Assembly: GCA_033065855.1 (NCBI GenBank)
Contig: JAVXUO010002601.1
Coordinates: 62,001-126,000, forward strand
From: Escallonia rubra
Lineage: Eukaryota; Streptophyta; Magnoliopsida; Escalloniales; Escalloniaceae
DNA length: 64,000 nt
Direction of reading: 5' to 3'
Part shown: positions 1 through 64,000 of the stretch, one piece after another
Layout: every line of letters begins with the position of its first letter
How positions within the stretch are numbered: the first letter of the stretch is position 1
Translations under genes and position numbers: made by a program
The notes under the pieces: generated by a model
Databases searched by the model: none
What the model saw: only the letters and a program-made list of their open reading frames with translations
What the model was told of the DNA's origin: nothing

Positions 1-218
1 TGGTAGAAGTGAGGGGGTTGGGTTTGTGGAAGAGCAGGCGTGAGGTTTTTATGCTTTGACTTGTTTTAGTTACCTTTATAACTTGTTATCTTTCAAGTTT
101 TATAGGTCTTCTATGGCGAGGTCAACACATTCTCTGTAGTGACTTCATCGTGACATTTTATTATATACTCTACATATGATTATAATTGCAGTTGTGCAAT
201 GTGCCTACATCTTAACAG

Positions 219-2595
219 GACTTGGACATCTCCCATGTGTCTGTTTTGTACAATGTTGATGAGCCCACTGTCCGGAGTCTCAATGGCTGCAGGGTTGCCG
301 ATCAAATTCTTAAGCTCGTGCCAAATGCTGAGGTTTGTACTTTGGGTACTTCCTAGTATTTTGTTGCTTACGGTGTTTTTAATTTAGTCTTTCAAATTTT
401 TTTTGGGACTGTAGCATTTCCGCACGACACTCCGGTGTTTAAAGTTTTGGGCTAAAAGGCGGGGTGTTTACTCCAATGTAAGTTGCTCATTATTGTACCT
501 TTTTTTTCAAACGCTTTTTCCCCCATGTTTTTTTTGTTCCCACTTTTCTTTCCTGATTTCTGTTTTCATTCTTCCCGTTTCTTGCCTTCTATCTTCTCCA
601 GGTGACTGGTTTTCTTGGCGGCGTAAATTGGGCTCTTCTTGTGGCTCGGGTCTGTCAACTTTATCCCAATGCAGTTCCAAGTATGCTGGTTTCTCGGTTT
701 TTTAGGGTTTATACCCAGTGGCGTTGGCCGAACCCTGTGATGCTATGTGCTATAGAAGAGGATGAACTAGGATTTTCTGTGTGGGATCCTCGTAAAAATC
801 CTCGGGACCGTACTCATCATATGCCAATAATTACACCTGCCTATCCATGCATGAATTCTAGCTACAATGTATCGACCAGTACTCTCCGGGTTATGACCGA
901 GCAGTTCCAATTTGGTAACAAAATCTGCGAGGTTAGAAACTGGATAGTTGTCTTTTTTCTGTTTGACTGGTATCTTATCTGTCTGCTATTTAGTAATTCC
1001 CTATTCTCTTTACTGTGCACACAGGAGATAGAGTTGAATAAAGCACTGTGGAGTGCTTTGTTTGAGCCATATTTGTTTTTCGAAAACTATAAGAACTATC
1101 TCCAGGTTGACATAGTTGCAGCTGATATCGATGATTTACGCGCTTGGAAAGGCTGGGTTGAGTCCAGGCTAAGGCAACTAACATTGATGGTAATATCTAG
1201 CCCTTTGAACTTATAATGGCAATGGAGGCTTCGGCTTAACGTTTCAGTTGACACTATCCGTATGGATCTTTCCACATGGCAAAATGAGGCATTTTCTTCT
1301 AATATTTTTCATTCTAATTTTTGCAGATAGAGAGGGACACATACGGGAAGTTGCAGTGCCATCCGTATCCCCATGAGTATGCTGATCCTTTGAGACTGTG
1401 TTCCCATTGTGCCTTTTTTATGGGTTTGCAAAGGAAAGAAGGAGAGATAATTCAAGAAGGCCAACAGTTTGATATACGTGGGACGGTTGACGAGTTTAGG
1501 CATTCAGTGAACATGTACATGTTCTGGAAGCCAGGGATGGAAATTTATGTTTCTCATGTTCGTAGACGACAAATCCCTTCTTATGTATTTCCAGATGGTT
1601 ATAAACGAAGTCGACCTCCCAGGTTCAGCAGTCCACAACAGGCTGAAAAATCACCTGGCGAAGGTGGTGAGGTTTGTAGGCCTGGATCAGGTGAAAGACG
1701 TCTTAAGAGGAAAAAAGAGCTCGAAGGGGCAGATGTGAAGCAAGGTAGTCCTGAGAAACGGCAATCAATTGGCTCTGAGAGGGCGGTTTCAGTATCTCCA
1801 GAAAGTCGCCAAGCAAGTGACATGACGATTTCTGAGTCTGGTATTGCAAGGAGTGAGGTTTGTCAATTCGAAGGTGACAAGGAGGTTAATGTGGAGGTAG
1901 TTAAATCAGATAGGGAGAGGTGTGCAGGGATAGCTGATGTGCCATTTGTCTCAAGTTCTAGCGTGGTCACAAACTTTCTGAATGAAGACGGTTTCTGCAG
2001 GGATACTGGACCTGAATCTTTAACATGTAGCAGCGATGGAACCCCAGGGAGCATTGTAGGGAGTAACAGCCAAGGGTCGTCACAGGGTGATTCCTGTGAG
2101 GGGGATTCTGAGTCTCTTCTGGATAATGGGTATGGAAATGATGGCAAGGTCGTTGAAGATCGATCGGAGGAAGATTTAGAGGTTTTGCATCTAAGTTTCT
2201 CTCGCCCTTGCATGTTTTGAGTTCAACATTTGTAGTTTACGTTCTATACCTGGGAAGAATTGAAGAAAAAGAAAACTTTCACTTCGGACTTCGCCTAATA
2301 TGGAGCTTTGTTGGTTTATGTTGTTCATATTTTGTACGCTATTAAGTTTATCTGACATCTAATTCTATTTGCTCAATTTTTTATTTTGAAGCCTAATGCA
2401 TTACTTGGGATGGTACTGAAGTCTATGGGTGGCGTTGACTCTGGACCCGTGCAGAAAACAGTGTTAAGGCATGTTAAATGATTTCCTAAGTATTCACTTC
2501 TTAACTTTTTTCACATCGGTTTTATCTTTATACTGCTCTCCTCGGTTTGTGTATGGCTGTCTACTAGCAGGGTGAGTTTGACATCGACAGCATGA
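219..2595 (+). CDS. PAPS: Nuclear poly(A) polymerase, PAPS type (5'-truncated by window edge)
   Basis: Adds poly(A) tails to cleaved pre-mRNA in the nucleus. Seven exons join in frame: 219-332, 415-477, 602-931, 1025-1189, 1327-2181, 2392-2468 and 2571-2595, giving the last 542 residues. The visible part covers the end of the catalytic region ([20 protein letters not shown], then [20 protein letters not shown]), the central domain ([17 protein letters not shown], then [20 protein letters not shown]) and the RNA-binding domain ([20 protein letters not shown]). A Ser/Glu-rich tail follows, with a basic RRLKRKKE stretch that may be a nuclear localisation signal. The C-terminus ends SLTSTA. The exons with the catalytic Asp residues lie upstream of the window. 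The sixth intron is best read as GC-AG (see findings). I recognise the family with confidence but not the paralogue. Confidence 0.93.
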
Positions 2596-2639
2596 AAGAT
2601 CAGAAAGGATGGGGAAGAGAGAGAAAGCCAGCAGTTCCG

Positions 2640-2724
2640 GTAAGTATCATGTTGATTGCTGGCTTTCATTTCTTTCTATTTTGCCAGGCATTCTCGTGTA
2701 TCCCATTCTCTGATTGAGGATCAG
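2640..2724 (+). other. Probable 3'-UTR intron of the poly(A) polymerase gene
   Basis: A strong donor (ccg|gtaagt) lies 44 bases after the stop codon. An acceptor ending atcag follows 85 bases later. A junction this close to the stop is not expected to trigger nonsense-mediated decay under the usual distance rule. This is inferred from splice signals only. Confidence 0.4.
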
Positions 2725-2810
2725 GCAGCTACGATTTGAAGAGTTGAGTTGAAGAGATCGGAATAGAAGTGAAGGCAATGGGTTGGGTTGGGTTGGGGGG
2801 ACGGGGGTTT

Positions 2811-2828
2811 GGGGGGGGGGGGGGGGGG
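2811..2828. repeat. Poly(G) run in a G-rich tract
   Basis: Eighteen consecutive G residues sit inside a G-rich tract at about 2780-2850, in the presumed 3'-UTR of the poly(A) polymerase gene. The GGGTTGGGTTGGG pattern just upstream could form G-quadruplexes on the transcript. Assembly errors in run length are possible. Confidence 0.7.
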
Positions 2829-2899
2829 AAGGTGGTTGGGGGTTGGGTGGGTTTGCATTTGTACCCTATGTACAGTTAGTTTATTGCGCTGTTCTGTTT

Positions 2900-4824
2900 A
2901 GGTTGTGAGCTGGTCCTAATGATCTGGAACAAGATCGAGGATGCTTCATTCTTAGCAAGTCAGTAGTTGGAGAGTGTTCCCCATCTTTCGGTCTTTCTAG
3001 TCCTCTCCGTGAATCAAATGGCAAACTAGACGATGCGATGTCAGTTGGTTCCTGGGAGTGCTCTTTGTACCCTATATTCCGTCCTCCTTTTTTGTAGACA
3101 AGGTGACCTTTAAAGGACAGTTATTTGTATATATGGATCGACTTCATTTCTTGTTTGGTACGAGTGCTTTTGTGCTGTTAGAAGGAAAGGTTTTGGCTGC
3201 AACCCGGATTGTAGCAAGGTGCTAGAATGTCTCATACAACAACAATTAACGACCACTAAATATGTGTAGCATCATTAAGTTAGTGATGCTGAAAAGGTTT
3301 TTCCAAAAATGCTCTTATGTATAATTTAACAGCCACTAATTGTTGCAGTCAAATTTCGTCTCCGTAGAGGACGACGATGGCCCTCCTGGTCTGAAGCTTT
3401 GTTTTAGAGGGTCTTTGTTCAAAACTTTAGTTGCCAAGTTTCGGGTAATGGTGTTGATATGGATGTGGACGAGATTTGCAAGGGAAGCTAGTCGACTCTC
3501 TGATGGTCCATCATTTAAGACTCCAGTTGAGTTCCATTAACACCACTTATAAGACAAAGATTTGCATGCACTTGTTTGGGTTAGCTGATGCCCTGGTCGA
3601 ATTGTAAGCTCAATGAGTCGATACTTGATAGATCTCCCCTTTTCTGCGATATTCTCTGCTCATCATTGAATAGACTAGTTTTGATCTGGTGCGATGCACA
3701 TGCGAGCAATGACAGATTAATAAATTAGGATAATACTAATTAAGAAGACAAATATGCAGAAAAAAGACTAGAGGCATGATCTATAAACAAATTCAAAGCC
3801 AAACTCAAATAAAATAATGAATATACATAAGAATTAGATTTTTTCATTCTCCAAAAGATCTCTTTCCTTTTAACACATCAATCACATGGGTGTTCTCTTA
3901 GAACTTTATGTAACCTATCAAAGCATATAAAATTGCATAAAGTATTAAAGTGTTTAAAGCATAAAAGAGAAAAAAGGGACCAATTAAAATAATGAGAGAT
4001 AAAAAGATCATAATAGCGAGGGATAAAAAAATTAGAATAGAACTAATTTTCACAAATCTTATAAAGATTATAAACAAAAAAGGTTCTTAGACTTCAATAG
4101 CGTAGTCCGCGTAATCACAAAGAGAATGGCTTAACCTTGTAAATTCTGAGGTATTAAACAAACATATACAAATCATTACACGTGATATACTAATTTAGAA
4201 GAATCAAAGTACATAAGGATTAACGGTCAATGTGGTAAAATAGTTATTACATAAAATTTAATTATAAACAATACCATCATGTGCGCGTGCGTATGAAAGA
4301 TGTGGGGCATTCCTTAATAGTTGCGAAAATTTGAATGTCACTGGAAACTTGGTCCCGAATTCTGAATTATAAACAGATATGGAGATAACATCATAGAGAA
4401 ATACTCTTACCATATTCTGAAGAGATAATAGTTTGTGATTTTAAAGTTAAAATTTATGAAATTGAGGTGATATTTTGAAAATAAAACTGGTATAACGTAA
4501 ACAGAATGTTTAATTAGAAGTGAAAACAGATAGAACTTTCTTTTTGTGAAACCGAGAAAGAGAGATTTGTGGAAAAGGAAATGAGAAATTAAATGATAAA
4601 GGCCATTAAATGATGACAAAGATATTTTAGGGAGACTTTTGAAATTGAAATGGCTAAATTTGATTGGTTTGTGCACATAAGTGAGGTGCCTAGAAAATAG
4701 GCATTGATTAAAGAATGTCAAATAAAAAAAGGTTGACCATACATAAAAAAATAATTAATCCACATGGCAGAAGGAGAGAACGTCCACGTAAACGTTGACG
4801 TGAGAACATTCTCTCAATTTCGAC

Positions 4825-4861
<37 letters not shown>

Positions 4862-6720
4862 GATTCCCCTAACTCTGCTAGTGAAATACTTAAAAGTGGA
4901 TCCACTTATTCAATATGACCAAAAGCTCAGTAATTATATATAGAAAATGTCTTTTTTTGTTCTATATTGGTACAAAATCAATGGCATATCTTTGACTGGC
5001 CAAACTTGGAAATTTAACCGGAACCCTTGACTAAATATGGGTCACCGAAGATTTTATGAAATTAAGAAGTTTCTTTCCCTTTCTTATTACTTCAAATCAC
5101 GACAAACACTTATATTTTATGGAGGTGATCTTCATGTCAAAGTTATTCATACATTACGCTCAAATAAATCACTTTCAAAGGTGAATATGTCAGCTTATGT
5201 ACTCTCAAGTCTCAACCTTGAGGTTTAAGATTGACTGCGAGAAATAGCCAACGCATTTTAACCTGGGATGATCACGGGCTTCCAGGGTGTCCACCGAGCC
5301 AGCTTGTGAATTATCGAACCTCCACAATTACTAATTCATCTGTAACCTCCTTTTTTGTCACAATATTAATTTGGGATCTACTTATGTAGCATCTTTCCTG
5401 TTCATATTGCGAGCATTATTTTTTCATTTTATCTGTCTTCGTATTGTTTGGAGGATTCACAAGAACGTGGGCATCACTCTCATGGAATTGCACAATACCG
5501 TCTCCGTAGCAAGCTAGCATAGATATGACAAATACGCATGATATTTGTTTAAACGTAGCAAGCTAGCATCTTAAAGAAAATGTGGCCGGAATCATGAACT
5601 ATAAAGATTATAATGGTTCCCTTGACATTGTTACAAATTTTTATCAGAAATCGAGTATCATAAGCATTATATTGAACTTAAACAATACTCGGAAGTGAAA
5701 TAAATACGAACTGATAATATTAAGATAAATAATAAGAATGCATGTATGATAACTTTTCTTTTGTTTTCGGGGTAGAATAGTAGAAATATATACCATGGAT
5801 CATGAATTGGGAGACTAATATTTATGACATCAAAAATTGAAGTCCAGCATAATTTAACAATAAAAAGAAAGTAAAGCACTAAACTAAAGACTCAATATCC
5901 TTGGGCTTATATGATTTAAGCAATGGCACAAAAGCCTCCGTCATGTTTGTGGCTCCGCTCAGAATCACCGCTTTCATAGCGGCAACCCCTAATCACCTTC
6001 GTAACACCCACAATCACCAAAGAACCAAAGTCAACCACCCTATCACGCCAACAACAGCAACCAACCCCCCACTATTCAATAAATAAACAAAACAGAGGAG
6101 AGGGCGCCGAACTAGTCGAATGGGGAGGAACAAAGCCTAACCTAAAACTACTACACCTTCAATTCATAGTCACACTATACAGATCACAAAAACGAAAAAC
6201 AAAGGGCACCAAGCTAATAACAAGGGGGAGGGACAAACCCTAGCCTGAAGTTACAACACCCTTACAACTTGTGGGCGAAGTTGGAGAGCGTTGACCTAAC
6301 AACTTGTGTAGCATGCAGACAAAGGTTACATCTAATTGGTCAAGAAATCCAATTTGGACTCGTAAAAAGTGGATAAGGTAAAAGAAATCATGGGATAAAC
6401 AAACAATTGCCACGTCTTTGCATACACAACCCGAGCGTGGACCAAACGAACGATGTAGCTGCTTAACAGGACACAATTACGTTTGCCTTCAACCTCAACA
6501 AAAAACGAAACTAAAATTAACCCGAAAAGATTTCCCTTTCAATTCCCACGAATTTTGATTCCCCGCCTCAATCTTAGGGCTCCCTAACACAAATTCATTG
6601 ATTGGTGATATGTTTGTCGTCAGTCAACGAATCGCCATTAGGAGCTCCTCCTGATCCGATCTCACCTCGGGATCTGTAGTTATTGTTCTTGTTGTTGCTG
6701 ATATTCCGGCGGTGGTTGGG
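2900..6720. other. Intergenic region between poly(A) polymerase and hexokinase
   Basis: No gene model could be supported. The first 200 bases are probably the end of the poly(A) polymerase 3'-UTR. The middle (3.7-5.9 kb) is AT-rich, with an (AT)n microsatellite at 4829-4855. A 66-codon open stretch at 3343-3540 follows a possible acceptor (ttgcag) but resembles nothing I know. From about 5.9 kb the base composition rises towards the hexokinase gene, and the last few hundred bases should hold its promoter and 5'-UTR. I saw no clear TATA box. Confidence 0.6.
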
Positions 6721-11496
<4,776 letters not shown>

Positions 11497-13090
11497 CAAT
11501 GGTCAAAAGGACCGAGAGGAAATTTTCCCTTTGCTGTAATGTTTCTTCTTTAGTCATTCTTTCCATCCAACCCTTCCTTTTTCTTCCCCACACTTTTCCT
11601 TTCCTCTTTCCTTAAATTTTTTTACTTGCCATTTCTTCCCCTTCATTTCTAAATTTAGGGTATTGTTGTTGTTGATCCTTAGATTATGTCTTCTGAATTT
11701 AATGTACGAACTTGAAGCAACCTTTCTTTTGGCGGGGTTAATAAAAATGGGGAATTTTTGCTGCGGCGCTGTCAATTGTGGACCGCTTGATTAGCTTCTT
11801 TTCAATGTCAGTCCAGATTTTTGGACACAATACTTTATTGCTTTTCTTGGTGTTTATCATTACATCGGATTTAACTTTGCACGTCATAAATTGATTCTTA
11901 GGTTAAAATTCAAAAATTCAAACTTTACGCTACATAGAATCACATATTTGGTTGTGTTTTTACCTGCTACGTAACCACTTCTCTAAATGCTTAAGCGGTT
12001 AGATAAGTGAGAGGGACTAAATACGCAAGTGGAGAGAGGGAAAATCACGACATTGTCAAACTTTGATACCATCTTAAATTATCTGTTACTCTAAGAACTT
12101 AAAAGATTAAATAATGGACAGACAACAGAGTTCTCTCCATTACGGTGAGTGTACACGTACACGCACAAACTTTACATTACCTACATATATAAAGTGGTGC
12201 GGCACAATCGTTGGCAGTCTTTCTCTTTCAAAATATCTCCCGTTGCCTCAGTCCACCAGGAATGAATTCTGAGTTGAAATTGTTTCTCTGTCAAGTCTCA
12301 TTCCCCACTTGCAGGACTTTAGCCAACTTTTGTTTTAGGTAAATTTAAATATATATGGATTTCACATGTGGGAAAATTCTACATGTAAATTGAAGAATTT
12401 AACCCTCGCCTGCTGCTTAATTACAGCATTGCCGCTGCTCACTGTACGATTATATGTTAGAAATTTTCAAAGATTTGACAATTTTATAAACAATATCCCA
12501 CTTCCAATTTTCTCCCCTTTTCTCAATGTTTATCTTTTGATGTCTAAATTCATTAAGGTAAGAACATCTATCTAAAGATAAAGGAAATGCATCCCGGTTG
12601 AACCCTTAGTTATTCAAGAGTGTGTCAATTAGCCCTTCGAAGATTACGTGTTAGGTCTAAAACGTTAGTCAGTTTGAACGTTTTGTATATTGTTTTACTA
12701 TTTCGAGTTGACTCATTGTAAGGAAATCAGAGTCATCGCACCTAGGTGTCCCCTCCCACCCCTCCGTTCCTTGAGGGTATAGTAATTATATTCCTTTGTT
12801 TTTTTTCTCTTTGATCCGGTTTTAAAAGTCATTTATTTGTACTAGCTTCTTTCGATCTTCTTATTTCTCCAGTTTGAATTTTTCTTTGACTACATTTTGG
12901 TTGGCCCCTGGACCTGTGGTCTAGATTTTGTGTGGTCTTTGACTACATCCAGTGATTATTCGTGTTTTTGAGCTTCCTATTTCTTGCATTCCTTTTATTT
13001 ATTTTTAAAAAAAAAAAGAAAGGATAGGATGTAATTTGACAAAGAATGTTTAACCTATTTTAAAGGAGTCAATGGCACTCGAGTAATTAA
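11497..13090. other. Hexokinase 3'-UTR and downstream intergenic sequence
   Basis: The first 250 bases are probably 3'-UTR (T-rich, with an aataaa-like tract near 11739). Beyond that no coding exon is supported. A TATA-like catatataaag at about 12183-12193 is followed by a short reading frame opening at 12262, which is too short and featureless to call a gene. An A-run lies near 13006-13016. Confidence 0.45.
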
Positions 13091-13640
13091 ATGGAACTAT
13101 CAGCCTTTCACTACAGACCACATCACGTCCTCCTTTTCATTAACTCGGAGCGGCAAAATATAACAGTAGAACACAGAGGGAAGAGGAAGAAGCAATTACC
13201 GACACCAATGGCGATCGAGGGTTTCATCTCTCCAAATCCCCGGAAAACCCGGGAGGCTCTCTGCTGCCCACACCTCCGTGATCATTCAGCAATCTCCGTC
13301 GATGGGCCGGCAGAAATTTGAGGCCTTTGTTCCTGCTTCTGCTGTTAGGGTGTGTACAAACATGGCACACAGGGCTACGCCAGGCAAGCAAAGCGTACGG
13401 CACTATGTTCATTCTTGCATACGTGAGACTGGGTTCAGTAACATTATTACGTTTTGTATATTCCGATGTTGTTTGCTGAGTGATAAGCTATGGGGGCTTG
13501 TTAATATTATGAAACCTCGAACTTCTTTCAAAATTTTCATTTTATCTTCTTCCTTTTCGCTACGTCTTGCTGTGGCATCATGAAGATTTCACCCGGTACT
13601 TGAGGCTCAGGAAGAGACGTTTCCTGCACCCTGAAATTTC
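13091..13640 (+). other. Possible first exon(s) of an unrecognised gene
   Basis: This stretch is richer in GC than its surroundings. It has a purine-rich leader and an ATG at 13209 in good context, opening a short frame (MAIEGFISPNPRKTREALCC). In another frame, ATG 13302 gives MGRQKFEAFVPASAVR, ending next to a gtgtgt donor-like sequence at about 13350. The pattern resembles a 5'-UTR plus a short first exon, but I found no convincing downstream exon and recognise no family. It may be a gene fragment, a non-coding transcript or chance. Confidence 0.2.
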
Positions 13641-14699
13641 GGAGTTGCACATGTCTTCCATGCATTATGTCGTACTTGTGTATCTTGACAACATTAGTTG
13701 TGTTTTTTGAAGTTTTTCTTGAACGTATGAGACTGCTTGGATGAATGATCATGAAAAGCAATAGTAGGCTTGAGGGATTGAAGGCACATTTTGCCATAGC
13801 TTTAGGCAAACATGGGAATAGATGTTCTCTAAAGCCAAACAACAGTCGTCTGCCACTACTGAGCCTTCGTAAGTTTTTGGAGATCCAATCACTCAATAAC
13901 AACTTTTTGTTCAATTGTTCTTACTGGTATTCCTTGCCTCTTTTTTTCTTCTTGTTCTTCTTCTTTTGGCATGGGATTCCTGAAAAGGAACCCTGCTGTC
14001 GTGCTACAGCTTCAGTCTATTGTGGTCTCAAATGTTCAACATAGGATCAAGTGTGCAACTTATCTTAATTTCCCCTCACAGGTAGCCCCTGCGAATAGGC
14101 TGTCCGCATGAAAGCTCAAGCACGCCATTTTTACCATAGAGTGTGCTTAAAGAGGTCTTGCGAGTCCACATTTTCCTGGGGAATTTTATTTCGATCAGCT
14201 CCCAAAATGTGGCTTGATTAGAAAATTAGCTTTAGTCGCGAAGATAATAGAGTTGCAGCTAGTTCCCCCTCGTCTCTATACAATCTTGATAGTAAAATGT
14301 GTGCCCTTGAGAGATCTACAAACATGTTACTACGCGGTGAAAATCAAGTAAGTTTTCATGACCATCTGTAAGTAAATGAAGCTATCAATGCTAAGGAAGT
14401 AAGTTCATAAATCACGTGGAGGTGCTACAAAGAATGCAGTCCGAGTCAGAAGTCAGGTTTATTAAGTGTGTTGATGTGGGACAGAGAAAGGGCAGAGACC
14501 AAGGCTAGTCAGTCAGAGGCTGATGAATGGCAATACAATGAGGGTGAGGGCACGAGTTGAATACACGATGACAGCCACAAGGCCAATGCTCAGGTCCAAC
14601 ATCTAGAGTGAGAAAGTGAAGTGTGAAAATAAGTTATGCTCTTTTTTGGAAACTAATTTTTAAGTTCCTTATTTAAAGGGGTTGAGAAGGTGAATCATC

Positions 14700-16760
14700 A
14701 AACGACGTGTGGTGCTCTCTTAGAGTGACACCTCACTGCGAGGGCCACAAACGCCAGTGCTCCACATACTATCGAATCGCATATTCACCCGCCCTGCTCT
14801 GCACAGCTTTGCTTTGTCTATCTGCAAAGACTGGCTCACATAGCATCAATGTGGTCAGATAACCCCTTGACCTTGCCACCAGTCCAACGCGATTATTGAG
14901 TCCTTCAGGGGCGTTTAGAGAGAGAAAGAACTTGACAGCAGTGGGGAAGGGCTGATGCCGAATTACTAGGTAGACTAGGCTCGATGCCTTCCGAAGTGAC
15001 TCGGGGGTCATAGTCCCTATAGGTGCCAATGAAGAGTCCCCAATGACGGAGCACGTCGACTAGTCACGCAGACACCTTGTCGAAGATAGCGTCTTGAAGG
15101 AGTCGCCTATCTCGAGGTGAGTCCTTATCCAGGAACACTCGGAGCTCGACAAGGTAGTGTCCCGGAGGAGTCGTCTACTCGATGGGCCGAGACAGTGTCT
15201 CGAAGGAGTCGCTTACTCGACACGTCGAGGTAGTATCTCGGAAGATAGTCATTACCTAACGGCCCGAGGTAGCGCCCTGAAAGAGTCGTCGGAGTCCTTA
15301 TATCAAAGTACTTGGGAGCTCCTTAGTGGAGATAGTGTTTCGGGAAAGTCGCATATCCTGCAAAACGAGTCCTTGTGCTAGAGCACTCAGAGCGTGCCAA
15401 GATAATGTCACAAAAGAGTTGCCTACAAGACGGGACCGAGTTAGTTCCTGGGGGAGTTATCTACCTGGCTACAGGGGAGTCTTCATGCCAAAGCACTTGA
15501 AGCACGATAAAGTAGTGTCCTGGAAGAGTCGCCTACCTTGCAGAAGGGGAGTCCTCATGTCGAAGCACTCAGAGCTCCCTGAGGTGGTGTCCTGGAAGAG
15601 TTGCCTACCTTGAGGGATGTTACACACTAGAGAGTGGGTCGAAGCATGTTCCACGACTAAGGCGATGCGTATAATGTGGTGAAGAGATGGATAAATCCTG
15701 GGGGCATGGCAATGTAATAGAATGTCGGAGGGCGCGACTGTATAAGTGGCCCAACGCGTGTTTGGGGCTATGACAGAGCGGTGCTCGAACGAGTTGACAG
15801 GCTTTGTGTCGGGGGCACGTACGTGGAGACAACTCTCAAGCGCGATCAGGTATCAACTTGGGCGCAATGATAGAGGTCTTGTAGCATGGAAATCCCTAAG
15901 AGAGGAAAGACCAATTGGGGTAAGGCAGGAGCCATAAAGGAGAGAAGAGGTCAAGGGATGAGGCAAGAGAAACTCCAAGGAGAGGAGCGACCAAGATGTG
16001 AGGTAAGGAGCCTTCAAGGAAAAGACCAAGGATGAGCCCCAAGGGGTAAGAGAAAGAGCTCCCAAAGGGCAACGAGAGGGTGACTCCAAGGACAAGGATT
16101 CGCCAATGGGCAAGTAGGGCTGACACCAAGGGAAGGGAGCCCCCCAAGGGTTAAGGAGAGCGAACTTGGGCCGACTCCTCTGGGGCATGGCACAGGCCGA
16201 CCCCTCCACGGGGAAAGCCTGGGGCTGACCCTCTTGAGGAAGGAAGACACGCCGTCATTTCCTTTGGCTAAGGGAAGAGGCACGCCAAAGCCAACCCTTG
16301 GAAAGAGATTTTTGGAGGAAAAATGAAGGACACGTGACTTGAGCATGCACTTCGAGTTGACTGGCTTAGTAGTGTGAACTTTTTACCGTTGAACATTTGT
16401 TGACGTGTGGCGAGAGCAAGACCTAAGAGTGGTGCGTAACCAGCAGCAACAATCACTAACATGTTCTGGAGGAAGATACTCACACTGGCTGTATATAAAA
16501 GGAGACTCGGTCTGTACTCATGCCACAGCGTGAAGCTATAATGTTTTCACAAAATATTCGACAAGAACCAGTACTAGGGCACTGGGTTCGATGGTATGAG
16601 TAGTCATGCATGGCTAAAGTCCATGGCTGATTCCTGGTAACAAATAGCTCTCTGCAGTTGGCGAGATTTTTCTGAATGCTTGTTAATATGCATACAAGCT
16701 TGTCTGAATATAGTAAGGCTGAGGCCATATCGGCTAAGCTCCCCATTCTTACATGTTATA
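14700..16760. other. GC-rich, LTR-like region, possible retrotransposon derivative
   Basis: Base composition shifts sharply from AT-rich to about half GC here, with no gene model. The first part carries the tandem array at 15040-15615. A purine-rich tract then runs to 16350, with many AAGGG/CCAAGG words. A canonical core-promoter sequence, gtatataaaaggagactc, lies at about 16490-16507. A TGGTATnAG word near 16592 loosely recalls a tRNA-Met primer-binding site. Together these suggest an LTR or non-autonomous LTR element, but I could not find matching LTR ends, a target duplication or any gag/pol reading frame. Confidence 0.3.
15040..15615. repeat. Degenerate tandem repeat array (period about 40-85 bases)
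   Basis: Recurring words such as gaagagtcgcctaccttg, gtagtgtcctggaag and gagtcctcatgtcgaagcac appear in the same order several times, most clearly in the last three units (about 15360-15610). Earlier units are more diverged. The region has reading frames in all directions, but these follow from the repeat and are not genes. Confidence 0.7.
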
Positions 16761-17014
16761 TTGCAGGCTCATATTAAATGAACCATACTGAGGGATGGCC
16801 TGTTTTAATAACCAGAAGGGATAAAACAGTAGAGACAGCTACCTTGACTGCAGGAGTGGCAACTAGCCATTAGGGACCTGTAATATCAATGGCGGGTCTA
16901 CAATGACCTGTAATAATTGTAGCCTTGAGCCATAGCATCATTAGTGAGCAAAGGAATGCCAAATACAAGGGAAAACATCTCCACACAAGTGCATTGATCC
17001 TTCGAATACATTAC

Positions 17015-17100
17015 AACAACCAACTACAGCTGCAACATTTGCCTTTAATCTTTCTTCAACAACCAACTACAGCTGCAACAATTGCCTTTAATCTTTCTTC
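17015..17100. repeat. 42-base tandem duplication downstream of the Aux/IAA gene
   Basis: The unit beginning caacaaccaactacagctgc is present twice, head to tail, with one base difference (catttg versus caattg). It lies about 220 bases past the stop codon of the minus-strand Aux/IAA gene, in or near its 3'-UTR. Confidence 0.85.
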
Positions 17101-17318
17101 CCCTTTTACCGTAGAAAATATAAGCCAAAATGTCAAATGATGGACACAAAACACGCCTTTGTCCATCTTTAGTTAAAACTCTTCACATAATACTGCTCTT
17201 TCTTCATCTCATGTCTACATCAAGTGGAACCTTTTCTTGCTTGCTGTTTACTGCAAGCAAAGTCGGGTAAGTAGCGGTTGGAAAAACCTTATGTTTGTGC
17301 AAATTAAATAACACAAAT

Positions 17319-19965
17319 TCACTTAAACTGAGCAAACTCACGGCGAAGTCTGGAAAGTTCAGAGCTTTTCAAGACGCGTAGCCTCTTCACCGTGGACACG
17401 AACATGCTGCAATCACATTTTGAGACACCCAGTTACAACTAAGCAAATCCACTAGACATGCGGTCGAATCATGTCTAACAATAAGATGCTGCAATCATTC
17501 TTTAATTAGCCAATCGTGAAGGTAGATCATGATTGGCTCATGCTACAACAAGATCACAATATCACAAGACAGATCAAGCATATGCGAGTTCTTGACACTT
17601 GCAATATAAATACTACAACAGTTTTGGCAGGGCACATTGGTTAGGAATACCAAGCACTGGAAACATAAACAAACTTCAACCATGATTATCATAAAGGATT
17701 TAGTGACCTAGTGGTAAAAAATTAAACGGGTTGTGTATGAATTAAACAACATCAGATCCACAGTAGTAGATGCTTACTGCCAAGGAACATCTCCAACAAG
17801 CATCCTGTCTCCTTCATTATCCTCGTAAACAAGGGTATATTCCCCACTTCCATCTAATAAACCCGTAATAGCTTTTTCACTCTCTTGCTTGTTCTGGATT
17901 CTACCAGCTGAGGAGTCCATTTGAGCTGAACAGAGTAACAAAAAGAGAAACCAAGTGAGACAACCGCATAATTAATAAACTTGTCAACGTAAGAGCCCTG
18001 AAAAATGCGCTCAACACAAACAAAACCAAAGAAAGTAGTAACACTAAAGTACCATATGGTTTCATAGAAAGATGGAAAATATTGCGACGCGTTTAACTGC
18101 ATTACCATAGCGTTCATGTATGTGCGCCAATTTAAACTTTTGGAAGCAGATTCAATACTGTACTATTGACAATAAAACTTCTGAAAATATTAATCACAGT
18201 GGTATAATTTTATGATAGTGGAGTTGTAACCTGCAAGAAGGCTTCTGAAGAGTTCATCAACCGCAGAGGCAAGCTTATCATAGCTTTCATAAGCTTTAAG
18301 GTCCACTTTTCTTCCAATGGGGACTCCGTCCATGTTGATCTTTACAAACAGACCTTTAGGGCAACTATCAACAGGATTTTCACTGGAAACCTTGTTTGGG
18401 ACCACACTTTGTGATTCAGGCTGCAGTTTTGAAGAGCTGGTACCGGCAAGATTCTTCCTAAATGAACGAATTGGTGGCCACCCAACAACTGGACCAGGAG
18501 CAGTTCTGTTTCGAAATTGATTGTTGGACCATCAAGTGAAAATGAACACAGGTCAGTCACGTTAAATAGAATTTTTGACACACTAAGAGGTGTATAAATC
18601 ACTGGACCCACATATAGAAACCAAATTCAAGCAGTAACAGAAGAATAAAAAAGGTGAATGAACCAAAAATTTCATGATTCATAAATTATATATGGCCATC
18701 AATTCAACAGAGCAATAAAAACTTGGCACGCGAGCACCATAAAAGGAAAGATTAAGGGGCTTCTTCTATCGGAAACGATAAGTAAGAGTTCAGGTAATTT
18801 AAGTAGCTACTTAGGACTGATTAGGGGTTCAAGTTAACCTAAGCATTTAGAAGGGCATTTTGTACCCAAAAAAAAAAATTTTAGAAGGGCATTTTGAAGT
18901 ACAAGAAGTATGTCTGGTGATTATGTCTGGAAGGGACTTTTAGACCTGAAGACCTTTAGGTGAACATTGGTAAGCTCTCTTTTCTTACCTTACTTTTGCT
19001 CTTAAATTTCTCTTTTCTGGGGGTAAACTTTAAATACCATTATTCAACCACTGAATTTCCACCATATTCACAGTTCATAACAGCACGAAAGGGTAAGAAA
19101 AGCACACAAAAATGACAAGATCCACATATTTTTAAGGGTTCTAACATAAAAAGACTTATAAATTATGCACAAAGACCATTTTTTACTGAATATCAATTAG
19201 TTGAAAATTACTTTTAGGAAGGTTTAAGCCATCCCAGAGTCATGATGCCAAAGAGTCCAAAACATGGAAAAAGGACATGTGCTCCATAGTCCAGAATAAG
19301 AACATTACTAAAAGAAAAGAAAAGAAAGCAAATGCATAATTTCACAGTAATAGGTAGACATGCAAATCAGAAAAACTAGTGAAAATCCAATAAAATTGAA
19401 TGAGAAAGACAAAAAAAAGTGAAAGTGCTAAAACATGGACCACAAACATCTAGCAGTGGTGTTTGAATATCCTCTGCCCAAAGATAAACAACAAGAGGAG
19501 AAAAAGCTGGGGATACCTTTTCTGAGAGCTGTTCGGCACAGCTGTATTTGCAGCAGGAGCTGGTGAAAATGCTATTTTCTTTTCTGCAGCATTCTGTAAG
19601 TCTGCCACTTTAGTGCTACAGGACTGTGAGGATTCCTTCCCCATCACGGACAAGCCTTGTGGGGTGGTTGTTGGTTGGAGCTGAAACTGAGCCTTCTGGG
19701 CTTGGATCATGAAAGAGTTGGTGTTGGTGGTGTTTTGGCCCACGTTAGGGAAGTACCCAAGAGAGAAAAGAGAGCGTTCATCATTAATTCTTCTTGTAGA
19801 GTTGTTTTTTCTGGTCCAATCTTCTTCTTGACCTGGTGGACCGAGCCTTAGCTCCAGCTTCTTTTCCTCTGAAGCTCCATGCTTTCCTTCTTCTTCATCT
19901 CTTTGGACAAGCCATTTTCTTTCTTTGGGAATCAAATCTAGCAACTGAGGTGAATACCCTTCCAT
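17319..19965 (-). CDS. Aux/IAA transcriptional repressor, IAA26/IAA18-like
   Basis: Nuclear repressor that binds auxin response factors; auxin promotes its TIR1/AFB-dependent degradation. Four exons join in frame on the minus strand: 19965-19517, 18505-18231, 17925-17778 and 17406-17319, giving 319 aa. Domain I is LELRLGPPG (37-45), the EAR-type LxLxL repression motif. Domain II, the degron, is intact: [17 protein letters not shown] (152-168), with the GWPP core at 158-161. Domain III runs [17 protein letters not shown] to LFRSLLA (203-241), and domain IV includes [21 protein letters not shown] and [15 protein letters not shown], so the PB1 interaction module is complete. The N-terminal [18 protein letters not shown] matches the IAA26/IAA18/IAA28 group. 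It should be a normal, auxin-labile protein. Upstream lie a leader intron and a TATA box. Confidence 0.96.
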
Positions 19966-20025
19966 CACTGTGTCAAACCAGAGAAAACTGAAGCCTTTAC
20001 CCTCAAGTTTCAGACTAGAAGTGAG

Positions 20026-20120
20026 CTGCAAAATGCACAAAAAAGTACCCAACTTAGAGAAACATACAATAACCATCAAGGCAATCAATATAAAGGAGAC
20101 AAAAGACTAAATGGATATAC
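20026..20120 (-). other. Probable 5'-leader intron of the Aux/IAA gene, containing an AuxRE core
   Basis: On the minus strand a donor (caaag|gtatat) and an acceptor (tttgcag) bound a 95-base AT-rich segment, 60 bases before the ATG. Inside it, at 20096-20101, the minus strand reads TGTCTC, the canonical auxin response element core. Splicing is inferred from the signals, and a lone hexamer is weak evidence of regulation. Confidence 0.45.
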
Positions 20121-20332
20121 CTTTGACAGTGTTTCACCTAAAAACTGAAAGCCCACATCTTCAAATCATCAAAGGATACAAAACCCATCTTAAATCAGAA
20201 ACCTTATTTAATGAAACGCGAAGGAAACTCTCCAAAAAAAAGTATCAGAAGATTGAAGTCCTCAACAACTACCATATAACACCGAAGAGAAACCCCACCA
20301 AGAAAAAAGAGAGAAAACCCAAAGATATTAAA

Positions 20333-20351
20333 GAGAGAGAGAGAGAGAGAA
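20333..20351. repeat. (GA)n microsatellite; (CT)n in the Aux/IAA leader
   Basis: About nine GA units. Read on the minus strand this is a CT-rich tract in the expected 5'-UTR of the Aux/IAA gene, where pyrimidine-rich leaders are common in plants. Confidence 0.8.
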
Positions 20352-20594
20352 GGAAGGGGGGTTATAATAGCAGCGGGATTGCAATCTTGGCTTATTTTTT
20401 TGGCACGCTGTTGCTCTCTGTAGGGGGCTTTGGTATGGGGAACAGAGGAATGAATGGAAGGAAGCGAGAAAAGGGAAAGAGTATTAGAACCAGAGAGAGA
20501 TTCCCTTCAGCAATAAAACCCCCAAAACAGGAAACCAGAATTGGAGCACAACAGCACGCAACCGTATCCCCATAAATAAATAAAACCCCCTGCT

Positions 20595-20607
20595 TTTATA
20601 TATAAAA
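20595..20607 (-). promoter_or_regulatory. TATA box of the Aux/IAA gene
   Basis: The minus strand reads tttatatataaaag. It lies about 630 bases upstream of the ATG, just before the pyrimidine-rich leader, so transcription would start near 20565-20575. No competing TATA box was noticed closer to the coding sequence. Confidence 0.5.
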
Positions 20608-20759
20608 ATTGTTGTTTGGTTCAGGAAGCAAAGCGTGCTGACTCTTCCCAGTTCCCCCACCCCACAGCTAAAAGCATAAAGATGCCCTTTTACTAGGGTC
20701 TACAAAAACTAGACTATGCACAATTGACACCAACCCCCCTCCCCAAGCCCCCTCACCTA

Positions 20760-21300
20760 TTTAAACCGTTGAAACCGATTCAACTCTAAAAATCGAACCA
20801 ACTAATCCTTATATTTTCAAATCGTACATTCGGTTCGGTCAGTTCGGTTCGAATTTTTTTAAAACCGCATAAATCGAACCAACCGTATATAATATAACAT
20901 ATATATATTTTTATCTAATCCTAGTTATTTTTTACTAACCCTAGTTATCTATTTGCTCATATAAAATGGGATAAACCCTAAATCTCTTAACGTAACACAC
21001 ATTTTTTACTCTCCGCCTACATCTCACTAAGTGTTATTAATTATAATTAAAAAATTCAGTCTTTTTAGAGCTTATTATTATGTATAAGTTATTAATTTTT
21101 GGGCTTCAACTTGTCCAAATTTTAGTTTGGCCCAAACCGATTAAATCGTCCAAATCGAACCGTTCAATTCGTTCAACCCGCAGAAACCGAACCGTTCAAC
21201 TACGGTTTGATTTTTTTTTCCCAAACCGAGGTTGGTCGGTTCGGTTTGGTATTCAGCCTCCAAACCGAACCAACCGAACCGTGCTCACCCCTACCCTCAA
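20760..21300. mobile_element. AACCGAACC-rich element, probable non-autonomous transposon
   Basis: Words of the cggttcggt and accgaacca type crowd both ends of this segment in opposing orientations around an AT-rich core (20880-21080). The right end is gtgctcaccccta, which resembles the ends of many plant hAT-like short elements. I could not define exact termini or a target duplication. Confidence 0.35.
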
Positions 21301-21344
21301 CACACCAGCCCAAACATCCCCCTTGTACTTAACTAGGGCATAAT

Positions 21345-23369
21345 CTTGTGATAACTTGTAACTATGATAGTATTATACCCTCTACATTGATGCTACACAG
21401 ATTTAACAAGGTTTATCAATAGAAACGTTACAAAATGTGTGACAATTGTCCTTAGGGCAGCATCAAATTTTAAATTTTCTTCGTGAGTCATTCCTCTCCT
21501 TCACGTATGTGAATAAGAGTATTAGAACAACGTTTTGATCCTGTTCGCTTTTCAGGACAATTGAATAAATATAGGAACTAAAAGAGTTAAATAATTAGTA
21601 TTATTTGATAATTACCATTATTATTATTATTATATTTATAATAGACAATACATAATTTTATAGGAAAACATATTCTAGGGACACATAGACCTCCTAGCAC
21701 AGTATCCCAAAAAACCTCCAAATATTGTACTCAATCAATCGTATATGGTAACTTGTAATCAGGAAAGTGCCGATAAATCCCGTGGACATGGATGAAGAAG
21801 GGGGAGAACTAGTCGAGAGGCTTAATTAAAGTGATGATGACGATGATGAGTTGGTCTCTTAAGGAAGGAGCAGTAAATAACAATAATGGGGGCAGGGATG
21901 GTACTACTGGGAGTGTTATTCTGACCAATAAGGGAGAGAGAGAAAGCAAACAGAGGAGGATTTGCATGATCCATATTTGCAGGGTTTGTGCAATAAAAAC
22001 ATGCAGATCCCATGATCTTGTCTGCTCTCTCTCTCTCTCCTCACTCTTGCCCTCCACAGTGCACACGGCACATCTCCAAACAGGTTAGAGAATACGCCCA
22101 GCGTTGCACTCAAGTCGTGTCGGTCAATCTCAACCGTCCATCAATGGATCCCCTCGGCCTCTAATTGAAAAACGAACAATATTATCGTTAAACATATTTG
22201 CATTGTTCGACCCATTCTATAACAGTTTAAAATTTTAAAATATACGATAATTTAACATGGTATTTTGAAATTTTAATTTGACAAAAAATTTTAATTAGAT
22301 TCTTCTTGCTTGCATATTTAGTCTTCCTCTAATAGAATACAATTTACGTTCTGTTTATTTGTGTACTTGATGGTGGTGATGCACTTTTATTTGACTCTTC
22401 ACGTGCAATCAGAACTTGTACGAATAGTATTAAATATGATAATATAGTTGAACTCATTCTTTAACGGTTTATGATTTTAGAACGGATAATAACTTAAACA
22501 GATACACAAATGGCTTGAGCATTTGAAACCTACCACGTTCATTATGCCATTTCATGGCAATTTCAGTGGCCCTATGGGCACTTTATCCGAACAATGGCAC
22601 TTCCTGCATGTCATTGGCAATTTATGAATAGGTGGGCAACTAATTGGGGTAGCCCATAATCTGTTATGAAAGTCATTATGAGCAGGGTCAAAATGGTCAG
22701 AACACCCATATCATATGCGTGGAGTCAGAGGGTTAGCTAAACCCTGACACAGAGGGTTAGCCTCGAACTCGTAACCTGCTGGTCGGCTGGTCTGGTTTGG
22801 ATACTGAGAAACGCCATCCCAACTGAGACCCCCTTCTGCGCCCGCGGCAGTTCTCGTAATCTGGTACCGAGCGCCACGTGTCAGTCGACTAAAAACGACA
22901 GCTGCTCAGCGTGGGGTCCAGATACGGCTCGCGCGTGTGGAGGAGGCTCGTGACACTTACCACTTTGTGCCTCCGACCACGCAACATGCTCGAACTTTAA
23001 CGCCCCCTCAACTCAAGTCGGCGGAATTATTACGTGCTGTCCCTTTACTTGACTAACGTTTTACCACTTTTTACTGTTCAAGCTTGGTGTCCAAAAAGCA
23101 TCCCAGTTTGCACATCCCGCGCGTGATCCACCACCTCTACATTGGTGTAATCGTAGAGTTTTGACCTAAATGTGGTACGCTCTTTGACTTTTTATTCCTT
23201 TTGACTTTCTATTACATTTTAGCACGGTATAATTTTATTACTTACTCCTTGACTTCACTCATTTTATTTGTGATTATTATTTGATCTTAAATTGCAATGG
23301 TGTTCGTACGGTTCGGAACTACGATTTCTTCAATTGTACAATTCTGTTTAAGAACATGGCTTCAAGACT
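21345..23369. other. Intergenic region without a supported gene
   Basis: Mostly AT-rich. A (CT)n microsatellite lies near 22020-22040. The only GC-rich stretch is at about 22730-23120, with several G-box-like cacgtg and gcgcgtg words, including gccacgtgtc at about 22870. These could be light- or ABA-responsive sites, but no reading frame with codon-like composition adjoins them. Confidence 0.5.
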
Positions 23370-23805
23370 TAGGTAATGTTTGATAGCATTTAAGTTTTCA
23401 GTTTTTTCTCCAGTTTTGTAAATTGAAAAAAAAAAAACGCGTTTGACCCGCAATTTTCGTTTTTCTTCTTTCAGTTTTTAAAACATGAGTGTTTTTTAAA
23501 ACTCTCATTTTGGAGTTTTGGGTTTCCAGTTTTGATTTTTATTTTGAGACTCCCAGCGTCGCCGCCCACCGGCGATCGCTGTAGGCCACCGCGACCAACC
23601 CCCGCTGCCGGCCACCGCCACCACAACTACCACCAAAGAAAAACTCAAAATAAAAATTGGTAAGCAAATAGCCAAAAGAAAAAACTCAAAATAAAAACTG
23701 AGTAATCAAATACAAATTTTTTTTTGTAAAAAAAAAAAACTCAACTAGTTTTTATTTTATTTTTAAAAAATAGAAAACCAAAACTGTATGTGATTTCAAA
23801 CAAAC
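23370..23805. mobile_element. MITE-like element, family A copy 1
   Basis: Starts with ggtaatgtttgatagcattt and ends with atgtgatttcaaacaaactc, loosely inverted-repeat ends sharing TTTGAnAnCA. The flanks are A/T tracts with recurring aactcaaaataaaaactg and its complement cagttttnatttttattttga. The centre, 23555-23630, is a GC-rich ccaccgcc block. It shares this organisation with the copies at 25141 and 35183. Confidence 0.6.
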
Positions 23806-25140
23806 TCTAATACTTTCTATATATGAAATTATGGTTGGAAAATGATGATTGTATTGACACCTTCAAACAATTATTGGCACCTCTTATACTATTGCTTTAC
23901 GTGTGTATTTACACAGCTTATAAGCAATTCAAAAATTGTCCTTCCTCAAGAACTACCCTTTCCTTAAGATAAAAATTTTGAATTTTAAAATTTATTAAAA
24001 GTTAGACTAATTTTTTACTTTGAATTGAAAATTCCTATCAAACACCGGTAAGTCTACTAACTTTAGTTACTCCATCAAAGTTTATGATAAAATAATTGGC
24101 TAAAAACTTATTTATATGTCATACGCGCGTATGGATGTTCTTTAACCCTGAGCTAAATTGAATAACTTGGTGGCAAGTATGTATCCTTTGTTTTCTTTTT
24201 TCGTACTATGTTTTTTTACAAAAAAAAATAAATAAGTTTAGATTTTTACACATAAGCAAGTTGTGTGTAAAAAGAGCAATGCTTATGTACCGATCGTACG
24301 ATTTTTACACATGTCATTCACAATCTTGAATCTTATAAAGAGCAATGCTTATATACCGATCATCTATGTTAATAAGATTATGTTTCTTAATTATTTACAT
24401 ATCCAAAACTTATTAGTAAGGCCGACTAATGTGGTGATAGCAATGCCTATAAGTTTATCAAAATAAATACGACAGTAATTAGCTAAGAATCTCAAATCTT
24501 TGTTTGTATATCCAAAACCTATTAGCAAGTTTGACTTGTTTAATAATACTAATACCAATAAACCAATTAAAACATACACGACAATATTAATAGATTAGCT
24601 TATGATCTAAGTGTTTGTTCAAATTATTTTCTAATATGATTGAGAAAAGAGACCGATGTACGCATATCTAATATATATTACTCTTAGAACGACATCAATA
24701 AAATTGATAAAGTGACTGAGGAAAAAGATTGAGAAAATGGCTAAAGTGTCCTTACCTAATAAATGTTACTGTTAGGATAACACCAATACAATTAGCTACA
24801 CCAAAAATGCATTCCGATGTTTTTCCTAGACAAGTGATTGTTAAAATCATGAAAAACCTGCAAGTTAATGAGGTTAAGGTCACCGTGAACCTAATCCTAG
24901 CATATAAAATCTTATCTCCCTCTATTGTTTCCACTGGCTTATTATTGTATTCGTAGAGGGGTCTTGCCTTGAATGTTATGTGACATATTAATTACGAAAT
25001 TAACATAAGTCAGCAAGAACCACTGCTTCTTATAAAAGGACAAACCGACAACTCCAACGTCGAAGACTCATGTTATCGATTCCGAGCCAAGGAGGCATCA
25101 TTGAGGTTGTGTGAGTGCGCAAAAGTCAATGTTTGAAATT
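23806..25140. other. AT-rich intergenic sequence with short dispersed repeats
   Basis: No gene seen. The phrase agagcaatgcttat(a/g)taccgatc occurs twice within 80 bases (about 24273 and 24339), and tatccaaaacctattagcaag-like words recur at about 24400 and 24510. They may mark a short, decayed element. Otherwise nothing stands out. Confidence 0.45.
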
Positions 25141-25636
25141 GAGGCCCTGTTTGACACTCTTTTCTAGTTTTTTTTTTCAATTTTGGAAACTGAAAAAAAA
25201 AAAAATTGCGTTTAGTAATCATTTTTCTTTTTTTCTTCTTCAGTTTTAAAAACCAGTTTTTAAATTGAAGAAGAAAAAAAAAACTCCAAGAATGAATTTT
25301 TTTTTTGAGACCACCACCACCCTTTTACCGCCGGCAGCAGCAACCTCCAGCGATCACCGCCGGCCAGCAGCCACCTCAGGCGACCAGCGACAGCCATCAG
25401 CCACCGTCGGCGACTGCTGGCGGCCTGTGACCACCGCCGGCAGCCACCGCCACGCCCCATCACCACCACAAAAAAACTCAAAATAAAAACTGGGTTAACA
25501 ATCACCAAAAAAAATAAAAACTAGGTTATCAAACACCCACTCGTTTTTGTAAAAAAAAATTAAACTGCTCTTTAAATTTTTTTTTTGAAACTGAAAACCA
25601 AAAAAAAAAAAAAGTGTTGTCAAACTGATCCTGAGT
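25141..25636. mobile_element. MITE-like element, family A copy 2
   Basis: The left end aggccctgtttgacactctt matches the reverse complement of the right end, caggatcagtttgacaacac, over GTTTGACA and flanking bases. Inside are the family A poly(T)/poly(A) arms with aactcaaaataaaaactggg. The core, 25310-25470, is a GC-rich ccaccgccgg repeat unlike the core of the other copies. The open frames through the core are repeat artefacts. Confidence 0.65.
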
Positions 25637-26407
25637 CTATACGAACCTATTTACTAGGAGTTGGAAAGGTCGTAGGTGCCAAGGTTAAGAACTCAAAATG
25701 CGGTGTGATGTGTGTTGATGTTAAGAGAATTTTCTGCGGTTCAATTTTTAAAACTCAATGTCATTCTTACTACCTATGTAACTCTAACCCTAACAAAACT
25801 TAATATGTTAGTGATCAATTTCACTACTTTGAACATATTAGCCTTGTTGATGCGGTGAAGGAGTTTCCAAGCCAAGCTCTATGATATATCTCTATCTTGT
25901 TGGCTTTTATCGCATGTTGTTTGCTATATTGAGTAATTACTAATTAAGTTTATAAACTAAATCTGTTTCATCTGTATTTTGATTCTAAGATAAGATTAGG
26001 ATGAAAGAAAATCAATTCCTAACCAGTTATAGATGAAAAAAGGTTTAGAACGAAAGAAGTTGTGTATTTTGGAATTTTGGAAATCTGAGAGCTCACAGAA
26101 AGTTCGTATGTTAATATTAGAGTGACTATATATTTTTAGGTGGAAGTAAAAATTGAATTAAATTTTTTTGTGGACGATAAAGTAGATTTTTTTTTTTAAA
26201 TTAGCACCCGTAGTCAAATACTGTACCCGTAGTCAAATACTGTAGTAGTTTACTGGTGTCCATTTCTTGGGCTCACGATCGATTGAACACTCCACGCGCC
26301 AGAGGAGGGGAGTTAAGGTGGAAATCTAGAATCTTGAGGTCCTTTCACCACTGTTATATCTGCAGCTTCACCTTGTCGTGGTTATGGGTATTTCTTAGTT
26401 GACATCT

Positions 26408-26890
26408 TTTTTTTTTTTTGGTAATTGGGCTGTATTCATATTACCAAACAAAGGGAACCAAAATACAAATTGTTTCTAAACTTCATCCAATTTAGACAAA
26501 AGATTGGACGACGGAGGAACGAAGTCAAAAAAATTGCCACGATAGGCTTTCGGCGCTAGCTTATGTGCTGCTGAGTTGGCACTTCTAGGAATAAGGCTAC
26601 AATTCCAGCAACAAAGAAGATCCTTTAGCAAGAGCTTGGCTTCATTTAGAACTGGTTTAGTTCTCTGGTGTTCGGAAGAATTGGCCTCCCTCAACAAGCT
26701 GATGAAACAGCTGCATCTCCTCCAAAAATGGCATTTGGCTTTTGGAACTGGACTGCCATTCGGATTGCAAGGAGAGCTGCCAAGGCCTCAGCCACTTCAG
26801 GGTCACCAGTTGGAAGAAGCTCCGTAAACCCGAATTCGCATACCCAAAATGAGTTGCGACATAGAACAGCAGCGCAGGATAAGGATTAAC
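26408..26890 (-). pseudogene. LINE-type RNase H domain remnant with poly(A) tail
   Basis: On the minus strand, a frame from about 26860 gives GDPEVAEALAALLAIRMAVQ. After a frameshift near 26705, the frame 26697-26476 continues SLIPRSANSAAHKLAPKAY. Both are typical of the RNase H-like domain at the 3' end of plant non-LTR retrotransposons. The minus strand ends in an A-run (26421-26408), consistent with a reverse-transcribed 3' end. Upstream domains (endonuclease, reverse transcriptase) are absent, so this is a 5'-truncated, inactive copy. Confidence 0.6.
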
Positions 26891-26956
26891 CTTACATGGC
26901 TTTATGTTGTAATAACTTTATCCAGTTGATTAATGCAACTCTGACCTATCATCATC

Positions 26957-26976
26957 AAAAAAAAAAAAAAAAAAAA
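26957..26976 (+). repeat. Poly(A) run, possible tail of a second retroinsertion
   Basis: About 20 A residues follow tatcatcatc. The preceding 60 bases (tttatgttgtaataac) look like a short retroelement 3' end on the plus strand, head-to-head with the minus-strand LINE remnant. It could also be a simple A-tract. Confidence 0.35.
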
Positions 26977-26999
26977 TATGCCGCTTCGCGAGCTACACA

Positions 27000-27877
27000 A
27001 TCATAATCCTAACGCAGACTATGGAAGTCGATGGAGATCAAGGGGATGATCAACCGTGATAGAGGCATGAAGCTTGAAGCTGATTTCACCTTTTCTTTGT
27101 TCTATGAAAATGTGTATATCTACATAACGTTATGTTTTTTTAATGTTTCATTCGTTTGTTAAAAGAATATGCTGTCATTAATATATTGTTCAGCGATAAA
27201 AGAAAAATATGAGACGGCATAGAGATGTTAAAATGAGCGCTCTCCTTCTATCATTTTCTTTATATTCTAAAACGAACCCGTCGTGCAAGTCAAATCAAGT
27301 GAAGAGAGCAATTGGTAGCACTTTAGAGAGAGTCATACATGTAATGATACAGAGCCCTTTTGTTCTTGCGAAAATGGAAGTCAGACGAGGCGCACTAGTA
27401 CCACATAAAAGGTGTGCTAGTCTTATCGCATCTCCCTGTGGATGCTGGCACTTTTTCCCCGTTTTCGGCCCTTCATTTCAACAGCCAACCACAAGAACAA
27501 AATGTGAAGTCTTTTGTGTTTTGATTAGGAAGTACTAATAATATCTTGAAGCAGCCAACTTATGTTGGGAGAGGGAGAAAGTCATTCCCAAATCTGCTTT
27601 GTCTCCGTCGTCGTCGTCGTCATCATTATCGTTCAAGTCTTTATGCCAGTTAATTGTGTTCGCTCTGAATCTAGATCAGTATACTTCAAGCCGACACTGA
27701 TTATGTGAGAGGAGTAAATTGTTATTGGGTAAAATTTTACTGGTTAGTTATGTGTTTACAGAAGAGAAAATGGAGTTGACCTTAAAGTCAACAGCGAGGT
27801 CAGCTCCGCTAGTTAGTTACACGCTTTCCGAACCTACTATTTCAAGATTAAAGCTTCATCAAAGCCGTAGAAGCTTT
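27000..27877. other. Intergenic, no gene supported
   Basis: Moderately AT-rich sequence with an open stretch at 27209-27535 that has no recognisable domain. A gtcgtcgtcgtcgtcatcat trinucleotide tract lies near 27608. Confidence 0.4.
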
Positions 27878-28193
27878 GGCCCCGTACGCTTATCATATTT
27901 GTTTTCTGTTTTCATTTTCTGTTTTCATTTTCATGATTTTCATATTCAGTTTGAAAATCCGTTCCTGTACTTTTATCATTTTCACAAAAAAAAAAAAGCT
28001 ATTTTTTCTTTTATTGGATTAAGTTTGAGTGAAAAAAGCTGAAAACACCTTTTAGGTGTTTTCAATTTTTTGTTACTATTTGAGTAATTTTATCCAAAAC
28101 GAAAACAGAAAATGGTAAAAGTACGCAAAAAAAAAAATATTTTTCATCATCATTGCTAAAAACAGAAAACGAATATGATAAGCGTACGGAGCC
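27878..28193. mobile_element. Foldback MITE with 36-base terminal inverted repeats
   Basis: The left end, ggccccgtacgcttatcata, and the right end are reverse complements over about 36 bases with three mismatches, running into ttttctgttttc. A perfect internal palindrome, gaaaacacc-ttttag-gtgttttc-like, lies at about 28041-28063, so the whole 316-base unit can fold on itself. No coding capacity. I could not assign a clear target-site duplication. Confidence 0.8.
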
Positions 28194-29530
28194 TTCCTTT
28201 TTTCAAACCCCCGTCTATTAATTAGCAAAAAGACTTAATTACATCTATGTTTTTGACATCAGGGAGAATAGATACCCTATGTCCATTATAGCTTGTGTGC
28301 GAGTTTTTTTTTAGGAGAGAAAGGGAAGAAAAAGAAAGGAAAATAATTTATTTCTTACATTTTCTCTAGTTTGTGAGTCTTTTTAAAGAGAGAAAAGAAG
28401 AGAAAGGGGAGGAAAGTTTAGGCTTCTTTTGTCTCTGAATCTTTCCTCTCAAAATTGGAAAGAAATGGAGAAAAAGAAAACTCGTTTAAGTAACATTTTA
28501 ATAATACTCATACTACCCTTGAAACAATGAAGACTAAATTTTTTAATGATTTTTAGGTTTTAAGATTTCTTATAGGATCTTTCCACTTTATTTACAATTA
28601 AATAATTGTTTTAGATGTTAGAGTTGACTCATAACTAATTATTTTGCTTTTGGTGTGACATTAATTATATTTGGATGTTGGGATGGTTGTGGTCAACTCA
28701 TGACTATTTTTTTTTTTTTACATGGTGACATTAATTTGCTATGTAACGCTTATGATATTAGTATAATATGTATTTTGTATGATTTATTGATAACTAAATT
28801 GTTTTCACAATGAAATCATGTTTTTTTTAGAATCATACATTCATAGTTTTTGTTAAAATTATCACAACATAATATAAATGTATATACGTAATTGAGTGTC
28901 TTTTCTGCTAAACTCACGAGGAAGGATAATTATTTTTCCTTTTTTTTCTCTTCTCTTCCCTTCCCTTCTCTTCTTTTCTTTTCTATCATCTCAAAACTTG
29001 CAAATAAGATATTAATGTAGACAAACATCAGCTATGTCCTTTGACCAAATTTGATCTTGGAATACATCACGGTTTTGACAAAATGACTTTATTGTCTATA
29101 ACTTGAAAGGTAAAATTTTCAAATGCAACTCTTCCATTTTTCTCTTTCTTTTTGAGAACCCGGTGCCGCAGAGCAATCAACACAGCGTTTACGCTGCTAT
29201 CCTCCTCCTTCCTTTCCTTATTTTCGCTCGCCCACCACTGAAAATGTGCAAATTTGTCCTCTAAAAAAGGAAATATTGAATGAATTGATCGTAAATTATG
29301 AGATTTGATTATCCCTTGCCTTTCTAGGGAAGGTATTAATCGTAGCGAAAATAGAATTCCCACAATAATTGTAATTCTCTCTGATATTATTTGATAATAC
29401 CAATTCTTGTTGCGTACGGAATCATAGTTTAAATATTATCATGATCTAAAGATATCCATCAAACGTAGTCTAAATAAATATATACCCAGCGACGAGTTGA
29501 TTCCTTCGACAATTTTGGCGTCTACTAGTC
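28194..29530. other. AT-rich intergenic sequence
   Basis: No gene seen. Polypurine tracts (28310-28480) and a polypyrimidine tract (28930-28985) of complementary composition flank an AT-rich kilobase, which may be another decayed inverted-repeat element, but I could not align the ends. Confidence 0.35.
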
Positions 29531-29539
29531 TGATTTCAT

Positions 29540-29990
29540 AATCAAAACCAGTATATTCCCGCCGCACCACCGCCTCTACAAGTCGACCCCTGCAAACCAA
29601 ACCCTAATCGCAATTGTCCCACATAGCCCATCCACTGCCACCACCGACTCTACATGGCAGCCCTACTGACCAAACTCCAGTCTGCCACCGCCTCTACACG
29701 GAGGCAACTCTTACCCAAACCCTAATCACCAGCACTCCCCCTTCAACAACACTCATCCAGTCGACCCCCACCACTTTTACATGGCTGCCTATCGACCAAA
29801 CCCCAATCGCCATCCATTTACCTCCATACACCCTAACCGTCACCACCACATCTTCGAATAGGGTGCCCGTCAACCACCATCGCCTCTACATGGTCGCCCC
29901 ATTGGCCCAAATCCTAATCGCCATCTGCTTCATATCTATACAGCCCGACCACCACCACCACTACGAGGGGGTGTCATTCGCCATCCGTTC
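29540..29990. repeat. Degenerate CCACC-rich minisatellite
   Basis: The phrases caccgcctctacatgg, gaccaaacccnaatcgcca and tcgcccc/tcgaccccc recur about six times at irregular spacing of roughly 45-70 bases. The open reading frame through it (29614-29991) is Pro/Thr/His-rich because of the repeat and is not a credible gene. Confidence 0.55.
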
Positions 29991-29999
29991 GTAATTAAT

Positions 30000-32900
30000 C
30001 ACGATGGAACCGTTATTAGCGGTTACTTCGGTTCTCTCTGTAATAATTCATGTTTCATTTTTTTGTGGCACTATCTGAAAATTGTCAAATGGGATAACCT
30101 AGTTTATGAGATTTGTTTAGCAATTGGGAAGGAAGGCTTGTGATGGGTAGTAAATCTAGATAACATGTTTTCGAGTTTTAGTAGTCCCGTTCAAGGTTAG
30201 CCTCAGTCATGCTTAAAAAGAGACAAGATACCACCTATCTTTCGTTTACAAGACACAGATGTCGTAACGTTGTACCAAGAATCTTGATCAGGGAGGTCTC
30301 TAAGTTCCACAGACCATCGTTACATGAACAATAAACTCGTGACATGTTCACGACAAGTCATGGTACTATAAAATAACGTAAATAAATTATGCACTTATGT
30401 GTATACTTTCATAAGACAATTATGTGGAAAGAGTGCCCTAACAACTTATCAACGATTGTATACCATTTATGGCGTGCCACCAATTCATTGCTTCTTTCAG
30501 AAATTTAGCATGCCACATCGCCTATACTTTGTATGCATCCCCAATATTGGAGATCCTTAGTTTTTATTTTTTTTTCATTTTACACCAATATAGTCAAAAT
30601 ATGCCAAAATGACAAAATTTTTGCCTCCGTCCTTGCCGTCTCTGTACACTTGCTCATAACATGAATGTACCAAATCAGTAGCGACCGAAAACGATGTGTA
30701 CCAAAACTCAAATTCCAGGGGTTCCATTAAGCACACCAGAGTCCTTGAATGTGTAACAATTAAAGCTTGTCCCTATCAAGACATGAACCTAGGGGCTACT
30801 CCCCTGGAGCCAAACAAGACCCAAAGGATACTTGCCTCAGAAAAATCCTCCTTGATGGCCCCTTTTTTTGCAATGTCCTCTCCACATCAAGACTTGCCTT
30901 TCCTCCTTCACTCAAATATCACCAACCGATCACTCACTCACTAACTCACTCACTCACGCCTTTGGCGTTCTGAGAATGTGGTTGGTCATGCGAAAAGGAA
31001 AAGGAACATTGCGTGTGAACTGTGCTGCTTGTGGCTGCTGCCCCCTTTTCGTTCCCAGCATTATTCCACGTTTTTTCAACAAACATCCCACAAGTCATCC
31101 ACCACACACGCCCGAGAGCTGCAAACCCACTTGACATGTGTCCACAATGTCCTCCTCAGACCTTTTATATTGAAAATGGGATCGCTTTGTTGATTGTCAA
31201 AATCGTAGAGATGAGATATCTCGACGTGTATGATCCAATTCTCTGCTTTCCCGGTTTGCTTCCATCACTGTCTCCTTCAAAGATAATGTTCTTCTAATGC
31301 CTTGTCTTGCCTTCAATATCTCTTCGAACTGAACGCTTTACCAAACGGGCTTCATTAAAAGTCTGTAAACAAGAACTTTATGGGAACCTTTTTCTATCCC
31401 ATCCCTCTCCGTATACCACACGGGAAGTTTCATCGACCAACCACTCCACTTCACTAAGAGTTACCATCGCATCATCTAGTTGTAGCTTGGCACTAAAATA
31501 ATACCACTTCCAATAGCATCCGGTCTATATGGTAATTATGTTATTGTATTATTTACTCTCAAAACTTACGACCGTAAGAATAATAAAAAAAATTAGCATG
31601 CATACAATTCTTAACCAACTCGTCCAAATTATTACAATACATACAATTGTATGATTTGGAGTATTAATCTAAACTGCAATATTTTGCCAAATACGTGAAT
31701 AAAGTAAACAGGTGATCACGAACTCGACTTCTTTTAATAATTTTTTTTGATAACCTGGATTAATGAAATCAAAGACTATGATAAAGCATTCGGAACCCTA
31801 ATCTTTACCATGCATTATTATAAAAGAAGTGAGCGTGACAAAATATGTGAGTCTTTCAGAGGGGGGAATATGGGTGGTGGGATTCAGATAATTACAAGCA
31901 TCAAGCGTGGATTTGCTGACACCCAAAAAAAGTGAGATGCTGATGACAACGAGTACATGTAAAGCCTCTGTGATTTGGCTTTATATAATTGTTGGTGGAG
32001 GGACGAATTATGTCAGTACAGTGACACGCAGATTTAGGGTGCAATGTATCCATCACTTCAATCACTAGCTAGGGTTTTCATTCTAGAAAAAAGGCGGGCT
32101 TATATTCTTTACTTTTATCCTAAATAAACTGTATGTTATCAGTTGATGATGCCCCCCCATGATTAAAGTTTACGAGGTATTCTGATGATGACTTCTTTTC
32201 TTGATTCTGATTATGCACTTTGTCAAGATTACACTGCAAATTCAAACACTCTCTCTCTCTCTCTCTCACAGAGAAAAGTTGCTTTGGTAAACAAATGTTG
32301 ATGTGGAACCCTTTTCGTGGGCTTCGATGAACTTGGTAATTTTTCTCTTCTTTTGCTAGCTCAAATGCTCGCAGCGTTGTCATTCAAACACGACACCTGA
32401 GTTCTTAAAATTTCAAGTGCAAGGTTCGCAACAATGCTCTTTTGATATTACTTTCATCAAAAGGCGCCTTAAACGCGGAATGGGTTGATCAATTTATAGA
32501 GTTTTACATCATTAATTAATTAAAGAATTTATATAATTAAAGTCTTTCAAGACTCTGATTTGTATATGGTTGAGCTTGTTGATGATTGATAGATAGCTAA
32601 ACACGTGTGTCCGGATCACATTATTCTTCTTAGCTCCAAAAATAACTAAATTATGTATGAACCACCTACATTCCAAAGATTTAAAAAACTCCATTTTGCA
32701 TGATGATGAAGTAGGCTAAGCATCATGAACTTGTAAACATGGAATGCTTAGACTATTCACAGCACTACAAAAGTGGGAACAATTAAAAATGATAGTAACT
32801 ATTATTGAAGCCGATGATAAACTATGGATGACAAAAAAGATTGAGAGATCTTATCAAGGCCCCATTTCCTTTGAAAACATGGGCAACTCAGTCCAGACAT

Positions 32901-33759
32901 GGGCAAGTTGGTTCAATTCACTTTCAATGTCCCCAAGAAATAAAAGGAAAGTCCTTGGAAAGAATGAAGGAATTGAATTCTTTTGTAGGCTTTAACTACC
33001 CATTTTATGTTAGGAACCAAAAGGAAGTTCCCTACATTCGCACAAAAATATGGCACTTGTTATATGAAAATCTTGTAAAGTTCAAAAGTTTGCTTTATGG
33101 ACCCTCCAGCAAAAAGTAAAAGGCTTGTGGGTTTGGTGATTGATGGCCATATCAGAAGGGGCAAAAGGCCTATATCCAAAAGCTTGGCTACTTGGCTATG
33201 TGGGTTGTTGCACTCCTTTTTGAGTTTTGGGTTTAGGAGTCAAGGTTTGCGGTTTATCTCAACGACTTCTTTTGTCATAATTGCAAGGGAACTAACTATC
33301 ATTAACTGCCTCAATAGTGTTATCAATAACCATTGCTCGTGGCAATCAATAATTACTAGCTAACTAATCAAATGGGTCATGCTCCAAATTATCATGCACC
33401 CGAGTATTTTTTGTGCGGAAAGTCTTGAAGGCGTCACGTTTGACAATAATTAATGGAGGCTTTTACAACAAGTAAAATGTATAATTGCATGAGACACTCG
33501 TTTCTTGCGGTTATATTTTTTTTTAGATGAAGAGCTTTCATCAAATGTGCTTTAAGAATGACGTAGTGAGAACTCCTCAATTAAGAATACACTAAACGCG
33601 CGACAATTCAAGAACATATGTTTGCTCGTCTATTGTGAATCATGTAGTCCATGACCTTGATTCGTAATATGTTGTATAAGTAGTTTTGTGTGTGTGTGTG
33701 TCTGTGTTGGGGGGGGGCGGGGGGGTTCTCTATTTCACCTTACTTGATGATCTCTCTCT

Positions 33760-33795
<36 letters not shown>

Positions 33796-35182
33796 CTATA
33801 TTCTTTGTTTTGGTAGAACCTCACTTGATGATCTCATGGAATAGTTTATATGGGCCAAGATACGCTAACAGAGCATCAGTCTAACCCAGCCCACATGTTA
33901 TGAATGCTTACTAGGCCGCTGCAGTGGTCGGAGACTCTTGCACTAACCTAGCCCTGTAGCATCCGATCCTTTTTGTAACATTTAGTGCACCCTTATATCC
34001 CGATATTAACCTCTTTTATTTGTGGAATTTGCAGTGGCAAAAAAATCACTTTATTGGAAAAACAAATGATCGTAAATCACTTTGATGGTCCAAAAAAAAA
34101 GGGGAATAACTCAAGCGGATAATACGTTTCTATTTTGGTAATTATAAAATCGTTGAGGGGCTTATGCAATTATTGGATTCATAATAAACTCAATTTTTTG
34201 TTTGGACAGACCCATTTATAATTCGGCAAGGGCCGAATTTGGCGGAGTATAATAATATGGATGATCCACAGCCACAATCAGCCCAAACAATGGCCCATAT
34301 CACTGCAGTTCGTCGTCGTTTCCAACAAAACAGTAACCCTTTTGAATTATGGGCTTAGCATGACCATCTTGGTCCACTTTTGTGGAGGGAAGTACAGTAG
34401 AAGTGCTGTAATCTTTAGCGATGTTTATATATTTCTAATAAATGCTTTTGTTGCTGCTTGTTTCTATACTTAGCAGCTAGTTTGGACATGTTTTGTCTTT
34501 AAAATCTTACTGGTGTTACTTTCTTTGTATCATGCACGCTATTAGAGCAAGAAGCTGAAGGTTGGTCTCTAATGCTGTCGTCCAATTTAACGAAATTATG
34601 TTTTTACACCCTCTTATGTTTGTTTAAACCTTATTTTTGCCGCTAAATATAGTATCCCTATTGTGCTTTTGTGACGAGTCAAGTGTGAAATAGCATAAAA
34701 TGATGTGAGAATAGAGTTTTCAATGTTTAAAATACTAATCCAGATATTCTGGATTGTTAGAAATCCACATATGACAGTATGAGTAAGAAATTTCACGTCG
34801 GATAAGTGTGATAAAAAAAAAAGGGACTTGCACAAATATGGATAGACCAATGGGCTCGTCACCTGATAGCTTAAGTTTTGGATCGAATTAGGTATTGTCA
34901 TGACTATATTGTCTTCAGACGTACAACATTAGATCCTTGGCAAGGAGAGATCCCGGGCAATGAAGGTTTGATAAGGAAGATGAGACACGATGAATGACGC
35001 GCCAGGAAGAATATGCATGGTGCACCACGTGCAGGTGATTGTTAGGGAAAAAAGAGATCAGCTGGTTCAACTGTGAATGGAATGGAGAACGTAAATTCTG
35101 ATAAAAGCACACACGTGAGAGGAGAATGTAAAAAACACTCGGTACATGTAACGTTAATGGAAAGAAACTCTGCACTAATTTA
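30000..35182. other. Gene-poor intergenic stretch
   Basis: I found no exon chain or known domain. Notable simple sequence: a ctcact pentamer run at about 30930-30957, a (CT)n tract at about 32247-32268, a (GT)n run at about 33688-33701 followed by a G-tract to 33726, and a (CA)n run at about 33765-33790. The two open stretches at 31022-31294 and 32744-33360 have no recognisable motif. Confidence 0.5.
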
Positions 35183-36065
35183 GGTGGCATTCGACATCAT
35201 TTTTTCCTCCAGTTTTATAAATTGAAGAAAAAAATTCCGTTTAACAAACAATTATCGTTTTTTTTTTCACTTTTGAAAATCAGTTTTTTAAATAGGTCTG
35301 TTTTTTAAAACTCAATTTTGGAGTTTTGGGTTTTCAGTTTGATTTTTATTTTGAAATCTATCTTTCAAACTTTGTTAAAAGCTAAAAAATGAGTATCATT
35401 TTTAAGAAAACTCCCTCACATGCAGAGCTCCACCGCCACCACCAGACATTTCCTTCCATCGTCCAAAGCCCCATCGTCACCCTATCGCCGTCGTCACCCA
35501 CGGATCTGCCCCTATCACATGTTGTCACCCTATTGACGTCGACAACCACAGGTCTGCCACACCAGCGCCACATTCTCGCTATTGCCACCCACAGATCTGC
35601 CCTAGTACCGCCATTGACGCCACCCTAATGTCATCGCTACCAACGGATCTAGCTCCCCGTCGCCAATCCACAATTTCGACAATGAATCAGACCTCAACCC
35701 ACCATCTCTACCTCCACTGCCATGGACAATCAATTGGATCTCAAGTAACGTCGCCACCCCAGCACTCTTCCATAACTCACAATTTGCTCTACTGTAACCA
35801 CCCCACCACCATCGCATTTGATTACAGTGTTAGTGCTGCGAATTGGACGGTGGTCGTGCCACCCACCGATGGTGGTGCTTCGGGAAGTTCTAAGAATTTG
35901 TTGAAAAAAAAATGGTTGGAAGAAAAATTAAGAAAAAATGATAAAAAAATAATTCAAAATAAAAACTGACTAATCAATCACCTATTTGTTTTATATAAAA
36001 AAATAAAAATAAACTAAATTTATTATTTTCAAAATAAAAATTATAAGTGATTTTAAACAGCCGAT
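35183..36065. mobile_element. MITE-like element, family A copy 3 (long form)
   Basis: Begins ggcattcgacatcatttttt and ends aagtgattttaaacagccga. The arms carry the same A/T blocks as the copies at 23370 and 25141, including ttttggagttttgggttttc (shared with copy 1) and attcaaaataaaaactgac. The core (35410-35880) is a longer C-rich tract with catcgtcaccctat-like internal repetition. At about 880 bases it is twice the size of the other copies, which suggests the core is captured or amplified sequence. Confidence 0.6.
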
Positions 36066-39000
36066 CAGTGTTATAAACACAAAGAATGACCGGATAAATT
36101 CATTAAATTAAATATAAACTAAACAATAATAAAAATCAGGTCATGTCCAGAAAGCGCACTGGCTTCTCTCTTCATTAATCATTTCGTACAATGTGGGCAA
36201 GTGTTTGATTTTGTACTTGATTGGATGACAAGATCCAAGACTGATGGGACTTCCAGGCTCCAGCAGTTGCCCCCACCACAGAGCGGAGCATTTAACTACT
36301 ACGGAGTATATATTTGTGCCATTTGATGGTATTCATTTGTCCAGTCTGGATGATCGATTACTTGCTGCAAAAAGCAAGGTCCTCCTTAAGAAAGCAATTA
36401 GTATCTTTAAGTAGTTTTTCTTCATCTCATAATCATCGTTACAATAAAGGGTAAGAAGACCTCACAACATCTCATCATCTGACAAAAGTCCAAATGAAAA
36501 TGATTTTGTTAAGATGAGCATTAAAGTTGCACCCTTTTGTGTGTGTTTCTTTGCTGGCGTCTCATTATTATCTTCCTGCCCCCGTACTTGCGATCTTCCA
36601 GCGATATCCACATGCACCTAATCTGGTCAATAGTCCCCACAATTGTTGATATGTGTTTTCTTGGGTATTATTCTTTTTTATTGCATCTTCGTTCGAATAT
36701 TTTGCGATTAATACACCTGAAAAAATGAAGGTAAAAAATAACATAACATAGTGTAAACATAAACTCTTTGTTTCTTCTGTCGTGGTTGTTGACATACGCT
36801 ACGACTTCTTTCGATAATGAAAAATTGATGCTAGGTGGTGTAGTTGGTAAGATTGATTGCGAATGATAGTTGAAAGATATGGGACTTTGATTATAAAATG
36901 AGCCATTCATCTGATAATAATGGAAATGATATTCAAGTTCATAATAGAGGAGTCCTTAGAGAGCTTAAATTGAATATTGCCACCACGTCATCGGGAGTGA
37001 GAATTTTGCGATGATGCGCACCCAGTGAGAGACAACATTGTGTGAACCGTCATGCAAATTTCTCACCGGATCAACCAATTTTCTACATTCAGCTAGATAA
37101 ATGTCCACTAAATCTTTCCTTGCATTCTCGGCGGACTATGTGTGGTGCGCCAAGGTGACCTATGAGGGGTTGCCAAGTTACGTACTTTGTGTCTTCTTTG
37201 GTGATACATTTCAATTATCACTTCATCAAGAATTCATATAACTCGATATCTCAAAATACCATTATCATTGAAAGTGTTTTAAGCCTATCGTTGCAAAGAT
37301 AATAGTCATTTTCGGTGACAACTGCTATATAATTTTAGTTGTTTTTAGCAAAAAAAGTTAACTTGTACGGTTCACACTTGCCATTAATTCATGGCAGATG
37401 AGAGGGAAATTTTCTCTCTCAATATCCTCGTCGTCTAAGTCACAATCCCACCAATCCCACAAACCCCGTCAAATCAGAAAACAACCACTTCCCAACAACC
37501 AGCACATGAATGGCAGAAAAAATAGTCAATTAACAAATTCATAATCAAATGGTCATTCTTTTAACAACAACAAAAAAAAAAAAGTCTCACGTACGAAGCA
37601 ACTAAAAAAAACACGAAAAAAAAAAAAAAAAAAAAAAAAAAGGAAAGCTACCACTACCACTAACAAGTAAAGTATTAGTGAATTAACCAGAGCGGCTAAG
37701 GAGAACGATGTTTAGTAAAAATTTATCATATCTTTTCTGTGACACTACAATAACAACTTATTTCAAGCCTTCCAAAACCAATGTCTAAGAGTCTGAGTAT
37801 CGTGAAATTATTTTTACAAACATATAGTTGCGATAATAGTTGTTGAAGCTGAGATTTTGCGTTCGATGTAAGTTTTTGAGACATTCAAAGTAAGTAAAAG
37901 AAACAATATCAAAACAGGAGCGCAACTTGTAAAATGCACAAAAAGCGGTGTAGCTCATATTCTGCCCAGAAAATTCCTTGGCAATTCTTTGGCGTACTGC
38001 CCCCGTATTCTGGGTCCCCACCAAGTTGAGAGCTTTGCTTTCTTCCAAACAGCCTCAATGCTCCATATCGTGGAGTCATTTCCCCTTTATAGCCTTACTC
38101 TTTTTAGAAATTTGTCCCAACTTGGACAGCAATTGAAGTCTAATGTGATTTGTCTCCTATAAAATTGCTGGATTTGTTTCATGCCACGACTTGTAGTTGA
38201 ATTAACCTCATTCCAGGACAACGTACTCGCCACTTTACTGGATATAATAAATGAATTTTTAGTGACCGCATTAAAAGTTTTATTTCTAACAAAACTTCTT
38301 TAAGTTAGGCCAACTGACAGTGCGGTAGTGCATGAACTCGCTAGTGATGTCATGACTTGGAGTCTTGGAAGGAAGGAGCTTCTGAGTTCTTAATGCAATC
38401 GATCATGAAAGATGTAAACTCCACCGTTTGAACAATAAAATTGTCTGTATTTCCGGGAAAAAAATATGCATTGTCGAGAAATTCTGAATTGAGTTTGACG
38501 AAAGAAATTTTAAATATCGCGAAAGATTAAATGGTGTAATCAGGTATGCCTGATTTATAAGTTGATTATAATGAAAGCTAATAAAGTATTCTATTGAAAT
38601 GAGCATGAAGGACAAAAAACTAGATGGATGCATTTCTAGCAGAAAACAAAGAAATATTCCCTCCAGCTGCTTGTTGAGCATCATTATCGTCCATTAAATG
38701 CTTCTTGTGTATTTCTTATCAAATCAAGATCCCTCCCAACATTTGAGATGTGACATTTTGATTTTATTCTCCTTGCATTTGTCATGATTATCAGCTTTGT
38801 GCTCCTCTGTCTGTCATTGCAACTTTATTCACTTATTTATTTTTTTAAAATATGAGCTCCATTAAAAACTTCCGAATAAAAAACAAACAGAGAGACTCTC
38901 GTCCTCACTCCAACGGTTAACATGACTACATACACAACTTACTGAAAATATCGCATTCGACTGTCTAGTTTATCTCTGTCCACGAATTTTTGTCAAGCAT

Positions 39001-39590
39001 GTACCGGGCTTAACTCGAACATCGCTTATAATTTGTTGAGCAATATAAATACTTGTATTCCTTATGGCGGCGAAAACAAAAGTAAAAATATTATTCGTAA
39101 TTCGAGCAATTGCAAATTATGAGTGCGAGTGTCACGTAACAAGGTGACCATAGGTCAAATAGGTCAACTTCTTTAATACTCCATATATCATCTCCCTGGT
39201 TACCAAAAGATACAAAAGTTAAGGGCAGTTTAGTCATATTATAGAAAAACTCTCCAGGTCACAAGTGATTCCCTCTCTAAGAGAGGCAATGACTTTACCC
39301 TTTTACTGTTCAAACAAACAGTTACCAGTCAGTCTGTCAAAAATGCTCTGTTCAAGGTACCCTCATTCCTTCCTCCTCCTGTCCTTCAAACCCCCTCCCC
39401 TCCTCCTCCCCCAACACCACCACCTTCACCACCACAAAACCTCCCTAATTCTTCCGGATCCCCGAAATACACTCGGCAAAATCCGGCCAAACACCCCTCC
39501 ATTTCCGCCGTTTGTGGCTTCCACGTGTCCCTGCATCCCAAACTTTCCCTCCAAATTTAGCTGAACTCACACCATTGCCTCCGATTAATC
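36066..39590. other. Intergenic region upstream of the LysM receptor kinase
   Basis: No gene seen. An interrupted A-run spans about 37615-37641. From about 39260 the sequence becomes C-rich and probably contains the LYK promoter and 5'-UTR, with a cctcctcccc tract near 39395-39430. No clear TATA box was noticed. Confidence 0.5.
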
Positions 39591-39596
39591 AAGACA

Positions 39597-42500
39597 ATGA
39601 ATTCCCAACAAACACCTCTCTTGCTCCTACTTTTGCTACTTCCGCTCACTCTCGCTGCTGCCTACCCCACTCCACTCAACTGTACGGACACCACTCGCCT
39701 CTGCACTTCCTTCCTCGCCTTCAAGCCCAGCCCAGACCAGACCCTCGCCGTAATCCAGAGCATGTTCGACGTGCTGCCAAACGACGTCACTTTTGAAGAC
39801 CGAAACGACTACGTGTTCGTCCGCAAGAACTGCTCCTGTGCGTCGCCTGCCAAGAAGTACCTCACCAGAACCACCTACACCGTGAGAGAGAGTAACGGAT
39901 CCATGCACGACGTCGCGATTCGGGCGTACGGTGGGCTGGCTTTCTTGTCGGGCTATTCGAACCGGACGGCCCGGGCCGGGGCGGTGGTGTCGGTCCAGCT
40001 GATGTGTGGGTGTTCGAGTGGGCTGTGGAATTATTTGATGAGCTATGTGATGAGGGATGGGGATAGCGTGGAGGGCTTGGCGAGTAGGTTTGGGGTGAGC
40101 ATGGGCAGTATTGAGAGCGTGAATGGGATTAGCGATCCCGACAATGTTACTGTGGGGGGACTGTATTACGTTCCGCTGAATTCGGGTATGGCCATCCTTT
40201 CGCTCCGCGTCTGTTCAATTTGATCAATTTGGGTGTTATTAGTTTGTGTTCGATTGGCTAATTTGACGTGATAACGAAATATTGAAATTAGTTGTTTTTC
40301 ACTACCTGCGGTATTCTGTCATTGGATGATGAAAAAAGGTCGTATTGGTCATGTCCTATGGCATTCTAATTCGTGTTTTGTGTGTGTGTGTGTGTGTGTT
40401 TTACGCTTCCGGAGGCACTTGGAAGATCAATGTGCACGAGAAAGCAAGGAGAGCTTTGATAACTTGCTTTTTGGCATAGACAAGCAGAATTAAAAGTACC
40501 TTTAGTCAACCCCCGAGTTGTTAGGACGAGGTTTCATTGAGTTGAAATACTTTCTGAGGAACCAATATCTTTCCATTTATCCATTGTATCTCTGTGACCC
40601 TCTATTAGTCACTCGATTGGAGCAGTACTTATGTTAGTATCGCGTAAAAATAGTCAGGAACATCAACTTACTGAGGAACTTATGTCATAATGTGAACAGA
40701 AACACATGATGAAGTTTTAAAGAAAATCTGGAGGATAGAGGCCAAGGCCGAGGGTTCACAGAATATAATTCTAAGAACCCTTAAGATTTGCGTTCTCGTG
40801 GACAGAAATACTTTTTCATGATGGAAAGCTGACGTATCATCACTGAAGAACCATCATGTGGGTCCAAGGACACTACTGAAGCTAGAATTATGCAGAATTG
40901 ACTATTTCATTAGGTGTCTAATATGTGGTGCTGCCACCCGGAAGAAATAGAAAATCAAAAAGTAGTTGGCTTTCATTACACATTGTAGCTTTATGTCAAT
41001 ACATTGTTTCTCATGTCAAAGTCTAGAAGGTAGATCCTTTTATTTGGATTGAACAATACTCCCTAGGCACCAGGCATCATGTTTTTTTTACAGTTTACGC
41101 ATTTGGTTGTTTTCTTGTAGTCCCTGGTGAGCCTTATCCTGCACACAATGACACTCCTCCAGCTCCAGTTCCAGCACCTTCTGTAAATAATGGTACAGGT
41201 ATGGAATGTCTCCACATAGGTTACTGTTGTTAATTTTGGCTGTTTTATTTCTTGGATATATCATATGAATTATTTCTTAAGGTAATCCATTGCCGAACTT
41301 TGTTTTCATTGGACTTTTCTTGCTAGAAGTAATGATGAGTAACATTGCTGCAACTTCGTTGCCTTATTTACTAGATGATTTTGTGAAGAATAAATCCATG
41401 CAATGTCCTTAGAAGTCAAGTGAAGCTTTTTCGACTCTGAACTGGCAATAGTCTCAAGAATCTGGAATCTGTGATGCAAATTTGTTGGGATAAGAAAAAG
41501 TATGTTATAAGAAAGGTCAAGAGAAATGTGGTTTGAAAATTATATCACGTGCAGTGTGCACGAGATCAACCATCCATATACTTATAAGATACAAACATAG
41601 GCTTGTATAGGAAAGAGAAGGAAACGACCTGCATCATTGTCTTCAACTTCAAGAAAAGGAGTCTTATACACATAAAAGCCAGCTTATTTTTCTCTCTGTA
41701 ATGCAATGTCGACAGGGCTACCCTCCACTCCTTCCTCGCGCTTTCTCCTGTTCATATAGCCTCCACTTCTGCATCATGGCTCTAAGTCTCTAACCGGACG
41801 TGACATGAGAGGACTTTTGTAGTACTGGCGTCTGGCTATCAATTCAACAAGCTAGCTACACATATCCTACCTGTTTACATAGAAGCAAGGCAGTGCCACC
41901 TAGTCTCTCTGTGTGTGTGTGTGTGGGGGGGGGGGGGACGGGCGGCTGGGTGTGGGGCTGACTATTTAGCGAACTGTTTGGTACCATTGTGGCATTTAGC
42001 TTAAGTTTTTTACAACTCCAGTATAGAGGCCAAGTATAACGATCATATGGATTTCCCTCTTATTTCTGTAACCTGTTTATACACGTAATATCTAAGGGGG
42101 CTGATCCACACCAAGTGCTGGGAAACCCTCCATTTTTTCAGTTATGATCCGGCCGTCCACGTCACACAATAGTCAGCTTAGATATTTTCTTTAAACTTAA
42201 TTCGCCTAACCGCCCCAAAGAAGGGTGGTCGGTTCTCATCTCGAAGTTGCTTCTCCTGTTCCTTTGCTTCTTCTATTTCTCTACTCTTCTCACACTCTCA
42301 TCAGGTTTGACAAACTCCCTCGCCGCCATCCTCACAATCACCACCATGATTGTAAGAGCCACCGCCGCCGATTGTATTGCGCCAACGATGCCGCTGCCGC
42401 CACAGCACCTTAAACACCATAATCCCGCTTTCTCTCACTCCCTTCGTTTGCACGATGACTGTCGGCTGTGGTAATCGACCTTCGTTCCGGATCCAGCCAT

Positions 42501-45500
42501 AGTCGTCTTCTATCTAGTTGCCATCTCCACCCCGCACTTTTACAAGATCCATGAAATTACGAGGTATCGTCGGTGGTGGTCGACCCTTAGTTGCAGGAAA
42601 CTCCTAATATGGTGACGTTTCTCTCTCGGAAACTCGCTTTTGCGATCCCAAGTTAGGAGCTCCATGGGATCTCGTCCCAAGCCAATATGGGAACTCGATC
42701 CTGTTAGCTGGATAGAGATGCATGGAACAAGTGAGAGAATACTTGAAAATCAAACCCTTTTCAACTCATTCCTTGTTTCTCTCTTCCTTCAAGTCCTTAA
42801 AGACTCTTTGTCTGTTGTTGTTGGCTATGTAAACTATACTAAAAAAGTGATAATACTTTTTACGTATTTATTTATTCAAGCCGCTCCCTACCTCAGATTC
42901 TTCTTGGTGCTTACGCTCCCCCGCCCCCGTTCCCGCTCCCGCCCCCGCCCCCGCTTTGTGCAACTAAGGGTCGACCATCTGCAATCGTGGGTATCATGGT
43001 GGTATCGCTGAAGTTGGCTGTGGATAGAGGTGTCAAACGGGCCGGGCTTGTTCCGGACTTACTCATAAATATGAGGGCCCAGCCTAAGTTCAAGCCATTG
43101 GCCCAAAATTTAGGGCCGGACCCACGCCTGCCCAAATTTTTTTTAAAATCCTTTTTAATTTTGCGATAAACTTAATTTTATGATAAATATTTGAGTTAAT
43201 TACGCGATTGACCACTGTACTATTAGGCAAATTTCACTTTGACCACTGAACTTTGATTTGTGTCAAAGTGACCACTGGACTCTTTAATTTGTTCAATTAA
43301 GTTATTCCGTTAGGTTCAGTTAACAAAAGGTCCGTTAAATCATTTAATTTAGGGGCAAATCCGTCAGTTTCTATTCTTTTTTTTCTTCCTCTTCTTCTTC
43401 CTCCTCCTCCTCCTCTTCTTTTTCATTACGGCGCAACCTCCATTTCCTCTGAAGATTGCCTTCTGGTTCCCGTTGGCAGATCTCTTCAACCTCCCTTCAA
43501 TCTGAGTCAAACTCAAACACATTGCTGAATCGCAACCCAAATCTGAAATCAAACCACGTTTGACCGCACGAAAGGAGTTTGGTGAGAGAGATGCCATCGG
43601 AGATTGAGGAGGTCGAGCCGATCGATGGGGATTCCTCCTCCGCCACGGCGGGGTGACTGTTGGCGGGAGTGTGGTGGCCCATCGGCGACAGATCTGGTGG
43701 CTTTTTACGGTGGGAGTGTGGTGGCTGTCGGTGGGAGTGTGGTGGCCCATCGGTAACATATCTGGTGGCTTTGGGCACCGGTGTTCTGGTCGTTAGTTAT
43801 TCGGTCGGCGTTGGTGTTGGCGGTGGTGTTGACCAACCAATCGAGACGAGAGGTAGCGGTCGGCGCCGAGAGCGGCCTCGGGGAGCACGGCGAACTGCAA
43901 GACGTTGTCGGTGAGGAGCATGTCCGACAGCTCCCTCTGTATCTGCTTGGCCACCATTTTCACCCTCCTCGGATTCGCCATACACCTTATCATGCTTAAC
44001 CTCCTCGTTCTACCAGTACTGGTAATCGGTGTCTTTATACCGGCGACGGCCTTCGGTAATAGAATCGGCGGCGTGAATCCCTTAGTTTTGACTGAACATC
44101 TTTGAGCGGAACTTGCGATTGACGGTGCAGGATGTCGGGGAAGAGTAACGAGCAGTGCTTGGTGCGAGTGTGGAAGATGAAACAGAAGTTGCGGCATTAC
44201 AGAACGTTTCTGTGTCCCTGTTTCTTCTGTTCTTCGAGATTTGAAGAGAATGGATGAACGCGAAGGGGGGAACTTGCGATTTGTCGATGGTCGTCACTCC
44301 ATGTCAATTGGCGTGGGATTGGCCGGTGATCCACGACTAACCGGCGACGATGAAGGAGGCGGTGCAGAAAGAGTCCATCGGAATTTCACAGACATGGAAT
44401 AAAAAAGGAGAAAGAAGAAGAAGAAGAAGAAGAGGGGGATGAGGAAGAGAGAGAAAAAAAATTATTGAGTGACGGATTTGCCCCTAAATTAAAGGACTTA
44501 ACGGACTTAGATTTGACGGAATCTAACAGAGTGACTTAATTGAGAGCAATTGAAGAGTCCAGTGGTCACTTTGACACAAATCAAAGTTCAGTGGTCAAAG
44601 TGAAATTTGCCTAATAGTACAGTGGTCAACCGCGTAATTAACTCTAAATATTTTAATAGGCCTTCCTCCTTTAATATGGGCTTGGGACCGGCTGCTTGTA
44701 AGCAAACATGCGAAGGTACCTATTCTTTTTTATGCATAGGAAATTAATTGCCAAAAAAAAGTGAAGTTACCTAATCAGCATGTCCATATATATTCTTTAT
44801 TTTAAACATAGTTGATTCGTTTGAAAAATATCTAAGGCGACATATATTTTGAGAAAACTATATCCTAAGAAGTTGAGAAAAGAAAAAGAAAAAGAAATAG
44901 CCTGATCATCTGGAAGATCTTCAACGCTCGAATTGTTGCTCTGCTTATCATAATAGCTAGAAGCTATCGACTAATAATTAAGAAATGCTTGTAATTGAAA
45001 ATTTGAGAGAGTTAGTACCTACTAACAAACAAAAATGCACAAGAAAGCTTGTGTTTAAGAGATAGTTGTTAATTGTAATTGAGGTGTGAAGAATGTGAAG
45101 AGAATTAATCAATTAATAAAATTTTCAAGTCTCATAAAAGACCAAAATACCCTAAAACTAGCCATTTATAGTTGTTGGGAAGGGTAAATATGTAAAGCTG
45201 CATAAAAGAGTTGTTGGAATAAGGTTGGATGGGTGTGCGATGCGGACGGCCGAAAATCTTCAAAAATAAAGGCATCTCAGCCATCAATTGTGCGATGTGG
45301 ACGGCTGAGATGCGCTGGAAAAAAAAAAAAATCAGCCCTGAGTGTGGATTAGCCCCCAATACTAATACCTAATTAGTTACTGTTGTCCTGTCCTGTTAAC
45401 TAACAAGTTATGGGGGCCAATGCTCATTACTAATAATCATTTATCCCAATTTTTCTAGGGATAGCAAGCGCTTAGCTGTGTAGTTATAGAAGAGAAGGGT

Positions 45501-48500
45501 CAAATCACTACTAACGAATATGAACTGAAGCAGTTTTTGAATATAATCTGAATCATCACATATTACATATCAGATCATTTTTTGGTGATATATGGCAAGC
45601 CTCTTTTTATTTAGTAAAGCTACTGTCTATACTTTTTGCTTACATCGTGTATACGGGGGTTTGTGGCCATTGGGGCCTTAGAGTGATATCTTTTTATCTC
45701 TAATCTTCTTGCAATATAAACCGTGAAGTAAATAACTCACCAGTGCATTGATTTCTCACTAACTGTTGGTCGTTTGCTCTCATCTTTGTCCATCCCTCCT
45801 TTCATTTCTTATTAAGTTCCTGGTACGCTGCTATTCTATGGTACAAGATTCTATTATCTTTTTGGTTTTTTGCAGTACAACAGGTGAATCACAAGGGTCA
45901 CATACCGTATCAGTGGATTATAGGGAGTATAGGGGTTGTTTTGGCTCTGATTGTTGTAGTTGTACTTATCTTTGTCTTCTTGAGGTCGTCAAGTGCCAAA
46001 GATCCCGATGAGAAGACTTCTCCTAAGTTCCAAGTTCTTGGGACCAGTAGTTTTTGTTGTGCTTCCTGGAGATACAGCTGCTACAAATCTGGGGATTGGA
46101 GACAAGCTAATGGGGAATCAAGTGACCGTCATATAGATATTCCAAAAGGTTTGAATTATCTCACCATGTTTATTTGCTCATAAAGGTTCAATATATGCTT
46201 AAGTCTCTCTCTTTTTAATTACTAACTTTCTTATGATGAAAGGCATCCTTTGTGGCCAAAAGATTTTTGTCAGTCTTTGATGCCTTTTACCCCTAATGTT
46301 CCGTGCTCGTTTAATTTCCAGCTGGTGTTGGTACTGATGTCTTTGAAATGGAGAAACCTATGGTTTTCAAGTATGATGAAATTCTTTCTTCTACTGACGG
46401 TTTCTCCGATTCGAATCTTCTTGGGCATGGAACTTATGGTTCTGTGTATTACGGCCTCCTTCGCGACCAGGTATCAAGCTTTCTACTTTGTTTTTGGTAG
46501 TCTGTTACATTAAATAATTTTTTCAAGAGATTTACCCAGCAGCACCATTATTGGACTGTATTATGAATCCTTTCAGGAAGTTACAATCAAAAGGATGACT
46601 GCTACAAAAACTAAAGAATTCATGGCAGAAATGAAAGTTTTGTGCAAGGTTCATCATACAAATTTGGTAATGCCTATTACAGTTGCATTTGTGCCTGCTC
46701 CTCTTTTCCTTATTGTTTTCTATGTCGTTCTTCCTTTATTGCTTATGTTTCAGCAGTTTAGGGTTTGACTTTATTTGTATTTAACTTTATCAAGGTAGAA
46801 TTAATTGGTTACACAGCTACTGGTGACGAACTCTTCCTCATTTACGAATATGCCCAGAAGGGCTCCCTTAAAAGCCACTTGCACGATCCTCAGAACAAGG
46901 GTATGATTTTATATATCTGCACTGTTGTAGAGATACTGCATCGTTGTTTCTGATTAGAAAACGTTGCATAACTATGTCAAACTTGCGCTTCTAGTTCTCC
47001 AACACACATTGAGTTGGCCCAGAAAAAGGAAGGAGAAAAATTTAAGCCTTAAAAGCTGTTCTGACGGTGTTACTGCTTGAATTGGTTTTTAAAAAGAAAA
47101 GGATCTCAGACTACTTCTTGTTCAGAGTTTCAAGCTCGAGCCCATTGGCTCTGCTGTTATGCGCACTTAGATGCTTAGCCTTTAAGCTTTGGGCTACGCA
47201 CAGTTGTCTTAACGTGGAAGCATATATGAGTTGTGTGATTATCCAAATATCACCTTTCTGTGGATATTCCCTGGATGCTACTGTTTGTATGAGTGAGTGT
47301 TTGGTTTACCCATGGAAACACTAGGTGATATACGAGCATAACTCTGTCTTTTGGTTAGGTCATAGCCTCTCTTGGATCATGAGGCTACAGATTGCACTTG
47401 ATGCTGCTCGAGGTCTTGAATATATACACGAGCACACTAAGCCTCATTATGTGCATCGAGATATAAAGACGAGCAATATCCTACTTGATGGTGCCTTTAG
47501 AGCAAAGGTTCTTACCTATTTGCCTCATTGCTTTCTTGTTATTGGCCCCTAGTTTCTTATTGGTTTTGCTGGATACAGATTTCAGATTTTGGTTTGGCAA
47601 AACTTGTTGGAAGGGCCTGGGATGGAGAGGCTTCAACAACAAAAGTTGTTGGAACTTTTGGTTATCTCGCTCCTGAGTAAGTCTATGTACTTTAGCAACA
47701 GCAGACTGCAACAAGGTTTCTTCGCTATGCTTTACTCCCCTGATTGTTTTGCAGATACCTAAGGGATGGCCTAGCCACAAATAAGAGCGATGTATATGCA
47801 TTTGGTGTTGTTCTTTTTGAGATGATATCCGGAAAGGAGGCTATTACACGAACTGAAGGCAGTGTGATGAAGACTATTGAGAGACGATCATTGGCATCCA
47901 TTGTAAGTCCCGCTGTTGCACGATTTAGCAATATATTGGTTTGTAGGTCGTGCACGTAATGTTGTGTCCTGAAAAATGGTCATAAGGATTAGTGTGAACT
48001 AATGCAGATATGGATGATGTGCCATAAGTAAAATGTAAAAATGCTAGAAAACTACGAAATTTGAGACTTGTGGACATAAGAAGAACCTCTTTTATATACA
48101 GAAGTAAAAGCTTTTAGATTCCACTTCATTGAAACTCGTAGTGATCTTCAGTTTCTAAGAGCAGCTCTAGTTATACTTTTAGAGATTTTCTTTTCAACTT
48201 CCATCTCCTATTTTACGTTTGTAATTTGTTCCTGATTCTCCTTCCTGCCTTCTTCTAAAAGTGAAAAAGGCCAAATGACTATAAAGGAAGAAACTGAGAG
48301 AGAAAAAATAAGATGTGATATAAGTTCCTTGTCGGTGGTATTAGTGAGCATTAAAACCCCTGTATGAAGAGCACAATGAAAAACGCCATGCTTCTCAGAC
48401 TGACTACGCTTGCTGTGTAATCTACTTTTGAACACGTTGCTTTGCTGGAAATGGTCTCCTTCTAGTGTTGATGGCTGCACAGTGGGAACAGTAAAAATGG

Positions 48501-49876
48501 AGAAGAAAAGAGAGGAGCTTACAAGTGCAAGGGATTAGCAAGAAACACACGGGTTAAATTTGCGAATAGTCTACCCTGATGATAGCAGGGTACCTAATTT
48601 TACCAGTCTTTGACCACCAAGCACATCTAATATAGTAAAACATGAGTCTACTGACTAAGGGGGTAGTTTGGGCGTTTTTCAGAATTAGATTGGCTCATCA
48701 AATCTGTTGATAATATTTTAGCTTAGAATCCACAATCGTAAATGGAGCTATTTAAAAAACATGGATTCAACTCATGTACAAGGCTCAAGTTCCGTGGACC
48801 TGGTCATTTTAAGTAAAGCTTGAATGAAATGCTAATGAAAAAGTAGACGGCTCCATTGTTATAGTGAGATTTTAGCTAAGAAATCATAGAAAAATGACTA
48901 CATTTACAATATAGACAGGGTGGATGACCCAATACGAGTTTAGTGAACAACCAAACTCTCTTCACTGCACAACGAAATTACTATTATCAAGGGCACTTTC
49001 ATCTCTGTCTTAAGTTGCTACTTAGTTGATGGATTGCGATTAGTCTTTTCTCTTTCTATCAGCGCAAATCTATTTACTTTGTTGTAAATTGTAGATGCTG
49101 GCAGCTCTTAGGAACTCCCCCGACTCCATGACTATGCCGAGCTTGAAAGATCACATTGATCCTAATTTGATGAACTTGTATCCCCACGACTGTGTTTATA
49201 AGGTAATGTGTTTTTCTTTTCCTGGACTATTGATAATACACCCTGTGAAACCTTTCGCTCCCTTATTGAACCGGAATAATAGTAAAGAATCTGATCGAGA
49301 TTATTTAGCGAAAGACAGGGAAGGAAGGGTGGGTTCTTTCCTTGACATGAGATAACTAGGGTAGAGTATTCTGTCTCCTGTAGTTTTCTCTTGAATCTTT
49401 GTATGAGAAGCTTATTGCAGCCTGCACCAAAATTCTCATGAATTTTTGTATGAGAAGCTTAGTGCAGCCTGCACCTTTGGCTCATAACTTAACGTATTGT
49501 CCTTGCACAGCAATATGGCCATAGAGTCATGAGGTGAAATATAAGAGGGGCGTGAGGCATGGGTTATTAATATTAGTTCCTAGTCATACACATCACTTAA
49601 AATGTCGATACTCAAGCTTCTTGTTTAGAAATAAGCATTGATGCTTGAAATTAAATCTTTTGAATGGTACATATTAACTGACCTTTCCATTCTTTACATC
49701 AATATGCGCAGTTGGCCATGTTGGCAAAACAGTGTGTGGAGGACGACCCCATCTTGCGGCCGGACATGAAGCAAGTTGTGATATCCCTCTCGCAGATCCT
49801 CTTGTCCTCTGTGGAGTGGGAAGCAATGCTTGCGGGAAATAGCCAAGTATTCAGTGGGCTTGTTCAAGGAAGGTAG
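39597..49876 (+). CDS. LYK3: LysM domain receptor-like kinase, LYK3 type
   Basis: Plasma-membrane receptor kinase whose extracellular LysM modules bind N-acetylglucosamine-containing ligands. Eleven exons join in frame: 39597-40185, 41121-41198, 45876-46148, 46322-46470, 46577-46666, 46795-46900, 47359-47507, 47579-47676, 47755-47902, 49095-49202 and 49712-49876, giving 650 aa. The signal peptide is 1-22 (Leu-rich, AAA|Y). The ectodomain has C29, C36 and the CSC (79-81) and CGC (137-139) pairs typical of LysM receptors. One membrane segment spans 236-258. The kinase has GHGTYG (348-353), Lys368, HRD (461-463) and DFG (481-483), so it is an RD kinase with apparently all catalytic residues. The sequence, including the C-terminal [11 protein letters not shown], matches what I recall of Arabidopsis LYK3 (At1g51940), not Medicago LYK3. 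Intron 2 is 4.7 kb and holds nested transposons. Confidence 0.95.
40379..40400. repeat. (GT)n microsatellite in LYK intron 1
   Basis: About ten uninterrupted GT units. A second GT run, passing into a G-tract, lies at about 41909-41937 in intron 2. Both are likely length-polymorphic. Confidence 0.85.
42578..42976. mobile_element. Short TIR element in LYK intron 2 (family B copy 1)
   Basis: Perfect 18-base terminal inverted repeats: ggtcgacccttagttgca at the left and its reverse complement at the right. Near the right end is a cccccgcccccg-rich tract preceded by attcttcttggtgcttacgc. The same left word (cccttagttgca) and right-hand module recur at 60698-61320 in an intron of MMS19. No coding capacity. 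Confidence 0.7.
43591..43656 (+). pseudogene. Second captured fragment in the Pack-MULE: leader and short first exon
   Basis: An ATG after gtgagagag opens 21 codons ([20 protein letters not shown], then Gly and a stop). The preceding 200 bases look like a plant 5'-UTR. The composition differs from the RBFA fragment, and the orientation is opposite. It looks like the start of another gene, which I cannot identify. Confidence 0.35.
43844..44197 (-). pseudogene. RBFA: Captured 5' fragment of chloroplast ribosome-binding factor A
   Basis: On the minus strand ATG 44197 opens a frame of 134 codons. Residues 1-70 look like a chloroplast transit peptide. Residues 73-118 ([43 protein letters not shown]) match the start of plant RBFA, which binds 30S ribosomal subunits during 16S rRNA maturation. 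Similarity stops after DRYLSS, probably an exon end; the last 16 residues ([16 protein letters not shown]) are unrelated, and the rest of the KH-like domain is missing. There is no internal stop, so the capture may be recent or by chance undamaged. It is antisense to the host LYK gene. Confidence 0.85.
49382..49478. repeat. Local duplication in LYK intron 10
   Basis: The phrase tttgtatgagaagctta(t/g)tgcagcctgcacc appears twice, about 50 bases apart, in the last intron of the LYK gene. Confidence 0.8.
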
Positions 49877-52123
49877 CTTGGCTCCCCCTTCTCTGGTACA
49901 ATCAAAGAAATCTTTATAGTTGTGTGTATAGTTGCATAGCTAATATGGTAACAGGGACACTCATACGACATATGTCCCCTGTGTTCTCTCTTTTTGTAGT
50001 TCCTTTTCTCAAAGGTGTATTCTCTCTGTAAGTTACTTTGCGTGAGGAAATTTTGCTGTTGTATATGACATGGTGGAGCTGAATGCGGCTTTAGGATTGT
50101 TCAGATATCGAAAAAGTTATCGGAGTAGAAGTCATACGAGTAGGAACCCTTTTCTTTCCCTGTAATTAGTGTTTAGACCTTTTGACTACTTTAAGATTAA
50201 TTAAATCAGCATGTTGATTTGAAAAGTTTGAATCCTGTAGGGTACGGTGTAGTTGTGAATTGGCCCTTACTTGGCGGTGTTTAAAATCTTTGCTTTAGCG
50301 ATAAAGTAGGAAACACATTATCTAGGATGGACCCTTCCCCGTACGTGATTTGCGGTGCAATATGTACAATCAATTCTAGTTTTCGATCCTAAAGTGAGGC
50401 ATCTCTCCACCTGGAAAGAGGAATAGAATGAAAAGCAACCCCCTTTGCAGCGGCACTCTGTTCATGATGATATGCACCTCCGGCTATTCAAAGGGTGGCG
50501 ATTTAACTGCGCTCATATCTATCACTGGAGGAACTGGGTTCATCAAAATATGTTTATGGTCTCAGGCACAACATTGCATCAATTGCATTTGCGTGGCGAG
50601 TCTATTCCAGGGGACCTTACTAAGGGCGTAAACCGTGTCGGGTATTTAGGTTCCCATTTTCTAAGATAATGATAGTCCATAAACACTTGCAATAGGGGAA
50701 AGGGAAGAAACCAGAAAACTAAAATGAATAAGATGTCCCTTGGAAGTTTTGCTTATGGCTGAATTTTATTTTCAAAAATGCAAAGATCTTGGCACCCGAT
50801 TATGTGAAATTCCTCGTCGAAGCATTTCTTTCTATTTGAAAGACCTGTAGAACATAAAAGTAACAAATGCCCGAGTCCCACCTAATCGAGTTCACTAACC
50901 AGCATGGGGAAACCAACTATCTAACGAGTTCACGCAGTTGGTAGGGAAGGTTGATCTCTCTACAACGTATTCTCTGGCCCTTTTTGATTTCTTTTACAGG
51001 TCGGACGCTATACAGTACTGCTCAATCCGTCTAGGAAGTAAGCAGTTTTTGGCAGAAGGTCGAAGATTAGATTGTTTTGCATGTCGGTGTTGTATTTCGG
51101 TATCTACAGACTTGACTCTTTTTCCCAGATCAGACTATTTTGTGACCTCGAGCGGATGTGTCACTTTTCAGGCCACCTTAGGCCGTAGGACGGGCTAGGG
51201 TGGTTCCCAGGTTAGGGGGTGTATAGGAGTCATGTACTTACTGTTGTTAGCTTAGTTCACTTATGTATGCATATGTACTCTGGTTTCTCTTTAATCTGGT
51301 TGATGGTCATATTAATGGTAGGGTTCTTACCCCCTTTAAAAATAAAAAAAAGGGTTCCCACCACGCCGTCATCAACACCGGCTATCAGTCACTGAGTCAG
51401 TGCTTCTTTCATATCATCACCTTCATGCCATTTTAGACTCAACACTGACCTTCATGCCATTTTAGACTCAACACTGACTTGGTTTTAACCCTTCCTTACA
51501 CCTCACATTTACCGCACTCTCTGGCGTGTCTATCTATGGCACCTGCTGCAAACTTCGGCATTAACTCTCGACGATATTTAGCGACATTTTGGGGCATCCA
51601 TCGCCAGTGACAATAATGCAAACGTGGGGCATCTACTGTTCGAGAAACAAGATGGCAAAATACAGTCTCGGTTATAATTTACTCATAAATTCAGGAGTTT
51701 AGTGATATTATCCCCTTGAATTTTGACGTTGATGGACGACAGTTCTCTTATACACTTAACGATTGGTTAATTAGAGGAATGGCATGGTTGCATCCACTTC
51801 TTTATTTCTTGATTTGTCATGCGTCCATTGTCGCACCGGGTAAAATTGAGGAAATAGTATACCGAAGAGGAACCAAGCCCCAATTTTGTAACATAATTAT
51901 TATTATGCTTTAAAGCCAAGTGCAGCTTTCTCAAATTATATACTCAAATCCCAAAAGGTCCGCAGCTTAACCAAAGCAGGCATATTGGCGTACATAGAGA
52001 CCACACATATACATTATTCAGAACTTAATCTTCTCTTGTTAGCAATAGCAGATACAGGTGCTGTGTGCAGCTTATTCTACTTATGGGAACCAGTTAACAG
52101 ATAGTGTTCCATCGGCACCACTT
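49877..52123. other. Intergenic region between LYK and the dioxygenase
   Basis: LYK 3'-UTR probably extends to about 50100. The dioxygenase gene converges from the other side, so its 3'-UTR fills roughly the last 150 bases. Between them, open stretches at 50428-50666 and 50938-51195 have no recognisable domain. A perfect 29-base tandem duplication beginning ccttcatgccattttagact lies at 51420-51477. Confidence 0.5.
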
Positions 52124-54628
52124 TTACTTGCATAATGAGGCTAGCACTCGGCGAGGGGGGTCAAATGGCCTTCGAGAGTGAAGAACTGCCAAATTATCGA
52201 TCAGCAAAACATCTCCCTTAAGCCAAGGAATGGCGACGCTTTCCTCGTCGAGGATTCTCAGACAGTCATAGATGACGTGAGCCGGAAGTGGGATTCCGTC
52301 TCCAAACGTTACTGCCTTCACTGGATCATTTCGTGCATCTTTCCAGCCTGTATAAGCAGCCACCATGCTGTTGAACCAAATCTTGCGCTGCCTTGTCTTA
52401 TCGAATTTGATACCTGGGACTGGGCCCATGATTGTTTTTACTCCATCCCCCATCCATTCCAACTTCATACCCAACTTGGCAGCCCTGTTACATGTTCTTA
52501 AGAGTCATGGACCAGAGAAAACCTTACATACAGTTCATAGACGAATACAAGATTACCAGATCAGAAGGAACTGAATACATAATGGTTATGGAGTTCTGCT
52601 TGTAGAAACACGAGTCAACAAATTTCAATAAAATTCAAGTTGTGGCTAAGTTAAAAAGAAGCTGCATTCTGGAATTTAGAGGGGCACTCATTTATTTACT
52701 TCACTTTAAATCACACTACTTGTACTAAGTATGACAGCTATATGTTAAGCGCAAGGAGACCAACAAAGAGATTTGAAGCTCCATGGAGGCTTTCTAGAAA
52801 CCTATTTCCATTTGGCCTGCGCATGTGGTTGCATTACAAGCATAGATTTAAGGTTGAGTATTGATCTGCAAATGCCACAGCTCTTACCTTAGTGTTCTGT
52901 ATAAACAAAAACATTACTGTTTATGGGTTGCCATAAGGCAGTAAATTATGTGACTAAAGGATTTGGGAATTTTTGATGTAGAAAGTGGGAGGGGTATCTT
53001 GGCCACTTCTGCACATGGAAAGGTCCATCAAAGCTGACTAGCAGTTACAGCAGTACAGGTGATGGAGTCACTAATATACTCGGAGAAGCTAGAAGCTCGC
53101 TTCAAATTAAATTTCAGTCTTCAATAAAATGAAGTGTTTATTACTTCAGCCCTCTGATGAGTGTTTATTCTGTAAGGACCGAAGGGAAAGGGATTGTTAA
53201 AGTCCACATTTATAACGTTTAGTGTCTATTCTCCAAATCTCAGAAAGGTTAGTCATGGTGAGGAGTGAGATCTATTTTCACAACAGCTATACAAACAGAA
53301 ACAAGTCATCAGAAATAAAAGATGAGGAACAAACACTGACCTTTCCTCGGCAACACTTTTGTCTTTAGTCAAGAATGTAGACCTCCAGCCACGACCAATT
53401 GGCGATGAAGGGTCATCCTCTTCTCCCATTACTCGTGTATAGATCAATCCATGCTCTTCTAGTCGCTCGACAAATTCTGGATACCTCTCTTTCATCCTCT
53501 CATATACGATATGACTGAGAACAATAGGCGTTTCCCCCCCGCTTCCTGGTTCTACTTCACAGAAGAAGAATAATTTGGATGGGTAGTCCGGAACCTGTAA
53601 CATGAGCCAGGAAAGTTCCGGTCAATCCTAGAAGCATCCATAGTCATAAAAGTTATAATAAATGGATTTTCAAGTTCCTGAGTCTACAAGCAACTGATGA
53701 AAATCTAGACAAACATGTAGCAATCAAACGGTTCTTAACCAGAAAAATGCAAAAGGTACCGACAGATACTCCACGTGAAGCTTAATCATTTACTTCTGCC
53801 TTCAAGTTTTAGCACCTTATCTGAATGGATATAACCACAGTCCACAGGGGAAGCAAAGAAGAGCTTGAAAACTGCTATTTAATCTAATAAATAAACTAGC
53901 TCCATCTTGTGAGTTGGAGCACATTTGATGCCAAGAAAAACTAAGAAAAGGTTAAGGCACAATCTCAGTCATTCAGGCTCAAGTAACTAAGTCCTAAAAG
54001 CGAAACTATTTTTGTTCTAAGCGGGGGTAATATGACCATTCTTACAAGGATGACACCGCCCCCAGCAACCGCGATAATTGGTGATCATTAGCTAATGGTC
54101 TGAAGTTCTAAACAAAGAAGGAACTCCACGTAGCATAATTGCAAAGTTTGAACCAAATTCAAGACAAATAGCTGAATACGCATAGACAACGTTCAACGTA
54201 CCAAAAGCCATAAAAATTTCGAACCGAATTTCAGCGAAACTGTATTCACAAAAGGGTACCTGAGACATTTCATGATGGAAAGGAATTTTCTGATCAGGCG
54301 GGGACTCATTGGCGGTGAAAACACGGCCAACAACGTTGGTCCGAGGGGCGGCGCCGCCAATATAAGGCAGTTCATCGTAGCCGAAAGCTTCAACCACGTC
54401 ATTGAAGTCAGAAGCAGAGTTTACGGGGAACCCTCTGAACAAAATAGCTCCACTTTTGTAAAGAAGAGAGTCCAGCCATGGCTTTTGATCTCTTATGGCC
54501 TGTGTAGTAAGAGACAGGGTATTAGGGAGCTTACTTTTGGGATTTGGGGTGAGGACTGCTGGGAAAAGGAGCTGATTGTATGGTTTCTGTTGAGGTATTT
54601 CAACTGCTGTGAAGAAGCCCTCTGGCAT
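52124..54628 (-). CDS. TfdA/clavaminate-synthase-like Fe(II) dioxygenase
   Basis: Predicted non-haem Fe(II), 2-oxoglutarate-dependent oxygenase of the taurine/TfdA family; the plant members (At3g21360 type) have no established substrate that I know of. Three exons join in frame on the minus strand: 54628-54260, 53594-53341 and 52484-52124, giving 327 aa, close to the family length. The iron ligands are recognisable: H118-x-E120 in PFHHEMSQ and the distal His310 in LAVLHSRRPF; Arg313 or Arg319-320 would bind the cosubstrate carboxylate. The family motif LFRGFPV lies at about 63-69. No signal peptide is evident, so it is probably cytosolic. The gene converges on the LYK gene. Nothing suggests it is inactive. 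Confidence 0.94.
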
Positions 54629-54794
54629 GGTTTTGCTTAGGTTATCAGTTGTTATCCTTCCAAATCAGTGTAATCAGGCAGAGCTATGGAATATGAATAG
54701 TTTGGCAGTGGGCATGTTTCTTCCCCCTCTGCTGTATTTGTGTCTAGATTCAAGGAGGGGGCAATGTTGGGAACTCAAGACCACTGCAACTTTG

Positions 54795-55190
54795 GTTGGG
54801 TTCTTGACGCTTCTATCTAACCCAATTCACTTAATTACAAAATAAATCAGGAAGTTTTTATAAATTTAACGCTTTTATCCAACCCAACTCACTTAATTAT
54901 AAAATTAATTAGGATGAGTTGAGCTCATATTATAGTGGTGTTATCTTGGGCTCGGACTTTTAAAACTCATTTGTATGATAACTCATATTTTGTTCGTAAA
55001 TTTTAGGGCTGCAACTTGGGTTAAATTTTTATGAATTTAACCAAACAAAATGTGAGCTTTTACCCAACTCAACCCAACCGACTTAATTATATAACGAGTT
55101 GGAAACGTATTATAGTGACTTTCTTGGTTTGAGCTCTTAAAATCAATTTGTGTAAAAACTTATATTTTGTTGGTAACTTTCATAAATAAG
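54795..55190. repeat. Degenerate direct repeat with ACCCAACC words
   Basis: Two units, about 54870-55010 and 55070-55185, share the order cccaac-tcacttaattata, gtattatagtg, ctcttaaaa and aacttatattttgtt. A cccaacccaaccc tract follows at 55336-55350. It resembles a decayed transposon upstream of the dioxygenase gene. It is not true telomeric repeat, which in most plants is TTTAGGG. Confidence 0.5.
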
Positions 55191-56010
55191 AACCACCAGT
55201 CAACACCACCTGCCGTTGCACCGCCACTTTGACACAGCTGGTAGGCGCCACCATCGCTCTATTGTTTGTTTAAATACAAAAAAAATTCTTATTTTATTTT
55301 TATCAACCTATTAAAATCCAAATATACTCACTCAACCCAACCCAACCCAATTCAACCCAACTCGACCTAACCACATTCGTTCAATTTTTATTGGGTTAAA
55401 GCTCGTTCGTTTAAAGCACATGAATTGGAGTGGATACAAATCCAACCCAATCAACGCAATTACATCTTTAATTGCAAATATAATTGTACAGATAAAACGG
55501 TGATAGAAAAGATACAAACGAGTATTGTACCATTAATGTTCATAATGTGATACCAACCAAGTCTTTAACTCATGTACAACCTTAGAAAAGGATGCATAAC
55601 ATTTGGAACCTCCATGAAACTTATGTGATGATATATTCAACCTCACCAAATCCCAATCCGGGATAAATTTTTATTTTGAAATATTCAAATGCTTGATTAA
55701 TTTGTTACGTAACATATGCACTTTTCGTCTAATGAGATATCAATGACATAACAATGATCGGTCGAGAATAAATAATAGCGATGTCTTTATTGGCTATATA
55801 CTTACTTAATTTTTTTAGCAAAACAGTAATAATGTAATTTCTTAAATTTCATAAGTAACATATCTTTTCGTCGCTACAGCTCCTAACCCCGTAAAAAAGA
55901 GGTCAAAAAAATGGACAAAGCAAGCCCGGCTGTCTGCAAATTTGAATAAATTTTGAAATAGAGAAAGAACGAGAGAGGGGGGGAAAGGACCCTTTAGACA
56001 GAGATCGAAA
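55191..56010. other. Intergenic sequence and presumed promoter of the next gene
   Basis: AT-rich. The last 80 bases before ATG 56011 become purine-rich (gagagagggggg), as in a leader. No TATA box stands out. Confidence 0.4.
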
Positions 56011-58914
56011 ATGCCGAAGAACGCTGGCATCAAATCCAAATCCAGATCGACGAGGAAGCCGCTCAGAGAAGTGACCAACGCTGCTGGGAAGAACGAAGAC
56101 CGCCGCGCCGGAGATGACGCACTCGACCACCTCCGCCTCGTTCACTCCCACCTCTCCTCTCTCATCCACCAGGTACCCACTCTCTCAAATACACAAAACA
56201 ATCGAAATTCTGTTGGAACACTTACTCATATGAAGTTAAAACTGTAGATTTTTTGTACTTGCGTTATTTCAAACTCAATCGAACTATACGGCTATCTTGC
56301 AGATGCCAACCCTAGCTCTGATTTAGTCTAGTTAGCGATATTAGGATATTATCTTTCTTCAATAAAAGCCGGGCGGAGAGCCATTTCCATCTTGAATTCT
56401 CTTTCCAGTAAGTGTCACATGATCGGTAACTATTACTACTCCGTTCAGTAGGAATTTTTCCACTTTTTGCGAATTACAAGGATACAATCGGAATCAAATA
56501 GCAATTAATAGAGAAAATGTGAATAGCTTGAGAAGTCCAACTAGGGTAAGAACAACGAGTGAAGTCAGAATTTACAGGCACTGAATTTGTCAGAGGACTT
56601 TGCCAAAAGTCACATAGTGAAGATCGAATGGAACGGATAGAGTGATTAATTTAAGCTTGATTACTGCTAGTTCAGTCAGGAACGTGTATCAATTTTTTCT
56701 TAATTCTTGGTTTTATGCTAACTGTCTCCCATTAGGTGGGTAAAAACTGGGTGCATGGGATCCATAGTATGCCAGGGGGTATATTTGCTTAAACGTGAAA
56801 TGCCAGAGTAATAAGTATGCTTGTACAGGGATGAGCTCTCTTAACATGCATGTCCAAATCGAGATGTACAATGTAGCAGCTAGTCTCGTGTGAATCAGAA
56901 ATGTTAATTGTCAGAGTCATACATACGAGTGACTTCCGAAAGAGTTGATGGTTATGTTGTACAAGCCGATTCATGCCCATCAAGCGGCTCTTGGTTGGCT
57001 CTTATTACATGTATGAGCTTGAGCTTTATTTGTAATACCATCTGATTTCATTATGTGATGTTCTTCTTTGAATAGTTTGTACGTGTTGGTGTAATTGATC
57101 ATTGAATGAAGTTCGGTGATTGCACAAAAGACGAGTAGGTTAGACTTTAGATACTGGACTTCATTATCTTTTATGTGGTCCCTAGATTGGTTATTTCCAA
57201 ACCGTTGAAGCTGCTTTTTCAACTGAACTATTCCTCAAACTGCAAGCTTTACACAGTTCAGAGTGGTTCTTTCTATGCTCTTTGGAAGGAAAATATGTCG
57301 CTTTACTGCACCAATGTAAGTGATCAACTATTTTGCTTTCATCTGACATCAGCAAACTATTTACTAAGGTGTATTGGCACTGCTAACAGTTTGTTCCGTT
57401 TTTGGCCAAGGTTATCTGAATTTTACGTATCTCCCTTTCTTTGCTACACGAATGTTATACATCTCTATTGAATTTAATTTCTTCCTTTGCAGATCGATGA
57501 ACTTGTTGTGCAAGCTCTCAAACTCAAAGTGGCAGGCAAGAAGGACAGAAAGGAAGTTGAAGCATTTGCTCACATCTTATCTGACATGCAATGTTCTCTA
57601 AAGGTTGATGCTCTTGCTTATGCTTTAACTGTATCATACTTGTCTCACTTGTTTCGTGTCTTACATCTTGGATATCGTATTGTAACTGCAGCCATGGGCT
57701 CCAAGATTGCAGAAAGCTCTTTCCGTTCCCTTAGTGGAGTCTGAGAACCAGTTGGAACAATCTTTGGCAAGTAAGCCAGTTCATGCCATCAATGTGGAAA
57801 ACTTGAAAGTTGCCGACAGCCCAGATCAATCCATGTCGGGTTCATTAGTCTCTCCATCTCCCCTAGTGTCCTGGCGTGCTGGCTGCACTACTGAGAGTGG
57901 TAGACAACTGTTTATGCTTACGCCTCTGCCTAGACCCAAAAAAAATTCATCCGAACTTCATGAATCATCTAAGTCAGTATTTCAAAAGATTACAAGTAAT
58001 GCTACTGTCATTTCCGGAGATAAGAATGACGATTTGCCTGAAGGTTTGCTGAAAAAGAAAACTCCAAGTGAATTTTCTGATATTGTTGCACCCAACGATG
58101 AAAGCACTCTAGAGTGTGGGCTTATTTCTCCCTCAAAGTTTGTAAGAAGGGATTGCTCTACAGTTGTCATGACTCCATGCCTGAAAATGTCACCACCAAG
58201 GTCCTGCGTATTGCTTGAACCCATTTCCGAGCTCGCTCACAAAACCAATTACAGGGCTCGTAAATCAACCCCATTTCCTGTTGGAGTTCAAAATTCTAGT
58301 GGTTCTGAAGATTCTGAATCCTCCAGTGATCAAGTTTCTGAACATCTCGCTCTGAAATATCCGGACCTTTTTGGGAAAAACTCAGCTCAGGAATTGAAAG
58401 GGGGGAGGAAGGTTGTAGAAGAATCTCCAAATTGGTTTATGTCACCCCCTAAAACTTGCATTTTGATGGAGCTGCCTGATGAGAAATTAGTGACCGGTGT
58501 TGCTAGCGATTGCCAGTTGCCAAGAACATATTGTGGCCATGATCAGCCAAAAACGTTGACTTTGATTGAAGAAAATGACATTGTAACGAAGAAATCTTGC
58601 TATCAAGGTATCATGTTTCCATTTACATAATCGATACGTTGAACTTCACTTAAAATAAATTATCTACTTTTGTATTATTTCTCACATAAGTAGTTTGCGT
58701 CTCAGCAGTACTTGAAAGGACTCCCATGGTGGAGCCTGAAAGCATCATGCAAGCAGGAAAACGTCCTGGTGAAAATACTTTGAAGAAGGAACTATGGACC
58801 AGGTTTGACGCAGCATCTACTCGAGGGATTCACTCCAATCTCTCTGTTCTCCCGGAAAATGAGACTGCCCACAAAAAATTCCTTGACTTATTGGATGAGG
58901 CTGAAGAGAGATGA
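56011..58914 (+). CDS. Uncharacterised plant protein with D-box and repeated MSPP motif
   Basis: I do not recognise this family with certainty. Four exons join in frame: 56011-56172, 57493-57603, 57692-58607 and 58709-58914, giving 464 aa. The N-terminus is basic (KSKSRSTRKP) and contains RKPLREVTN at 15-23, an exact RxxLxxxxN destruction-box match. Residues 36-105 are likely helical, with alternating hydrophobic positions (LRLVHSHLSSLIHQIDELVV). The long third exon is Ser/Pro-rich and disordered-looking, with several SP/TP sites. It has a motif present twice, MSPPRSCVLLE (257-267) and MSPPKTCILME (341-351). VSWRAGC and LTPLPRPKK also look conserved in style. There are no membrane segments. 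The degron and SP sites fit a protein controlled in mitosis by CDK and the APC/C, but this is inference. The last exon has a second open frame running past the stop, so the exact C-terminus is less certain. Confidence 0.8.
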
Positions 58915-59748
58915 GAAGAGAGAGGCCATGGCTGAGTTATTGGTGCATGTTTATCAATTTGATTCCATTGACACTAAGAGGCAAGACCAGCTATTACATG
59001 CATGTTTTGTGGCCTGAAGGTTGATAAGCAAAACTAGTAGTAGGCCATCTATTTTGTGCCAGGTTTTGTCTGGGAGGATTATATTTCAGTAGATCATTAT
59101 ACTCAGAAAGGAGAATAATACAATTCAAATCATCTTTGGCTTGTTAATGGGGAAGTTTTTATGGAAAACAATTTGTGTGAAAGAAGAACAATTAACAATT
59201 GCAACTTACTAACACAAATTACTTAACTCTAAGCTCAAATTGTAATCGTCATTTTTGTACATACAAGAGCATCCTTATTTGCATAAAAAGTGAACATCAT
59301 CGAGAATGTAGAATTATCCTGGATTACATTGTGATACAATTGGTCCACCGAATTGGATTCTTTATAGAGGGCTTTCACAAAAAAAGTTGGATTCTTTTTA
59401 AGAAAGGCAAAGATCGCCCTAGTAATATAGTTCTAGTTGTTAGCGCCGTCATTTTATCAGTTCCTAAATAAGATTTCTATGACAACAAATAATTGGAAAA
59501 CTGCTCCCAATGCGATTTCTTTAGCAACGAATGGGTGGGAAACTGATTATGAATAGTGGGTGTGTTTGGTCACAAGAGTAGACATATCCTACACAGCAAA
59601 GAAACTAACCCTGGTTTCCAAAACCCTTGTTTGACAGCAAATTATACATATTTTGGCACTTTCGCGGCTTCTTTCCATCTTAGCACTCAAAACCCTTGAA
59701 ACGGTTAAACCTCGTTTCCCCCCTCTTTGCTCTTTCTCTGCTCCCACA
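58915..59748. other. Short intergenic region, 3'-UTR and MMS19 promoter
   Basis: The uncharacterised gene's 3'-UTR probably ends near 59100-59150. The rest is AT-rich until about 59650, where a C/T-rich leader for MMS19 begins. No separate gene is seen. Confidence 0.5.
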
Positions 59749-62078
59749 ATGGCTGATTCAACTCAGTGCGTCGAGCACATCGAGTCGTTCGTCGATTCCT
59801 CGAGCTCACCGGCTCAGCAGGTCCAGTTATTCCCCCATTTCCACGTCTAATTCCCTCGATGCTCCCTTCTGTCGCCCTAACACATGCGCAATTAATTAAT
59901 TAATAATCAGAGTTTGTTTGATTATGAGCAACTATAATAAGTAATTACCGTAGCACTGCTCTGTTAAATTCTTTGATTGTGCTTGTTCAAGCGATACTTT
60001 GACCTTTACTTACAGGATGCAAGTGTGGATGCTATTGCTAATTTCGTGAAGAATGATACTTTAACTCTTGAGTCACTGGTGAGCTTCTGTAACTGTATAC
60101 TTTCGTTGTTGTCGGTGTATGTAACCGTGATTAGTTGTTCTCTGTTTGACATGCTTTGCTATATTAAAAATGTAGGTTAGAGAGATGGAGATGTATTTGA
60201 CCACTACAGACAACATCATTCGTGCGAGAGGTACTTTGAATTGTTGTTTTTGTTTTCTGTGCCCTTGTGAATAAGTGAACGAATTACCTAGGATATGAAT
60301 GCGTGGTCACAGAGAGAGTGGTTTTTCGTGCTTGTTCTGTCTGTTGTCGTTGCGTGGTTCTCTTACAATTATCCCCTCCCAAATGGTTAACTGAACTGTT
60401 CCTCAAAATTTTGGTTCCATTTATACGAGTACAGTATGAATCTACTACATGTTTCCAAATCACCCTTAACATGATGATTTTTCAAGCATCTTGCCTAGAC
60501 ACCACGGCTCTTGAATGCAAAATTAATTTCAATGACCACCATTGACCTCTAAAGGTATCTCGCTTTACCGTGATTTCCACCGAGATGCTGCCCATTGAAA
60601 ACTCCTGTGGATGTTCTTAACCCTGGATGCGGAGATGTGCAGTTATTAAGTAGACAATCCTGCAAGCTAGATGCTTGTGCTTAGATTCTAGAGTTTAGCC
60701 CTTAGTTGCAGGCTTTGTGTACGAAGGCCACAAATCTTCCTTAGAATCGCGAATCTGCGCTCCTAACGTGGGAGCTCTTCGGGAGCACGATCCCAATAGA
60801 GTTGGAATCTCGAACAGAAGTATGGGTAGATTCATTTCTCATTGCTAATGGAGGTTTCCTCCTTTTTTTCTTTGGGTAGTAAAGAGGCACGAATAGACGA
60901 AGTAGACAGAAAAGCTAGGTCATTTCTATGTTCTGCTATCGATTGGAAAATGAAAGGCAAAGCACGTGGGATTGGGCCCTATTAGTCTGTCTTTATCAGG
61001 TTATCGGTAAATTGGTGGCTTTAGCTTGGCCACATCGCGTAGCATCGATCCATGGCAACATAACTTCAAAGTTGGGTGTGACAGCTGGGTTCTTTAAATT
61101 TCTTCATATTTAACTTTCAAAGATTCCAAAACTGACCACACTTTGTTATTTTTTTTAAAAGATCCCACTAGTTGACATTATCTTTGATTATTCCTCACAG
61201 TAAACTTTATACAACATAGTAATTTATCCGCGATGCTTACAACTTGGATTCTTCTAGGTGCTGACGCTTCCACGCCCCCGCTCCCCCTCCTGCCCCCGCT
61301 CCCGCTCTGTGCAACTTTGGTTTAGCCGGTACTTGTCCTGAATAAGTAGGAGGCCATTTTGTCCTAATTCCTGTTGCTTATGTGCTATGCACCTTTAAGT
61401 TCTTTGTTTCGAGTTTAGGAAACCACAGTCACTTGCTATGTGCCTCGACTGTGATATATTTTTGTGAGCTTTTGACATGCTGTGTGTTCCAAAGCCAGGC
61501 CAACTGATTTCACCAGTATAACAACGTCGTGTTTGTCCTATCGAGACGTGGGAAGCGGGCTACTTCTTAAGATGCTCCTCCCTTATGTTGGCTTGTCGTT
61601 GGGGCACTTCTTCGACGGAGTAAATGCACAGAACTTGACTTTAACATCATTATCATCCCTGGCTTGAATACAGCATTTGAGTTTTATTCTGTATGGGATG
61701 TGTTCCAGAATACATACAGGCATTAGTTGGGGAAGGTTAATCTAGGAAAACTGTGTTGAGGGTTAGCTGTAGGCAGTCCTCTTCAGTTTCTGGTCAAACA
61801 GTAAGCTGTTTAGGTACTATGAAAATAGAGAAAAAAGAAAAAAAAAGACCATTCTGTGGAAGTGGAGAATGTTGTTATCGGACTAGAGTGATGCTTTTAT
61901 ATTCTTTTCCTATTCCTTTTCTTCTTCATGCAATATTCTCTTGATATGAATTTCACATATCCTACATGTTTGCTGCTCAGGTATCCTCCTCCTTGCGGAA
62001 GTGCTGACCCGTCTAGCATCAAAATCTCTAGATAATGTTACTATAAGCAGTTTAGTAGGATTCTTCACAGAGAGGCTG
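59749..62078 (+). CDS. MMS19: MMS19/MET18 cytosolic Fe-S assembly factor, N-terminal part
   Basis: HEAT-repeat protein of the cytosolic iron-sulphur targeting complex, delivering clusters to nuclear DNA polymerases, helicases and demethylases. Four exons are visible and join in frame: 59749-59820, 60016-60078, 60176-60230 and 61981-62078, giving residues 1-96. The start MADSTQCVEHIESFVDSS, then VREMEMYLTTTDNIIRARG, ILLLAEVLTRLASKSLDNVT and LVGFFTERL match plant MMS19 closely. The next conserved block expected (ADWRALRGALVGC-like) was not found before the window ends, so intron 4 exceeds 1.9 kb. The full protein should be over 1000 aa. Intron 3 (1750 bases) contains a family B transposon. Confidence 0.92.
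60698..61320. mobile_element. Short TIR-type element in MMS19 intron 3 (family B copy 2)
   Basis: Left end cccttagttgcagg is identical to that of the copy at 42578. The right-hand module, ttggattcttctaggtgctg followed by a cgcccccgctccc tract and ctgtgcaactttgg, is clearly homologous to 42890-42970. The right terminal repeat has decayed (three or more mismatches). The interior differs in length and sequence, so the two are related but separately evolved. Confidence 0.55.
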
Positions 62079-62454
62079 GTGAGTGAAGTTTTGTACTTAA
62101 ATATAACTTTCAGTAGCATTGCATTTGTATTTCCATTCAGTTTTCCTGTTCATGCCTATGACTCTTGTTTGCTTTCTTAATTTGTATATTCACTCTTCCT
62201 TCTTCTAGCTGGTATGTGATTTAGGCTCTCCACATATGCCAATGTTGTTTAATTGGGTTGGACAAATGAATATTTCATTCAGTTGTATGTGTATATCTAA
62301 GGTCGATTGTTGTAGACAAATAACGGATGGCTAAGTTATCTAGGTAAAACTCTGAAGTTCTTGTTACTTTAAAACTTATTCTTACAAGAAAGTTGATATC
62401 TCTAGACTGTTATATTCTGTTTAGCACCTTGTTCACTTGCTTTGGTGCTTGCCA

Positions 62455-62642
62455 GTTGCTACATTTCTCAGCAGTAATAAATCAGCAGAAGCATTTAATA
62501 TGCCCATGTTAAGCTATTACGGGGTTCAGCTTTTAACTTAAATCTTGTTCAGTTGGTACCTTTCTCAGCAGTAATAAATCAGCGGAAAGCATTTAATATG
62601 CCCATGTTAAGCCATTGCGGGGTTCAGCTTTAACTTACATCA
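62455..62642. repeat. 97-base tandem duplication in MMS19 intron 4
   Basis: Two head-to-tail copies, one from gttgctacatttctcagcag and one from gttggtacctttctcagcag. They match through aataaatcagcngaa and catttaatatgcccatgtta with only a few differences. Confidence 0.9.
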
Positions 62643-63214
62643 TGTTTAGTGGTTGAAACTACTGTACATGGATTTTAGCATCCTATAGTGACGAGTATAT
62701 ATCTATTAAGCAAACCATCCAGGTTTTAGGCACTGCAGCCCTTGATGGGGTTCCTCTTAGGAGAAGTTTCTTTGAAGCTTCTCAATCGATAGAGAATGGA
62801 AATTTGCAAGCTCGATAAGCTGCATCAGTCTCTCTCCCCTATACTTATATTGTCGCTTTCATCCTTGCAAATCAAGTGTTAAACATGAGTAGCTGTGACA
62901 ACAGAGTTTAAAGCGAGACTAATGTTTTGGTATTATATGCTATATTACTTTCTATTAATAAGTTTATGCCCTGAGTGGGGGAATAGGAAAGTAGTTTTAG
63001 ATATTGTAGTTGCGAGGCAATTGGGTCACAAAAATGATGTCTCATCTTCCTAGAGTAATTTAGGGGACGTAGCACTGTTTGGACCGACACCAAATTAAGG
63101 GTTAACAGCAAAAATATACCCTCACATATGACATGTTTTGCAAATTATGTCTCAGACCTTCCAAAATAGCATTTTTATCCACCAAATTTGGCTAACGTTG
63201 CAAACGTTTACCTT

Positions 63215-63465
63215 CCGTTTAACTTATTCGAAAAAACTAGGGTTTGCAAAAGTACACCCCAACATATTGAGGACATATTGGTCAAATCGCAGGGGTATGG
63301 ATATTTTGCATAAGGGAGTCCAGAATGCATATTGGTCAAATATCCGTTTAACTTATTCAAAAAAACTAGGGTTTGCAAAAGTACACCCCAACATATTGGT
63401 CAAATTGCAGGGGTATGGATATTTTGCATAAGGGAGTCCAAAATGCATATTGGTCAAATTGCAGG
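63215..63465. repeat. About 125-base tandem duplication at the edge of a repeat region
   Basis: Unit starting ccgtttaacttattc, through ctagggtttgcaaaagtaca and ggggtatggatattttgc, to aatgcatattggtcaaat, is present twice (63215-63343 and 63344-63465). The first copy has a small extra duplication of acatattg. The sequence from about 63080 (gggttaacagcaaaaatata) looks like the outer part of a transposon terminal repeat. Confidence 0.85.
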
Positions 63466-64000
63466 TGGTTTATGAGTGGTTATGGGTAGTTGTGGCTGTG
63501 CGGATAAGTGGTTGTGGGTGGCCGGCGGTGGTGAGTCGTGGTGATGGGGAGAGTGGTGGCTGCGGTGGTGGCCAGTCCCGCAGTGGTTTCGGTTGGAGGC
63601 GGTGGCCGTGGGTTTCGGGGTTGGTTGTTGTGGGTGGCCAACGGTGGTGGTCGTGGTGATGGGGAGAGTGGTGGTGGCCCATTGGGTAGTGGTTGTGGCA
63701 CGTCGGGCAGTGAGTTCGGTTGGAGGCGGTGGCCTTGGGTTTCGGGATTGGTGGTTGTGGGTGGCCGTGGGTGGTGGGTCGTGGTGGTGGCCTGTCGGGC
63801 AGTGGGTGTGGCACGTCGGGCAATGGGTTCTGTTGGAAGTAGTGGCCTTGGGTTTCAGGATTGGTGGTTGTGGGTGTACCAATAGGTTGTTGTGGGTGGC
63901 CGACGGTGGTGGGTCATGGTGGCTGCGATGGTGGCCCATCGGGCAGTGGCTTCAGTTGGAGGCGGGGGCCTTGGGTTTTGGGATTGGTGGTTGTGGGTGT
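63466..64000. repeat. GT-rich minisatellite (period about 115 bases), runs off window
   Basis: The phrases ttggaggcggtggccntggg, tttcgggattggtggttgtg and ggtggcccatcgggcagtgg recur in the same order at least four times. Composition is almost all G and T. Long open frames occur on both strands (Gly/Trp/Val-rich or Pro/Thr/His-rich) but only because the repeat lacks stop codons. It lies in MMS19 intron 4 if the gene continues beyond the window. Confidence 0.8.

Follow-up and report, generated by a model that had tools for sequence, protein, structure and literature searches.

Pack-MULEs, non-autonomous Mutator-like elements (MULEs) that carry pieces of host genes, mobilise thousands of gene fragments in plants, and the mechanism by which they pick these fragments up is unsettled. 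Pack-MULE transcripts, at times chimeric, are often seen and are not required for membership in the class. Within a 64,000-nucleotide stretch of the Escallonia rubra genome (hereafter the window), a sequence-only reading had proposed that the second intron of a LysM receptor kinase (LYK) gene holds a complete Pack-MULE with a fragment of the gene for chloroplast ribosome-binding factor A (RBFA). The locus raises the question of how a piece of RBFA came to lie inside a mobile element, and whether it does anything for LYK or RBFA. We addressed this question by comparing the element with its relatives and with its donor gene throughout the 566 Mb assembly.

A Pack-MULE in intron 2 of a LYK gene

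The element occupies positions 43193-44644. Its 14-base termini are identical and inverted (GAGTTAATTACGCG), and it is flanked by a perfect 9-bp target duplication, TAAATATTT, both as the sequence-only reading had described. That reading had also recognized terminal inverted repeats (TIRs) but had taken them to be about 175 bases long, whereas they extend over ~237 bp at 85% identity (205 of 241 aligned columns); the best ungapped arm spans 111 nt at 93% and runs 14 nt past the element on either side. None of the seven frames of 80-165 aa within the element matches a transposase in Pfam, which bears out the earlier claim that no transposase is carried. One frame gave an Ac81 match in Pfam, which we took as chance (E = 0.094, far under the cut-off).

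The 9-bp duplication is within the 9-11 bp of MULEs, and the TIRs are within the 100-500 bp range given in the accessible text of PMC3310237. The element carries a host-gene fragment that has its parent elsewhere (420 of 428 bp identical to RBFA), and this cargo is rich in GC, at 53.5% against 38.8% over the remaining 9 kb around the parent. It is a non-autonomous Mutator-like element with a piece of RBFA, that is, a genuine Pack-MULE of a known kind, with the reservation on the MULE assignment that the searches made found no transposase gene with these ends. Its parts are listed in Table 1.

Table 1. Coordinates in the window of the element, its parts and its host intron
Feature	Position	Strand	Basis or remark
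LYK intron 2, host of the element, 4677 bp	41199..45875	+	splice sites read from sequence; domains by Pfam
Left copy of target duplication, TAAATATTT	43184..43192		perfect duplication
Left TIR, ~237 bp, 85% to right TIR, terminates in pyrimidine-rich tract	43193..43429	+	inverted-repeat alignment
Left interior, colinear with RBFA-less relatives (element 238-650)	43430..43842	+	alignments
Chimeric open frame, 134 aa	43793..44197	-	118 RBFA codons and 16 element-derived residues; coding selection not detected
Captured RBFA fragment, 428 bp, ATG at 44197	43843..44270	-	98.1% to C1925:436054-436481
Left capture junction, element interior/RBFA, 2-bp microhomology (GA)	43843..43844		alignment to acceptor and parent
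Right junction, templated filler GGAACTTGCGATT, first two bases overlap RBFA G-run	44269..44281		identical to 44108-44120
Right interior, colinear with RBFA-less relatives, one mismatch at start	44282..44407	+	alignments
Right TIR	44408..44644	-	inverted-repeat alignment
Right copy of target duplication	44645..44653		perfect duplication

The host gene has LysM and kinase domains by Pfam. From splice sites read in the sequence, its exon 1 ends at 40185, exon 2 covers 41121-41198 and 45876 is the first base of exon 3. The element does sit in a 4.7-kb second intron, with its RBFA cargo on the minus strand, antisense to the plus-strand LYK gene, as first proposed. The element is nested in an older repeat. 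Six relatives of this repeat (73-77% identity), chosen for a right-flank match starting near the insertion point, all align across that point and lack the element, although two of the six cover just ~20-30 bp on the left; in the three alignments shown there is a single target-like stretch that resembles TAAATATTT without matching it exactly. The assembly yielded no haplotig or allelic empty site. Each flank matches just itself over full length, so the empty-site evidence is paralogous.

The intron holds other repeats as well. An abundant one at 42700-42970, ~220 bp to the left of the element, has at least 39 other copies at 91-96% identity among the best 40 of 1041 candidates, and a second family at 44954-45200, to the right, has many copies at 78-85% among the matches listed. 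Further along the window, the minus strand at 52124-54664 contains exons of a TauD/TfdA-type dioxygenase gene.

The cargo derives from an RBFA gene on another contig

The sequence-only reading had made its case depend on a full-length RBFA gene elsewhere in the genome, and the parental locus was found: the cargo aligns without gaps to C1925:436054-436481, a stretch of contig C1925. It begins 73 bp ahead of the ATG, runs through codon 118 of the 132 in exon 1 and stops 41 bp short of the parent's splice donor (read from sequence), so it is not the whole exon. The start of the coding part would correspond to the putative chloroplast transit peptide named by the sequence-only reading. The earlier account was right about the origin in the first exon and about 118 RBFA codons remaining open on the minus strand; the span it gave, 43844-44197, was too narrow at both ends, missing the bases before the ATG. 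Eight differences separate cargo from parent, five of them common to all 12 RBFA copies aligned and three private to the window copy.

By Pfam, exon 1 of the parent matches PF02033 positions 1-42 (E = 0.00088, under the curated cut-off), and positions 41-102 are matched above the cut-off at C1925:432388-432573, 3.4 kb downstream of exon 1 on the same strand, which is the sole PF02033 match found in the genome. A single stop in that stretch, immediately ahead of VAKVYISVF, is taken to lie in an intron. Together, these matches indicate that the parent is RBFA, and no other RBFA gene was detected in the genome. The 118-aa fragment itself had no match in Pfam or in solved-structure searches.

The parental locus also bears a diverged MULE-like end (L027:4762-4990, which is C1925:436762-436990), 281 bp upstream of the captured stretch. 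Its identity is ~75%, its best long match to other sequences is 76%, and no partner end turned up over a distance of 2.2 kb. In the present assembly, the 9 kb around the parent contains this one end rather than an element on each side of the captured stretch; the donor may have changed since capture.

RBFA-bearing copies form one clade within a larger family

Searching the genome with the element recovered sister elements, which the sequence-only reading had suggested looking for. At least 12 copies carry RBFA, 10 of them full-length, including the window copy, and two with a common internal deletion (L018 and L019); further relatives carry no RBFA. All copy counts are lower bounds from the best 40 of 1354 candidates scored. 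Perfect target duplications of exactly 9 bp flank 22 of 36 distinct loci, another 10 deviate by no more than one mismatch or a 1-nt shift of the end, and four have none. No perfect duplication in this set has any other length, and a cross-locus control gave 4 matches in 1406, the number expected from two loci present twice. Among 20 further family elements, 16 have a perfect duplication. A duplication length pointing away from Mutator, which the sequence-only reading had named as fatal to its proposal, is thus not what the family has. The pairs L025/L026 and L037/L038 each represent the same insertion on different contigs, with flanks 99-100% identical, and are duplicated assembly pieces.

A 25-mer from the TIR occurs 293 times in the genome. 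Among the 100 of these places that were listed, TIR pairs lie <2 kb apart, save for one element with a nested insert. A search for MULE transposases with PF10551 listed 150 matches of 3309 candidates, and the 9-kb stretches around three of them contain no TIR matches; within these places (100 of 293 TIR sites and 9 kb around three transposase matches), no autonomous partner was found. The family member L028 (C1294:330297-335538) contains a ~3.15 kb insert bordered by a repeated 5-bp stretch, probably another transposon.

We built a tree from the parts that the elements share, using 26 of 38 fetched rows after dropping two duplicate loci, one row with a nested insertion and nine with other interiors, and rooted it on three RBFA-less elements (L039, L040 and L041). 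The 12 RBFA copies form one clade with support of 100/98 amid RBFA-less elements, in a tree whose bootstrap had not settled and whose branching order among RBFA-less rows is weakly supported. At the RBFA position, L040 has ~84 bp, L039 ~62 bp and L041 none, and RBFA is absent from all three; the other RBFA-less relatives have ~88 bp there and are colinear with the element on both sides. One clade with outgroups that lack RBFA suggests that the fragment was most likely captured once, into a pre-existing element that later amplified. The end branch of the window copy is 0.8%, which makes the earlier description of a fairly recent insertion a fair one. L018 and L019 lie 0.1% from their common node and have different target duplications, so movement continued until recently.

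The capture junctions carry microhomology and templated filler

Because RBFA-less relatives have ~88 bp at the site of the fragment, the capture can be read as a replacement inside an existing element, and both junctions can be compared with acceptor and donor. On the left, the acceptor ...CCAACCGA and RBFA GAGACGAG have GA in common, a 2-bp microhomology. On the right, the RBFA G-run is followed by AACTTGCGATT, which together with the two preceding G residues is an exact 13-mer copy of 44108-44120 within the cargo, and the acceptor resumes beyond this filler with one mismatch. A shuffled 11-mer is found in the cargo at a rate of 1e-4. In L018 and L019, too, the deletion is bridged by filler, a 16-mer duplicated exactly from cargo sequence (0 of 20,000 shuffles for a 15-mer). 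Such copies point to DNA synthesis in which the template slipped.

A second host gene in the same acceptor type

Four other elements of the family (L033-L036) carry a piece of a wall-associated-kinase-type gene, 784 bp long in L033, whose GUB_WAK_bind match falls just under the curated cut-off (E = 4.5e-6). Here the piece replaces acceptor positions 184-240 (57 bp). Both sequences have CAA at the right junction and nearly match at the left one, so that the junctions appear similar to those of the RBFA capture. These elements are also missing a further ~328 bp of the acceptor (positions 323-650) on the right-hand side of the capture, and they do not therefore represent a simple one-step replacement. 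Similar gene copies lie 40 kb apart on C1544: L074 spans the entire 784-bp piece at 97.4%, and L075 is closer, at 98.4%, but lacks the first ~28 bp. The parent is one of these two or their ancestor.

Other gene fragments occur in the same family. We scanned the frames of eight of the 20 further elements, which come from the TIR pairs listed and include several near copies of one another, and three have clear gene fragments (a CCHC zinc knuckle in L078, PPR repeats in L083 and leucine-rich repeats in L094) and five have none; the one frame scanned in L042 had no gene fragment match. We consider the odds about even that the family copied at least two host genes from other contigs, RBFA and the wall-associated-kinase-type receptor, into the same acceptor type, each time replacing 57-88 bp, with microhomology and, in one case, templated filler. 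If this were true across the ~150 family members, plant Pack-MULEs would gain genes mainly by template-switching gap repair and not by tandem fusion.

Probable capture by repair of a break within the element

In a ~1.1-kb non-autonomous MULE, 428 bp from the 5' part of RBFA took the place of ~88 bp of interior sequence, and the resulting element spread to at least 12 sites, including LYK intron 2. We infer, with a probability of about 0.75 for this reading as a whole, that the replacement arose while a break or gap inside the element was repaired and that the RBFA piece has since travelled as a passenger. In such an event, a break or gap would open within the interior of the acceptor element, and a strand end would anneal to RBFA at the 2-bp match. 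Copying of 428 nt of RBFA would follow, then a backward slip of synthesis that recopied a few nucleotides of the new piece, before the strand joined up with the far side of the break. A transposase from an autonomous relative, acting in trans, would then mobilise the copies. The account has weak points: the autonomous partner was not found among the places searched, the final step into the acceptor has one mismatch, and the filler and microhomology are short enough that end joining could also yield them.

The main competing account comes from Pack-CACTA and Pack-TYPE elements, in which two elements inserted on either side of a gene fragment, here RBFA exon 1, are fused by complementary terminal deletions, and the hybrid moves with the DNA between them. 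The accessible parts of PMC8903248 and PMC13317346 report this for Pack-CACTA and suggest it for all TIR superfamilies. Such local capture could have made use of the MULE-like end that lies 281 bp away at the parent, and the extra ~328-bp deletion of the second capture also speaks for it. That end is, however, the sole element-like sequence found in the parent's 9 kb, at ~75% identity, and the filler was copied from inside the cargo. Moreover, the left and right parts of the element are colinear with one acceptor and just ~88 bp are missing between them, whereas two independent uniform breakpoints would leave 0-88 bp missing with a probability of 0.078; the same arithmetic done by hand for the 57 bp of the second capture, its extra deletion set aside, gives ~0.05, and ~0.004 for both. 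The colinear replacement, the microhomology, the templated filler and the similar second capture favour template-switching repair, and we regard fusion of neighbouring elements as unlikely. That the element belongs to another superfamily of DNA transposons with long TIRs is scarcely credible: the searches made linked no transposase to these ends, as such an origin would allow, but each of the 22 perfect duplications has a length of exactly 9 bp, and the ~237-bp repeats have the length of MULE repeats (PMC3310237, accessible text).

The RBFA fragment appears to be a passenger

A frame of at least 130 aa is kept in 7 of the 12 RBFA copies and disrupted in the other five. Counted from the commonest base, the coding part of the cargo in the 10 full-length copies has 18 nonsynonymous and 9 synonymous changes, which agrees with a simulated neutral ratio of 13639 to 6361 in a comparison of small numbers under a rough mutation model. 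With L018 and L019 set aside, there are 30 rare changes over 10 x 428 bp of cargo and 97 over 10 x 1024 bp of backbone, the latter inflated by L015, so the cargo diverges at about the same rate as the backbone. For L015 itself, with 0 changes counted in the cargo and 22 in the backbone, we considered gene conversion and rejected it, because 12 of its 25 listed differences fall in a microsatellite (1242-1262) that is probably misaligned and one falls in the cargo. We also rejected a function for the 134-aa frame as unsupported: since the full-length copies drift neutrally and five of 12 are broken, an open frame is no sign of function. By these counts, the RBFA piece behaves as a passenger, without signs of selection on its coding sequence.

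The orientation of the cargo means that LYK pre-mRNA running through the intron would contain predicted RNA antisense to RBFA. This RNA, or a TIR hairpin in the pre-mRNA, might be a source of small RNAs with a regulatory effect on RBFA or LYK; alternatively, the frame might encode a new protein. Several observations could be taken in this sense: the frame is open here and in most copies, the plus-strand RNA is predicted to fold with a TIR stem (minimum free energy -682.2 kcal/mol for 1452 nt, a value without a shuffle control at that length), and captured sequences in maize are described in the accessible part of PMC13317346 as siRNA reservoirs for donor genes. Any long-TIR element would, however, give such a fold, and the neutral ratio of coding changes, the five disrupted copies and the matching divergence of cargo and backbone all argue against recruitment, which we regard as very improbable. 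Most likely the insertion is neutral, with no effect on LYK or RBFA.

Comparison with known systems

Pack-MULEs, capture of GC-rich sequence and a repair-based proposal for capture are already in print, as the accessible parts of PMC8277862, PMC8903248, PMC3310237, PMC13317346 and PMC4858842 attest. How capture proceeds is described there as yet to be understood (PMC3310237), and a 2026 review allows that an undiscovered mechanism might exist for unlinked genes (PMC13317346). Our literature searches, which covered subscription journals in part, found no comparable plant case among the papers listed, either of RBFA in a Pack-MULE or of Pack-MULEs or Mutator-like elements with filler, microhomology or template switching. 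A close parallel is offered by the Pack-TIRs of animals, which arise through gap filling or FoSTeST: in the accessible text of PMC8277862, microhomology has a median of 2 bp, as on one side here, and copies become multiple after transposition. Those elements are in animals, and the authors call applicability to plant Pack-MULEs worth exploring. Cluster 18 of the maize Zm-Pack-PIF elements likewise divides into members with and without an internal gene-derived insert (PMC8903248, accessible part), but it belongs to the PIF superfamily and is read as neighbouring insertions that fused; in the present case a short interior was replaced and the junction has templated filler.

The element resembles the Pack-MULEs of rice, maize and tomato, as a non-autonomous MULE with a 9-bp duplication, long TIRs and a GC-rich 5' gene fragment that has multiplied into several copies. 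It differs from them in that the gene-free acceptor type survives alongside, so that the junctions are readable against both acceptor and parent. Acceptor relatives standing beside RBFA-bearing copies make a disputed capture mechanism easy to study: because acceptor relatives, donor gene and product all survive at high identity, the event can be followed at single-base resolution. The element is of an ordinary type, and what it adds to the known Pack-MULEs is this survival of all three together, which makes it unusually informative on capture.
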